NCBI GenBank assembly: GCA_948144175.1
Contig: CANXME010000532.1
Span: 4,512,419-4,576,418, forward strand
Direction of reading: 5' to 3'
DNA from: Closterium sp. NIES-65
Lineage: Eukaryota; Streptophyta; Zygnematophyceae; Desmidiales; Closteriaceae
DNA: 64,000 nt
The translations under genes were made by a program, and so were the position numbers. The notes under the pieces are model-generated. The model made no database searches, was not told where the DNA came from, and saw only the letters and a list, made by a program, of their open reading frames with translations. Positions 1 to 64,000 of this stretch are shown in pieces. Positions within the stretch are counted from its first letter, which is position 1, and the number at the start of each line of letters is the position of its first letter.

Positions 1-446
1 TCAGCAGGAAGCGCAGCGCGGTAGCGAGTGTCACTAGTGCGGAGGTGCGTAATGAGGTCAGCAATAGTGGGAAAGGCAGCAAGGTCAGGGAAGAGGTACG
101 GTAGCATGAGGCGGCTCAGTGCAGCAGTGGCAGGGAAAGAGTAGCGTGCAACTACAGCGTCGTACAAGGTCTGAGCACTCTTGTACTGGCTAAAGTGTGC
201 ACGCTCAGTGGTCGGTAAGTGGCGGCGCACAGCAAGGCGAGCAGCAGCGTGACGTGTTGCCCACTGTGAGCGAATAGTGGCGTCAGCATCAGGAGCAGGG
301 GCAGGGGAGGCACCTGAAGTGAGGTCAAACAGGGAGAGGCCGTGTGCCCTATCGCACTGCAGGAAAAGCTGCAGATCATCTACCCAGACCTCAAAGTCCA
401 CTGCCCGACCCTCAGCGTCAAAGGTGAGAACGCTAGAGGAAGCCAT
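1..446 (-). CDS. copia-A gag, N-terminal part (partial)
   Basis: The ATG is at 446-444 and the frame stays open to the window edge (about 148 codons). The start MASSSVLTFDAEGR is followed by a conserved stretch with FEVWVDDLQLFLQCD. Further on come HAAARLAVRRHLP, HFSQYKSAQ, a RYSFPATAALSRLMLPYLFP segment and DLITHLR. These match, position by position, the gag pieces at 3842-4229 plus 8583 onward and the fragment at 37900-37997, which identifies it as the capsid-forming Gag of this copia lineage. The ATG was chosen because homology starts there and the upstream sequence is tandem-repeat leader. Nothing appears broken in the visible part. Whether the downstream pol is intact cannot be seen. Confidence 0.8.
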   Translation of the reverse strand, partial: MASSSVLTFDAEGRAVDFEVWVDDLQLFLQCDRAHGLSLFDLTSGASPAPAPDADATIRSQWATRHAAARLAVRRHLPTTERAHFSQYKSAQTLYDAVVARYSFPATAALSRLMLPYLFPDLAAFPTIADLITHLRTSDTRYRAALPA

Positions 447-504
447 AACAGCAGTAGGCAGGGCAGTGCAGTGGCAGAGAGTGTGCTCTTACCAGGTAGG
501 TGGA

Positions 505-715
505 GCGATCGGGCTGCTCGGCGGCTCAGCTGTCGGGCGGCTCGGCTGCAGGGCGGCTCGGCTGCTGGGCGGCTCGGCTGCTGGGCGGCTCGGCTGCTGG
601 GCGGCTCGGCTGCACGGTGCTGGGTGGCTCGGCTGTCGGGCAGCTCGGCTGCTGGGCGGCTCGGCTGCCGGGCGGCTCGGTTGCTGGGCGGCTCGGGCGG
701 TCGTGCGGCTCAGCT
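505..715. repeat. short tandem repeat in copia-A leader (GGGCGGCTCGGCTGCT units)
   Basis: About a dozen imperfect units of roughly 16-17 bases built on GGGCGGCTCGGCTG lie between the gag start and the longer repeat. The same motif in the opposite orientation occurs in the copia-B leader (17465-17710), and a related one in the captured fragment near 38160-38250. It is untranslated leader. The long ORFs through it are low-complexity artefacts. Confidence 0.8.
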
Positions 716-794
716 GGCCGGCGGTTCGGCTGCTCGGCGCTGCGGGCGCTGGGAGGCGGGGTCCCAGGTGGTGGCGAGGTCGCAGGTGGCGGCG

Positions 795-1500
795 TAGCGG
801 GGCCACGACGGGGCCGTAGCGGGGCCTAAGCGGGGCCGTAGCGGGGCCGACGGGGCCGAAGCGGGGCCCAAGTGGGGCCGTAGAGGGGCCGACGGGGCCG
901 AAGCGGGGCCGCGACGGGGCCGTAGCGGGGTCGTAGCGGGGCAGCAGCGGGGCCTAAGCGGGGCCGATGGGGCCGAAGCGAGGCCTGAGCGGGGCCGCGA
1001 CGGGGCCGACGGGGCCTAAGCGGGGCCGACGGGGCTGTAGCGGGGCCGTAGCGGGGCCTAAGCGGGGCCTAAGCGGGGCCGACGGGGCCGTAGCGGGGCC
1101 GTAGCGGGGCCTAAGCGGGGCCGACGGGGCTGACGGGGCCGTAGCGGGGCCGTAGCGGGGCTGTAGCGGGGCCTAAGCGGGGCCGACGGGGCCGTAGCGG
1201 GGCCTAAGCGGGGCCGACGGGGCCGACGGGGCCGTAGTGGGGCCGTAGCGGGGCCGTAGCGAGGCCGACGGGGCCGTAGCGGGGCCGTAGTGGGGCCTAA
1301 GCGGGGCCGACTGGGCCGACGGGGCCGTAGCGGGGCCGTAGCGGGGCCGTAGCGGGGCCTAAGCGGGGCCGACGGGGCCGTAGCGGGGCCGTAGCGGGGC
1401 CGTAGCGGGGACTAAGCGGGGCCATAACGAGGCCGACGGGGCCGTAGAGGGGCCTAAGCGGGGCCGTAGCGGGGCCGTAGCGGCCTAAGCGAGGCCGTAG
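795..1500. repeat. GGGGCC-rich tandem array in copia-A leader
   Basis: Some 60 degenerate 10-12 base units such as GGGGCCGTAGC, GGGGCCTAAGC and GGGGCCGAC alternate in runs over 700 bases. The array lies between PBS and gag of copia-A. It has no spacers of constant length, so it is not a CRISPR. It contains frequent stop codons, so it is not coding. Confidence 0.85.
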
Positions 1501-1641
1501 AGGGCGGCTCGAGGGGCAGTAAGGGCGGCCAATAGGGGCCACTAGGGCGGCTCAAGGTGCTACTCGGGTTAGGAGCTAAGCGCGCTTCGGGCAGGAAAAA
1601 AAAGTTCGTGGTGGGCCCTAGGCAGTATTCCCACTCGGGAA

Positions 1642-1655
1642 CCTGCTCGATACCA
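1642..1655 (-). promoter_or_regulatory. copia-A primer-binding site
   Basis: Minus-strand TGGTATCGAGCAGG directly follows the LTR end. It matches the initiator-Met tRNA complement TGGTATCAGAGC except for one missing base. Confidence 0.7.
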
Positions 1656-1787
1656 TGACGAGAAGTGAGAATGGAATGAATGAACTATGAAACAGTTGGG
1701 TAAAAGTACTAACCCTAATTGGGTTGTACCCCTTATGGGCTACCCCACTACAGCCTACACAAATGTATAAGCTATAATGTTCTGACA
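1656..1787 (-). repeat. copia-A 5' LTR (132 bp)
   Basis: It starts TGTCAGAACATTATAGC and ends CA on the minus strand. It is clearly homologous to the 135-bp copia-B LTRs (16621-16755 and 23175-23309), including the TATA-like stretch and the CATTCATT tract near the end. Confidence 0.85.
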
Positions 1788-2500
1788 TCAGCCAGTGCCA
1801 TAAATGACACCGTGTAGTAATGAAGAGAAGCCAGCTACGACCAGACACGCATCTTCATGCGAGCTTGTTTTGAGGTGGATACATGCTCGAAGTGATCTCG
1901 CAAGGCTGCGCCCCACTCCCTCTACGTGCATATCTTGGTCACACCGAATATTGATGTTGCCACTTGATTAGCTGAAGTTGAGGTCCCGTCTGCCGCATGT
2001 GTTACACCTGTCAGAGTCCCCTTATCCAAGGTACGTCGCCACCACTCCAGACCTGGTCCTTGTAGAAGCGGTACCGCGTATTAAATACGCGTGGCATTGT
2101 TGTCATCGTTAGCTTGCGCTACAGTAAAGAAGACCTCTGCGCCAAATAGCGACCCCTTCACTGTAGTCGCCTTGTTGGTAGGGTTGAACGGGGGCGGGCT
2201 CGTGGGTTTTATCTTGATTTTAGTAACTTCAAGTGCTGTTGTCGTCGGCGCTGCCAACCAAACGCTTTCCTTGTTGCCGTGTGTGAGCTCGTTACTTGTA
2301 GCGATGCCGCTCACTCAATGGCTGGTGGTATCGCCTTCTTTAACGGGAAATTTCTGGCGCGCCTCACCTCGCGCCTGACGTAGTCCGCGTTTTCTTCACA
2401 TAGATGCATAACTTCCATTGATAGTGCCTGCATGTCCTACTGCATTTCTGCCATTTGCGCCATCATTTTGTTAACGGCTTCCTGGTCCATGAGTCATGCA
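1788..2500 (-). pseudogene. Ty3/gypsy gag remnant
   Basis: Minus-strand translation gives a helical N-terminal part (around 2460-2370, MMAQMAEMQ and CEENADYVRREVRRAR), then a KPTSPPPFNPTNK segment and the retrotransposon-gag signature GPGLEWWRR, followed by WGAALRDHFEHV and SKQARMKMRV. This order is that of a gypsy capsid domain. Several in-frame stops and at least one frame change break it. It is truncated at 1787 by the copia-A LTR, so it is older than copia-A. It differs in sequence from the gypsy element at 4230-8577. Confidence 0.65.
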
Positions 2501-3039
2501 CTTTGTCTAGTAGGCCGAGGGGTTTCCGTGGCCTTCACGCAAGTGGAAAGCAAGAACTATTGGAGTCGGACAGGTTTAAGTTAACAAACCTTGCAGCCAA
2601 CTGCTGTGCAGTCCACTCTACTAGCCAATACATGCTACTAAATTACCCTAAAAAAGCGAGGTGAACTAGGAAAGTAGCTATGATATTTGGAGTTATGACT
2701 TGTAAAACGGAGTTGCGCGGAAAACGAACATCTAAGATGTGACTTAATGAACCGACAATACAATGAAGGTACGTGATAATATAGTCGCTACCCTAGCTAG
2801 GAGGAAACCTCGGGAATGCGAGGCTGGGTGCAGGTTTGGCGAAGGGAAAACCGAAGGCGACACGAAGCAGCCTCGAAATGGTGGATGTTGGCCAAACGTG
2901 CGAAGTACAAAAGTGTCGGGGTTGTACGCGTAGCAGTCAACCCCGATAAGGAAAAGGAATTTTCTCTACACCCACCTTCCAACTATTCTCGCTACCTACC
3001 TAAGTTACATAGTTCTTGAGATAATATCAGCTAGTTAGT
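2501..3039. other. no recognisable feature
   Basis: Moderately AT-rich sequence with only short ORFs and no similarity to families I recognise. It may contain the degenerate 5' LTR of copia-C (a weak TATCAGC-like string lies near 3026), but I cannot place its ends. Confidence 0.4.
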
Positions 3040-3405
3040 TCCTAGGACTTAGCCCCGTATCGCCCCGCATTGCTCCGTATCACCCCGTGTCGCCCTGTAT
3101 CACCCCGTTACGCGCTGCCTTGCTGTATCTCCCCGCATTGCCCGCGGTGCCCCATGCTGCCCTACGCTGCCCGCGCTGCCTGCGCTATAGGAGCTGCGTG
3201 CACGTGTACATCAGCGTGAACGAGCAGCAGAGCTCTGCGTGCATATACAGCAGCACGCGCACGGACTGCAGGCGCCACGCCCACGCTGCCGGGCCTGCGC
3301 TTCTCGCCTCATTTTGTGCTGCCCCTCCCCGTCCCGTCACAAGCAGGGGCAGCCACATAAGGCACCCGCATGTGCAGCAGCAGCCGCCACACGCACTGCA
3401 GCAGC

Positions 3406-3537
3406 TGTCAAGCTATATTTGTTATAGCTTCTATTTGTTAGTCTAGGTGTACTTTCTCTTCACTAAGGTTAGGGTTAGGTCTCCTATATCTTGCTTGATA
3501 GTTCATTCCTTAGTTAATTGATTCTCATATCCAAACA
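3406..3537 (+). repeat. solo LTR of the copia-C family (132 bp)
   Basis: It begins TGTCAAGC, ends CCAAACA and is flanked by the perfect 5-bp duplication GCAGC (3401-3405 and 3538-3542). It resembles the 3' LTR at 11744. The surrounding leader reads through on both sides, so this is an inserted solo LTR and not the 5' LTR of copia-C. Confidence 0.8.
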
Positions 3538-3841
3538 GCAGCAGCCGCGCGCACAGTTGCACATGCAGTCGCATGCGCAGCACTTGCTGCACGCACAGCT
3601 GCATGCGTAGCATCAGCAGCTGCCGCAGGCGCCACAGCAGCTGGGCGCCCACCCGCTCACCCCTCCCCTCGTTCTAAGGCTCCGCAGCCCCTCGTTCTAA
3701 GGCCCCACTTCTCCCCCCCCCCCCCCCCTCCTCCTCCAACCTCTACCCCCCCTCTTCTAAGGCCCCGTGGCCTCCCGCTAGAAGGCCCTGCGGCCTTGCA
3801 TGCACCCGACCGCACTCGACCCCTCTTAGCCACTAGAATTC
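3538..3841 (+). other. copia-C leader with poly-C tract
   Basis: Non-coding, CAG/GCA-rich, then units like TTCTAAGGCCCC, and a 16-base C run at 3713-3728. AGGCCCCG-GGCCTCC palindrome-like units also occur at 26600-26760, linking that region to the same family leader. Confidence 0.6.
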
Positions 3842-4229
3842 CCCACCTGGCTCTCCCGCGCCAAGCTGTACATTTAGAGTCAGCGCCACGATGGTGACAC
3901 GCTTTGGGCGCATGCCTCCAGTGACCTGCTACCCGAGCGCCCTCCTGACCTTCCTCAGCAGCCTACTGTTGTACACCGGGAGCGCTTTGGCTCAGGCGCG
4001 TACTGCTCTTTCGGTGTGGCAGTCTCGTGATGCTGCTGCCCGCATTGCCTTTAGTAGCCTTCTTCCCGAGTCTGAGGAGGCCCATTTCAGCCAGGTCCGA
4101 TCTGCCAAGGATTTCTTTACTGCGATCAAGTCTTGTTACTCCACTCCCACCTCAGCCTCTCTTGGTCGTCTATTCATGCCTCTTTTGTTTCCCAATCTAG
4201 GCTTGTTTGACCGTACTATTGACCTTGTC

Positions 4230-4607
4230 TGTGAAGATCTGGGATCGAGCTCAGAAAAGATGATTCAAATTGAATTGAATTGAATGTCCACCTGGGTACA
4301 ACACGAGGCTATATATAGGCTCGACACAAGGCCCCGTAACCAGGTGTTACGCGAAGGTTCCGCGGGTCGCGAAGCGTCCCGAACAGATCCTTACCGAATT
4401 CGGTAGAAGGCAATTGGGTGGCAACCGAAAAGCCAGAATTCGGTGCACGCAACCTAGCTCGGTGCTATAACTATAATAAAATATAGGAAAGCACCTAGCA
4501 AAGGAAATCAAGCAATTCATGCATGCATATGATTATCCTATGCTAGAAATAGCATGATAAAGTAGAGGCAAGCAAGCATAGCTGGCATAAGCCGTCGTAC
4601 TCTCACA
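4230..4607 (-). repeat. gypsy 3' LTR
   Basis: TGTGAAGATC...CTCACA, 378 bp. The adjoining minus-strand polypurine tract (4610-4617, GAGGGGGGA) marks this as the 3' LTR of the minus-strand element. Confidence 0.92.
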
Positions 4608-4608
4608 C

Positions 4609-4618
4609 GTCCCCCCCT
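4609..4618 (-). promoter_or_regulatory. gypsy polypurine tract
   Basis: Plus-strand TCCCCCCCTC immediately inside the LTR gives a minus-strand GA-rich run, the plus-strand primer site for reverse transcription. It abuts the pol stop codon. Confidence 0.75.
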
Positions 4619-6405
4619 CAAAGCTGGGTGGCGTGAGATACACCCTGCTTGACAAGATAGTCCTTGAGAGCACGGCGTGCGTTGCCCATATCAGCTTCTG
4701 CAACCCAACTGTCCTCAGTGGGGTCGTATCCCTTCCAGCGTATCAGGAACTCGAGAGTCTTGCCACCGCGGCGCCGATGAGAGAGAACGCGCTTGATCTC
4801 GTACTCGGGTTCATCCTGTATGAGAACAGGTGGTGGTGGCGGTAGTTGCCGTCCCTGGAACTGTTGGTTGGGGTCCTTGTAGGGCTTCAGTAGCTGGACA
4901 TGGAAAGCGTTGTGAAGCTTCCATGTATCTGGTAAGCGCAAGCGGAATGTAACTGGTGTCACCTGTGCCTCAACGAGAAAAGGACCACAGAAGCGAGGCC
5001 GGAGTTTGGATGGAAGGTGAGACAGGTTCAAGTTGCGCGATTCAAGAAGTACCTGATCTCCGACTGCTACTGAGTGATCACATCGCTGACGATCGGCATA
5101 CTGCTTCTGGGAGTTCTGCATCGTGGTGAGACGTCGCTTAGTCGTCTCCCATAGCTGCTGCATGGTGGTGACGAAGTCATGTGCGGCTTGGACGTGTGCC
5201 GGTGTAGTTGGATGCATTGGTGTGAGTGGTTCCCGTCCGTAACACAAGAAGAAAGGAGTTTTCCCTGTGGCCGCATGTAATGCGTTGTTGTAAGCGAACT
5301 CTAGGGTTGGTAACTGTGTGTCCCAGTGGCTGACGTCGTCCTTGCAAGCTGTGCGCAGTAACTGTTCAACCACTTGATTGAGTCGCTCTGTCTGTCCGTC
5401 AGTTTGGGGGTGGTATGCTGAAGAAATTGCAAGCTTTGTCCCCAATAGTCCCATGAGCTCCTTCCAGAACTTACTCGTGAATTTGGGGTCTCTGTCTGAG
5501 ATGAGTGTTGCGGGGATGCTGTGGATGGTGATCATGCGGTCGAAGAAGAGTCGAGCAGTTGCTTCAGCTGTAGCTGTGGCGTTGGTCGGTATGAAGTGAC
5601 CCATTTTGGAGAACTTATCGATCACCACGAGGATGGAATCATGTCCCCGTGAGGTCGAAGGAAGTCCTGTGATGAAGTCGAGGCTAACGACCTGCCATGG
5701 CTGCTCCGGTACGGGTAGAGGCTGAAGTAACCCTGCTTTTTTCTGCTTGCTGCTCTTCATCCGCTGGCACGTGTCGCAAGAGGTGACGAACTGCTGCACG
5801 TCTGCTGCCATCCCGGGCCAGTAGTAATACTTCGCTATCCCTGCTAACGTCTTGTTGCTCCCGAAATGTCCCGCGTAAGGTACGTCGTGAAACTCCTCCA
5901 ATAGGATCTGCCGTAGCGGGGCGTAATTCGATACCCAAATCTTTCCTGAACCCTTCCTTACAACTAAGTCCTTCTTCCACTGTAATAGCTTCTTAATGAG
6001 GTAGGCGATGGGCTGCAAACTGTGTTCGTGATGCTGCATCAGTACTGCTCTGACTGCTTGGTCACTAGCGTCTGCTACCACCACGTAGTTCTTGTCTGGA
6101 TCCGGTAAGATGAGTACTGGCGCTGTAGTCAGTGCTGTCTCTTTGTTCAGTGCCAGTGTCGTTTCAGGAACGCTCCTTGTATCCGTCAAGCTTCGCAGCT
6201 CCACTCGTTTCCCGTTGTTGTAGATGCACGTTTTCCGGTTGACCCTGTCGATCTTGGGGTTGAACCGCTTCAGAAAATCTTGCCCCAAGATGAAATCTAA
6301 TCCCTTGATATTCGTGATCGGCAACGTCGGCTTCCACCTCAACGCCCCTATCTGCAGCTGCAGTGTTGACTTTCCGTGGATGGGAAGCTTCGTACCGTCC
6401 ACCAT
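4618..6405 (-). CDS. gypsy pol: protease tail, RNase H remnant, integrase, chromodomain (RT deleted)
   Basis: 595 codons, open throughout. Residues 1-85 are the end of the aspartic protease (ILGQDFLKRFNP). Around 90-140 the frame jumps into the start of RNase H (PDKNYVVVADASDQAV). By 150 it has jumped again into the integrase N-terminus (H near YAGHFG, then CDTCQRMK). The catalytic core shows SLDFITGLP, ISDRDPKF and a QTDGQTERLNQ segment with the glutamate. A GPF/Y-like module (FCGPFLVEAQ) follows, and a chromodomain ends the protein (EYEIKRVLSHR, FLIRWKGYDPTEDSWV). A complete gypsy pol is roughly twice this length; the RT palm with its YVDD-type box and most of RNase H are missing. The frame joins the protease ORF upstream apart from one stop. 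Confidence 0.88.
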   Translation of the reverse strand: MVDGTKLPIHGKSTLQLQIGALRWKPTLPITNIKGLDFILGQDFLKRFNPKIDRVNRKTCIYNNGKRVELRSLTDTRSVPETTLALNKETALTTAPVLILPDPDKNYVVVADASDQAVRAVLMQHHEHSLQPIAYLIKKLLQWKKDLVVRKGSGKIWVSNYAPLRQILLEEFHDVPYAGHFGSNKTLAGIAKYYYWPGMAADVQQFVTSCDTCQRMKSSKQKKAGLLQPLPVPEQPWQVVSLDFITGLPSTSRGHDSILVVIDKFSKMGHFIPTNATATAEATARLFFDRMITIHSIPATLISDRDPKFTSKFWKELMGLLGTKLAISSAYHPQTDGQTERLNQVVEQLLRTACKDDVSHWDTQLPTLEFAYNNALHAATGKTPFFLCYGREPLTPMHPTTPAHVQAAHDFVTTMQQLWETTKRRLTTMQNSQKQYADRQRCDHSVAVGDQVLLESRNLNLSHLPSKLRPRFCGPFLVEAQVTPVTFRLRLPDTWKLHNAFHVQLLKPYKDPNQQFQGRQLPPPPPVLIQDEPEYEIKRVLSHRRRGGKTLEFLIRWKGYDPTEDSWVAEADMGNARRALKDYLVKQGVSHATQL

Positions 6406-6429
6406 CGTTGCTGTAAACTGGGTTTCTTC

Positions 6430-6750
6430 TTAGGATTCTCCAATTTTCTCCAACGTCCCGCGGTCGCACACCGAGTGGGACGCACCACTGTCCACCAGGG
6501 TGTGGAGGCGACGCCCGTTGCAGATCACCTCGAGTACTAGTGGTTGCTGCTGCTCCGAGTATCCGTAGATGGTATCGCTTATAGGATCGTAGGGTACGTC
6601 GAATATGTTATCCCTAGGTCCTGCGCTCAAAGATGCAGCTTCAGTATCAGTTCTCAACTGAGAAAGGTTAGAAGGATTTATCCGAGGCTGATTCGGCTTC
6701 TCTTGGGCCTGGAACCTTCCACTAAGCCTTTGCAGCTGTGTAGGCTTCAT
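6430..6750 (-). pseudogene. gypsy protease, separated from pol by one TAA
   Basis: 106 codons containing the aspartic-protease motif LVDSGASHSV about 20 residues before the end. It is in the same frame as the pol ORF starting at 6405; only the TAA at 6430-6432 intervenes, and translation beyond it (EETQFTAT) leads straight into pol. I infer one continuous protease-pol frame with a nonsense mutation. The gag frame just upstream differs by one register, as is common at gag-pol boundaries. Confidence 0.75.
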
Positions 6751-6770
6751 CTGTGGGGAACAGGGAGCCT

Positions 6771-7307
6771 TTAAACAGTGCTGCTGGGAGAGAATATTAA
6801 CTCCTCGGAACGCTCGGTCCCCATAATACCCGGTACCGGTTTAATTTCTGACTCTCCCTTAATAAAGGCTTGAAACCCACGAGAAGTAATATTCTTACTT
6901 GTCGGGGTATGCGGCTGGAGTTTCCCGGTCGGTGCAGGGTCTTGTTTTGCGGATCCTCCATTAGTCTCGGCGATTTCCCCTGGTGCCGGCTGGTCGTGAC
7001 GTTTTAAATTTGCGCCACCATATTCTCCTTTTTTCGCCCTCTCCGAAGTTGCCACGTTGTCCGTTTTCTGCTTCGGGGGTGCCGCACTGTTCTTGTCCTT
7101 CAGCTCCGCACACCTTCTCTTCATTTTCCAACACGCCAAGATACGATGTCCTGTAGCGCCGCAAAATTTGCACGTCTCATTATTTGCTAGCCGCTGCTCC
7201 ACATCGCCCTCGTCGTTCTCCATCGGGTCGGCAGTCGTGGGTGGTGCCAATCGCCCCATGCCACTAGTTGGCTTGTTGCGTCGTGTTCCGTAGTAGCTAC
7301 TGTTCAA
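6771..7307 (-). pseudogene. gypsy gag C-terminal part with zinc knuckle
   Basis: Basic, low-complexity nucleocapsid region with a canonical CX2CX4HX4C knuckle (CKFCGATGHRILAC), followed by Lys/Glu-rich sequence. It is in frame with the N-terminal gag ORF at 7341-7769, from which a TAG at 7341-7343 separates it. It binds element RNA in the family's usual model. It ends at a stop just upstream of the protease ORF. Confidence 0.8.
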
Positions 7308-7340
7308 CGTGTCGAACTGTTCGATCAGTGCTGCCGGAAA

Positions 7341-7769
7341 CTACGCCCACGTCCCCTCGCCTTGGACTATTCTGTTGTTGATCCACTCTAGAGCTGGGCC
7401 TCGTAACAGTGTTGGTGCGAGCCGTATGTGCATTGCGTCTTTTGTCGGGGTCGTGCATCTAACGGCTTCGAAGTAAATTTCGAGTTCAGCTACAAATCGA
7501 CGAACATCGTTCCTTTTTCGTGTAGGATCGAACGCCTCTGGTAGCCTCAGCTTCACTGCTTCGAGGTTAACTGTAGCTGCTGCCGTTGTCGCATGTAGAA
7601 TTGTCGGTGTAGCCGCTGCTGCTGCTCCTACTGTTGTTGCTGCTGCTATGGCGGTTGCCGACAGGTTCGCAAGGAGTTTTTCGAGTCGTGGGAGCGCCGC
7701 ATGTATTTGCTTATGCTCAGCACGTAACTCCGCGATTTTCTGTACTGAAATATCTCTTTTTTCCTCCAT
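7341..7769 (-). pseudogene. gypsy gag N-terminal part
   Basis: 142 codons from ATG 7769. There is a predicted coiled-coil start (KIAELRAEHKQIHAALPRLEKLL), an Ala/Thr-rich linker, then the capsid signature: LPEAFDPTRKRNDVRRFVAELEIYF and APTLLRGPALEWINN. The capsid domain appears shortened before the TAG at 7341. The frame continues into 6771-7307. Confidence 0.8.
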
Positions 7770-8184
7770 TTGGCGATTTACAGGAAGATGCGCGATGAAA
7801 ATAATCGAATTCTAGGTGCTGGTCGACTTACTGCGAGTCAAATTGACTGTAGAATCGACGAGCACGAATTGTGTAGGTTGCGTAAATCTCCCTTAGGCGA
7901 AATTCGCGTCCGATCTTGGCTGTTGAGGAGAAAATCGATCCGACGTTCCAAATTCCAACTTTTTTGGGCGAAATTCTCTGGGCCGTTGAGATGAAACTCG
8001 ATCGGACGGTCGAAACTCCAACCTTTCCACTAGTAAATCAGAGGGGTGTTCGAAAACCGAATTGAGGGGGACTTAGAAAAATTGCGCGGAACTGGTTTTA
8101 CGTACCCGTATCGGCGCTTTCGTTGTCGCCCCCGCGGTTTTTAAAGGCCGGAACTAAGCGGTTGAAGACCTCGCGTGTAAACCC
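7770..8184 (-). other. gypsy untranslated leader
   Basis: No ORF of substance and no tandem repeat. It lies between the PBS and the gag ATG on the minus strand. Confidence 0.6.
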
Positions 8185-8198
8185 GCTCTGATTACCAA
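8185..8198 (-). promoter_or_regulatory. gypsy primer-binding site
   Basis: Minus-strand TTGGTAATCAGAGC lies one base from the LTR end. It is the initiator-Met tRNA complement with one additional A. Confidence 0.75.
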
Positions 8199-8199
8199 G

Positions 8200-8577
8200 T
8201 GTGAGGATCCGGGATCGAGCTCAGAAAAGATGATTCAAATTGAATTGAATTGAATGTCCACCTGGGTACAACACGAGGCTATATATAGGCTCGACACAAG
8301 GCCCCGTAACAAGGTGTTACGCGAAGGCTCCGCGGGTCGCAAAGCGTCCCGAACGGATCCTTACCGAATTCGGTAGAAGGCAATTCGGTGGCAACCGAAA
8401 AGCCAGAATTCGGTGCACGCAACCTAGCTCGGTGCTATAACTATAATAAAATATAGGAAAGCACCTAGCCTAGGAAATCAAGCAATTCATGCATGCATAT
8501 GATTATCCTATGCTAGAAATAACATGATAAAGTAGAGGCAAGCAAGCATAGCTGACATAAGCCGTCGTACTCTCACA
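8200..8577 (-). repeat. gypsy 5' LTR with TATA box
   Basis: 378 bp, TGTGAGG...CTCACA, about 3% different from the other LTR. The only strong TATA candidate is TATATATA at 8280-8287 (shared with the other LTR), a likely Pol II promoter for the minus-strand element. Confidence 0.9.
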
Positions 8578-9139
8578 TTGTCGCCCACCTGCGCTCGCTC
8601 GACACTAGCTACCGTGCTGCTTGTACTGAGGCTCAGCTTGCATTCGCCCCCACCCCCTCCCCCCCCCTAGACATCACTATTCACTTCATAGCCACTAGCA
8701 TCCCTGACTGCCTTGAACCTGTACACGACTCGCTTCTTCGAAAACACCCTAGTGAGCTCACTCTCGATGTCCTTGAGACCGCTCTCAAGGACATAAAGAG
8801 CAACATCTGCTCCGTTGCCTCCACTTTCGGCGCCATAGTTCCCCCACTCTTTTAGGGGTGTATTGTCCCCCAGCTCCCCCCCAGGGACGGCGGTGGTGGC
8901 GGAGGGGGTGTTGGAGGTAGCGGCGGTACTAGTGCGTCTAGTGGAGGCAGCACTAGAGGTGTTAGTGGGCCTGCAGGCCCCACGGGTGGTGGTGATGGAC
9001 CAGTTGACTGGTACATAGCACAATAATAACTGCAGTCACAGCAGCGACAATAGTCACAGGAGCAACACCTATAGCAGGGATACTAGCAGCAGCAGGGGCA
9101 GCCGCAGCAACAAGTTTAGCGGCAAGTGCAGCAAAATTC

Positions 9140-9800
9140 TCCGCAATGGGGACCTGGCGGACCAGGGAGCGCTGGTCGTGGCGGTGGCCCACACCGTTGG
9201 GCGTCGCGTGGTGTCACTCCTCCTCCCTGCCTGTACGTTGTCCAGGCTGGCACTCGTTAGGGCCAGCCCCATGGCCGTCTTCACCCTCCGGATTAGTGCT
9301 TTGCGCAGCTTACAGACTGTCTCCGTGCTGAGTGTGGCTTTGACCCCTCTCGGGACTGTGCCCCGCTAGTTTGCTCTTGTGGCCTGGCGTTGTTTGAGAT
9401 GTCTGCAGTAGAGTTGCTTGATGCTTTGCAATCTGATTCGGGATGTATGATGATGCTGACTATAGTGCTCATGGATATGTTTGCTCGTGTGTTTGTAGTC
9501 TAGGGTCCTTGCCTGTTGCTAGTATATGTAATTGTGTTTCTAATCTAGGTGCTTGTGTAGTTACCAGCCCAGGTGTACATGCGGCTGATGCGTCACTCTC
9601 CTTCACGTTGGACTCTGGCATGTCTCAATGTTTCTTCCGCGACCATACGATTGTCACACTGCTACCTGCTCCGGTTCCGGTTGCCTGACTGATCTTACTT
9701 CAGGAGCTGCAGTGGCCGGCAGCTCTACCACTCTCCCATGCCCGGCTGTCCCCTCTGGTGTCCTCGCTGGTCTCCAGATCCCCTCGTTCTCTAGGAACTT
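9140..9800 (+). pseudogene. copia-C nucleocapsid and protease remnants
   Basis: At 9225-9320 the plus-strand translation resembles the copia-B knuckle region: CLYVVQAGTR, GQP, a His in place of the second Cys, then CFAQLTDCLRAE, with two stops. The protease follows at about 9590-9690 (SFTLDSGMSQCFFRD), where copia-B has FTLDSGASRSFFRD. Frameshifts and stops make it non-functional. Confidence 0.7.
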
Positions 9801-9812
9801 GGTGGGTGTGGG

Positions 9813-10063
9813 TGTCGCGTTATATATTAAATGTATATTTATAAGTTCCTGTAGCTTTAGCTTTAGTGTAGAAATGCCTTCTCACTGTTGATGGAGCACC
9901 TTCTCTTGTTTCTTTGCTATGTGTTTTTGCAAACCTATAGTGAAACCACCCTTTTAGCCAATCATCCCGCTCACGCTACTCTCGATACCCTTGGCCTAGG
10001 CTACTAAGCCTAGGCCCTAACTATACCCCAGTTACTAAGCTTAGCCTAGATTCTCATTGTGAC
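9813..10063. mobile_element. 251-bp insertion in copia-C pol, candidate solo LTR or MITE
   Basis: AT-richer than its surroundings, it starts TGTCGCGTT and is bounded by TGTGGG on both sides (9807-9812 and 10064-10069). Removing it with one flank copy joins coding for NLVGVG to PLRDLGVGTW, matching the copia-B alignment (NLVSGADLQDAGV). It contains the inverted-repeat-like CCTAGGCTACTAAGCCTAGG. The terminus is AC, not the usual LTR CA, so its class is open. Confidence 0.6.
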
Positions 10064-10069
10064 TGTGGG

Positions 10070-11160
10070 ACCCCTTCGAGACCTCGGTGTTGGCACCTGG
10101 TTTCGTCCGCACGAGCGTGTTGCAATCTGCGTGAACAGTGCCATTTGGTCGACTCTAGCCACTTTTCGCCGCGAGGCCCACTCAAGTCTCTTCACACTAC
10201 ACACTGCGTCTGCCCTAGTTGCTGTGCCTAGACAGGTAGCTACGCCTGGTCAGGTTGTTGCGGTGTGCTCCTGTCAGTCACTCTCCCACGCGACAGTCCT
10301 ATGGCACCACTGTCTTGGCCACCCGTCCCTCCCACTACTACGTAGCATGTTTAGCCAGCTCTTGTCACAGGTCTTCCGCGTGTCTTTGCGTCGCTCCCCC
10401 CGTCGAAGGTCGGCTGCGCGCCACTCCTCACTCCTCTTCCCTTCGCCCAGCCACCGCGTTCTTCCAGACTCTTCACTTGGACGTATGGGGCCCTGCCCCT
10501 CGCTCTGGGCCTGGGAGGGAAAGCTTCCTCCACGGAAGAAGTCAGACTTGCTTTCTACTCTGATCAGGTGGTTGCTTGCCACTAGTGCCACGCATGGTAA
10601 TCGTGTCGTGCGTCTCCACTCCGACCGTGGGGGTGAGTTTCGTTCTGACGTGCTTGCCGGGTTTTGTAGTGAGCAGGGCATCACCCAGTCTTGGACGCTT
10701 CTAGAGTCCCTACAGCAGAATGGGGTTGCTGAGCGCCGCATTGGCTTGGTCATGGAGATCGCCTTCACCTCCATGATCCACGCCTGTGTGCCCCATTTTC
10801 TGTGGCCCTATGAGGTTCGCTACGCTGCCTACCTGCTGAACCTCTAGCTTCGTGCCTCACGGCCAAAGGCTTCACCGACCAGTCTTTGGACCGTGTCCAC
10901 TAGTGTTGCGTCGGATTTCCATGTCTGGGGCTGCCTTGCACATGTCCGCAATACCTTTGCGGACAAGCTCTCAGCTAGCTCCCTCCCGTATGTCTTCCTT
11001 GGTTTTCGCGTGGACTCCTTTGACTTCGAATTTTACCACCCACCGCTCCACCAATTCCTTGACTCCCGTGACGTCTGCTTTGACGAGTCTGTGTCCTACT
11101 ATGTCCGCGACCCTCACCAAAGTCTCCCGGTTCCCCCCCCCCATCCCCTCTTTTTAGCTC
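10070..11160 (+). pseudogene. copia-C integrase
   Basis: HHCC region ATVLWHHCLGHPSLPLL at about 10288-10335, then a frame change (PCVEGRLRAT and TLHLDVWGP lie in another frame, 10400-10500). Back in the first frame are the catalytic RLHSDRGGEF and QQNGVAERRIG (10610-10740). The post-core segment (VWGCLAHVRN, YVFLGFRVDSFDFEFY, CFDESVSYY) lies at 10920-11105. Stops and at least two frameshifts are present. It is homologous throughout to copia-B integrase. Confidence 0.8.
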
Positions 11161-11743
11161 CTGCTCCTCCTCGTGCTCCTGCTCCTCTGGTACAACCTCC
11201 CCCCCAATCCCTGTCCTATCAGGTGTGTCTCACACTATCCCTCTCCCCGTGGTACCATGTCAGGTGTCTTCTCCTTCCCCACAATCGTCCTCACGGTCAC
11301 CGTAGCAGCTTTCGGCGCTATTGCGACAAGTTGCGCGGAACCTGGTGGTATTGGTGCTGGAGACACGGGCGCTGGAGGTGCTGGTTCTGAGGGAGTTGTT
11401 GTTGGAGGCCCGGGCGCTGGGTGTGCTGGTTCTGAAGGTGTTGGTGCTAGAGGCATAAGCGATAGGGCTGCTAGTTCTGCAGGTACTGGAGCTGGAGGTC
11501 CAAGAACTGGATGTGCTAGTTGTCGGGGTGCTGGAGCTGGAGGTACTAGCACTTGAGGTGCTAATTCTGGGGGTGCTAGATCTGGAGGCGCTGACACTGG
11601 TGGTGCTAGAGCTATTGGTGCTGGCGCTGGAGGTGCTAGTTTTGAGGAGGCTGTAGCTGGAGGCGCTGCTCTTTCGGTGCCTACTCCGCCTCCCCGCCGC
11701 TACCCGACGCATTTCCACGGTCTTCGTCGAGTGGAGCGCGAGG
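11161..11743 (+). other. Gly/Ala-rich linker remnant; RT and RNase H absent
   Basis: Pro-rich then Gly/Ala-rich repeats (GAGG-type) like the copia-B linker between integrase and RT. The next copia domain would be RT, but the 3' LTR starts at 11744, so about 2 kb of pol has been lost. Confidence 0.65.
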
Positions 11744-11875
11744 TGTCAAACTATAATGTATGTAAGTGTGTATTTTTGGTCTAGGTGGTGTACAATTCTA
11801 TTAGTCGTAAGGTTAGGTTTCCTGTATCTTTCCTGTTTGCTCATTCTTTAGTCATTCATTCTCACGTTCCTAGTT
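11744..11875 (+). repeat. copia-C 3' LTR
   Basis: TGTCAAACTATAATG start, then GTCTAGGTG, GGTTAGG and TCATTCTTTAGTCATTCATTCTC stretches that parallel the solo LTR at 3406. The right end is approximate because the terminal bases are diverged. Confidence 0.6.
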
Positions 11876-12026
11876 TGGCGACGGAGGTCCATGGTACCTA
11901 ATGAAAAAGAGTAAAACTACCAGAAAAAAAAACCAAACGCAACACCCTTAAAAATCCTCATCAAAATACCCAAACTGAACACCCAGTCAGGACACCCCAT
12001 CAACACACCCCATCCCGCACCCCATT

Positions 12027-12294
12027 TCACATTTGCGCATCCACCATATACAGGGCCTCCACCCAAAGAGCCCCACCCTCCTCCTCGACGTCGTCATTCT
12101 CCCGGTCCACCAAGTCCACATTCATCCCCCCCATAGAAGACGCCGCTCGAAGCAGGATGACACGAGCTTGTGCCTGTTGTAACGCTACCCCAATGAGCGC
12201 CTTCAGAGACCCAAAAAGATAAGCCAAAAACGAAAAGTCATCCTCCCGACAAGCCCCCCCGTGACATGGCTAGCCCCACGTGCGCATCCCCCTG
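12027..12294 (-). pseudogene. LINE C-terminal tail, frameshifted
   Basis: The frame carrying the endonuclease region stops at 12295. In the next register, MAYLFGSLKALIGVALQQAQARVILLRAA (12227 downward) resembles the C-terminal ALQ..NAR.ILR segment of such RT proteins. I infer a one-base indel between about 12228 and 12300. No poly(A) tract (T run on the plus strand) is visible at the element's 3' end. Confidence 0.5.
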
Positions 12295-13077
12295 TCATCG
12301 AAGCCACCGCCGGAAACGCCCGCCAAGACACCCCCACGTCTCTACTATCAAAGGAGTGAACTGCATGCCCCGGTTGCGTGCAAGCAGAGGCGCGTAATCA
12401 CTCGTTTTGGGACGCTCCCACTCCCTTGCCGCCACACCAATAGAACGACCGCACTGCCCTAGCAGAGATGGAGACAGCAATAGCGGGTCCGCGACGCTGA
12501 TCTCTAGAGCGTGAGCCTCCCCGGCCATTGGTCGTCGCACCGCCATGTCAACCCGCTTCCTCGGCAACACCACACTATCCTCCATCGTCACCACCCCCCC
12601 TGACACCTTAGAGATCCTTGCCACTGCAAATTTCACCTCATCATGCACCCGAGATGGACCGTGCTGGTGCTTGCATCTCAAGGCATGATGCGGGTCTGCT
12701 GGGTCAACATACGATGTGCCACAAACACACCTCCCCGCAACCTGCAGTTGCTGAATTGGGAGCCTGAGCCGTACAGCAGCAGCAATGCCCCACTCTGCCG
12801 CAGTGAATGTGAGATCTGAGTGAGCCGGGACCGCCGAAACCCATGCACCAGCCCCCGGGCCCTGAAGGGATGTGAAACGGGCCAGGGTGGCATCGTCACG
12901 AGCCTGGAGCTCCTCTACAGCCAACTGCCGCTGCCGCGTCTGGAAAAGTCGAAGAGGGGGAGCCGCTGTACACAGAGGTAAGCCCGGCATCTCCTGGCGT
13001 ATAGTCGCTGGCAGCTGCTCAATAGCCTTGGCAAACCAAGGATCAAGAAACTCCGCCCCTCCCGAGGTGGTGAGGTA
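12295..13077 (-). pseudogene. LINE zinc knuckle and restriction-like endonuclease region
   Basis: In frame with the RT ORF across the TAG at 13078-13080. Visible are a Cys/His cluster (CVCGTSYVDPADPHHALRC, then HGPSRVHDEV), a basic stretch KRVDMAV, and ALEISVADP. In R2-type elements a CCHC knuckle followed by a PD-(D/E)XK-like fold nicks the target. The Asp in RVDM and the Glu in ALEIS are candidate metal ligands. The assignment rests on order and motif shape, not a search. Confidence 0.6.
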
Positions 13078-14698
13078 CTATGCAAACATCGCTTCTTCCC
13101 CCGCCACCCCCAACTGTGCAACATCACGCGCGGCCTGCGCCCACCCACAAACATAGGACAGCGGGCTCAAAGAGGCCGCCGCCCTGATCCCAAACCCTCC
13201 GAGTCGCACAGGAAGATGCAGCTGCATGCGCGCGCGCCTAGACCAGTCGGGGTCCTGCTCCCAAGTGCCAGGTGGGAAAAGCTGCTCGAAGCAATCCTCC
13301 AGACAGCTGACCCGATCCCTAAAGGCCTCCACCACATCCGGACGCGGCGGCATAGTCCGGGCCAGGTACATCGGCCGTGCTGAAACTGCAATGGCGAGGA
13401 GATGTGAAGCCATCTCGGGGTGGTCAAGCAGGGGGAGCCATGGCAATGGCCCCTGCAACTGTCGAAGCCGCTCCCGTAATCGGGCCACCTCCCAATCCTC
13501 CTCCCCAATAGGTACGCCCACCACAGTGAGACCCTCCATCCGCTGCATCCCCAATGGCAGTGCCCGCTCCACATCCCCGCCTTCGCGCTCCCAAAACCGG
13601 CACTTGTGCGCCTGCACCTCCAGCCCCACCCACTCCAATCGCTCCCGCAGCACCCCAAAAGCCTCTAAGATCCTAGCCGCTGGTCCCAGGATATAGATAT
13701 CGTCCGCATAACTGAGGAAAAGTATGTCCCTGAACTCTCTAATCACCGACTCCATCACCTGCTGCTGCGTGAACGTAAAGAGAAAAGGGCCGAGCGGATC
13801 CCCCTGCCGCGAACCCCGTGCCGACTCAAGACTCTGTACAAAAGGGCCCGCTCGGAGGTACAGGTCGCTAGATGTCCCGTAGAAAACACGCAAGAATGGG
13901 ATCAACCCCGAGAAAGGCGACTCCCGCAGCCCCTCAAACATCGCATGACGGTGAAAAGAATTGAAGGCGTTCGCGACATCTATCTGCAGCGCACACCAAT
14001 CGGGGTGAGTGGCCAGCGCTGACCGGAAAGAATGAGTAAGAATCTCCACCCCAACCCTGGTGCCCGCTCCCAGGTGGTTGCACGGCAGAAAGTAGGAAGC
14101 CATCGCAGGACAGAGCGAGATGCAAAGAGCTCGAGCAAGGATATGCGGAAGCACCTCCCCAATTGCCACCGGCCGGACGTCGCCGTTAGGCTTGGAAAGC
14201 CCAACTAGGTTGGATGCGGCAAGCCAGGGCCGTGCCCGCTCGGGGACCTGTCCTGCCACCCATTGGTTGAACACCTCCAATAGGTGGAAAAGGCAGGAAG
14301 GTTCAGTGAGGAAGGTGTCGCGCAGATGCTCTGTGACCCACCCAGATGGCCCTGCTGCTGAAGCGCGAGCGGCTGTATGAATGGCTCTGGCCAGGACGCC
14401 GGTCGTCAGTAGAGGCCGCTGAGGAGCATCGACGGTGAAATCACGGACCCACTGTGGTACCTCGCCAGTGCTAGCAGGGTGCTTGTCTTGCAGCGACTGC
14501 ACCATGGCCTCAGACGGTCGCGCCAACTCTCCTGCTGTAAGGCAAGCCAATCCACGACTCCACTCTTCCACTTTACACCGAGCTCGGCAGCGTGACAGGC
14601 GGATGGCATCCGGGTCCTGGTCAGAGCAAGTGTAGGCGAGTGGACGAACTGCTGGCCGCGCCGCTGCCATGGCAGAGTCGAACAGCTCCCGCCACCTC
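13078..14698 (-). pseudogene. LINE reverse transcriptase
   Basis: 530 codons from the first Met at 14670, with homologous coding continuing upstream to 14698 where the TRIM begins. RT blocks in order: GPSGWVTEHL, LSKPNGDVRPVAIGEVLPHILARAL, ALQIDVANAFNS (first Asp), GSRQGDPLGPFLF, then the catalytic FLSYADDIYILGP. The thumb-like remainder reaches 13081. The YADD box and the GSRQGDPLGP motif are those of a non-LTR RT, unlike the YVDD of the copia elements here. It ends at TAG 13078-13080; the endonuclease region continues in the same frame. Confidence 0.88.
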
Positions 14699-14839
14699 TG
14701 TCAGTAGATCTGCACTATGGATGCCCGATTGATCCCGGAGAGGGTTACAGGCGCGTTCGCCTGGGAGGTTATGGGCGCACTGACCTGCTACTGAAACAAG
14801 CCCTTTTATCCCAATGGTCTAGTGGTTGGGATTCTGACA
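14699..14839 (+). repeat. TRIM 5' LTR (141 bp)
   Basis: TGTCAGTAGATC...GATTCTGACA. Contains a consensus Pol III A box, TGGTCTAGTGG, at 14815-14825 near its 3' end. Confidence 0.92.
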
Positions 14840-14880
14840 TGGTATCACAGCGGTCTCGGGTTCGATTCCCGGTGTATGCA
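14808..14880 (+). other. tRNA-Gly-like sequence spanning the TRIM LTR/internal junction
   Basis: A box TGGTCTAGTGG (14815-14825) lies in the LTR and B box GGTTCGATTCC (14859-14869) in the internal region, 33 bases apart, with a T-arm-like stem around TCGGG/CCCGG and a terminal TGCA. The 5' part CCAATGGTCTAGTGGT and the 3' part read like eukaryotic tRNA-Gly, but the middle is the primer-binding site and the acceptor stem does not pair. So it is tRNA-like and not a functional tRNA. Confidence 0.6.
14840..14853 (+). promoter_or_regulatory. TRIM primer-binding site
   Basis: TGGTATCACAGCGG starts at the first base after the LTR. One mismatch (C for G) to TGGTATCAGAGC. Confidence 0.8.
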
Positions 14881-14922
14881 CATGTAGGCCGTTGCCGCTG
14901 TGCTTAGTCCTGGGCCTCTCAG

Positions 14923-14932
14923 TGTGGGGGGG
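14923..14932 (+). promoter_or_regulatory. TRIM polypurine tract
   Basis: G-rich run (TGTGGGGGGG-like) directly before the right LTR. Confidence 0.7.
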
Positions 14933-15073
14933 TGTCAGTAGATCTGCACTGTGGATGCCCGATTGATCCCAGAGAGGGTTACAGGCGCGTTCGCCTGGGG
15001 GGTTATGGGCGCACTGACCCGCTACTGAAACAAGCCCTTTTATTCCAATGGTCTAGTGGCTGGGAATCTGACA
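14933..15073 (+). repeat. TRIM 3' LTR (141 bp)
   Basis: Same length as the left LTR, TGTCAG...CTGACA. It keeps the A box, but LINE coding sequence follows directly, so no B box lies behind it. Confidence 0.92.
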
Positions 15074-15485
15074 ACCTCCCCTCCCAGAACGCCCCCAGCC
15101 GCTCTATTATCAACGCCTTCTGACCTATGCTTGGCTTGGGAGGCACGGCTAGAATGAGGCGCGGAAACGCCAAGAGCAGGAGGGTAGCGGCTTCATCCCC
15201 TGGCCGGCTCTTCATATGCTTCAAGATGCAGCAGAGCGCGTCCAAGACCCCCGCCCGGGCCCGCTGTGGGATCCGGTGCACTGTCCTCCCTCCCACCGCC
15301 TCCACACTGAAAAATGCTTCCCAGTCCCATGAGGTAACCCCGGGCCATGCCTCGTCCCCAAAGTCCCGCGGCGTCGGTCTCTCCTGCGTGTCGGTCTCCA
15401 CCAGGGACGGGATCGAGCCAAGTGCCTGCGCGCGCCTCTCTGCCTCAGCCGCCCTGCATAGCCTCATGTGGTTCGCAACGGCCCC
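15074..15485 (-). pseudogene. LINE segment between zinc finger and RT
   Basis: The open frame from 15467 down contains DAFRG-free linker sequence: WPGVTSWDWEAFF, VHRIPQRARAGVLDALCC, then ALIIERLGAFWEGR at the TRIM edge. Crossing the TRIM continues as WRELFDSAMAAARP in the RT ORF. The frame shift of 2 caused by 380 bp is exactly cancelled on removal. There is no catalytic motif in this part. Confidence 0.75.
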
Positions 15486-16620
15486 TCACGTAGCGAACGT
15501 GTGAAAACACGTGTCACACGGAAAACGAGGGCATAGGAAAGGCGGTATGGGAGGCTCTCCGTCTTCCTCTGGCTCCTCCGCAGTCGCCATGGGAGTATCT
15601 AACTCCAAAAGTCGGCTCCACTCCACCAACTGCTGCTCCAGGTTGTCCATCAACTCCCCCCCTGGCCGCTGCTCTCCTTGGGATCCACCCGTCACACCTG
15701 ACTGCCCACCCGGCCGCTGCGTTCCCTGGGGTGCTCCAGTCACCCCCGGCTGCCCCCCTCGCTGCTGCTCTCCCTGGGGCCCTCTGATCGCCCCCGGCTG
15801 CCCCCCTTGCTGCTGCTCTCTCTGGGATGCTCCGGTCGCCGCCGGCTGCCCCCATCCCTGCTTCTCTCCCTGGGGTGCTTGGGTCACCCTCGGCTGCCCC
15901 CCTGACTGCTGCGCTCCCTGGGGTGCCCCGGCCACCCCTGGCTGCCCCCCTGGCTGCTGCTCTCCCTCGGGTGCTCGGGTCACCCCCGGCTGCCCCCCAG
16001 ACTGCTTCGCTCCTAGGGGTGGTCCGGTCAACCCCGGCTGCTTCCCTGACTGCTTTGCTCCCAAGGGTGCTCCGGTCAACCCCGGCTGCTCCCCTGGCTG
16101 CTTCGCTCCCAGGGGTGCTCCGATCAACACCGGCTGCTCCCCTGACCGCTGCGCTCCCTGGGGTGCTCCGGTCAACCCCGGCTGCCCCCCTGACTGCTGC
16201 GCTCCCTGGGGTACTCCGGTCGACCCCGGCTGCCCCCCTGGCTGCTTCGCTCTCAGGGGTGCCCCGGTCTCCCCCGGCTGCCCCCCTGGCTGCTGCTCTC
16301 CCTGGGGTGCTCCGGTCAACCCCGGCTGCTCCCCTGGCTGCTTCGCTCCCAGGGGTGCTCCGGTCAACCCCGGCTGCTCCCCTGACCGCTGCGCTCCCTG
16401 GGGTGCTCCGGTCAACCCCGGCTGCCCCCCTGACTGCTGCGCTCCCTGGGGTGCTCTGGTCGACCCCGGCTGCCCCCCTGGCTGCTTCGCTCTCTGGGGT
16501 GCCCCAGTGACCCCTGGCTGCCCCCCTGGCTGCTGCTCTCCCTGGAGTGCCCGGGTCGCCCCCGGCTGGCCCCCATCCCGCTGCCCTCCCTGTCGTCGCC
16601 CCCTTAGGCGCCGTGCCCGC
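15486..16620 (-). pseudogene. LINE minisatellite-coded region and CCHC zinc finger
   Basis: From the copia-B edge downward, about 18 imperfect 16-residue units of the type QPGLTGAPQGAQQSGG, then an acidic segment (AEEPEEDGEPPIPP) and a zinc finger. CDTCFHTFAT, a TGA stop (15486-15488), then GAVANHMRLC together give C-x2-C-x13-H-x3-C if the stop is read as one residue. A single nonsense change therefore sits inside the finger. The position, N-terminal of RT, matches the DNA-binding fingers of R2-like elements (inference). Confidence 0.75.
15680..16600. repeat. 48-bp coding minisatellite, copy block 1
   Basis: Unit about CTGCTGCTCTCCCTGGGGTGCTCCGGTC plus 20 bases on the plus strand. Almost all units are 48 bases (16 codons), so the minus frame is kept. 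Separated from block 2 (23640-24160) by the copia-B insertion. Confidence 0.85.
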
Positions 16621-16755
16621 TGTCAGAACATTATAGCTTATATATTTGTGTAGGCTATAGTGGGGTATCCCATAGGGGGTACAACCCAATCAGGGTTTCC
16701 TATATGTACTCACTTCATTCATAGTTCATTCATTCTCGTTCTAGTTTCTTTCACA
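16621..16755 (+). repeat. copia-B 5' LTR (135 bp)
   Basis: TGTCAGAACATTATAGC...TTTCACA. A TATATATTT stretch near 16639-16647 is the likely promoter element. Confidence 0.95.
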
Positions 16756-16769
16756 TGGTATCAGAGCGG
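16756..16769 (+). promoter_or_regulatory. copia-B primer-binding site
   Basis: TGGTATCAGAGCGG directly after the LTR: an exact match to the initiator-Met tRNA complement. Confidence 0.92.
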
Positions 16770-17715
16770 TTACGCTCTCGGCCTGTGGGTACTACTGCTT
16801 CCGCTGCTACATGCTCTGTCGCACGCCCCGTGGCGTGCGACGCATTGCGCGCGGCGATTTGCACTTTGGCGCGCGCCTCGGGGCGCGCGGCCTCTTTCTT
16901 TTCTGGCGCACCGCCCGTCCCGGCCCCTAGCCGCCCGCGCGCCGCCCGTCCCGGCCCCTAACCGTACGTGCGCCGCCCGTCCCGGCCCCTTAGACGCCCG
17001 CGCGCCGCCCGTCCCGGCCCTTAGACGCCCGCGCGCCGCTCGTCCCGGCCCTTAGCCGCCCGTCCCGGCCCTTAGACGCCCGCGCGCCGCCCGTCCTGGC
17101 CCCTAGCCGCCCGCGCGCCGCCCGTCCTGGCCCCTAGCCGCCCGCGCGCCGCCCGTCCCGGCCCTTAGCCGCCCGCGCTCCGCCCGTCCCGACCGCGCGC
17201 CGCTGCTCCAGCCCGTCGACGCCCGTGAGCCGCCCGTCCCGGCCCCACGCCGCTCGTGCGCCGCCCGTCCCGGCCCCGCGCCGTCGTCCCGGCCCCCACT
17301 CCGCCCGTGCGCCGCCCGTCCTGGCCCCACGCCGCCCGTGCGCCGCCCGTTCCGGCAGCGCGCCGCCGTCCCGGCCCCACGCCGCACGTGCACCGCACGT
17401 CCCGGCCCCACGCCGCCCGTGCACCGCGCGTCCCGGCCCCGCACAGCTGCCCCGGCCCGTCACCTGCTGCATTGCCGAGCCGCCCCCCCCACTGAGCCGC
17501 CGAGCAGCCCAGCAGCCGAGCCGTAGCCGAGCCGCTGAGCAGCCCAGCAGCCGAGCGCAGAGCAGCCGAGCCGCCCGAGCCGCCCGAGCCGCCCAAGCCG
17601 CCCGAGCCGCCCGAGCCGCCCGAGCCACCCAAGCCGCCGAGCCGCCGAGCCGCCCGAGTCGCCCGAGCAGCCGAGCCGCCCGGGTCGCCCGAGCCGCCGA
17701 GCCGCAGTTACTGCA
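16770..17715 (+). repeat. copia-B leader with two tandem arrays
   Basis: From 16905 to about 17460, imperfect units of GCCGCCCGTCCCGGCCCC plus spacer (about 28-30 bases). From 17465 to 17710, short GAGCCGCCC units of 9-10 bases. Non-coding on both strands despite several low-complexity ORFs. The GAGCCGCC motif is shared, reverse-complemented, with the copia-A leader; the long GGGGCC array of copia-A is not present here. Confidence 0.85.
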
Positions 17716-20700
17716 GTGCCGCCGTGCCGCCGAGTTGCGAGTCGCCGAGTCGTCGAGCTTGCTCTTCCCACCACTGGTGAGCCCCTGCCTTCCTTACTGC
17801 TGCTAACCTGTACTGCTTCTACTGGCGGCGGCCAGATGCAGCTCCAGCGACGCCCACGCGCGTCTCTCACGCCCCAGCAGCTTCGTGAGTGGTACGCTCA
17901 GAGTAGAGGGTCTCTCAGTTCTGTTCGCTGCTCTTACGTGATTCGCACTGGTGCTCGGACTGGTCAGCCTTGTGGGACGCCTAGTCATACACCGTCCCGC
18001 TGCTTCGCCCGTCTGAACGACGCCTGGCGTACCGAGTTTGGCGACGAGGCTGAGCTCCCCGACTGGGTAGAGTTGCTTAGGCAGAGGGTATATCTATTTG
18101 CTTTTGACTATGATGCTATTCTCACTGCCATGTATGCATTGCCTACTAGTGCTGACCGTGCCGGTCACCTGTGCGTACCGCCTGACCCGGGTATAGAGTC
18201 TGCTGCTCTAGCTGCTGGTGCGGCTGCTGCTCTGGGTGCTAGTGTGTCTCCTGCTCCAGGTACAGGTGCGGCTGCTGCTCTAGGTGCTAGTGAGTCTGCT
18301 TCCTCAGGTGCGGGTGAGTCTGCTCTCTCAGGTACCGCGTCGGCTCCGGCCTCTCACACCTTCACCCTTGACTCGGGGGCTTCCCGCTCCTTCTTTAGAG
18401 ACCGCACCACACTCACGCCGCTTGGTCGGCCAGTTGCAGTCTCTCTGGCAGACCCCTCTGGGGGCCCTGTCCTTGCTCACTTCTCCACTGTCCTCCCGTG
18501 TCCGGCGGCCCCCTCTGGCACCCTGTCTGGTCTTTACCTCCCCTCGTTCTCTACGAACTTGGTGAGTGGTGCTGACCTGCAGGATGCGGGGGTTCACCAG
18601 TTCACTCCTGCGAGTCAGCGGGTGACCCACTGCACAGACGCTCGGACAGGCCGACACCTGGCCACGTTTACTCGTCGGCCGGGGTCGAGCCTGTACACAC
18701 TGACCACTGCGTCTCCTCCAGTTACTGAGTCTGGTAGGGTAGCTGCGTCGGGTCAGGTGTTTGCTGCAGCGTCCAGGTCTGGTCTTGAGTCTGCCCCCTG
18801 TTCGTATCATCTCCTGTCTCACGAGACTCTCCTCTGGCACCACCGCCTTGGTCACCCCTCTCTGCTTTGGCTTAGAGGCATGGCCTCTCGTCTTCTTGTT
18901 TCTGGTCTCCCCCGGTCCCTCCCTCCCCTTCCTCAGGGCCCTGGCCCTACCTGTGTCCCCTGTGTTGAGGGGCGCCAGCGTGCTGCCCCTCCCTCCTCCC
19001 AGTTTCCTCCGACAGAGGCCCCGTTGAAGACGATTCACATGGACGTGTGGGGCCCAGCCCGCGTTCGTGGACAGGGTCACGAGCGCTACTTCCTGCTAGT
19101 TGTTGACGACTACTCGCGTTACACCGCAGTCTTACCCTTGCGCAGCACGCGTGATGTCACTGAGGTGCTGATCGACTGGATCCGCGCAGCTCGTCTCCAG
19201 CTCAGGCAGAGCTTTGGCTCGGACTTTCCTGTTCTGCGTCTACACTCGGACAGAGGCGGAGAGTTTTCCTCTGGCCTTCTGAGAGCCTATTGTCGCGCAC
19301 GGGGCATCCGTCAGACCTTCACGCTTCCGGACTCTCCACAGCAAAATGGGATTGCTGAGCGCCGCATTGGCATGGTCATGGACGTCGCTCGTACGTCTAT
19401 GATGCATGCAGCTGCCCCCCATTTTCTGTGGCCGTTTGCGGTGAGGTACGCGGCGCATCAGATCAACCTTCACCCCAGGGTCTCCAGGCCGGAGACCTCC
19501 CCAGCCTTGCTGTGGACGGGGAAGGTTGGCGATGCGTCGGCGTTCCGGGTCTGGGGATCTCGGGCGTTTGTCCGCGACTTGTCTGCGGACAAACTGTCCC
19601 CTCGTGGTGCTCCTTGCGTCTTCCTGGGGTTCCCCCCTGACGCGCCTGGGTGGCAGTTCTACCACCCCACCTCTTGCCGTGTTCTGTCCTCCCAGGACGT
19701 CACGTTTGACGAGTCGGTCCCCTACTACCGCCTCTTCCCCTACCGCACTCCGTCCCTCCCCCCGCCCCCGCTCTTCCTGGTACCAGGTCCCCCCCAGGTA
19801 GACCCCCTCCCCCCTCAGGGTCCTGCCCCTTCAGGTGTGTCACAGGTAGACGCAGTCGAGCCTGTCGAGGTCACTGGTGACTCTGGTGCTGCTGAGGGTG
19901 CTGAGCCTGGGGGTACTGAGCCTGGGGGTGCTGAGACTGGGGGTGCTACGCCTGGGGGTGCTTTGCCTGGGGGTGCCGGGCCGGGGGGAGCTGAGCCTGG
20001 AGGTGCTTCGCCTGGAGGTTCTCCGGGTGCTTCGTCTCGCAGGGAGCCACTCTCTCCACAGGAGCTGCGCGAGTGGTTTGCTCGGCGCTGGAGCCGTGCT
20101 GCTTGTGCTGGAGGTTCTTCGGCTACTGGGGGTGCTGAGCCTAGGGGTGCTGAGCCTGGGGGTGCTGAGCGTGGGGGTGCTACGCCTGGGGGTGCTGGGC
20201 TTGGGGGTGCTGAGCCTGGGGGTGCTTTGCCTGGGGGTGCTGGACCTGGGGGTGCTGTGCCTGGAGGTGCTCCGCTTGGAGGTTCTCCGGGTGCTTCGTC
20301 TCGCCGGGAGCCAGTCTCTCCACAGGAGCTGCGCGAGTGGTTTGCCCGGCGCTGGAGCCGTGCTGCTTGTGCTGGAGGTTCGTCGGCTACTGAGGGTGCT
20401 GCTGTCGCGGGTCCCGGAGGTGCTCGTCGTGGGAGTACTGGAGCTGCTGGGCCTGCAGGTTCGACTGGAGCTGGTGCTGCTGGGGGTGTTGGCGCTGAGC
20501 CTACCACTCGCGGTCCTGCTGGGGGTGCTCCTGCTGCTGCTGGAGGTTCTGGAGCTGCTGGAGGTGCTGTTGGGGGTTCTGGAGCTGCTGGAGGTGCTGC
20601 TGGAGGTGCTGGAGCTACTGGAGGTGCTGCTGGAGCGGGCACTCCTGCTGGGGGTCCTGGTGCTGTCCCAGCTGTTTCTGGCGTCGCCACGCGGCCTCGA

Positions 20701-20796
20701 CCGTACTTCGTTCCACTCCTGCAGGAGGTTCTTGGTCTTACACCTTCTACTGGTCCTCCTCCTCCTCCCTTAGAGGGTCCACAGCCTGTCCAGTGA
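17716..20796 (+). CDS. copia-B nucleocapsid, protease, integrase and linker
   Basis: 1026 codons; the first 40 lie in leader-like sequence, and Met 41 (17836) may be nearer the true homology start. Residues 72-96 form an unusual knuckle, C-x13-C-x4-H-x4-C. Protease FTLDSGASRSFF is at about 216-227. Integrase: WHHRLGH and CVPC (HHCC), then IHMDVWGP, LHSDRGGEF and QQNGIAERR (D, D, E). The last 300 residues are Gly/Glu/Pro repeats containing two copies of SPQELREWFARRWSRA, a relative of TPQQLREWYAQSR found beside the knuckle. The Gag capsid, seen in copia-A and copia-C, is absent. Ends at TGA 20794-20796, beyond which the same frame continues into RT. Confidence 0.88.
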   Translation: MPPCRRVASRRVVELALPTTGEPLPSLLLLTCTASTGGGQMQLQRRPRASLTPQQLREWYAQSRGSLSSVRCSYVIRTGARTGQPCGTPSHTPSRCFARLNDAWRTEFGDEAELPDWVELLRQRVYLFAFDYDAILTAMYALPTSADRAGHLCVPPDPGIESAALAAGAAAALGASVSPAPGTGAAAALGASESASSGAGESALSGTASAPASHTFTLDSGASRSFFRDRTTLTPLGRPVAVSLADPSGGPVLAHFSTVLPCPAAPSGTLSGLYLPSFSTNLVSGADLQDAGVHQFTPASQRVTHCTDARTGRHLATFTRRPGSSLYTLTTASPPVTESGRVAASGQVFAAASRSGLESAPCSYHLLSHETLLWHHRLGHPSLLWLRGMASRLLVSGLPRSLPPLPQGPGPTCVPCVEGRQRAAPPSSQFPPTEAPLKTIHMDVWGPARVRGQGHERYFLLVVDDYSRYTAVLPLRSTRDVTEVLIDWIRAARLQLRQSFGSDFPVLRLHSDRGGEFSSGLLRAYCRARGIRQTFTLPDSPQQNGIAERRIGMVMDVARTSMMHAAAPHFLWPFAVRYAAHQINLHPRVSRPETSPALLWTGKVGDASAFRVWGSRAFVRDLSADKLSPRGAPCVFLGFPPDAPGWQFYHPTSCRVLSSQDVTFDESVPYYRLFPYRTPSLPPPPLFLVPGPPQVDPLPPQGPAPSGVSQVDAVEPVEVTGDSGAAEGAEPGGTEPGGAETGGATPGGALPGGAGPGGAEPGGASPGGSPGASSRREPLSPQELREWFARRWSRAACAGGSSATGGAEPRGAEPGGAERGGATPGGAGLGGAEPGGALPGGAGPGGAVPGGAPLGGSPGASSRREPVSPQELREWFARRWSRAACAGGSSATEGAAVAGPGGARRGSTGAAGPAGSTGAGAAGGVGAEPTTRGPAGGAPAAAGGSGAAGGAVGGSGAAGGAAGGAGATGGAAGAGTPAGGPGAVPAVSGVATRPRPYFVPLLQEVLGLTPSTGPPPPPLEGPQPVQ

Positions 20797-22959
20797 CAGT
20801 CACAGCTACAACCTGCCTCCCCTTTGCCTGCTCCTTCTCCCTACGCTGGTCCTACTGGAGGTCTTACTGAGCGTCGTGAGCCTGCGTCTCGTCCTGCGTC
20901 GCCTGTTCGTGCTGCGCGCGCTAGTGGTCGCGGTTCGCGCCAACGTCCTCCTCCTGTCCTTGGCACGCACCGGATGTCTCTGCGTCCGTCCATTGCTCCT
21001 CTGCGTGCCCCTTTGCCTTCTCCTCCTGTGTCCTCTCTTCCTGCTCTTGCCGACCCGGAGTCGGACTCTCTTCGTGCTGCCAGTCCTACTGTCACGCGTC
21101 TCCTTGCTACTGCTGTCACTGACCCTTCTTTCGAGTCTACTACTGCGTCTGCCCTTGTTACTGAGCTCGTCGACTTTGCTGCTCGCTGTCACCTAGAATA
21201 CCGTGCGAGTCTTGTCGCTGAGTCTGAGTCTGTCTGTCCTCCGTCCGTCGGGGGTGAGTGTGCCCTTGGCACGGACGTCCTTGAGGACAGGCAGGAGGAG
21301 TTCCAGTGTCTGGCCGCTGCTTCACCTCATCTCGTGTCCGTACTGCTTACCCCTGAGGGAGACCCGGATGCACTTGACATCCCGACTCCGCGCTCTTACG
21401 CGGAGGCGATAGAGGGTCCCTACTCCTCTCAGTGGCAGGCAGCTATGGATGCAGAGATGGCTTCCTGGAAGTCCACAGGCACCTACGTTGACGCTGTCCC
21501 CCCTCCTGGGGCGAACATCGTCAGTGGCATGTGGATTTTCAGGGTGAAGCGGCCGCCGGGTTCTCCGCCTGTCTTCAAGGCGCGTTACGTGGCTCGTGGC
21601 TTTAGTCAGCGGCAGGGAGTTGACTACTTTCAGAACTTCTCCCCTACCCCGAAGATGACCACTCTTCGGGTACTGCTGCACGTTGCTGCTCACCGTGACT
21701 ACGAGCTGCACTCTCTCGACTTCAGCACTGCTTTCTTGCAGGGCAGCTTGCACGAGGAGATCTGGCTGCGCCGCCCACCTGGCTTCACTGGGTCGTTCCC
21801 TCCTGGTACCCAGTGGAGTCTCCGGCGTCTAGTCTACGGTCTCCGCCAGGCGCCACGTGAGTGGCACGACACACTGAGGACTACACTGGCGGCACTTGGG
21901 TTTGCTCCTTCTACTGCCGACCCGTCGCTGTTTCTGCGCACCGACACCTCTCTGCCGCCGTTCTACATCCTCGTGTACGTCGACGACTTGGTCTTTGCCA
22001 CAGCTGACACTGCTGGACTCGCCTACGTGAAGTCCGAGCTGCAGAAGAGACACACGTGCACTGACCTGGGTGAACTGCGCAGCTACCTTGGCTTGCAGAT
22101 CACCCGGGACAGAGCACGCCGCACCATTACCTTGACTCAGTCACACATGGTGCAGCAGGTCCTTCAGCGCTTCGGCTTCACGTACTCCTCGCCTCAGGCC
22201 ACTCCTCTGCCTACTCGCCACTCGCTCTCAGCTCTGCCTTCGGATGAGTCCGTAGAGTCGAGTGGCCCGTATCCAGAGCTTGTTGGCTGCCTCATGTACC
22301 TGATGACCTGCACACGACCTGACCTTGCATACCTTCTTAGCATTCTCGCACGCTATGTTGCTCCTGGGAGACACCGACCAGAGCACATGGCTGCAGCGAA
22401 GAGGGTGTTGCGCTACTTGTGCAGTACGTCGGGCATGGGGCTAGTACTTGGAGGGCGGAGTCCAGTGGTCCTCACTGGGCACGCGCACGCCTCTTGGGCT
22501 GACGACCAGGCTACGCAGCGGTCGTCACAGGGTTACACTTTCAGTCTTGGTTCCGGCTCTGTTTCGTGGCGGGCCACCCGCTCGTCTTCTGTTCTCGGCT
22601 CCAGTTGTGAGGCTGAGATCTACGCCGGGGCTATGGCTGCCCAGGATCTCCGCTGGCTCACCTACCTGCTGACCGACCTTGGAGAGCCGCCTCGTTCTCC
22701 TCCAGTCCTGTACGTAGACAACAAGGCCATGCTGGCCTTGTGTCGAGAGCAGCGACTGGAGCACAGAACAAAGCACATTGCTCTCCGCTACTTTCTTGCT
22801 CGTGAGCTACAGCAGCGTGGACAGTTGCGGCTTGCGTACGTGGCCTCTGAGGCCAACACTGCTGATGTCTTCACCAAGGCACTTGCGCCTTGTGATCATC
22901 AGCGCTTCTGCACTCAGCTGGGTCTTGTGCCTGTCTTGCCTCACTTGCTCACTTCTTGA
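20797..22959 (+). CDS. copia-B reverse transcriptase and RNase H
   Basis: Same frame as the preceding ORF; first ATG at 20824, but this is probably not a real start, since homologous low-complexity linker continues through the stop. RVT_2 features: WQAAMDAEMASW, FKARYVARGFSQ, LDFSTAFLQG, VYGLRQAPREWH and the catalytic ILVYVDDLVFA. RNase H: HASWADD, SSCEAEIYAG, LYVDNKAML and HIALRYFLARE. No other stop or frameshift in about 715 codons. The stop between integrase and RT is most simply a nonsense mutation; programmed readthrough is possible but unsupported. Confidence 0.92.
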   Translation, partial: QSQLQPASPLPAPSPYAGPTGGLTERREPASRPASPVRAARASGRGSRQRPPPVLGTHRMSLRPSIAPLRAPLPSPPVSSLPALADPESDSLRAASPTVTRLLATAVTDPSFESTTASALVTELVDFAARCHLEYRASLVAESESVCPPSVGGECALGTDVLEDRQEEFQCLAAASPHLVSVLLTPEGDPDALDIPTPRSYAEAIEGPYSSQWQAAMDAEMASWKSTGTYVDAVPPPGANIVSGMWIFRVKRPPGSPPVFKARYVARGFSQRQGVDYFQNFSPTPKMTTLRVLLHVAAHRDYELHSLDFSTAFLQGSLHEEIWLRRPPGFTGSFPPGTQWSLRRLVYGLRQAPREWHDTLRTTLAALGFAPSTADPSLFLRTDTSLPPFYILVYVDDLVFATADTAGLAYVKSELQKRHTCTDLGELRSYLGLQITRDRARRTITLTQSHMVQQVLQRFGFTYSSPQATPLPTRHSLSALPSDESVESSGPYPELVGCLMYLMTCTRPDLAYLLSILARYVAPGRHRPEHMAAAKRVLRYLCSTSGMGLVLGGRSPVVLTGHAHASWADDQATQRSSQGYTFSLGSGSVSWRATRSSSVLGSSCEAEIYAGAMAAQDLRWLTYLLTDLGEPPRSPPVLYVDNKAMLALCREQRLEHRTKHIALRYFLARELQQRGQLRLAYVASEANTADVFTKALAPCDHQRFCTQLGLVPVLPHLLTS

Positions 22960-23174
22960 CCTTGCTTGTACTGTCACATATATATACTCTTGCTCTTGCT
23001 TGCTTAGCCTCTTGTATATATATATATACGTGATCTTGCATGTGAACTGGCCTTCTGGCCTTTGAACTTGTGCTCGGAATGTGTGGTGACTTTGTGATCC
23101 ACCCTGAGCTTTGCTTTGCTTTGCTTGACTGGTCTTGTGACCCCTTGTTCTCCCCCACTTTGCCTATGGGGGTG
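22960..23174 (+). other. copia-B 3' untranslated region and polypurine tract
   Basis: TA-rich stretches (TATATATATA near 23017) and GCTTT repeats; ends with the purine-rich CTATGGGGGTG next to the LTR. Confidence 0.7.
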
Positions 23175-23309
23175 TGTCAGAACATTATAGCTTATATATT
23201 CGTGTAGGCTATAGTGGGGTATCCCATAGGGGGTACAACCCAATCAGGGTTTCCTATATGTACTCACTTCATTCATAGTTCATTCATTCTTGTTATAGTT
23301 TCTTTCACA
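23175..23309 (+). repeat. copia-B 3' LTR (135 bp)
   Basis: Same length as the 5' LTR with three substitutions; followed by the CCCGC duplication. Confidence 0.95.
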
Positions 23310-23639
23310 CCCGCGACCCTTCGGCTTGGCCTGTGCCGCCCGGGTTAGTGACCCCCTGCTGATTCTGCACCTGCAACTCCTGCGACTCACTCGTCGGCAA
23401 CCCCTGTTGCACGCTTCCAGGCAAGGGCTGGTTCCCCTCATAACACCCTTGCCGCCCTGCCTGCGACTGGGGTTGATTGTCTGTATGACTCCCCTCCTGC
23501 ATGCATACCGGCAGCTCCTCTCGCGCCTCCTCTTGCGGCTCCTCCATCTCCACCTCCAGCTCCTGCAGCTCCTGCTGCTCCCCGACCCCTTGCTCCACCT
23601 CCATCTCTGCTGCCAATGCTTGTTGACCTCCGGGCAGCT

Positions 23640-24160
23640 CTTGCTGTCCCCCTGCCTGCTGCTCTCCCTGGGGTGCTCCGGGCACCCCCGGTTGCCCTCC
23701 TGCCTGCTGCTCTCCCTGGGGTGCTCCGGGCACCCCTGGCTGCCCTCTTGCCTGCTGCTCTCCCTGGGGTGCTCCAGGCACCCCCGGCTGCCCTCTTGCC
23801 TGCTGCTCTCCTTGGGGTGCTCCGGGCACCCCCGGTTGCCCTCCTGCCTGCTTCTCTCCCTGGGGTGCTCCGGGCACCCTCAGCTGCCCCCCTGCCTGCT
23901 ACTCTCCTGCCTGCTGCTCTCCCTGGGGTGCTACGGGCACCCCCGGCTGCCCTCCTGCCTGCTGCTCTCCCTGGGGTGCTCCGGGCACCCTCAGCTGCCC
24001 CCCTGCCTGCTGCTCTCCCTGGGGTGCTCCGGGCACCCCCGGCTGCCCTCCTGCCTGCTGCTCTCCCTGGGGTGCTCCGGGCACCATCAGCTGCCCCCCT
24101 GCCTGCCGCTCTCCCTGGGGTGCACCGGGTGCCCCCGGCTGCCCCTCTGCCTGCTGTGCG
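23640..24160. repeat. 48-bp coding minisatellite, copy block 2
   Basis: About ten units of CCTGCTGCTCTCCCTGGGGTGCTCCGGGCACC type (plus strand), all close to 48 bases. Same unit as block 1 across copia-B. Confidence 0.85.
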
Positions 24161-24599
24161 GCAGCCCCGCTTCCAATCTGCCCTTGCGATTTGCAGGAAC
24201 GTCGACTCCCGCCTCGGCCCTGTGCCCGGGTTCTGCTCGCTTGGCTTACAGCATCCGAATTCGTGACCTCCCGCTGACCCTGCGCCGGCAGCTCCCGCCA
24301 CCCTCCCGTTTGCAGCTTCTGCCGCTCCGCTCGTGGCATTTCCACGGCTCGTGATAGCTCGGCCATTTCCACGTTTGCCGCTTGCTTCTCCCTCGCCGGC
24401 AGCTGCCCTTCTCCTGGCAGCTCCGGCTGCCCGTTCCTTGGATGCTCCCCTCCACTCGGCAGCGTCCGCTGCCCTTCGATGCGCAGCTGCTGCTGCCCTC
24501 CGCTTTGCAGCTCCTGCTGCCCCCCGGCATGTGACTCCACCTCCATCTCCGTCACCAACGCCTGCTGGCCCCCAGCCTGCAGCCATTGCTGCTCTCCGC

Positions 24600-24980
24600 T
24601 CTGCAATTGCTGCTGCCCTCCGCTTCGCGGCTCTTGCTGCCCCGCGGCCTGTGGTTCCACCATCGCCGTCGCCAACGCCTGCTGCCCCCCAGCCTGCAGC
24701 TCCTGCTGCCCCCCGGCCTGCAGCTCCTGCTGCCCCCCGGCCCGCAGCTCCTGCTGCCCCCCGGCCTGCAGCTCCTGCTGCCCCCCGGCCTGCAGCTCCT
24801 GCTGCCCCCCGGCCTGCCGCTCCTGCTGGACCCCAGCCTGCAGCTCCTGCTGCCCCCCAGCCTGTATCCCCTGCTGCCCTCCGCTCTGCTTGGGCTGTTG
24901 CCCTCCGCTCGGCAGCTGCTGCTGCCCTCCGCTCTGCAGCTCCTGCTGCCCACCGCTTTGCAACCCCTGCTGTCCCATCC
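24600..24980. repeat. 24-bp coding repeat (CAGCTCCTGCTGCCCCCCGGCCTG)
   Basis: Tandem 24-base units, about 15 copies with substitutions, coding for the Gln/Gly-rich 8-residue unit of the LINE on the minus strand. Confidence 0.8.
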
Positions 24981-25739
24981 CCACCGGCGGCTGCCGGGCC
25001 CCCTCCTAAACCCCATGCTGCTTGCCCACTGGCAGGTCTTGCCAGCCCCCCACTAGCGGCTCCTGCTGCCTGTCTCTCCTTGCCGCCCTCCGGCGCTTCC
25101 ACTCATGTCGCCGTGCAAGACGTGGCACAACCAGGGGGATTGCAGCGTCGGTCGAGCCCGCACTGTGCGGCGTTAACCTCTCAGGTCGGCCGCTTCTGCG
25201 AGTGTCCTGCTGTTGCTGCAACCGCCTACGGTACTCTTCCCAAGCTGCCCTTGCTACCTCCGAAGCCTCCCTTGGAGCTATCGCCACCTCGTCGACCGCG
25301 CCTTTGTTACTTATCGCTCCCCCCACCTCTTCGTTGATGACCGCCGGTTCGGAGTTGTCGATCTGGCCAGCCCGGGTGTTGGAAGGGTCGTCGAGGGACT
25401 GCTCACATGTCAATGCTGAAGTCGGACAGCCCGCTGCGTAACGCGGTCTCTTGGGTGGTTTGCCAAATAGGCATAGAAGGTCTTCGTGTTGGAGGCGACG
25501 GATGCGTGGGCTCCGAAGCGCCCCCTCAGCCTCCCCCCGTCTTTTGTGACCAACCAATAGGTGGATCGACCCATCAGCTGCTACTGTGCTTACCCCCCCT
25601 TCGCCCCCAAAGGCCCCCGTCATGTCGCTGTCCAGGCCGTCCCCCACCCAGACCTCGGGATCCCCGGGGTCCGGGTCCTCCACCATGGCTCCAAGCTCTG
25701 GCCAAGGCTCATTCGCTTACTCTATGGTGCTCTTATGGC

Positions 25740-26205
25740 CAGAGATTTTGCTGCTGTGGCACGGGTTTTCCTACTATGGCGTCTATAACTATGCTATGGC
25801 ACGATCTTCGTTGCTAAGGCGCGGTTCGCTACCATGGCGCAGGTTTTGCTGCTATGGGGCGGATTCCGCTGCTATGGCTAGGATCCAGCTGTTATGGCGC
25901 GGATGTCGCTGCTGTGGCGCGGATATCGCTGCTATGGCACGGATTTTGCTGCTGTGCCGCGGATTTCTCTGCTGTGGCGCAGATTTCACTACTGTGGCGC
26001 GGATTTCGTTGCTATGGCGTGGATTTCGCTGCAGTGGCGCGGGAGTCGCCGCGGTGGCACGGATTTCGCTGCTGTGGCGCGGATGTCGCTGCGGTGCCAC
26101 GGATTTCGCTGCTCTGGCGCGGATGTCGCTGCGGTGGGACGGATTTCGCAGCTATGGCGCGGATATCGCGGCTAGGGCACGGATTTCGCTGCTGCTACGC
26201 AGTTT
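25740..26205. repeat. tandem repeat upstream of the LINE ORF
   Basis: About 20 degenerate 20-26 base units with the core GCTGCTATGGCGCGGATTTC. It lies just 5' of the LINE start codon on the minus strand and could be its 5' untranslated region. Open in several frames only because of its periodicity. Confidence 0.7.
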
Positions 26206-26284
26206 CGGCGGCCAGTACGTGAAAGGAGCCTGCTTTAGCACAAATTCTGCTACCTAGCTGCGCGCCAGGCGGCCTTATCGCTGA

Positions 26285-26425
26285 TTGAGCGGCTAAATCG
26301 CGGGCCTGGCGGCAAAACCGCGCGGTGGCGGCAAGATCGCGGGCCTGGCGGCTAGATCGCGCGTTGGCGGCAAGATCGCGGGCCTGGCGGCTAGATCGCG
26401 CGCTGGTGGCGAAATCGCGGGGTGA
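26285..26425. repeat. short tandem repeat (GCGGGCCTGGCGGCTAGATC type)
   Basis: Alternating units with GGCGGCAAGATCGCG and GGCGGCTAGATCGCGCG, period about 36 bases over 140 bases. No coding signal. Confidence 0.65.
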
Positions 26426-26477
26426 CGTACGGATGACGGGAACTACCTTGAAGTCTTGGCTCCATCAGGCTCCATCT

Positions 26478-27643
26478 CGGCTCTAGTTTGGCATGGTATA
26501 GAGCGAGTTTTCTTTCCCATGGGCCCATTACCCGCGCCCCGCCCTAGTTCCGCCCGTCGTCCCGTGCCCCGTTCCCCCATTGCTTCGTACGCTCCGCGTG
26601 CCCCACTCGTTCAAAGGCCCCGCGGCCTCCCTTAGAAGGCCCCGCGGCCTCCCGTAGAAGGCCCCACGGCCCTACGCCTGTACGCGCCCCGCTTGCACCC
26701 CGCGCTCTGCTCATTCGAAGGCCTCGCTGCCTCCCTTCAAAGGCCCCGCGGCCCCTTGTTAAGTAGCCCGCCGCAAATCGCGCGTAGCTCGCCCATCGCC
26801 CGTAGCTCGGCCGTCGCCCATAGCTCTCTCGTCGCCCCTTGCCCGTCACACGCCCTTCACCCGTAGCCCATCACCCGCCACGCACCCCGAACGCACTTCG
26901 CCCATTCGCACCCTGCGCCTTACTCGTTCGATGGCCCCACGACCCCTCTTAGACGGCCCCGCGACCTCGCCCTGCGGTCACCCTTAGAAAGCCCTGTCGT
27001 CCCGGACGCCAACACGAGCAGCAGCAACTGCAGCGCACCGCCCCACGCCAGCACAAGCCGCAACAGTGCGCCGTCAGTGCGCCTGCAGAGCGCCAGCCAC
27101 AGCTGCACTCATCCAGCCGCAGCTGTGCACCGCTAGCAGAGCTGCAGCTAGAGCTAGTAGCAACAGCTAGCGCGAGCAACAGCAGCTAGCGCCAGCAGCA
27201 GCAGCTAGCACTGGCGGCAACAGCTAGAGGCAGCAGCGCCAGTGAGAACTCTAGCAGCTGCCACCGGTACCATCGCTACGTTCTGCCTGCTCCCCACCGC
27301 ACTAGACTACTCTTAACTGCACTAGACCCTCCCGACCGCACTCAACCGCACTTGACCGCACCCGACCGCACCTGACCGCACCGTACCGCACCCGACCACT
27401 CCTAGCTACACGAGACCGCTTCCTTCCGCCTACACTGCCGCTTGTACTCGTACTAGCCGGCCATGTCGACGTGGCAACAAAGGGTTCCACAGCAGTGGCC
27501 GCCGAAGCAGCAGTTGCGAGTTTAGCAACAACGCCAGCAGCAGCCTCAGCAGTGGGGCCCTGTCGGACCCTGTTAGTACGTATCCCGGTTCGGCATGCGC
27601 CTCGGCCAGGCTTGCGCGACTACCCCTTGTCTGGCCTAGGGGG
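26478..27643 (+). other. copia-C-like leader remnant with degenerate PBS
   Basis: TTTGGCA then TGGTATAGAGCG (26494-26505) looks like an LTR end and a primer-binding site with one base missing. Downstream is GC-rich, with GGCCCCGCGGCCTCC units as in the copia-C leader and CGCCCGTAGCTCG units. A short MSTWQQRVPQQW-like reading at 27462 is probably not a gene. No gag or pol remains before the LTR at 27644. Confidence 0.5.
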
Positions 27644-27775
27644 TGTGCCAAACTATATATGTTTGTATTGTTTATTTTTATATATGCATATAGTTATAGG
27701 CTAGACTAGGGTTTAGCTCTTACAGGGGATACCATTTCTATTTTGTGTCCTCTACTTTTCTCTAGTGCACCTTTT
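27644..27775 (+). repeat. degenerate LTR of the copia-C family
   Basis: A purine tract CCTAGGGGG precedes TGTGCCAAACTATATATG, which resembles TGTCAAACTATAATG at 11744. Right end approximate. Confidence 0.5.
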
Positions 27776-27918
27776 CTCTCGACTCTAGACAGAATCGCCA
27801 TCAATATTGACAAGTGAGACCTGTTACTTTCGATGGGTGGTCGAATTACGTTCCAACTTGAAGTGCCCAGTCTATGACGACGATATGATAACGTTTCCAC
27901 CGTTTATAAGGCCTCATT

Positions 27919-28174
27919 ATGGTTGTTGCAAACTTCGAAGGTGCTAATGGCGAGATGGATACAGTTAGAGAGGCTGAAGAGCAAGGGGAAGTAGTTGGTT
28001 GTGGAGTTTGAACTCACCAACAAGCCAACCCTACGCTACCTCCTTCCACTACACCATATCCAACAACCGCCGATTCCGTGAAGGCATTCTCTATCGAGAA
28101 GTTTATGGTGGAGGACAACGAGCATTTGAGCTTCCGCGTAAGGTTGGTATACACCCAATACAAAGTATTGGATC
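27919..28174 (+). pseudogene. element E gag, N-terminal piece (left of D1)
   Basis: The frame from ATG 27919 has one TGA (around 28009) and then FSIEKFMVEDNEHLSFRVRLVYTQYKVLD. This aligns with D-family Gag FTVEKFNGEGYDDWAWKMQLYFRQIGLLKL, so E is a diverged relative of D. The reading resumes at 34999 (LVEGKEKILEAAELKGAWKKR), which shows that D1 inserted here. Confidence 0.7.
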
Positions 28175-29246
28175 TGTTGGGTGCAAATTCACATTGCACG
28201 ACATCCTGCCGTCTGTTTGTACGAGTATGCGTGTGCGAATGCATTTGCGTGTGAATGGTATGTTCCTGTGTTTGTTTGCTTTCGCAATTTTTGCTTGAAG
28301 CATTTGCAGGTACTCGCACAATGTGCGCTTCGGCATAACATTGTACACGCTATGAACAGTACAAGCAGAAAGGACAAGCTCGCAAAGGAACCCAAGATGG
28401 AAGCTTTGCGGTTCGGCTTACTTGATTGCGCAGATTCAGTTCTATCCAACTCGAAATTGTACTATTTTGTTTGGTTGACTATAGTGTAGCAGGGCAGGCA
28501 CTATAGGGGTACAATTTAGGTGAAGGTTGGATGTTGTTTGTCTGTATCTGCATGCTACAGGGCCAGGGGAAACCAGCGGAACCAGCATTTGGCTGGTTGG
28601 GCAAAGACAAAACAGGTTCTGTTTTTAGGACCTGAACCTGATGTTGTTGTTTTCCCAGGTTGGAAAAACAGAACCAGAGGTTGTTCACCAACCTACCACC
28701 TGCTATTTTGTCTAGCCAGGTTGGTTCTGTTGCTTGGAATTATTTGGGATCATCCCTGGTTGTTCCCAGGTTGATTCCCAAGGTCCTTGCTAGCTAGAGC
28801 TATTTATTCTTTCTCTGTTTGTACCTGAATATAGTGAAATTGATTCAAGCGAATTCCATCCTTGCTGGAATTTCGTTTCTACGCGGTGCGACGGTGGAAT
28901 GCTACCCGAGTCAACGCTAGTACGCTAGCACTCCAACACTAGGCTAACGCTGTTCGAGCCATAACTTCGTAATGGCAAAACTTTTCGCGAGGCAACTTGG
29001 CTTATTTTAAAGCTCTTAGAGTGAGCTTCGATATAGGAAATTCTCAGCTTAATCCGATCAACGGTCTGCACGATACGCTGCGCGACGTTCAAGTCCCTCT
29101 TGATCCCTCTCTCTACAAACTCGGACCCGAGGATAGGGGCTGGTCTTGTACTAGGCACCCAAGGACCCTTGGAGGTGACCCCGAGGAGAGGTTTTAAGTT
29201 TGATAAAGTCTTAAATGCTTGAGTTTATAAGGCCCTTGCACCAACA
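28175..29246 (+). repeat. D1 5' LTR (1072 bp)
   Basis: TGTTGGGTGCAAATTC...CACCAACA with 6-base inverted ends. About 21 bases shorter than the standard 1093-bp D LTR because GTACTCTTGCTGTTTTGACT is missing near 29090. Confidence 0.9.
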
Positions 29247-29249
29247 AGC

Positions 29250-29261
29250 TGGTATCAGAGC
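29250..29261 (+). promoter_or_regulatory. D1 primer-binding site
   Basis: TGGTATCAGAGC, three bases (AGC) after the LTR; exact match to the initiator-Met tRNA complement. Confidence 0.9.
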
Positions 29262-29292
29262 TGCGTTATAGTGATCCTCGATATAGGTAGCT

Positions 29293-30906
29293 ATGGCGGG
29301 GAACACCTCGGCGGTAGCAGGTGAATCTTCAGCCCAAGATCGTAGCAGCAGCCATGATTCTGGTGTTTCTGCGCCAAGGGGAGCGCGAACAAGCCAGGGC
29401 TCGCTGATCAAGGAGGTGCTGAAAATCTTCACCGTCGAGAAGTTCAATGGTGAAGGCTATGATGATTGGGCCTGGAAAATGCAACTTTATTTCCGTCAGA
29501 TCGGTTTGCTGAAACTAATGATTGGGGAGGAGCCAAGACCGAGTGACCCCGCCCTTCAGGAAGATTGGGACGAGCGCGCCTCGGCTGGCTACTACTTGAT
29601 GTCGCAGAGCTTGGAGCTGAACCAGCGTCACCACGTCATGCACCTGCTGCCGGAGGTTGAGTGCGGTCCGAAGGCGTGGACGGTGTTAAAGGAGCTGCAC
29701 GCCCCGACCTCCGTTGTTGCAACATTGATGCTGGAGAGGGAGCTGTCCGCGTTGCGCCTGAGCGAGGGAGAGCCGGTGCAACCTGTCCTGGACAAATTGC
29801 GCGACCTCTATGCGAAGTTGGCGACCGCGGGAATCACCTACCTGGAGCAGACCAAGTGCCTGAAGATGCTCTCCCTGCTGCCGGAATCGTGGCTTCAATT
29901 CACGAGCGGATTGAGCCTGCCGCAGAACCAGAGCTCGTGGACACTCGAGTCGGCGCAGACAAAGATTCTAGAGGAGGACTTCCGTCGCCGTCAACTGAGG
30001 GGTGGAGACGACGACAGCAGCGGCTACGGGATGCAAGGGAGCCGACGTGGCAGAGCACGTGGCTTCGGTGGTGCTGGACGCTGTGCAAAGAAAGACGACG
30101 ACTCCAACGACCAACAACGAGGTACCAGTTGGGGTCGCGGTGCGAAATCTGGACGTGGGGGCAAGTCGGGTGCTGGTGGCAAAATGAAAGGGAGTTGCTG
30201 GTATTGTGAGAAGGAAGGGCACCCCTGGTTTTTGTGCTATAAGAAACCCGATGGATGGACCCCCCAGAATCGTCACCAGGATGGCGGCGCGCGGAGGAAC
30301 CAGAAAAACGGCGCCAACATGGTCGCTGATTCGTCCGACAACAACCCGAAGGGCAGCGGCGGTGCGGAGAAGAAGAAGGAGCGCACCGCGGGCCAATTCT
30401 TCCATATGGGAGACAAGGGGGAGCAAGGAGACGCATCTGGTAAGGTTGGAGCAGAGCTGCACCCCCTGGACTATTGGGTGTTGGACACAGGCGCTGCTTG
30501 GACAATGACGCCGCGCAAGGACCTGCTGGATGACGTACGCGCTGCACCGATTAATGAGGTGTGCTCTGCCTCCGGACACATGTTGAAGGTGGCTGGTGCG
30601 GGACGAGCTGCGTGTAAGGGAGCGGATGGCAAGCCGGTGGTGCTGCACGACGTTCTCCTCGTCCCCGACCTGAAGGCCAACCTCATCTCCCTCCGTAAGC
30701 TTGGCAAGGCTGGGGTGAACACCAACACGGATGGGGCTCGCATAAGGGGAAGCTGGGCAATCGGGTGCTTTGGGATCTGCACGAGAGCAAGGACGTGTAC
30801 AGATCTATGTGGCAGCTGCCGGCGCTGGCGTGGCACGGTGGGGGGCAGGCTGGAGAGGGGTCTGCATCCCAGGGGGAGTGCAACGCCGTTGGAGGGGTTG
30901 GTGTGA
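29293..30906 (+). pseudogene. D1 gag and protease
   Basis: Starts MAGNTSAVAGESSAQ as in D2. Gag UBN2-like region at residues 45-230, knuckle CX2CX4HX4C (CWYCEKEGHPWFLC) at about 302-315, protease VLDTGAAWTM at about 396. Near 30740 four bases present in D2 are missing, so the last 55 codons of this ORF are out of frame. Confidence 0.88.
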
Positions 30907-30935
30907 AAGTGTCGGCCAGGTCTGGGGAGACGGAT

Positions 30936-32879
30936 TAGGCAACTGCACACCGACGTTTGGGGCATGTGGCAATGCCTTTGCTGAAGCAGCTGGAGAAGGA
31001 TGGAGCCGTTAAGGGCTTGAAGCTGAACGGACAACCACCCGATGATAACTGTGAAATTTGCCTCCTTTCAAAGTTCACCCGTTTCCCCTTCCATAGTGTG
31101 GCTGGCAGGAGCAAAAAGCCGTTGGAGCTGGTCCACATGGACTTGGTGGGGCCGCTGCCGGTGCAAGGGCACAAGGGGGAGCGGTACTTCCTAACCATAG
31201 TGGATGACTGGAGCAGGCTAATGTGGGCGTATCCGTTGAAGCAGAAAGATCACGCCGCCTCCACGATTCGGGACGATTGGCTGCCGTTCGTGGAAAAGCA
31301 AGCGGAGTGTGTGGTGAAGCGGATTAGGACAGATCGGGGTGGTGAGTTCCTTGGAGCTGAGATGACGGCCTGGCTCAAGAAGCAGGGCATCCAGAGGGAG
31401 GTGACCACGGCTTACACCCCACAGTCTAACGGTGTAGCAGAACGGGCGAACCGGACAATTCTGGAGACAGCTAGGGCGCTGCTCATAGAATCTGGGCTGG
31501 GCAACTTGATGTGGCCCCATGCTATTCGACACGCTACCGTCGCTAGGAACAGGGTACTCACAAAGGTTGGGGATGACTCGTGGGTGCCGTTGGAGAGGTG
31601 GCTTGGGAGGAAGCCGCCGGTGGACATGCTGAGAGTGTTCGGTTGCATGGCATTCGCCCACGTCCCCAAGACCTACCGCAGTAAGTTGGGGGCAAGTGCA
31701 ATCTGGTGTGTGGATTTGGGGCTGGCTGCTGAGAGCAAGGGATGGCTGCTGTGGGAACCCTCCAAGGGTGTGTTATTTGACAGCAGGGATGTGAAGTTTG
31801 TTGAGGGCATGATGTATGGGAGCTGGGAGAAACAGCCGGAGGCCAGGGTGTCCCAGAAGATGGAGCAGATCACCATGCAGCTGGACCTGACTCCTAGTGT
31901 GTGGGAGGAGGGAGAGGAGGCAGCTGCAGAGGGTGGTGATGGAAAGAAGGTACAGGAGGCACCTGCTGGTGGAGAAAATGATGTGGAGACTGGCACTAGT
32001 GGAGCTGCTGGATCTGAGGGGAAAGAGCAGCAGGAGGGGAAAACTAAGAAGACGAAGGGTGTCGTTATGAAGGGATGGGAGACACCCGTCTCTAGGCCAG
32101 GACGTACCCGTATGGCTACTAAGAAGCTGACTGCAGGAGCTGATGTAGCAGAGCAGCAGCTTGGGACCGAGGGGGCATTGCTGATTCTACCGCATGGCTA
32201 TGACCCGGATGAGGAGGATGAGCCTGCGTACTGTTTTCTTGCCCCTGCACCAGAGGAACCAGCTAGCATGGAGGAGGCATTAGCTGGACCTGATAGGGAC
32301 AAATGGCTAGCTTCTAGGGATGCTGAGTACCAGAGCCTGCTGGAGAATGGGACTTGGGAACTAGTGGTGCTGCCTGAGGGAAAGAAAGCGGTACCATGCA
32401 AGTGGGTGCTAAGGATCAAGACTGACGACAAGAGGCAAGTCACCATCTACAAGAGTAGGTTGGTGGCTAAGGGGTTTATGCAGAAGGAGAAGCGGGACTT
32501 CAATGAGATCTTTGCTCCCACTGCCAAACCCCCTACCCTTCGTGTCTTGTTGGCAGATGCAGCCGTTAGTGGGAAGTTCATTATCCAGATGGACATATCA
32601 ACGGCATTTCTCAACGAGATTTTAGAGGAGGAGGTGTTCATGACGCAGCCACCTGGGTATGAGGATGGTACGGGCAGAGTGTGCAAGCTGAAAAAGTCCA
32701 TCTACGGCTTGAAGCAGGCGCCACGCTGCTGGTACCAGAAGTTGGCAGCTGTTTTAGAGGAGATGGGATTCAGGACCAGCAGCTGTGATGAGAGCCTCTT
32801 TCTCAATGGGGAGGGGGAGAAGCTGGTGCTGTTTCTGGTCTATGTGGACGACATTCTTCTCTTTAGCAGCAGCATGTAG
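30936..32879 (+). pseudogene. D1 integrase and reverse transcriptase
   Basis: In the restored register, a TAG at 30936-30938 replaces the Trp codon of D2. Then HRRLGH-type (HVAMPLLKQL), CEICLLSK, VHMDLVGP, RTDRGGEFLG and QSNGVAERANR (integrase), and RT with QMDISTAFLN, YGLKQAPRCWY and FLVYVDDILLFSS. Ends at TAG 32877-32879 where D2 has Lys. Confidence 0.88.
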
Positions 32880-33863
32880 GAGATCCAGAAGGTGCAGCAG
32901 CAACTGATGGAGAACTTCAAGTGCAAGAACCTTGGGGAGGTAAAGTACTACCTCGGGATGCACGTGGAGAGGGATCTGGATCACAGGTGGTTGAAGCTGC
33001 ACCAGGAGAAGTTCATCAAGGAGCTTGGGGAGAAGGACGGGATTGAGAATGAGCGCAAGGTTGCAACTCCCCTGCCAGCAGAATTCAAGCTTGTGAAAGC
33101 TGCAGAGGATGAAGGGGTTGAAGCCGAGGAGCAGCAGCAATTTCAGTCCTTGGTGGGCAGCCTCTTGTATGCAGCAGTTCACACGAGGCCCGACATCTCA
33201 TTCTCGGTTGGGCAGCTGGCTAGGGTGGTGCAGAATCCATCAGAGGAGCAGGTGGATGCAGCTGAGCGTGTGGTGAAGTATCTGAACTCTCACCCAAGCA
33301 TTGGAGTTCAATACTCCGCATCTGCACAGGTGAAGCAGAAAGGGGTTGAGGTGCTGAAAGAGAAGGGGGAGAGGCTTGGAGAAGGCAAGCTTTTCCTCAC
33401 TTGCTTTACCGATGCTACGTGGGCCTCTGAGAAGGAGGATTCCTCATCTGTGGGAGGATACATCTGCGTAGTTGGGGGAGGACCAGTTAGTTGGAGGTCA
33501 AAGAAGCAGACGGAGACAGCACTCTCTTCCGTAGAGTCAGAGTACATGGCAATGTTTCATGGGGTGAAGGAGGTGATTTGGCTGAGGAGGCTGTTGGAGG
33601 AGATTGGCCAGGAGAAAAAGGTTGCTACGCTGCTGTTTTGTGATAGCAAGGGAGCTCTTGGAATGGCCAGGAATGTTGTGCTTCATGGGCTCAATATGCA
33701 CATGCGTATCAAGTGGCACTGGCTGCGTAAGGAGATGAAGAGGGGGACGGTGAATCCGATCTACATCAAGACTCACCAGCAGCCAGCAGACTTCCTCACA
33801 AAGAGGCTTGCAGATGAGCCTCATTGGCGTTGTGTGCGCATGAGTGGAATGGGCATGAACTAG
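32880..33863 (+). pseudogene. D1 RT end and RNase H
   Basis: Same frame as the preceding piece. TCFTDATWASEKEDSS, SSVESEYMAMF, LLFCDSKGALGM and KWHWLRKEM define RNase H. Ends at the TAG shared with D2, just upstream of a GAGGGGGAATA purine tract and the 3' LTR. Confidence 0.88.
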
Positions 33864-33905
33864 TATGGAATGATGGAAATGCAGCTGGCAGGCTGAGGGG
33901 GAATA

Positions 33906-34998
33906 TGTTGGGTGCAAATACACGTTGCACGACATCCTGCTGTCTGTTTGTACGAGTATGCGTGTGCGAATGCATTTGCGTGAGAATGGTATGTTCGTGT
34001 GTTTGTTTGCTTTCGCAATTTTCGCTTGAAGCATTTGCAGGTACTCGCAAAATGTGCGCTTCGGCATAACATTGTACACGCTATGAACAGTACAAGCAGA
34101 AAGGACGAGCTTGCAAAGGAACCCAAGATGGAAGCTTTGTGGTTCGGCTTATATGATTGCGCAGATTCACTTCTATCCAACTCGAAATTGTACTGTTTTG
34201 TTTGGTTGACTATACTGTAGCAGGGCAGGCACTATAGGGGTACAATTTAGGTGAAGGTTGGATGTTGTTTGTCTGTATCTGCATGCTATAGGGCCAGGGG
34301 AAACCAGCGGAACCAGCATTTGGCTGGTTGGGCAAAGACAAATCAGGTTCTGTTTTTAGGACCTGAACCTGGTTGTTGTTTTCCCAGGTTGGAAAAACAG
34401 AACCAGAGGTTGTTCACCAACCTACCACCTGCTATTTTGTCCAGCCAGGTTGGTTCTGTTGCTTGGAATTATTTGGGATCATCCCTGGTTGTTCCCAGGT
34501 TGATTCCCAAGGTCCTTGCTAGCTAGAGCTATTTATTCTTTCTCTGTTTGTACCTGAATATAGTGAAATTGATTCAAGCGAATTCCTTCCTTGCTGGAAT
34601 TTCGTTTCTACGCGGTGCGACGGCGGAATGCTACCCGAGTCAACGCTAGTACGCTAGCACTCCAACGCTAGGCTAACACTGTTCGAGCCATAACTTCGTA
34701 ATGGCAAAACTTTTCGCGAGGCAACTTGGCTTATTTTAAAGCTCTTAGAGTGAGCTTCGATATAGGAAATTCTCAGCTTAATCCGATCAACGGTCAGCAC
34801 GATACGCTGGGCGACGTTCAAGGTACTCTTGCTGTTTTCACTAAGTCCCTCTTGATCCCTCTCTCTACAAACTCGGACCCGAGGATAGGGGCTGGTCTTG
34901 TACCAGGCACCCAAGGACCCTTGGAGGTGACCTCGAGGAGAGGTTTTAAGTTTGATAAAGTCTTAATAGCTTGAGTTTATTAGGCCCTTACACCAACA
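33906..34998 (+). repeat. D1 3' LTR (1093 bp), left edge of composite block X1
   Basis: TGTTGGG...CCAACA. Followed directly by E sequence (CGATTTGGTGG). The same LTR-E junction recurs at 54342/54343. Confidence 0.92.
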
Positions 34999-36966
34999 CG
35001 ATTTGGTGGAGGGGAAGGAGAAGATTCTGGAGGCCGCAGAACTCAAAGGAGCATGGAAGAAGCGCTCGTTTGACGTGTACATGCTCATAGTGCCAGCTGT
35101 TAGAGGGAGAAAACTTGACCACATCAAGGACCTATTGGGTGATCTAGAGTGTGGCCCCAAGGCTTGGAAGAAGCTTCTGGATGTGCACTCAATCGACACA
35201 CGCTACTGGCATCGTGCTACTCGCGCGGTGGCTGCGCGACATCAAGTTTGTTGATGGAGAGCCGATGCAACCGGTGTTGGATGAGATGCGGGACATCTTT
35301 ACGAAGCTCGAAGGTGGCGGTGTGGAGTATCGGAGCTTGTCCAGTGTGTGGAGATCGTAATAAGGTTGCCGGAGTCATGGTCTGCCCTTGCCATCAACCT
35401 CAATTCCCAACAGCCTCAATGGAGTGTGGATTACTTTCGGGCGCGCATCCTTGAAGAGGATTTGAGGCGCTGGAGTGTGGAGCATTCGGAAGAGGGAGCT
35501 GGCTATGGAGCTAGAGGTGGAAGGAGTGGCTTCAAGAAGAAGTGGAAGGGCAAGAAAAACTAGAAATCTCAAGAGGAGAGCGGCAGAGAGATGTGTTTCT
35601 ACTACAAGTAGTGTGGACATCGTTGGAGGAAGTGCTACCAACGACCAAGGGATTGGGCCTCGCCTTCACTAAGCAACAAACAAGGTGGCAAGAGGAGTTA
35701 GGGAGTCGCGGGAGCTAGTGGAGAGGAGAAGGATGAGGAGAAAGGCGACAAATTTGAGGAGCAGAAGGCTGGGTTCTTCTTCTTTGTGAACGAAGGTGCA
35801 ACCAACCCCGTCATGGATGCCAAGGTTCTCACTCATCCCCTCATCCATAGGGTGATTGACTCTTGGATCTCGTGACTCATACCTCATCGTGTGAATCTAC
35901 TTGATCAGATTCAGCCTTGACTCATCTCTATAGTCACATTCACGACTGGCGCCAAGGTCAATGCATGGGATACGCCAAGTTCATCGGAGCGGATAGAGAT
36001 CTCGTGGGGTTGAAGAACGTGCTCTGGGTGCCAGACTTCTGCGTGAAGCTGATTTCTACCGGCCGTATGGGAGATGCGGGTGTGAACACCGAGACGATTG
36101 ACTCGACCATGTTGCCGGCTGCTAGGATGCCCTACAAGTTCTGACCTAATGCTGTCCGCCATGTCACCGCGATCAAAAACAGGGTTTTGACGCATGTTGG
36201 CGACAAGCACTGGGTGCCGCACGAGCAATGGCTTGGGAAGAAGCCAACCATTGACATGCTGCAGATGTGGGGCTGCATGTGGCTTGTGATGGTGCCTAAG
36301 GAGCAAAGACACAAGCTTGAAGTTGCTGCTATGTGGGCTGTCCATCTTGGGATGGCTCTTGACTCGAAGAGGTTGCTGATGTGGGACCTCAAGAGCAAGA
36401 AGATGCTGGTCAGCTGTGACATCAAGTTTGTGGAGGACGTCATGTACAAGGACTGGCAGCAGCAGCAACACATGAAGATTGGCTTGCATGTGCAGGAGGT
36501 TGAGCGGTTTGTAGAGGGGGAGTTCGGCTGCACATTAATGATCTCCCTAGGTCAGAGCTGACCAGTGACCAAAGTGGCAGTGATGAGAAGCAAGTTGCTG
36601 GACCTGCTGTAGAGGAGGGGTTGGAGGATGAGTCAGGACGTGTTAATTCACCATCTCAGCCCAAGCCTGTTGCACCAGCCAAGGTCACGAAGAGGAGTGT
36701 GCAGTGAGGAGCTTTGCCACATGGTCAGCAGACTGCAACCCGCGGGAAGAGAGCGGCAGCGCCGCCTTCAAGACTGAAGAGAGTGACTGGGGAGGGCCTA
36801 AGCAAGGTGCCATGGCTGTTTAGGCGGATGAGGGAGATGATGAGGAGATGGCGTTCAAATTCTTCACACCTCTGCCTAGAGAACCAGCCACACTGAAGGA
36901 GCCACTGAGTGGACTCCAGAAGGAGGAGTGGAAGGTTGCCATGGATGCAGAGTACAACGTGTTATA
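34999..36966 (+). pseudogene. element E gag-pol remnant, copy 1
   Basis: Gag: LVEGKEKILEAAELKGAWKKRSFDVYM, DLECGPKAWKKLLDVH, MQPVLDEMRDIFTKL and RLPESWSALAINLNSQ, in shifting frames, then a broken knuckle (CFYYK, stop, CGHRWRKCY). The protease area (near 35850) jumps to the integrase tail: AVRHVTAIKNRVLTHVGDKHWVPHEQWLGKK at 36150 and VHLGMALDSKRLLMWD, CDIKFVEDVMYKDW. The integrase core is deleted. An RT start (EPLSGLQKEEWKVAMDAEYN) ends it. Many stops. It parallels D domain by domain at much lower identity. Confidence 0.75.
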
Positions 36967-37316
36967 GTCACAGTAGGCTCAAATGTGCCTAAAACGAAAG
37001 ATAGAGTGCATAGACAGATTTCTGCACATCGATTTCAAATGTTCATAGCGATCTGATCACATCTCTAAATGACATGCTACAAATTGGATCTAGAGGGTCT
37101 TAACATCATCTACAATAGGAAATTTAGATTGCACGATTTCATTAAGAATTGACGATACCGTGTCGGTTTGAACGAACGGCACTATAACAGCCACTAGAGT
37201 CTTAGAACACAAATTAGGAAGAGTTACGAGTTGGAAATGACTCCGAGCTCCTACAAACGCCAAGAGCTGAGGTACAGTGATGTGGAACAGTGCCACACTG
37301 TCCTCAACCAAGAAGG
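36967..37316. other. orphan 350-bp segment, copy 1
   Basis: AT-rich, non-coding sequence starting TCACAGTAGGCTC, between the broken E RT start and a D LTR. An almost identical copy is at 56311-56660. I recognise nothing in it. Confidence 0.6.
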
Positions 37317-38760
37317 TGTTGGGTGCAAATTCACATTGCACGACATCCTGCCGTCTGTTTGTATGAGTATGCGTGTGCGAATGCATTTGGGTGTGAATGG
37401 AATGTTCGTGTGTTTGTTTGCTTTCACAATTTTCGCTTGAAGCATTTGCACGTACTCGCGCATTATGCGCTCCGGCACAACATTGTACGCGCTATGAACA
37501 GTACAAGCAGAAAGGAAGAGCTCGAAAAGGAACCCAAGATGGAAGCTTTGCGGTTCGGTTGAATTGATTGTGCAGATTCAGTTCTCTCCAACTCGAAATT
37601 GTACTGTTTTGTTTGGTTGACTATAGTGTAGCAGGGCAGGCAAGATAGGGGTACAATTTAGGTGAAGGTTGGATGTTGTTTGCCTTTATCTGCTTGCTAC
37701 AGGGCCAGGGGAAACCAGTGGAACCAGCATTTGGCTGGTTGGGCAAAGACAAATCAGGTTCTGTTTTTTTGAACCTGGACCTGGTTGTTTTCCCAGGTTG
37801 GAAAAACAGAACCAGAGGTTGTTTACCAACCTACCACCTGTTGTTTTGTCCAGCCAGGTTGGTTCTGTTGCTTGGAATCATTTGGAATTATTTGGCCTAT
37901 CGCACTGTAAGAACAGCTGCAGGTCGTCGACCCAGACCTCAAAGTCAATGGCGCGACCTTCAGCGTCAAAAGCTAGGACACTAGGGGTAGCCATGACGAC
38001 AGACTAGCAGTGCAAGCAGTGCGGGAAGGGGTACGCAGTAGCAGTGGAGCTGTGCTCACCAAACAGGACGGGTCGGGCAGCTCAGCAGCACAGTAACACG
38101 GCAACTCAGCAGCTCTGCCGGCCCAGTAGCAACAGCAGCCCCACAGGACCAGCAGCTCGCTCCTCAGGCGGCTCGGGCGGCTCGGGCGGCTCGGGCGGCT
38201 CGGGTGGTTTGGGCGGCTCGGGCGGCTCGGGCGGCTCGGGCGGCCCAGGTTTATTCCCAGGTTTATTCCCAAGGTCCTTGCTTGCTATAACTATATATTC
38301 ATTCTCTATTTGTACCTGAATATAGTCAATTTGATTCAAGCGAATTCCTCCCTTCCTGGAATTTCGTTTCTACGCGGTGCGACAGCGGAATGCTACCCGA
38401 ATCAACGCTAGTACGCTAGGACTCCAACGCTAGGCAAACGCTGTCCGAGCCATAACTTTGTAATGGCAGAACTTTTTGCAAGGCAACTTGGCTTATTTTA
38501 AAGCTCTTGGAGTGAGCTTCGATATAGGAAATTCTCAGCTTAATCCGGTCGACGGTCTGCACGATACGCTGCGCGACGTTCAAGGTACTCTTGCTGTTTT
38601 GACTAAGTCCCTCTTGATCCCTCTCTCTGCAAACTCGGACCCGAGGATAGGGGCTGGTCTTGTACCAGGCACCCAAGGACCCTTGGAGGTGACCCCGAGG
38701 AGAGGTTTTAAGTTTGATAAAGTCTTAATAGCTTGAGTTTATTAGGCCCTTACACCAACA
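37317..38760 (+). repeat. D-family LTR carrying a captured foreign fragment
   Basis: Starts TGTTGGGTGC and ends CCAACA like other D LTRs, but at 37894 the LTR sequence is replaced by about 360 bases of copia-A-type gag and leader before resuming near 38257. Confidence 0.85.
37894..38256 (-). pseudogene. copia-A-type gag start and leader fragment inside a D LTR
   Basis: On the minus strand an ATG at 37995 opens MATPSVLAFDAEGRAIDFEVWVDDLQLFLQ, a close match to copia-A Gag residues 1-30, followed within about 100 bases by a break. Its upstream side carries GGGCGGCTCG units as in the copia-A leader. No LTR, PBS or target duplication belongs to it. It replaces about 25-30 bases of LTR sequence. 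Confidence 0.8.
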
Positions 38761-39235
38761 GAAGGGTCTCGAACTCCACAAGGTTCTACACCAAGAGAAA
38801 TGTTACACTGCACATTGTAATGTAACTATTGTCAATATCTTGAAGTGTACCCTTTTCGCGGGCTTCGCGATCACTTGAATCTTGAAACCAAGACTCTGGT
38901 TCTTCATCGTAAACTCATCATTGAGTTCTTGATAGGTCTGCTGCACACAGATGCGACACGCCGAACGTTCCACACACAACAAAATAAAAAACCGCGCGCG
39001 AGACACACGACAAGATAGAAACCGCGCACGGGACACAAATGACCGCTTGACATGCGACTAGTGATGACTCGCTATTGACTCTACACACACATACATTCGA
39101 CATCACGACTCATCATTCACACACTATTATAAGCATGAAATATATTTTATCTCATGCCCTCATACCATTCCATGCACACACGCATGCACGCACACGGACA
39201 ACAAGCCGAGTGCAAACCGTAGGATTGCACCAACA
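38761..39235 (-). repeat. element F 3' LTR, copy 1 (left end truncated or unclear)
   Basis: On the minus strand it starts TGTTGGTGCAATCC at 39235, next to a GAGGGGGAGTT purine tract. Its other end abuts the D LTR at 38760 and lacks a CCAACA terminus, so it is probably truncated. Confidence 0.6.
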
Positions 39236-39239
39236 AACT

Positions 39240-40090
39240 CCCCCTCGGATTGTTGGCCTCAGGATCTGGTTCTCTCAGTTCAGAGCCATCCTAGCCAGCT
39301 TGCAACACTTCCAATGTTGCTGCTCTACCAGCATCTTGATCATCATCTCAGCTGGCTACCCCGTCGTCTTCACGCAGTGCAAATCAACTTCACCCGCGGC
39401 CACCATGCTCCTCGTCCAGTGCCACTTTACCCTCATGTGCTTGGTAAGGCCGTACAACACAGGGTTCTTGGCTAGTACAATGGTGCCTTGGCTGTCACAT
39501 TAGAATGGGGTAGGTCCTGGCTGCTCCTCCTCCAATTCAGCCAACAAACACCGCTGCTACATAATCTCCCGTATGGCACGGAAAAGTGCCATGTACCTAG
39601 ATTCCACCGAGCTCAATGCTTCTTGCTTTCCCAAGCAGCTGGGCCTTCACCAACACAGCAGATGAAGCCTCCCACCCTTATTATGTCCTTTGGTTCCGAT
39701 GCATAAGAGGCATCTGAGAATGTGGTGAGGAACAAACGCCCGGGCTCAACACCATCCACGCCCTTTTGGCGCCTTTGCGCCGCCACCGAGTATTGCAGCC
39801 CAACGGTCGGCGTTTGGCCAAGATACTTGGCCACCCTCATTACAGCTGCTACTTGCTCCTCATTAGGGCATTACACAACCCTAGCCAGCTGCCCACTACC
39901 AAAGGCAACGTCCGACCGAGTATTGACCGCCGCGTACATGAGGCTGCCCACCAACGAGTGAAATCGATGCCTCTTCTCTTTACCAATGCTCTCCTCCTCT
40001 GGTCCCTTCAAACACTTGAACCCAGAGGGAAAGGGTGTAGCCAGATGGCCTTCACTCTGCCCAAATTTGGCAGCCAGGGCCTCCAGGTAC
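39240..40090 (-). pseudogene. element F pol remnant (RT end and RNase H), copy 1
   Basis: Minus-strand pieces: HRFHSLVGSLMYAAVNTRSDVAFG (RT end), VAKYLGQTPTVGLQYS, LTTFSDASYASEPKD, GGFICCVGEGPAAWESKKH, then CDSQGTIVLAKNPVLYGL and KHMRVKWHWTR. This is copia RNase H related to D at moderate identity, with several stops. Upstream pol, gag and 5' LTR are missing: the element is cut where D integrase sequence begins. Confidence 0.75.
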
Positions 40091-40300
40091 TGCTGCTGTG
40101 GGAACCTTCCAAGGGTGTCTTGTTTGACAGCAGGGATGTGAAGTTTGTCGAGGGCATGATGTATGGGAGCTGGGAGAAACAGCCGGACGCCAGGGTGTCC
40201 CAGCAAATGGAGCAGATCACCATGCAGCTGGACCTGACTCCTAGTGTGTGTGAGGAGGGAAAAGAGGCAGCTGCAGAGGGTGGTGATGGAAAGAAGGTAC
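40091..40300 (+). pseudogene. D-family integrase C-terminal fragment, copy 1
   Basis: LLWEPSKGVLFDSRDVKFVEG...LDLTPSVCEEG as in D2, open for about 70 codons, then cut at AAGAAGGTAC by the D3 5' LTR. Confidence 0.8.
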
Positions 40301-41393
40301 TGTTGGGTGCAAATTCACATTGCACGACATCCTGCCGTCTGTTTGTACGAGTATGCGTGTGCGAATGCATTTGGATGTGAATGGTATGTTCGTGTGTTTG
40401 TTTGCTTTCGCAATTTTCGCTTGAAGCATTTGCAGGTACTCACACAATGTGCGCTTCGTCACAACATTGTACGTGCTATGAACAGTACAAGCAGAAATGA
40501 CAAGCTCGCAAAGGAACCCAAGATGAAACCTTTGCAGTTCAGTCGAATTGATTGCGCAGATTCAGTTCTATCCAACTTGTAATTGTACTGTTTTGTTTGG
40601 TTGACTATAGTGTAGCAGGGCAGGCACTATAGGGGTACAATTTAGGTGAAGTTTGGATGTTGTTTTTCTGTATCTGCATGCTACAGGGCCAGGGGAAACC
40701 AGCGGAACCAGCATTTGGCTGGTTGGGCAAAGACAAAACAGGTTCTGTTTTTAGGACCTGAACCTGGTTGTTGTTTTCCCAGGTTGGAAAAACAGAACCA
40801 GAGGTTGTTCACCAACCTACCACCTGCTATTTTGTCCAGCCAGGTTGGTTCTGTTGCTTGGAATTATTTGGGATCATCCCCGGTTGTTCCCAGGTTGATT
40901 CCCAAGGTCCTTGCTAGCTAGAGCTATTTATTCCTTCTCTGTTTGTACCTGAATATAGTGAAATTGATTCAAGCGAATTCCTTCCTCGCTGGAATTTTGT
41001 TTCTACGCGGTGCGACGGCGGAATGCTACCCGAGTCAACGCTAGTACGCTAGCACTCGAACGCTAGGCTAACGCTGTCCGAGCCATAACTTCGTAATGGC
41101 AGAACTTTTTGCGAGGCAACTTGGCTTATTTTAAAGCTCTTAGAGTGAGCTTCGATATAGGAAATTCTCAGCTTAATCCGATCCATGGTCTGCACGATAC
41201 GCTGCACGACGTTCAAGGTACTCTTGCTGTTTTGACTTAGTCCCTCTTGATCCTTCTCTCTACAAACTCGGACCCGAGGATAGGGGCTGGTCTTGTACCA
41301 GGCACCCAAGGACCCTTGGAGGTGACCCCGAGGAGAGGTTTTAAGTGTGATAAAGTCTTAATAGCTTGAGTTTATTAGGCCCTTACACCAACA
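40301..41393 (+). repeat. D3 5' LTR (1093 bp)
   Basis: TGTTGGG...CCAACA, followed by AGC and the PBS variant TGGTATTAGAGC (41397-41408, one substitution). Confidence 0.93.
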
Positions 41394-41439
41394 AGCTGGT
41401 ATTAGAGCTGCGTTATAGTGATCCTCGTTATAGGTAGCT

Positions 41440-42585
41440 ATGGCGGGCAACACCTCGGCGGTAGCTGGTGAATCTTCAGCCCAAGATCGTAGCGGCAGCC
41501 AAGATTCTGGTGTTTCTGCGCCAAGGGGAGCGCGAACAAGCCAGGGCTCGCTGATCAAGGAGGTGCTGAAAAACTTCACCGTCGAGAAGTTCAATGGTGA
41601 GGGCTATGATGATTGGGCCTGGAAAATGCAACTTTATTTCCGTCAGATCGGTTTGCTGAAACTAATGATTGGGGAGGAGCCTAGACCGAGTGACCCCGCC
41701 CTTCAGGAAGATTGGGACGAGCGTTTCTCGGCTGGCTACTATTTGATGTCGCAGAGTTTGGAGCTGAACCAGCGTCACCACGTCATGCACCTGCTGCCGG
41801 AGGTTGAGTGCGGTTCGAAGGCGTGGACCATGTTGAAGGAGCAACATTGATGCTGGAGAGGGAGATGTCCGCGTTGCGCCTGAGCGAGGGAGAGCCGGTG
41901 CAACCTGTCCAGGACAAATTGCGCGACCTCTACGCGAAGTTGGCGACCGCGGGAATCACCTACCCGGAGCAGACCAAGTGCCTGAAGATGCTCTCGCTGC
42001 TGCCGGAATCGTGGCTTCAATTCACGAGCGGATTGAGCCTGCCGCAGAACCAGAGCTCGTGGACACTGGAGTCGGTGCGGACAAAGATTCTAGAGGAGGA
42101 CTTCCGTCGCCGTCAACTGAGGGGTGGAGACGACGGCAGCAGCGGCTACGGGATGCAAGGGAGCCGACGTGGCAAAGGACGTGGCTTCGGTGGTGCTGGA
42201 CGCGGTTTAAAGAAAGACGACGACTCCAACGACCAACAAGGAGGTACCGGTTGGGGTCGCGGTGCGAAATCTGGACGTGGGGGCAAGTTGGGTGCTGGTG
42301 GCAAAATGAAAGGGAGTTGCTGGTATTGTGAGAAGGAAGGGCACCCCTGGTTTTTGTGCTATAAGAATCCCGATGGATGGACCCCCCAGAATCGTCACCA
42401 GGATGGCGGCGCGCGGAGGAACCAGAAAAGCGGCGCCAACATGGTCGCTGATTCGTCCGACAACAACCCGAAGGGCAACGGTGGTGCGGAAAAGAAGAAG
42501 GAGCGTACCGCGGGCCAATTCTTCCATATGGGAGACAAGGGGGAGCAAGGAGACGCACCTGCTAAGGCTGGAGCAGAGCTGCACC
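41440..42585 (+). pseudogene. D3 gag
   Basis: MAGNTSAVAGESS start, capsid region as in D2. At 41842 a 25-base deletion relative to D2 (after KE) shifts the frame. The rest (LMLEREMSALRLSEGE, knuckle CWYCEKEGHPWFLC) is open in the new frame to the D2 insertion at 42585. Confidence 0.9.
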
Positions 42586-43678
42586 TGTTGGTGTAAGGGC
42601 CTAATAAACTCAAGCTATTAAGACTTTATCACACTTAAAACCTCTCCTCGGGGTCACCTCCAAGGGTCCTTGGGTGCCTGGTACAAGACCAGCCCCTATC
42701 CTCGGGTCCGAGTTTGTAGAGAGAGGGATCAAGAGGGACTTAGTCAAAACAGCAAGAGTACCTTGAACGTCGCGCAGCGTATCGTGCAGACCGTCGATCG
42801 GATTAAGCTGAGAATTTCCTATATCGAAGCTCACTCTAAGAGCTTTAAAATAAGCCAAGTTGCCTCGCGAAAAGTTCTGCCATTACGAAGTTATGGCTCG
42901 GACAGCGTTAGCCTAGCGTTGGAGTGCTAGCGTACTAGCGTTGACTCGGGTAGCGTTCCGCCATCGCACCGCGTAGAAAAGAAATTCCCGCAAGGAAAGA
43001 ATTCGCTTGAATCAATTTCACTATATTCAGGTACAAACAGAGAAGGAATAAATAGCTCTAGCTAGCAAGGACCTTGGGAATCAACCTGGGAACAACCAGG
43101 GATGATCCCAAATAATTCCAAGCAACAGAACCAACCTGGCTGAACAAAATAGCAGGTGATAGGTTGGTGAACAACCTCTGGTTCTGTTTTTCCAACCTGG
43201 GAAAACAACAACCAGGTTCAGGTCCTAAAAACAGAACCTGTTTTGTCTTTGCCCAACCAGCCAAATGCTGGTTCCGCTGGTTTCCCCTGGCCCTGTAGCA
43301 TGCAGATACAGACAAACAACATCCAACCTTCACCTAAATTGTACCCCTATAGTGCCTGCCCTGCTACACTATAGTCAACCAAACAAAACAGTACAATTTC
43401 GAGTTGGATAGAACTGAATCTGCGCAATCAAGTAAGCCGAACCGCAAAGCTTCCATCTTGGGTTCCTTTGCGAGCTCGTCCTTTCTGCTTGTACTGTTCA
43501 TAGCGCGTACAATGTTATGCCGAAGCGCACATTTTGCGAGTACCTGCAAATGCTTCAAGCGAAAATTGCGAAAGCAAACAAACACACAAACATACCATTC
43601 ACACGCAAATGCATTTGCACACGCATACTCGTACAAACAGACGGCAGGATGTCGTGCAATGTGAATTTGCACCCAACA
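42586..43678 (-). repeat. D2 3' LTR (1093 bp)
   Basis: Plus-strand TGTTGGTGTAAGGG...GCACCCAACA. Contains the pair GGTTCTGTTTTT and AAAAACAGAACC near 43185-43245. Confidence 0.95.
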
Positions 43679-43689
43679 CACTCCCCCTC
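43679..43689 (-). promoter_or_regulatory. D2 polypurine tract
   Basis: Minus-strand GAGGGGGAGTG directly before the 3' LTR. Confidence 0.85.
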
Positions 43690-43720
43690 AGCCTGCCGGC
43701 TGCATCCCCATCATTCCATA

Positions 43721-46700
43721 CTAGTTCATGCTCATTCCACTCATGCGCACACAACGCCAATGAGACTCATCCGCAAGCCTCTTGGTGAGGAAGTCCGCTG
43801 GCTGCTGGTGAGTCTTGATGTAGATCGGATTCACCGTCCCCCTCTTCACCTCCTTACGCAGCCAGTGCCACTTGATACGCATGTGCTTGTTCAGCCCATG
43901 AAGCACAGCGTTCCTGGCCATCCCAAGAGCCCCCTTGCTATCACAAAACAGCGGCGTAGCAACCTTCTGCTCCTGGCCAATCTCCTCTAACAACCTCCTC
44001 AGCCAAATCACCTCCTTCACCCCATGGAACATCGCCATGTACTCTGACTCCACGGAAGAGAGTGCTGTCTCCGTCTGCTTCTTTGACCTCCAACTAACCG
44101 GTCCTCCCCCAACTACGCAGATGTATCCTCCCACAGATGAGGAATCCTCCTTCTCAGAGGCCCACGTAGCATCAGTAAAGCAAGTGAGAAAAAGCTTGCC
44201 TTCTCCAAGCCTCTCCCCCTTCTCTTTCAGCACCTCAACCCCTTTCTGCTTCACCTGTGCAGATGCAGAGTATTGAACTCCAATGCTTGGGTGAGAGTTC
44301 AGATACTTCACCACACGCTCAGCTGCATCCACCTGCTCCTCTGATGGATTCTGCACTACCCTAGCCAGCTGCCCAACCGAGAAAGAGATGTCGGGTCTCG
44401 TGTGAACTGCTGCATACAAGAGGCTGCCCACCAAGGACTGAAATTGCTGCTGCTCCTCGGCTTCAACTCCTTCATCCTCTGCAGCTTTCACAAGCTTGAA
44501 TTCTGCTGGCAGGGGAGTTGCAACCTTGCGCTCATTCTCAATTCCATACTTCTCCCCAAGCTCCTTGATGAACTTCTCCTGGTGCAGCTTCAACCACCTG
44601 TGATCCAGATCCCTCTCCACGTGCATCCCGAGGTAGTACTTTACCTCCCCAAGGTTCTTGCACTTGAAGTTCTCCATCAGCTGCTGCTGCACCTTCTGGA
44701 CCTCCTTCATGCTGCTGCTAAAGAGAAGAATGTCGTCCACATAGACCAGAAACAGCACCAGCTTCTCCCCCTCCCCCTTGAGAAAGAGGCTCTCATCACA
44801 GCTGCTGGTCCTGAATCCCATCTCCTCTAAAACAGCTGCCAACTTCTGGTACCAGCAGCGTGGCGCCTGCTTCAAGCCATAGATGGACTTTTTCAGCTTG
44901 CACACCCTGCCCGTACCATCCTCATACCCAGGTGGCTGCGTCATGAACACCTCCTCCTCTAAAATCCCGTTGAGAAATGCCGTTGATATGTCCATCTGGA
45001 TAATGAACTTCCCACTAACGGCTGCATCTGCCAACAAGACACGAAGGGTAGGGGGTTTGGCAGTGGGAGCAAAGATCTCATTGAAGTCCCGCTTCTCCTT
45101 CTGCATAAACCCCTTAGCCACCAACCTACTCTTGTAGATGGTGACCTGCCCCTTGTCGTCAGTCTTGATCCTTAGCACCCACTTGCATTGTACCGCTTTC
45201 TTTCCCTCAGGCAGCACCACTAGTTCCCAAGTCCCATTCTCCAGCAGGCTCTGGTATTCAGCATCCCTGGAAGCTAGCCATTTGTCCCTATCTGGTCCAG
45301 CTAATGCCTCCTCCATGCTAGCTGGTTCCTCTGGTGCAGGGGCAAGAAAACAGTACGCAGGTTGATCCTCCTCATCCGGGTCATAGCCATGCGGTAGAAT
45401 CAGCAATGCCTCCTCGGTCCCAAGCTGCTGCTCCGCTACATCAGCTCCTGCAGTCAGCTTCTTAGTAGCCATACGGGTACGTCCTGGCCTGGAGACGGGT
45501 GTCTCCCATCCCTTCATAATAACACCCTTCGGCTTCTTAGTTTTCCCCTGCTGCTGCTCTCCTCCCTCGGATCCAGCAGCTCCACTAGTGCTACCGCTAA
45601 TCTCCACACCATCACCTCCACCAGCAGGTGCCTCCTGCACCTTCTCTTTATCACCACCCTCTGCAGCTGCCTCCTCTCCCTCCTCCCACACACTAGGAGT
45701 CAGGTCCAGCTGCATGGTAATCTGCTCCATCTGCTGGGACACCCTGGCCTCCGGCTGTTTCTCCCAGCTCCCATACATCATGCCCTCAACAAACTTCACA
45801 TCCCTGCTGTCAAATAACACATCCTTGGAGGGTTCCCACAGCAGCCATCCCTTGCTCTCAGCAGCCAGCCCCAAATGCACACACCAGATTGCACTCGCCC
45901 CCAACTTACTGCGGTAGGTCTTGGGGACGTGGGCGACTGCCATGCAACCGAACACCCTCAGCATGTCCACCGGCGGCTTCCTCCCAAGCCACCTCTCCAA
46001 CGGCACCCACGAGTCATCCCCAACCTTTGTGAGTACCCTGTTCCTAGCGACGGTAGCGTGCCGAACAGCATGGGGCCACATGGAGTTGCCCAGCCCAGAT
46101 TCTATGAGCAGCGCCCTAGCTGTCTCCAGAATTGTCCGGTTCGCCCGTTCTGCTACACCGTTAGACTGTGGGGTGTAAGCCGTGGTCAGCTCCCTCTGGA
46201 TGCCCTGCTTCTTGAGCCAGGCCGTCATCTCAGCTCCAAGGAACTCACCACCCCGATCTGTCCTAATCCGCTTCACCACACACTCCGCTTGCTTCTCCAC
46301 GAATGGCAGCCAATCTTCCCGTATCGTAGAGGCGGCATGGTCCTTCTGCTTCAGCGGATATGCCCACATAAGCCTGCTCCAATCATCCACAATGGTCAGG
46401 AAGTACCGCTCCCCCTTGTGTCCCTGAACCGGCAGCGGCCCCACCAAGTCCATGTGGACCAGCTCCAACGGCTTCTTGCTCCTGCCAGCCACACTATGGA
46501 AGGGGAAACGGGTAAACTTTGAGAGCAAACAGATTTCACAGTTATCATCGGGTGGTTGTCCGTTCAGCTTCAAGCCCTTAACGGCTCCATCCTTCTCCAG
46601 CTGCTTCAGCAAAGGCATTGCCACATGCCCCAAGCGTCGGTGTGCCGTTGCCCAATCCGTCTCCCCAGATCTGGCCGACACTTTCACACCAACCCCTCCA

Positions 46701-48301
46701 ACGGCGTTGCACTCCCCCTGGGATGCAGACCCCTCTCTAGCCTGCCCCCCACCGTGCCACGCCAGCGCCGGCAGCTGCCACATAGATCTGTACACGTCCT
46801 TGCTCTCGTGCAGATCCCAAAGCACCCGATTGCCCAGCTTCCCCTTATAAGTGCGAGCCCCATCCGTGTTGGTGTTCACCCCAGCCTTGCCAAGCTTACG
46901 GAGGGAGATGAGGTTGGCCTTCAGGTCGGGGACGAGGAGAACGTCGTGCAGCACCACCGGCTTGCCATCCGCTCCCTTAAATGCAGCTCGTCCCGCACCA
47001 GCCACCTTCAACATGTGTCCAGAGGCAGAGCACACCTCATTAATCGGTGCAGCGCGTACGTCGTCCAGCAGGTCCTTGCGCGGCGTCATTGTCCAAGCAG
47101 CGCCTGTGTCCAACACCCAATAGTCCAGGGGGTGCAGCTCTGCTCCAGCCTTAGCAGATGCGTCTCCTTGCTCCCCCTTGTCTCCCATATGGAAGAATTG
47201 GCCCGCGGTGCGCTCCTTCTTCTTCTCCGCACCGCCGTTGCCCTTCGGGTTGTTGTCGGACGAATCAGCGACCATGTTGGCGCCGTTTTTCTGGTTCCTC
47301 CGCGCGCCGCCATCCTGGTGACGATTCTGGGGGGTCCATCCATCGGGTTTCTTATAGCACAAAAACCAGGGGTGCCCTTCCTTCTCACAATACCAGCAAC
47401 TCCCTTTCATTTTGCCACCAGCACCCGACTTGCCCCCACGTCCAGATTTCGCACCGCGACCCCAACCGGTACCTCCTTGTTGGTCGTTGGAGTCGTCGTC
47501 TTTCTTTGCACCGCGTCCAGCACCACCGAAGCCACGTCCTTTGCCACGTCGGCTCCCTTGCATCCCGTAGCCGCTGCTGCCGTCGTCTCCACCCCTCAGT
47601 TGGCGGCGACGGAAGTCCTCCTCCAGAATCTTCGTCCGCACCCACTCGAGCGTCCACAAGCTCTGGTTCTGCGGCAGGCTCAATCCGCTCGTAAATTGAA
47701 GCCACGATTCCGGCAGCAGCGAGAGCATCTTCAAGCACTTTGTTTGCTCCGGGTAGGTGATTCCTGCGGTCGCCAACTTCGCGTAGAGGTCGCGCAATTT
47801 GTCCAGGACAGGTTGCACCGGCTCTCCCTCGCTCAGGCGCAACGCGGACAGCTCCCTCTCCAGCATCAATGTTGCAACAACGGAGGTCGGGGCGTGCAGC
47901 TCCTTCAACACCGTCCACGCCTTCGGACCGCACTCAACCTCCGGCAGCAGGTGCATGACGTGGTGACGCTGGTTCAGCTCCAAACTCTGCGACATAAAGT
48001 AGTAGCCAGCCGAGGCGCGCTCGTCCCAATCTTCCTGAAGGGCGGGGTCACTCGGTCTAGGCTCCTCCCCAATCATTAGTTTCAGCAATCCGATTTGACG
48101 GAAATAAAGTTGCATTTTCCAGGCCCAATCATCATAGCCCTCACCATTGAACTTCTCGACGGTGAAGTTTTTCAGCACCTCCTTGATCAGCGAGCCCTGG
48201 CTTGTTCGCGCTCCCCTTGGCGCAGAAACACCAGAATCATGGCTGCCGCTACGATCTTGGGCTGAAGACTCACCAGCTACCGCCGAGGTGTTGCCCGCCA
48301 T
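43721..48301 (-). CDS. D2 gag-pol polyprotein (copia order: Gag-PR-IN-RT-RH)
   Basis: 1526 codons without a stop. Gag UBN2-like region at residues 45-230 (FTVEKFNGEGYDDWAWKM), a Gly/Arg-rich stretch, knuckle CX2CX4HX4C at 302-315 and protease DTGA at about 398. Integrase: HRRLGH, CEIC, VHMDLVGP, RTDRGGEF, QSNGVAER. RT: QMDISTAFLNG, YGLKQAPRCWYQKL, catalytic FLVYVDDILLF. RNase H: TDATWASEK, SVESEYMAM, FCDSKGALGM, ending CVRMSGMSMN. All expected catalytic residues are visible. The first ATG after the PBS (48301-48299) is shared by D1, D3 and D5. The reaction is self-copying by reverse transcription in virus-like particles and integration by the DDE integrase (family knowledge). Antisense to D3. 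Confidence 0.96.
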   Translation of the reverse strand: MAGNTSAVAGESSAQDRSGSHDSGVSAPRGARTSQGSLIKEVLKNFTVEKFNGEGYDDWAWKMQLYFRQIGLLKLMIGEEPRPSDPALQEDWDERASAGYYFMSQSLELNQRHHVMHLLPEVECGPKAWTVLKELHAPTSVVATLMLERELSALRLSEGEPVQPVLDKLRDLYAKLATAGITYPEQTKCLKMLSLLPESWLQFTSGLSLPQNQSLWTLEWVRTKILEEDFRRRQLRGGDDGSSGYGMQGSRRGKGRGFGGAGRGAKKDDDSNDQQGGTGWGRGAKSGRGGKSGAGGKMKGSCWYCEKEGHPWFLCYKKPDGWTPQNRHQDGGARRNQKNGANMVADSSDNNPKGNGGAEKKKERTAGQFFHMGDKGEQGDASAKAGAELHPLDYWVLDTGAAWTMTPRKDLLDDVRAAPINEVCSASGHMLKVAGAGRAAFKGADGKPVVLHDVLLVPDLKANLISLRKLGKAGVNTNTDGARTYKGKLGNRVLWDLHESKDVYRSMWQLPALAWHGGGQAREGSASQGECNAVGGVGVKVSARSGETDWATAHRRLGHVAMPLLKQLEKDGAVKGLKLNGQPPDDNCEICLLSKFTRFPFHSVAGRSKKPLELVHMDLVGPLPVQGHKGERYFLTIVDDWSRLMWAYPLKQKDHAASTIREDWLPFVEKQAECVVKRIRTDRGGEFLGAEMTAWLKKQGIQRELTTAYTPQSNGVAERANRTILETARALLIESGLGNSMWPHAVRHATVARNRVLTKVGDDSWVPLERWLGRKPPVDMLRVFGCMAVAHVPKTYRSKLGASAIWCVHLGLAAESKGWLLWEPSKDVLFDSRDVKFVEGMMYGSWEKQPEARVSQQMEQITMQLDLTPSVWEEGEEAAAEGGDKEKVQEAPAGGGDGVEISGSTSGAAGSEGGEQQQGKTKKPKGVIMKGWETPVSRPGRTRMATKKLTAGADVAEQQLGTEEALLILPHGYDPDEEDQPAYCFLAPAPEEPASMEEALAGPDRDKWLASRDAEYQSLLENGTWELVVLPEGKKAVQCKWVLRIKTDDKGQVTIYKSRLVAKGFMQKEKRDFNEIFAPTAKPPTLRVLLADAAVSGKFIIQMDISTAFLNGILEEEVFMTQPPGYEDGTGRVCKLKKSIYGLKQAPRCWYQKLAAVLEEMGFRTSSCDESLFLKGEGEKLVLFLVYVDDILLFSSSMKEVQKVQQQLMENFKCKNLGEVKYYLGMHVERDLDHRWLKLHQEKFIKELGEKYGIENERKVATPLPAEFKLVKAAEDEGVEAEEQQQFQSLVGSLLYAAVHTRPDISFSVGQLARVVQNPSEEQVDAAERVVKYLNSHPSIGVQYSASAQVKQKGVEVLKEKGERLGEGKLFLTCFTDATWASEKEDSSSVGGYICVVGGGPVSWRSKKQTETALSSVESEYMAMFHGVKEVIWLRRLLEEIGQEQKVATPLFCDSKGALGMARNAVLHGLNKHMRIKWHWLRKEVKRGTVNPIYIKTHQQPADFLTKRLADESHWRCVRMSGMSMN

Positions 48302-48332
48302 AGCTACCTATATCGAGGATCACTATAACGCA

Positions 48333-48344
48333 GCTCTGATACCA
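48333..48344 (-). promoter_or_regulatory. D2 primer-binding site
   Basis: Minus-strand TGGTATCAGAGC, three bases (AGC) from the 5' LTR; perfect initiator-Met tRNA complement. Confidence 0.93.
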
Positions 48345-48347
48345 GCT

Positions 48348-49440
48348 TGTTGGTGTAAGGGCCTAATAAACTCAAGCTATTAAGACTTTATCACACTTAA
48401 AACCTCTCCTCGGGGTCACCTCCAAGGGTCCTTGGGTGCCTGGTACAAGACCAGCCCCTATCCTCGGGTCCGAGTTTGTAGAGAGAGGGATCAAGAGGGA
48501 CTTAGTCAAAACAGCAAGAGTACCTTGAACGTCGCGCAGCGTATCGTGCAGACCGTCGATCGGATTAAGCTGAGAATTTCCTATATCGAAGCTCACTCTA
48601 AGAGCTTTAAAATAAGCCAAGTTGCCTCGCGAAAAGTTCTGCCATTACGAAGTTATGGCTCGGACAGCGTTAGCCTAGCGTTGGAGTGCTAGCGTACTAG
48701 CGTTGACTCGGGTAGCGTTCCGCCATCGCACCGCGTAGAAAAGAAATTCCCGCAAGGAAAGAATTCGCTTGAATCAATTTCACTATATTCAGGTACAAAC
48801 AGAGAAGGAATAAATAGCTCTAGCTAGCAAGGACCTTGGGAATCAACCTGGGAACAACCAGGGATGATCCCAAATAATTCCAAGCAACAGAACCAACCTG
48901 GCTGAACAAAATAGCAGGTGATAGGTTGGTGAACAACCTCTGGTTCTGTTTTTCCAACCTGGGAAAACAACAACCAGGTTCAGGTCCTAAAAACAGAACC
49001 TGTTTTGTCTTTGCCCAACCAGCCAAATGCTGGTTCCGCTGGTTTCCCCTGGCCCTGTAGCATGCAGATACAGACAAACAACATCCAACCTTCACCTAAA
49101 TTGTACCCCTATAGTGCCTGCCCTGCTACACTATAGTCAACCAAACAAAACAGTACAATTTCGAGTTGGATAGAACTGAATCTGCGCAATCAAGTAAGCC
49201 GAACCGCAAAGCTTCCATCTTGGGTTCCTTTGCGAGCTCGTCCTTTCTGCTTGTACTGTTCATAGCGCGTACAATGTTATGCCGAAGCGCACATTTTGCG
49301 AGTACCTGCAAATGCTTCAAGCGAAAATTGCGAAAGCAAACAAACACACAAACATACCATTCACACGCAAATGCATTTGCACACGCATACTCGTACAAAC
49401 AGACGGCAGGATGTCGTGCAATGTGAATTTGCACCCAACA
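48348..49440 (-). repeat. D2 5' LTR (1093 bp)
   Basis: Same sequence as 42586-43678 wherever I compared, including the shared odd bases GAAAAGAAATTCCCGCAAGG. Confidence 0.95.
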
Positions 49441-51210
49441 GCACCCCCTGGACTATTGGGTGTTGGACACAGGCGCTGCTTGGACAATGACGCCGCGCAA
49501 GGACCTGCTGGACGACGTACACACTGCACCGATTAATGAGGTGTGCTCTGCCTCTGGACACATGTTGAAGGTGGCTGGTGCGGGACGAGCTGCGTTTAAG
49601 GGAGCGGATGGCAAGCCGGTGGTGCTGCACGACGTTCTCCTTGTCCCCGACCTGAAGGCCAACCTCATCTCCCTCCGTAAGCTTGGCAAGGCTGGGGTGA
49701 ACACCAACACGGATGGGGCTCGCACTTATAAGGGGAAGCTGGGCAATCGGGTGCTTTGGGATCTGCACGAGAGCAAGGACGTGTACAGATCTATGTGGCA
49801 GCTGCCGGCGCTGGCGTGGCACGGTGGGGGGCAGGCTGGAGAGGGGTCTGCATCCCAGGGGGAGTGCAACGCCGTTGGAGGGGTTGGTGTGAAAGTGTCG
49901 GCCAGATCTGGGGAGACAGATTGGGCAACTGCACACCGACGTTTGGGGCATGTGGCAATGCCTTTGCTGAAGCAGCTGGAGAAGGATGGAGCCGTTAAGG
50001 GCTTGAAGTTGAACGGACAACCACCCGATGATAACTGTGAAATTTGCCTCCTTTCAAAGTTCACCCGTTTCCCCTTCCATAGTGTGGCTGGCAGGAGCAA
50101 AAAGCCGTTGGAGCTGGTCCACATGGACTTGGTGGGGCCGCTGCCGGTGCAAGGGCACAAGGGGGAGCGGTACTTCCTAACCATAGTGGATGACTGGAGC
50201 AGGCTAATGTGGGCGTATCCGCTGAAGCAGAAAGATCACGCCGCCTCCACGATTCGGGACGATTGGCTGCCGTTAGTGGAGAAGCAAGCGGAGTGTGTGG
50301 TGAAGCGGATTAGGACAGATCGGGGTGGTGAGTTCCTTGGAGCTGAGATGAAGGCCTGGCTCAAGAAGCAGGGCATCCAGAGGGAGCTGACCACGGCTTA
50401 CACCCCACAGTCCAACGGTGTAGCAGAACGGGCGAACCGGACAATTCTGGAGACAGCTAGGGCGCTGCTCATAGAATCTGGGCTGGGCAACTTGATGTGG
50501 CCCCATGCTGTTCGGCACGCTACCGTCGCTAGGAACAGGGTACTCACAAAGGTTGGGGATGACTCGTGGGTGCCGTTGGAGAGGTGGCTTGGGAGGAAGC
50601 CGCCGGTGGACATGCTGAGGGTGTTCGGTTGCATGGCAGTCGCCCACGTCCCCAAGACCTACCGCAGTAATTTGGGGGCGAGTGCAATCTGGTGTGTGCA
50701 TTTGGGGCTGGCAGCTGAGAGCAAGGGATGGCTGCTGTGGGAACCTTCCAAGGGTGTGTTGTTTGACAGCAGGGATGTGAAGTTTGTTGAGGGCATGATG
50801 TATGGGAGCTGGGAGAAACAGCCGGAGGCCAGGGTGTCCCAGCAAATGGAGCAGATCACCATGCAGCTGGACCTGACTCCTAGTGTGTGGGAGGAGGGAG
50901 AGGAGGTAGCTGCAGAGGGTGGTGATGGAAAGAAGGTACAGGAGGCACCTGCTGGTGGAGAAAATGATGTGGAGACTGGCACTAGTGGAGCTGCTGGATC
51001 TGAGGGGAAAGAGCAGCAGGAGGGGAAAACTAAGAAGCCGAAGGGTGTCGTTATGAAGGGATGGGACACACTCGTCTCTAGGCCAGGAAATACCCGTATG
51101 GCTACTAAGAAGCTGACTGCAGGAGCTGATGTAGCAGAGCAGCAGCTTGGGACCGACGACGCATTGCTGGTTCTACCGCATGGCTATAACCCGGATGAGG
51201 AGGATGAGCC
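49441..51210 (+). pseudogene. D3 protease, integrase and start of RT
   Basis: Open from the D2 boundary (HPLDYWVLDTGAAWTM) through integrase (HRRLGH, CEIC, VHMDLVGP, RTDRGGEFLG, QSNGVAERANR) to the Glu/Asp-rich linker (NPDEEDEP), where a solo LTR interrupts at 51211. In frame with the second gag frame of D3 after D2 is subtracted. Confidence 0.9.
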
Positions 51211-52303
51211 TGTTGGTGTAAGGGCCTAATAAACTCAAGTTATTAAGACTTTATCAAACTTAAACTCTCTCCTCGGGGTAACCTCCAAGGGTCCTTGGGT
51301 GCCTGGTACAAGATCAGCCCCTATTCTCAGGTCCTAGTTTGTAGAGAGAGGGATCAAGAGGGACTTGGTCAAAACAGCAAGAGTACCTTGAACGTTGCGC
51401 AGCGTATCGTGCAGACCGTCGACCGGATTAAGCTGAGAATTTTCTATATCGAAGCTCACTCTAAGAGCTTTAAAATAAGCGAAGTTGCCTCGCGAAAAGT
51501 TATGCCATTACGAAGTTATGGCTCGGACAGCGTTAGCCTAGCGTTGGAGTGCTAGCGTACTAGCGTTGACTCGGGTAGCATTCCGCCGTCGCACTGCGTA
51601 GAAACAAAATTCCAGCAAGGAAGGAATTCGCTTGAATCAATTTCACTATATTCAGGTACAAACAGAGAAGGAATAAATAGCTCTAGCTAGCAAGGACCTT
51701 GGAAATCAACCTGGGAACAACTAGGGATGATCCCAAAAAATTCCAAGCAACAGAACCAACCTGGCTGGACAAAAAAGCAGGTGGTAGGTTGGTGAACAAC
51801 CTCTGGTTCTGTTTTTCCAACCTGGGAAAACAACAACCAGGTTCAGGTCCTAAAAACAGAACCTGTTTTGTCTTTGCCCAACCAGCCAAATGCTGGTTCT
51901 GCTGGTTTCCCCTGGCCCTGTAGCATGCAGATACAGACAAACAACATCCAACCTTCACCTAAATTGTACCCCTATAGTGCCTGCCCTGCTACACTATAGT
52001 CAACCAAACAAAACAGTACAATTTCGATTTGGATAGAACTGAATCTGCGCAATCAAGTAAGCCGAACCGCAAAGCTTCCATCTTGGGTTCCTTTGCGAGC
52101 TCGTCCTTTCTGCTTGTACTGTTCATAGCGCGTACAATGTTATGCCGAAGCACACATTGTGCAAGTACCTGCAAATGCTTCAAGCAAAACTTGCGAAAGC
52201 AAATAAACACACGAACATACCATTCACACGGAAATGCATTCGCACAGGCATACTCGTACAAACAGACGGCAGGATGTCGTGCAATGTGAATTTGAACCCA
52301 ACA
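51211..52303 (-). repeat. solo D LTR inside D3
   Basis: 1093 bp in reverse orientation with perfect GAGCC duplication (51206-51210 and 52304-52308). No internal region, so it is a product of LTR-LTR recombination. It has several private substitutions, so it is older than D2. Confidence 0.93.
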
Positions 52304-53249
52304 GAGCCTGCGTACTGTTTTTCTTGCCCTTGCACCAGAGGAACCAGCTAGCATGGAGGAGGCATTAGCTGGACCAGATAGGGACAAATGGCTAGCTTCT
52401 AGGGATGCTGAGTACCAGAGCCTGCTGGAGAATGGGACTTGGGAACTAGTGGTGCTGCCTGAGGGAAAGAAAGCGGTACAATGCAAGTGGGTGCTAAGGA
52501 TCAAGACTGACAACAAGGGGCAGGTCACCATCTACAAGAGTAGGTTGGTGGCTAAGGGGTTTATGCAGAAGGAGAAGCGGGACTTCAATGAGATCTTTGC
52601 TCCCACTGCCAAACCCTCTACCCTTCGTGTCTTGTTGGCAGATGCAGCCGTTAGTGGGAAGTTCATTATCCAGATGGACATATCAACGGCATTCCTCAAC
52701 GGGAGTTTAGAGGAGGAGGTGTTCATGACGCAGCCACCTGGGTATGAGGATGGTACGGGCAGAGTGTGCAAGCTGAAAAGGTCCATCTACGGCTTGAAGC
52801 AGGCGCCACGCTGCTGGTACCAGAAGTTGGCAGCTGTTTAAGAGGAGATGGGATTCAGGACCAGCAGCTGTGATGAGAGCCTCTTTCTCAAGGAGGAGGG
52901 GGAGAAGCTGGTGCTGTTTCTGGTCTATGTGGATGACATTCTTCTCTTTAGCAGCAGCATGAAAGAGATCCAGAAGGTGCAGCAGCAGCTAATGGAGAAC
53001 TTCAAGTGCAAGAACCTTGGGGAGGTAAAGTACTACCTCGGGACGCACGTGGAGAGGGATCTGGATCACAGGTGGTTGAAGCTGCACCAAGAGAAGTTCA
53101 TCAAGGAGCTTGGGGAGAAGTACGGAATTGAGAATGAGCGCAAGGTTGCAACTCCCCTGCCAGCAGAATTCAAGCTTGTGAAAGCTGCAGAGGATGAAGG
53201 GGTTGAAGCCGAGGAGCAGCGGTGATTTCAGTCCTTGGTGGGCAGCCTC
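52304..53249 (+). pseudogene. D3 reverse transcriptase
   Basis: After the GAGCC copy, one extra T near 52318 shifts the frame. Then MEEALAGPDRDKWLASRDAEYQ, QMDISTAFLNG and YGLKQAPRCWY are open to a TAA at 52840-52842 (TTA in D2). YVDD (FLVYVDDILLF) follows in the same frame, reaching a TGA at 53223-53225 (D2 has Gln codons there). Cut at 53249 within LVGSL by a D LTR. Confidence 0.88.
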
Positions 53250-54342
53250 TGTTGGGTGCAAATTCACATTGCACGACATCCTGCCGTCTGTTTGTATGAG
53301 TATGGGTGTGCGAATGGATTTTCGTGTGAATGGTATGTTCGTGTGTTTGTTTGCTTTCGCAATTTTCGCTTGAAGCATTTGCAGGTACTCGCACAATGTG
53401 CGCTTCGGCACAACATTGTACGCGCTATGAACAGTGCAAGTAGAAAGGATGATCTCGCAAAGGAACCCAAGATGGAAGCTTTGCAGTTCGGTCGAATTGA
53501 TTGCGCAGATTCAGTTCTATCCAACTTGTAAGTATACTGTTTTGTTTGGTTGACTATAGTGTAGCAGGGCAGGCACTATAGGGGTACAATTTAGGTGAAG
53601 GTTGGATGTTGTTTGTCTGTATCTGCATGCTACAGGGCCAGGGGAAACCAGCGGAACCAGCATTTGGCTGGTTGGGCAAAGACAAAACAGGTTCTGTTTT
53701 TAGGACCTGAACCTGGTTGTTGTTTTCCCAGGTTGGAAAAACAGAACCAGAGGTTGTTCACCAACCTATCACCTGCTATTTTGTCCAGCTAGGTTGGTTC
53801 TGTTGCTTGGAATTATTTGGGATCATCCCTGGTTGTTCCCAGGTTGATTCCCAAGGTCCTTGCTAGCTAGAACTATTTATTCTTTCTCTATTTGTACCTG
53901 GATATAGTGAAATTGATTCAAGCGAATTCCTCCCTTCCTGGAAATTCGTTTCTACGCGGTGCGACGGCGGAATGCTATCCGAGTCAACGCTAGTACGCTA
54001 GCACTCCAACGCTAGGCTAACGCTGTCCGAGCCATAACTTCGTAATGGCAGAACTTTTCGCGAGAGAACTTGGCTTATTTTAAAGCTCTTAGAGTAAGCT
54101 TCGATATAGGAAATTCTCAGCTTAATCCGATCGACGGTCTGCACGATACGCTGCGCGACATTCAAGGTACTCTTGCTGTTTTGACTTAGTCCCTCTTGAT
54201 CCCTCTCTCTACAAACTCGGACCCGAGGATAGGGGCTGGTCTTGTACCAGGCACCCAAGGACCCTTGGAGGTGACCCCCAGGAGAGGTTTTAAGTTTGAT
54301 AAAGTCTTAATAGCTTGAGTTTATTAGGCCCTTACACCAACA
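53250..54342 (+). repeat. D LTR, left edge of composite block X2
   Basis: 1093 bp. Left flank GCCTC is D3 RT; the right side continues directly into E at CGATTTGGTGG, the same junction as at 34998/34999. No PBS follows. Confidence 0.9.
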
Positions 54343-56310
54343 CGATTTGGTGGAGGGGAAGGAGAAGATTCCGGAGGCCGCAGAACTCGAAGGAGCATGG
54401 AAGAAGCGCTCGTTCGACGTGTACATGCTCATAGTGCCAGCTGTTAGAGGGAGAAAACTTGACCACATCAAGGACCTATTGGGTGATCTAGAGTGTGGCC
54501 CCAAGGCTTGGAAGAAGCTTCTGGATGTGCACTCAACCGACACACGCTACTGGCATCGTGCTACTCGCGCGGTGGCTGCGCGACATCAAGTTTGTTGATG
54601 GAGAGCCGATGCAACCGGTGTTGGATGAGATGCGGGACATCTTTACGAAGCTCGAAGGTGGCGGTGTGGAGTATCGGAGCTTGTCCAGTGTGTGGAGATC
54701 GTAATAAGGTTGCCGGAGTCATGGTCTGCCCTTGCCATCAACCTCAATTCCCAACAGCCTCAATGGAGTGTGGATTACTTTCGGGCGCGCATCCTTGAAG
54801 AGGATTTGAGGCGCTGGAGTGTGGAGCATTCGGAAGAGGGAGCTGGCTATGGAGCTAGAGGTGGAAGGAGTGGCTTCAAGAAGAAGTGGAAGGGCAAGAA
54901 AAACTAGAAATCTCAAGAGGAGAGCGGCAGAGAGATGTGTTTCAACTACAAGTAGTGTGGACATCGTTGGAGGAAGTGCTACCAACGACCTAGGGATTGG
55001 GCCTCGCCTTCACTAAGCAACAAACAAGGTGGCAAGAGGAGTTAGGGAGTCGCGGGAGCTAGTGGAGAGGAGAAGGATGAGGAGAAAGGCGACAAATTTG
55101 AGGAGCAGAAGGCTGGGTTCTTCTTCTTTGTGAACGAAGGTGCAACCAACCCCGTCATGGATGCCAAGGTTCTCACTCATCCCCTCATCCATAGGGTGAT
55201 TGACTCTTGGATCTCGTGACTCATACCTCATCGTGTGAATCTACTTGATCAGATTCAGCCTTGACTCATCTCTATAGTCACATTCACGACTGGCGCCAAG
55301 GTCAATGCATGGGATACGCCAAGTTCATCGGAGCGGATAGAGATCTCGTGGGGTTGAAGAACGTGCTCTGGGTGCCAGACTTCTGCGTGAAGCTGATTTC
55401 TACCGGCCGTATGGGAGATGCGGGTGTGAACACCGAGACGATTGACTCGACCATGTTGCCGGCTGCTAGGATGCCCTACAAGTTCTGACCTAATGCTGTC
55501 CGCCATGTCACCGCGATCAAAAACAGGGTTTTGACGCATGTTGGCGACAAGCACTGGGTGCCGCACGAGCAATGGCTTGGGAAGAAGCCAACCATTGACA
55601 TGCTGCAGATGTGGGGCTGCATGTGGCTTGTGATGGTGCCTAAGGAGCAAAGACACAAGCTTGAAGTTGCTGCTATGTGGGCTGTCCATCTTGGGATGGC
55701 TCTTGACTCGAAGAGGTTGCTGATGTGGGACCTCAAGAGCAAGAAGATGCTGGTCAGCTGTGACATCAAGTTTGTGGAGGACGTCATGTACAAGGACTGG
55801 CAGCAGCAGCAACACATGAAGATTGGCTTGCATGTGCAGGAGGTTGAGCGGTTTGTAGAGGGGGAGTTCGGCTGCACATTAATGATCTCCCTAGGTCAGA
55901 GCTGACCAGTGACCAAAGTGGCAGTGATGAGAAGCAAGTTGCTGGACCTGCTGTAGAGGAGGGGTTGGAGGATGAGTCAGGACGTGTTAATTCACCATCT
56001 CAGCCCAAGCCTGTTGCACCAGCCAAGGTCACGAAGAGGAGTGTGCAGTGAGGAGCTTTGCCACATGGTCAGCAGACTGCAACCCGCGGGAAGAGAGCGG
56101 CAGCGCCGCCTTCAAGACTGAAGAGAGTGACTGGGGAGGGCCTAAGCAAGGTGCCATGGCTGTTTAGGCGGATGAGGGAGATGATGAGGAGATGGCGTTC
56201 AAATTCTTCACACCTCTGCCTAGAGAACCAGCCACACTGAAGGAGCCACTGAGTGGACTCCAGAAGGAGGAGTGGAAGGTTGCCATGGATGCAGAGTACA
56301 ACGTGTTATA
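54343..56310 (+). pseudogene. element E gag-pol remnant, copy 2
   Basis: Nearly identical to 34999-36966 (differences such as ATTCCGGAGG for ATTCTGGAGG and CTCGAAGG for CTCAAAGG), with the same stops, knuckle break and missing integrase core. It shares the decay of copy 1, so it was duplicated after E had died. Confidence 0.85.
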
Positions 56311-56660
56311 GTCACAGTAGGCTCAAATGTGCCTAAAACGAAAGATAGAGTGCATAGACAGATTTCTGCACATCGATTTCAAATGTTCATAGCGATCTGA
56401 TCACATCTCTAAATGACATGCTACAAATTGGATCTAGAGGGTCTTAACATCATCTACAATAGGAAATTCAGATTGCACGATTTCATTAAGAATTGACGAT
56501 ACCGTGTCGGTTTGAACGAACGGCACTATAACAGCCACTAGAGTCTTAGAACACAAATTAGGAAGAGTTACGAGTTGGAAATGACTCCGAGCTCCTACAA
56601 ACGCCAAGAGCTGAGGTACAGTGATGTGGAACAGTGCCACACTGTCCTCAACCAAGAAGG
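56311..56660. other. orphan 350-bp segment, copy 2
   Basis: Same sequence as 36967-37316 with very few changes. No ORF or motif that I recognise. Confidence 0.6.
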
Positions 56661-57120
56661 TGTTGGGTGCAAATTCACATTGCACGACATCCTGCCGTCT
56701 GTTTGTATGAGTATGCGTGTGCGAATGCATTTGGGTGTGAATGGAATGTTCGTGTGTTTGTTTGCTTTCACAATTTTCGCTTGAAGCATTTGCACGTACT
56801 CGCGCATTATGCGCTCCGGCACAACATTGTACGCGCTATGAACAGTACAAGCAGAAAGGACGAGCTCGAAAAGGAACCCAAGATGGAAGCTTTGCGGTTT
56901 GGTTGAATTGATTATGCAGATTCAGTTCTCTCCAACTCGAAATTGTAGTGTTTTGTTTGGTTGACTATAGTGTAGCAGGGCAGGCACTATAGGGGTACAA
57001 TTTAGGTGAAGGCTGGATGTTGTACCAGGCACCCAAGGACCCTTGGAGGTGACCCCGAGGAGAGGTTTTAAGTTTGATAAAGTCTTAATAGCTTGAGTTT
57101 ATTAGGCCCTTACTCCAACA
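56661..57120 (+). repeat. D LTR with large internal deletion
   Basis: TGTTGGGTGC start to GGCTGGATGTTG, then directly TACCAGGCACCC...TCCAACA: about 630 bases of LTR are missing at 57024. The copy-1 counterpart (37317-38760) instead carries the captured gag fragment. Confidence 0.88.
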
Positions 57121-57595
57121 GAAGGGTCTCTAACTCCACAAGGTTCTACACCAAGAGAAATGTTACACTGCATATTGTAATGTAACTATTCTCAATATCT
57201 TGAAGTGTACCCTTTTCGCGGGCTTCGCGATCACTTGAATCTTGAAACCAAGACTCTGGTTCTTCATCATAAACTCATCATTGAGTTCTTGATAGGTCTG
57301 CTGCACACAGATGCGACACGCCGAACGTTCCACACACAACAAAATAAAAAACCGCGCGCGAGACATACGACAAGATAGAAACCGCGCACGGGACACAAAC
57401 GACTGCTTGACATGCGACTAGTGATGACTCGCTATTGACTCTACACACACATACATTCGACATCACGACTCATCATTCACACACTATTATAAGCATGAAA
57501 TATATATTATCTCATGCCCTCATACCATTCCATGCACACACGCATGCACGCACACGGACAACAAGCCGAGTGCAAACCGTAGGATTGCACCAACA
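57121..57595 (-). repeat. element F 3' LTR, copy 2
   Basis: Counterpart of 38761-39235 with scattered substitutions (for example GACTGC for GACCGC). Confidence 0.6.
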
Positions 57596-57599
57596 AACT

Positions 57600-58450
57600 C
57601 CCCCTCGGATTGTTGGCCTTAGGATCTGGTTCTCTCAGTTCAGAACCATCCTAGCCAGCTTGCAACACTTCCAATGTTGCTGCTCTACAGCCTCTTGATC
57701 ATCATCTCAGCTGGCTACCCCGTTGTCTTCACGCAGTGCAAATCAACTTCACCCGCGGCCACCATGCTCCTCGTCCAGTGCCACTTTACCCTCATGTGCT
57801 TGGTAAGGCCGTACAACACAGGGTTCTTGGCTAGTACAATGGTGCCTTGGCTGTCACATTAGAATGGGGTAGGTCCTGGCTGCTCCTCCCCCAATTCAGC
57901 CAACAAACGCCGCTGCTACACAATCTCCCGTATGGCACGGAAAAGTGCCATGTACCTAGATTCCACCGAGCTCAATGCTTCTTGCTTTCCCAAGCAGCTG
58001 GGCCTTCACCAACACAGCAGATGAAGCCTCCCACCCTTGTTATGTCCTTTGGTTTCGATGCATATGAGGCATCCGAGAATGTGGTGAGGAACAAACGCCC
58101 GGGCTCAACACCATCCACGCCCTTTTGGCGCCTTTGCGCCGCCACCGAGTATTGCAGCCCAACGGTCGGCGTTTGGCCAAGATACTTGGCCACCCTCATT
58201 ACAGCTGCTACTTGCTCCTCATTAGGGCATTACACAACCCTAGCCAGCTGCCCACTACCAAAGGCAACGACCGGCCGAGTATTGACCGCCGCGTACATGA
58301 GGCTGCCCACCAACGAGTGAAATCGATGCCTCTTCTCTTCACCAATGCTCTCCTCCTCTGGTCCCTTCACACACTTGAACCCAGAGGGAAAGGGTGTAGC
58401 CAGATGGCCTTCACTCTGCCCAAATTTGGCAGCCAGGGCCTCCAGGTACT
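57600..58450 (-). pseudogene. element F pol remnant, copy 2
   Basis: Same RT-end and RNase H pieces as 39240-40090 (RVAKYLGQTPTVGLQYS, FSDASYASKPKD, GGFICCVGEGPAAWESKKH), with a few private differences and a small deletion near 57685. Confidence 0.75.
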
Positions 58451-58659
58451 GCTGCTGTCGGAACCTTCCAAGGGTGTGTTGTTTGACAGCAGGGATGTGA
58501 AGTTTGTTGAGGGCATGATGTATGGGAGCTGGGAGAAACAGCCGGACGCCAGGGTGTCCCAGCAAATGGAGCAGATCACCATGCAGCTGGACCTGACTCC
58601 TAATGTGTGGGAGGAGGGAGAAGAGGCAGCTGCAGAGAGTGGTGATGGAAAGAAGGTAC
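58451..58659 (+). pseudogene. D-family integrase C-terminal fragment, copy 2
   Basis: EPSKGVLFDSRDVKFVEG...LDLTPNVWEEGEEAAAE, cut at AAGAAGGTAC by a D LTR exactly as in copy 1. Confidence 0.8.
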
Positions 58660-59183
58660 TGTTGGGTGCAAATTCACATTGCACGACATCCTGCCGTCTG
58701 TTTGTACGAGTATGCGTGTGCGAATGCATTTGCGTGTGAATGGTATGTTCGTGTGTTTGTTTGCGTTCGCAATTTTCGCTTGAAGCATTTGCAGGTACTC
58801 GCACAATGTGCTCTTCGGCACAACATTGTACGTGCTATGAACACTGCAAGCTGAAATGACAAGCTCGCAAAGGAACCCAAGATGGAAGCTTTGCAGTTCG
58901 GTCGAATTGATTGCGCAGATTCAGTTCTATCCAACTTGTAATTGTACTGTTTTGTTTGGTTGACTATAGTGTAGCAGGGCAGGCACTATAGGGGTACAAT
59001 TTAGGTGAAGGTTGGATGTTGTTTGTCTGTATCTGCATGCTACAGGGCCAGGGGAAACCAGCGGAACCAGCATTTGGCTGGTTGGGCAAAGACAAAACAG
59101 GTTCTGTTTTTAGGACCTGAACCTGGTTGTTGTTTTCCCAGGTTGGAAAAACAGAACCAGAGGTTGTTCACCAACCTACCACC
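58660..59183 (+). repeat. D LTR (a), 5' half, interrupted by LTR (b)
   Basis: First 524 bases of a D LTR, broken after CAACCTACCACC where another TGTTGGG begins. The remainder should lie right of the window. Confidence 0.85.
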
Positions 59184-60276
59184 TGTTGGGTGCAAATTCA
59201 CATTGCACGACATCCTGCCGTCTGTTTGTACGAGTATGCGTGTGCGAATGCATTTGCGTGTGAATGGTATGTTTGTGTGTTTGTTTGCTTTCGCAATTTT
59301 CGCTTGAAGCATTTGCAGGTACTCGCAAAATGTGCGCTTCGGCATAACATTGTACGCGCTATGAACAGTACAAGCAGAAAGGACGAGCTCGCAAAGGAAC
59401 CCAAGATGGAAGCTTTGCGGTTCAACTTACTTGATTGCGCAGATTCAGTTCTATCCAACTCGAAATTGTACTGTTTTGTTTGGTTGACTATAGTGTAGCA
59501 GGGCAGGCACTATAGGGGTACAATTTAGGTGAAGGTTGGATGTTTTTTGTCTGTATCTGCATGCTACAAGGCCAGGGGAAACCAGCGGAACCAGCATTTG
59601 GCTGGTTGGGCAAAGACAAAACAGGTTCTGTTTTTAGGACCTGAACCTGGTTGTTGTTTTCCCAGGTTGGAAAAACAGAACCAGAGGTTGTTCACCAACC
59701 TATCACCTGCTATTTTGTCCAGCCAGGTTGGTTCTGTTGCTTGGAATTATTTGGGATCATCCCTGGTTGTTCCCAGGTTGATTCCCAAGGTCCTTGCTAG
59801 CTAGAGCTATTTATTCCTTCTCTGTTTGTACCTAAATATAGTGAAATTGATTCAAGCGAATTCCTTCCTTGCTGGAATTTCTTTTCTACGCGGTGCGACG
59901 GCGGAATGCTACCCGAGTCAACGCTAGTACGCTAGCACTCCAGCGCTAGGCTAACGCTGTCCGAGCCCTAACTTCGTAATGGCAGAACTTTTCGCGAGGC
60001 AACTTGGCTTATTTTAAAGCTCTTAGAGTGAGCTTCGATATAGGAAATTCTCAGCTTAATCCGATCGACGGTCTGCATGATACGCTGCGCGACGTTCAAG
60101 GTACTTTTGCTGTTTTGACTAAGTCCCTCTTGATCCCTCTCTCTACAAACTCGGACCCGAGGATAGGGGCTGGTCTTGTACCAGGCACCCAAGGACCCTT
60201 GGAGGTGACCCCGAGGAGAGGTTTTAAGTGTGATAAAGTCTTAATAGCTTGAGTTTATTAGGCCCTTACACCAACA
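59184..60276 (+). repeat. D LTR (b), 1093 bp
   Basis: Complete TGTTGGG...CCAACA. Only AGC (the first bases before a PBS) follows before the next LTR starts at 60280, so its own internal region has been split by D5. Expected duplication CCACC cannot be checked. Confidence 0.88.
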
Positions 60277-60279
60277 AGC

Positions 60280-61372
60280 TGTTGGGTGCAAATTCACATT
60301 GCACGACATCCTGCCGTCTGTTTGTACGAGTATGCGTGTGCGAATGCATTTGCGTGTGAATGGTATGTTTGTGTGTTTGTTTGCTTTCGCAATTTTCGCT
60401 TGAAGCATTTGCAGGTACTCGCAAAATGTGCGCTTCGGCATAACATTGTACGCGCTATGAACAGTACAAGCAGAAAGGACGAGCTCGCAAAGGAACCCAA
60501 GATGGAAGCTTTGCGGTTCAACTTACTTGATTGCGCAGATTCAGTTCTATCCAACTCGAAATTGTACTGTTTTGTTTGGTTGACTATAGTGTAGCAGGGC
60601 AGGCACTATAGGGGTACAATTTAGGTGAAGGTTGGATGTTGTTTGTCCGTATCTGCATGCTACAGGGCCAGGGGAAACCAGCGGAACCAGCATTTGGCTG
60701 GTTGGGCAAAGACAAAACAGGTTCTGTTTTTAGGACCTGAACCTGGTTGTTGTTTTCCCAGGTTGGAAAAACAGAACCAGAGGTTGTTCACCAACCTACC
60801 ACCTGCTATTTTGTCCAGCCAGGTTGGTTCTGTTGCTTGGAATTATTTGGGATCATCCCTGGTTGTTCCCAGGTTGATTCCTTAGGTCCTTGCTAGCTAG
60901 AGCTATTTATTCCTTCTCTGTTTGTACCTGAATATAGTGAAATTGATTCGGGCGAATTCCTTCCTTGCTGGAATTTCTTTTCTACGCGGTGCGACGGCGG
61001 AATGCTACCCGAGTCAACGCTAGTACGCTAGCACTCCAACGCTAGGCTAACGCTGTCCGAGCCATAACTTCGTAATGGCAGAACTTTTCGCGAGGCAACT
61101 TGGCTTATTTTAAAGCTCTTAGAGTGAGCTTCGATATAGGAAATTCTCAGCTTAATCCGATCGGCGGTCTGCACGATACGCTGCGCGACGTTCAAGGTAC
61201 TCTTGCTGTTTTGACTAAGTCCCTCTTGATCCCTCTCTCTACAAACTCGGACCCGAGGATAGGGGCTGGTCTTGTACCAGGCACCCAAGGACCCTTGGAG
61301 GTGACCCCGAGGAGAGGTTTTAAGTGTGATAAAGTCTTAATAGCTTGAGTTTATTAGGCCCTTACACCAACA
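60280..61372 (+). repeat. D5 5' LTR (1093 bp)
   Basis: TGTTGGG...CCAACA, followed by AGC and an exact TGGTATCAGAGC. Confidence 0.93.
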
Positions 61373-61375
61373 AGC

Positions 61376-61387
61376 TGGTATCAGAGC
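61376..61387 (+). promoter_or_regulatory. D5 primer-binding site
   Basis: TGGTATCAGAGC, three bases after the LTR. Confidence 0.92.
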
Positions 61388-61418
61388 TGCGTTATAGTGA
61401 TCCTCGATATAGGTAGCT

Positions 61419-64000
61419 ATGGCGGGCAACACCTCGGCGGTAGCTGGTGAATCTTCAGCCCAAGATCGTAGCGGCAGCCATGATTCTGGTGTTTCTGCGC
61501 CAAGGGGAGCGCGAACAAGCCAGGGCTCGCTGATCAAGGAGGTGCTGAAAAACTTCACCGTCGAGAAGTTCAATGGTGAGGGCTATGATGATTGGGCCTG
61601 GAAAATGAAACTTTATTTCCGTCAGAACGGACTGCTGAAACTAATGATTGGGGAGGAGCCTAGACCGAGTGACCCCGCCCTTCAGGAAGATTGGGACGAG
61701 CGCGCCTCGGCTGGCTACTACTTGATGTCGCAGAGTTTGGAGCTGAACCAGCGTCACCACGTCATGCACCTGCTGCCGGAGGTTGAGTGCGGTCCGAAGG
61801 CGTGGACGGTGTTGAAGGAGCTGCACGCCCCGACCTCCGTTGTTGCAACATTGATGCTGGAGAGGGAGCTGTCCGCGTTGCGCCTGAGCGAGGGAGAGCC
61901 GGTGCAACCTGTCCTGGACAAATTGCGCGACCTCTACGCGAAGTTGGCGACCGCAGGAATCACCTACCCGGAGCAAACAAAGTGCTTGAAGATGCTCTCG
62001 CTGCTGCCGGAATCGTGGCTTCAATTTACGAGCGGATTGAGCCTGCCGCAGAACCAGAGCTTGTGGACGCTCGAGTGGGTGCGGACGAAGATTCTGGAGG
62101 AGGACTTCCGTCGCCGCCAACTGAGGGGTGGAGACGACGGCAGCAGCGGCTACGGGATGCAAGGGAGCCGACGTGGCAAAGGACGTGGCTTCGGTGGTGC
62201 TGGACGCGGTGCAAAGAAAGACGACGACTCCAACGACCAACAAGGAGGTACCAGTTGGGGTCGCGGTGCGAAATCTGGACGTGGGGGCAAGTCGGGTGCT
62301 GGTGGCAAAATGAAAGGGAGTTGCTGGTATTGTGAGAAGGAAGGGCACCCCTGGTTTTTGTGCTATAAGAAACCCGATGGATGGACCCCCCAGAATCGTC
62401 ACCAGGATGGCGGCGCGCGGAGGAACCAGAAAAACGGCGCCAACATGGTCGCTGATTCGTCCGACAACAACCCGAAGGGCAACGGCGGTGCGGAGAAGAA
62501 GAAGGAGCGCACCGCGGGCCAATTCTTCCATATGGGAGACAAAGGGGAGCAAGGAGACGCATCTGCTAAGGCTGGAGCAGAGCTGCACCCCCTGGACTAT
62601 TGGGTGTTGGACACAGGCGCTGCTTGGACAATGACGCCGCGCAAGGACCTGCTGGACGACGTACGCGCTGCACCGATTAATGAGGTGTGCTCTGCCTCTG
62701 GACACATGTTGAAGGTGGCTGGTGCGGGACGAGCTGCATTTAAGGGAGCGGATGGCAAGCCGGTGGTGCTGCACGACGTTCTCCTCGTCCCCGACCTGAA
62801 GGCCAACCTCATCTCCCTCCGTAAGCTTGGCAAGGCTGGGGTGAACACCAACACGGATGGGGCTCGCACTTATAAGGGGAAGCTGGGCAATCGGGTGCTT
62901 TGGGATCTGCACGAGAGCAAGGACGTGTACAGATCTATGTGGCAGCTGCCGGCGCTGGCGTGGCATGGTGGGGGGCAGGCTGGAGAGGGGTCTGCATCCC
63001 AGGGGGAGTGCAACGCCGTTGGAGGGGTTGGTGTGAAAGTGTCGGCCAGATCTGGGGAGACAGATTGGGCAACTGCACACCGACGTTTGGGGCATGTGGC
63101 AATGCCTTTGCTGAAGCAGCTGGAGAAGAATGGAGCCGTTAAGGGCTTAAAGCTGAACGGACAACCACTCGATGATAACTGTGAAATTTGCCTCCTTTCA
63201 AAGTTCACCCGTTTCCCCTTCCATAGTGTGGCTGGCAGGAGCAAAAAGCCGTTGGAGCTGGTCCACATGGACTTGGTGGGGCCGCTGCCGGTGCAAGGGC
63301 ACAAGGGGGAGCGGTACTTCCTAACCATAGTGGATGACTGGAGCAGGCTAATGTGGGCGTATCCGCTGAAGCAGAAAGATCACGCCGCCTCCACGATTCG
63401 GGACGATTGGCTGCCGTTCGTGGAGAAGCAAGCGGAGTGTGTGGTGAAGCGGATTAGGACAGATCGGGGTGGTGAGTTCCGTGGAGCTGAGATGACGGCC
63501 TGGCTCAAGAAGCAGGGCATCCAGAGGGAGCTGACCACGGCTTACACCCCACAGTCCAACGGTGTAGCAGAACGGGCGAACCGGACAATTCTGGAGACAG
63601 CTAGGGCGCTGCTCATAGAATCTGGGCTGGGCAACTTGATGTGGCCCCATGCTGTTCGGCACGCTACCGTCGCTAGGAACAGGGTACTCACAAAGGTTGG
63701 GGATGACTCGTGGGTGCCGTTGGAGAGGTGGCTTGGGAGGAAGCCGCCGGTGGACATGCTGAGGGTGTTCGGTTGCATGGCAGTCGCCCACGTTCCCAAG
63801 ACCTATCGCAGTAAGTTGGGGGCGAGTGCAATCTGGTGTGTGCATTTGGGGCTGGCTGCTGAGAGCAAGGGATGGCTGCTGTGGGAGCCTTCCAAGGGTG
63901 TGTTGTTTGACAGCAGGGATGTGAAGTTTGTTGAGGGCATGATGTATGGGAGCTGGGAGAAACAGCCGGAGGCCAGGGTGTCCCAGCAGATGGAGCAGAT
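61419..64000 (+). CDS. D5 gag-pol, partial (Gag, protease, integrase)
   Basis: ATG at 61419, no stop found in about 860 codons to the window edge. Same order as D2: MAGNTSAVAGESS, capsid region, knuckle CWYCEKEGHPWFLC, protease VLDTGAAWTM (about 62605), integrase HRRLGH, CEIC, VHMDLVGP, RTDRGGEF and SNGVAERANR. A few substitutions relative to D2 (for example Lys for Gln in WKMKLYF, Asn for Ile in RQNGL, Arg for Leu after RGGEF). No damage visible. The antisense strand also has long ORFs, a consequence of codon bias and not genes. Confidence 0.92.
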   Translation, partial: MAGNTSAVAGESSAQDRSGSHDSGVSAPRGARTSQGSLIKEVLKNFTVEKFNGEGYDDWAWKMKLYFRQNGLLKLMIGEEPRPSDPALQEDWDERASAGYYLMSQSLELNQRHHVMHLLPEVECGPKAWTVLKELHAPTSVVATLMLERELSALRLSEGEPVQPVLDKLRDLYAKLATAGITYPEQTKCLKMLSLLPESWLQFTSGLSLPQNQSLWTLEWVRTKILEEDFRRRQLRGGDDGSSGYGMQGSRRGKGRGFGGAGRGAKKDDDSNDQQGGTSWGRGAKSGRGGKSGAGGKMKGSCWYCEKEGHPWFLCYKKPDGWTPQNRHQDGGARRNQKNGANMVADSSDNNPKGNGGAEKKKERTAGQFFHMGDKGEQGDASAKAGAELHPLDYWVLDTGAAWTMTPRKDLLDDVRAAPINEVCSASGHMLKVAGAGRAAFKGADGKPVVLHDVLLVPDLKANLISLRKLGKAGVNTNTDGARTYKGKLGNRVLWDLHESKDVYRSMWQLPALAWHGGGQAGEGSASQGECNAVGGVGVKVSARSGETDWATAHRRLGHVAMPLLKQLEKNGAVKGLKLNGQPLDDNCEICLLSKFTRFPFHSVAGRSKKPLELVHMDLVGPLPVQGHKGERYFLTIVDDWSRLMWAYPLKQKDHAASTIRDDWLPFVEKQAECVVKRIRTDRGGEFRGAEMTAWLKKQGIQRELTTAYTPQSNGVAERANRTILETARALLIESGLGNLMWPHAVRHATVARNRVLTKVGDDSWVPLERWLGRKPPVDMLRVFGCMAVAHVPKTYRSKLGASAIWCVHLGLAAESKGWLLWEPSKGVLFDSRDVKFVEGMMYGSWEKQPEARVSQQMEQ

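Follow-up and report, generated by a model that had tools for sequence, protein, structure and literature searches.

A 375-bp TRIM in the genome of Closterium sp. NIES-65 is probably transcribed by RNA polymerase III (Pol III) from a type 2 promoter that straddles the junction between its LTR and its internal region, and mobilised by a Copia element. This reading is drawn from sequence comparison. A narrower proposition, on which we are evenly divided, holds that there is a promoter only where the LTR is followed directly by the internal region: the A box lies in U5, the PBS takes the place of the anticodon arm and the B box lies inside, the R region measures about 10 nt, and solo and 3' LTRs are promoter-dead. 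The element would be a candidate Pol III TRIM in a zygnematophyte, a member of the algal class sister to land plants, with apparently recent insertions. If the split promoter is real, a promoter need not lie wholly within the repeat. An R of about 10 nt would be a very short strand-transfer repeat, and the family would offer a natural case for asking how short R can be.

Anatomy of the element

The element lies in the window, the whole 64-kb stretch of DNA that was analysed (64,000 nucleotides). The first-pass annotation had described a 375-bp TRIM with 141-bp LTRs, a perfect ACCTC duplication, a PBS and a polypurine tract, and direct reading with a script check bears out all four features (table 1). 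It had also placed two tRNA-type boxes 33 bases apart on either side of the PBS, A within the LTR and B a little way into the internal region. Both boxes are where it put them, and the PBS holds its intermediate position in the window copy and across a large family. The PBS is complementary to what we take to be the 3' end of plant initiator tRNA-Met. Two LTRs, a PBS and a polypurine tract in less than about 1000 bp, with no coding capacity, place the element among TRIMs; types of 141 + 93 + 141 and 139 + 69 + 139 bp occur. The two LTRs of the window copy are identical at 134 of 141 positions. This identity of 95.0% is below the family median of 97.9%, so the window copy is older than the median.

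Table 1. Features of the window copy and of the neighbouring Copia element, in window coordinates.
Feature	Position	Strand	Detail
Target-site duplication ACCTC	left 14694-14698, right 15074-15078	.	direct reading and script check
5' LTR, TGTCAG...CTGACA	14699-14839	+	141 bp; 7 mismatches against the 3' LTR
U3 head, variable between subfamilies	14699-14766	+	subfamilies A and B disagree at 18 of 68 columns
Conserved upstream block GGTTATGGGCGCACTGACC	14767-14785	+	subfamilies A and B agree at all 19 columns
CAA triplet; predicted Pol III start at A14798	14797-14799	+	column variability and plant CAA rule
Predicted R region AAGCCCTTTT, 5' copy	14798-14807	+	
Inverted repeat ATCCCAA / TTGGGAT	14808-14814 and 14826-14832 (span 14808-14832)	+	perfect 7-bp repeat with the A box as loop
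A box TGGTCTAGTGG	14815-14825	+	within the last 25 bases of the LTR
PBS TGGTATCACAGC	14840-14851	+	TGGTATCA site; TGGTATCAGAGC in most fetched copies
B box GGTTCGATTCC	14859-14869	+	internal region; 33 bases between A and B boxes
Internal region	14840-14932	+	93 bp, too short for coding
Polypurine tract GTGTGGGGGGG	14922-14932	+	G-rich
3' LTR	14933-15073	+	141 bp; A box at 15049-15059, without a B box after it
TTTT, predicted Pol III terminator	15038-15041	+	would end a 244-nt RNA
Neighbouring Copia element	16621-23309	+	135-bp LTRs at 16621-16755 and 23175-23309; duplication CCCGC; PBS TGGTATCAGAGCGG; integrase and RT domains

A large and recently mobile family

The first-pass annotation had looked to other copies of the LTR and internal region, and these abound. 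A genome search with the whole element took up 1169 candidates, of which 40 were scored. It gave 43 matches. Forty of them, counting the window copy, are 96-100% identical to the query over at least 373 of its 375 bases, and the other three are pieces of 31-50 bases. A pattern of A box, gap, PBS, gap and B box has 2740 exact matches in the genome (1331 + 1409), and its reversed control has none. A one-off element is ruled out by these near-full-length and pattern matches. Two pattern scans against viral and prokaryote collections, where records of the window's own genome may be missing, gave 0 matches, as expected for an alga.

Because the A-PBS-B pattern itself predetermines the A box, along with eight bases of the PBS and the larger part of the B box, a box-blind pattern was run as well, and the fixed columns were excluded from the Fisher test given below. 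Anchored only on TTTTAT, TGGTATCA and TGTRTGCAC, it is blind to both boxes and finds 3356 matches (1623 + 1733; control 0). Among the 100 of these 3356 matches listed, the A box is exact in 81, generic in 87 and shortened in 7; the B box is exact in 80 and generic in 86. Among the 37 parsed copies from the whole-element search, an exact 5' A box is present in 35 and an exact B box in 31. The first-pass annotation had staked the tRNA likeness on second copies of the same architecture that keep both boxes. The refuting case that it set out does not arise: second copies exist, and both generic boxes are kept in 75 of the 100 box-blind matches listed. One or both are missing in 25. The tRNA-type arrangement, with A in the LTR and B inside, is a property of a large family, in which the strict A box is not universal.

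Copies were compared at 110 loci (the window copy and L009-L117). L048-L117 were drawn from the listed A-PBS-B pattern matches, 30 as loci and 40 fetched from the other 70, mostly passing over array neighbours. Parsing as LTR-internal-LTR succeeded at 86 loci; the 24 unparsed loci were left out of conservation counts. Six of these carry three LTR ends and are probably tandem arrays, and others are cut or diverged. Sizes (LTR + internal region) are mostly 141 + 93, 142 + 93 and 138/139 + 69. Shared flanks occur in 22 of the 86 parsed copies, which form 10 groups. At least one pair (L047 and L072) is a single place fetched twice and another (L054 and L055) lies within one array; the other copies with shared flanks are at different places, and these fit the aneuploidy or segmental duplication suggested for NIES-65 (PMC10407611).

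Dropping 12 of the 86 copies leaves 74 distinct insertion sites. A perfect 5-bp duplication flanks 59 of them, 4 of 5 bases agree at seven more, and the two LTRs are identical at 11. Integrase-type target duplication with independent insertions, as in other TRIMs, is thus found here. The perfect duplications and identical LTR pairs indicate that the family has been mobile recently.

A probable tRNA-type promoter across the junction

The A and B boxes are spaced as in type 2 promoters. In the 76 copies with both boxes exact they lie 33-36 bases apart, and the spacing reported for such promoters is 30-40 (PMC7279448). In all 86 parsed copies the best B-box score is internal (9-10 of 10, versus 6-7 of 10 in the 5' LTR). 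A generic pair of boxes appeared in one of 20,000 random elements generated by a first-order Markov model, and once on the two strands of the 64-kb window.

The promoter region is not itself a tRNA. Scanning it with tRNA models, as the first-pass annotation suggested, gave no support for one: ARAGORN predicts 0 tRNA genes in the window, and Rfam gives nothing there at gathering score. With the E limit relaxed to 10 over 14690-15090, no tRNA is among the Rfam matches listed, a list that omits one overlapping, lower-scoring member of a same clan. What does appear are weak matches, two of them to the T arm of tmRNA families over 15 bases each. A tRNA gene or pseudogene is ruled out on these grounds. 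The resemblance of the flanks to eukaryotic tRNA-Gly, put forward in the first-pass annotation, is a putative one. Some likeness to the genome's own tRNA-Glu genes (37 pattern matches) is found in the D-arm part, where 17 of 20 aligned columns are held in common with one gap; the anticodon arm has little in common with them. An RNA-family search of the genome scored 63 of 18,457 candidates, which were assumed to be mostly organellar tRNAs and set aside.

The predicted transcript

The proposed course of transcription and mobilisation has six steps. (i) TFIIIC would bind the A and B boxes across the junction of LTR and internal region. (ii) Pol III would start at A14798 in the CAA triplet, some 17 bases before the A box. 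(iii) It would read through the A box, the PBS, the B box and the internal region, then through U3 of the 3' LTR. (iv) It would stop at the first TTTT of the 3' LTR (15041), releasing a 244-nt RNA. (v) The stretch of about 10 nt, AAGCCCTTTT, at both ends of this RNA would serve as R for strand transfer. (vi) A Copia element would package the RNA, prime with initiator tRNA-Met and insert the product with a 5-bp duplication.

Several consequences would follow. A promoter within the RNA would be inherited by each copy. With the B box outside the LTR, 3' LTRs and solo LTRs carry half a promoter and should be Pol III-silent. If they are, the family can reach thousands of copies without readout into host DNA. 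Since the CAA start and the TTTT stop would lie within 11 nt in the same LTR, the transcript would be one near-exact unit with an R of about 10 nt.

The predicted start follows a plant rule. Arabidopsis tRNA genes are transcribed from CAA triplets that precede them by up to about 10 bases, and a T run terminates (PMC11700998). Taking the first base of the A box as tRNA position 8, the CAA of the element occupies -11 to -9. Across the 86 copies, variability within 14780-14839 is among the highest at columns 14793, 14794 and 14797, as it is at 14838 near the LTR end, and 14798-14807 is nearly invariant. Variable columns just before A14798 are what a U3-R border there would produce; a gap without constraint, lying between two sites, would match equally.

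The predicted stop is kept in both repeats: TTTT is present in 81 of 86 5' LTRs and 80 of 86 3' LTRs. In 78 of the 86 parsed copies the first TTTT after the A box is the tract of the 3' LTR; it comes earlier in two, later in four and is missing in two. The RNAs so predicted are mostly 244, 245 or 218 nt long. The absence of an earlier TTTT is weak evidence and not significant, with 0.86 expected per RNA. A TTTT also stands only 7-10 nt after the proposed start, and Pol III might abort there. The predicted RNA folds no better than shuffled sequences (z 0.17), which rules out a globally structured RNA.

Relationship to known systems

The closest precedent is provided by the Helenus TRIMs of fungi, animals and one plant, whose tRNA-like A and B boxes both lie in the LTR (Kojima 2024, PMC10886601). 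The plant example, from Selaginella (LTR 120, internal region 85), is of similar size to the Closterium element (PMC10886601). The two have in common the A and B boxes, an internal region bounded by a PBS and a polypurine tract, 5-bp duplications (in Helenus, those of plants and fungi) and a link to Copia, as in fungal Helenus (PMC10886601). They differ in that each Helenus LTR, solo LTRs included, would by its description have a whole promoter (PMC10886601), whereas the Closterium LTR has the A box only. The tRNA-derived sequence that defines Helenus includes both boxes within the LTR; in Closterium the B box is internal by best score in every parsed copy. The Closterium TRIM would work like Helenus but falls outside its definition. 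The earlier claim of a new Pol III solution for a miniature LTR element accordingly survives only for the split arrangement, as tRNA-type promoters have a precedent in Helenus (PMC10886601).

It is possible, if somewhat doubtful, that the family is a straightforward Helenus-type element, formed by insertion of a tRNA gene or SINE in a TRIM LTR, with the B box merely outside the LTR and no different mechanism. The shared boxes, the logic of PBS and polypurine tract, the duplications, the Copia link and the size of the Selaginella element all speak for it. Against it stands the low B-box score of the 5' LTR, as Helenus is defined by tRNA-like sequence in that repeat. This account is compatible with the preferred one, transcription by Pol III across the junction.

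A second group with a Pol III promoter is Cassandra, TRIMs reportedly treated by Kalendar et al. in 2008. Like Ajax, Cassandra has a 5S-derived promoter within the LTR (PMC10886601). It resembles the Closterium element, as interpreted here, in being a Pol III TRIM with an internal promoter, a methionine PBS, a start in the 5' LTR, a stop in the 3' LTR and a short R (PMC10886601, PMC10853983). Its R of 18 bp is a precedent for the R of about 10 nt predicted here (PMC10886601). The origin of the promoter, from 5S rRNA, and its place inside the LTR set it apart (PMC10886601, PMC10853983). No 5S-like sequence was found in the LTR of the window copy: Rfam gives no match at gathering score in the window and lists no 5S over 14690-15090 at E up to 10.

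tRNA-derived SINEs are likewise short, non-coding and high in copy number, with a type 2 Pol III promoter, but they lack LTRs, a PBS and a purine tract, and it is non-LTR retrotransposons that mobilise them. In plants and algae, canonical TRIMs (Pol II) share the size, the LTR-internal-LTR plan and the occurrence in tandem arrays; in the excerpted text of PMC4717578 they are not described with a small-RNA promoter. Among the matches listed in a search of openly licensed papers, judged by title and opening of the abstract, none concerned a split LTR/internal promoter or a Closterium TRIM. Neither "retrotransposon" nor "LTR" is used in the main text of the article that presents this series of genomes (PMC10407611), which also describes transcriptomes of six strains.

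Constraint on the proposed promoter and its flanks

Which parts of the element are constrained was assessed by comparing the majority letters of subfamily A (internal region >80 bp, 50 sites) and subfamily B (<80 bp, 24 sites). Columns were counted only where the window copy has a letter, and the 3-nt insertion of subfamily B between PBS and B box is uncounted. Beyond the U3 head and upstream block (table 1), one of 12 columns differs over 14786-14797. From the predicted start to the end of the LTR (14798-14839) none of 42 does. Within the internal region the differences number 1 of 41 over 14840-14880, 31 of 41 over 14881-14921 and 1 of 11 in the purine tract. The sole difference over 14840-14880 falls in the B box stretch, where copies vary between A and T at the free position of the consensus. 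With pattern-fixed columns excluded, the start-to-B-box stretch and the upstream block together differ at 1 of 74 columns versus 19 of 80 in the rest of U3 (Fisher p = 1.7e-5). The A box of the 3' LTR, which lies outside the search pattern, is exact in 43 of 49.

The conserved upstream block spans -31 to -13 of the predicted start and is possibly a TFIIIB/TBP contact. Two rodent Pol III genes have TATA-like boxes at -31/-24 (PMC10137851); the block begins at -31 from the proposed start but is not a TATA box.

Promoter motifs conserved between subfamilies are expected of a TRIMp3, a TRIM with a Pol III promoter. They are conserved between subfamilies A and B, and a third subfamily, C, is the exception. 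Its A-like box, TGGTTAGTGG, is 1 nt shorter. The corresponding LTR end has 238 exact matches in the genome (125 + 113; control 0), and at seven places among the 100 listed of these 238 such ends lie 205-213 bases apart, as in whole elements. Six pairs were fetched (L149-L154) and four gave an LTR solution. Three of the four have target duplications, matching at 5/5, 5/5 and 4/5 bases, with ungapped LTR identities of 0.86, 0.94 and 0.98; the fourth seems to belong to an array. On these three cases subfamily C is apparently older than A and B. Its elements have moved with the shortened box, so the consensus A box is not strictly needed there. Some of subfamily C stands in arrays, with three ends about 207 bases apart on contig C584. 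The first-pass expectation that the boxes be conserved above their flanks agrees with the few differences between A and B from the start to the B box, with the A-like box of subfamily C as an exception.

An ordinary Pol II TRIM is an unlikely account of this pattern. The RNA would then start and be polyadenylated in the LTR, and the tRNA-like stretch would be kept for reverse-transcription priming, packaging and integration signals. Conservation of U5, PBS and purine tract is expected in any case, and that of U5 could reflect integrase, packaging or reverse-transcription signals. TRIMs do exist in plants and algae (PMC4717578), and the mobility of subfamily C with its shortened A box fits this account. 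So does the behaviour of the inverted repeat around the A box, which possibly functions as a U5 hairpin. Counted on 99 of the 100 box-blind matches listed, the stem mostly keeps its pairing: one pair has gone from A-T to G-C in 7 of 99 copies, and another from C-G to T-A in a single copy of the 99. In part these changes reflect inheritance, and the two outermost pairs are uninformative, being fixed by the search anchor and the script's expression. Yet at the inner four pairs 10 cells disrupt the stem. The Pol II account, moreover, leaves aside the tRNA-consensus B box kept beyond the PBS in most of the box-blind matches listed, the tRNA-like spacing of the boxes, and the presence of TTTT and CAA where a Pol III unit would have them. 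By eye, no TATA element is seen in the TRIM U3, unlike the neighbouring Copia LTR.

An origin of the B box from an extended PBS is very improbable. Copying of the primer tRNA would have overrun its normal end point and entered the T arm, and an A box at the LTR end would have been selected afterwards. The B box does closely follow the PBS, and a tRNA T arm partly resembles its own complement; the stretch nevertheless reads as a standard B box and not as a T-arm complement. Chance resemblance within a repeat family is the least credible of all, as short consensus boxes can arise at random but such a pair occurred in only 1 of 20,000 random elements and is common to subfamilies A and B, which differ elsewhere.

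A likely type of Copia helper and a chimeric element

Under the preferred reading, a Pol III transcript mobilised by Copia, the neighbouring Copia element is of interest. It lies 1.5 kb downstream of the TRIM and has in common with it the TGTCAG start, the PBS, the type of purine tract and the 5-bp duplication. Its coding region consists of two ORFs in the same frame, 17539-20796 and 20797-22959, split by a stop codon. The element represents the likely type of helper, though the actual helper may be another element.

One of the 100 box-blind matches listed, with a different LTR end, is a chimera of the two kinds of element (L148, 105-3999, on G000 contig C31). Its positions 105-233 are a Copia LTR, 81% identical to that of the window Copia over 64 columns. 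Positions 234-468 hold a TRIM internal region and one TRIM LTR, at 92% to the window copy. After 468 come an imperfect primer site (TGGTATAGAGCGGG), a leader and a gag-integrase ORF, at 87% to the window Copia over 1428 columns. The PBS position is where both joints lie. Such a structure, of which this is a single case, would result from a template switch if the two RNAs were packaged together, and equally from DNA recombination at the shared site. As one recombinant, the chimera supports the link between Copia and TRIM.

Surroundings in the window

Two adjoining minus-strand ORFs occupy 12295-14700, and the one at 13078-14700, which has a reverse-transcriptase domain (PF00078), reaches the TRIM insertion. 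This interrupted ORF has its best match among Closterium proteins, with 97% identity to a NIES-64 protein over 87% of the query, and Closterium strains have many proteins closely related to it. A 48-bp unit is repeated in arrays at 15558-16673 and 23500-24246, and the units of the two places are related. From 28165 to 64000 the window is a dense nest of another Copia family, with the PBS TGGTATCAGAGCTGCG and large inverted and direct copies at 90-99% identity.
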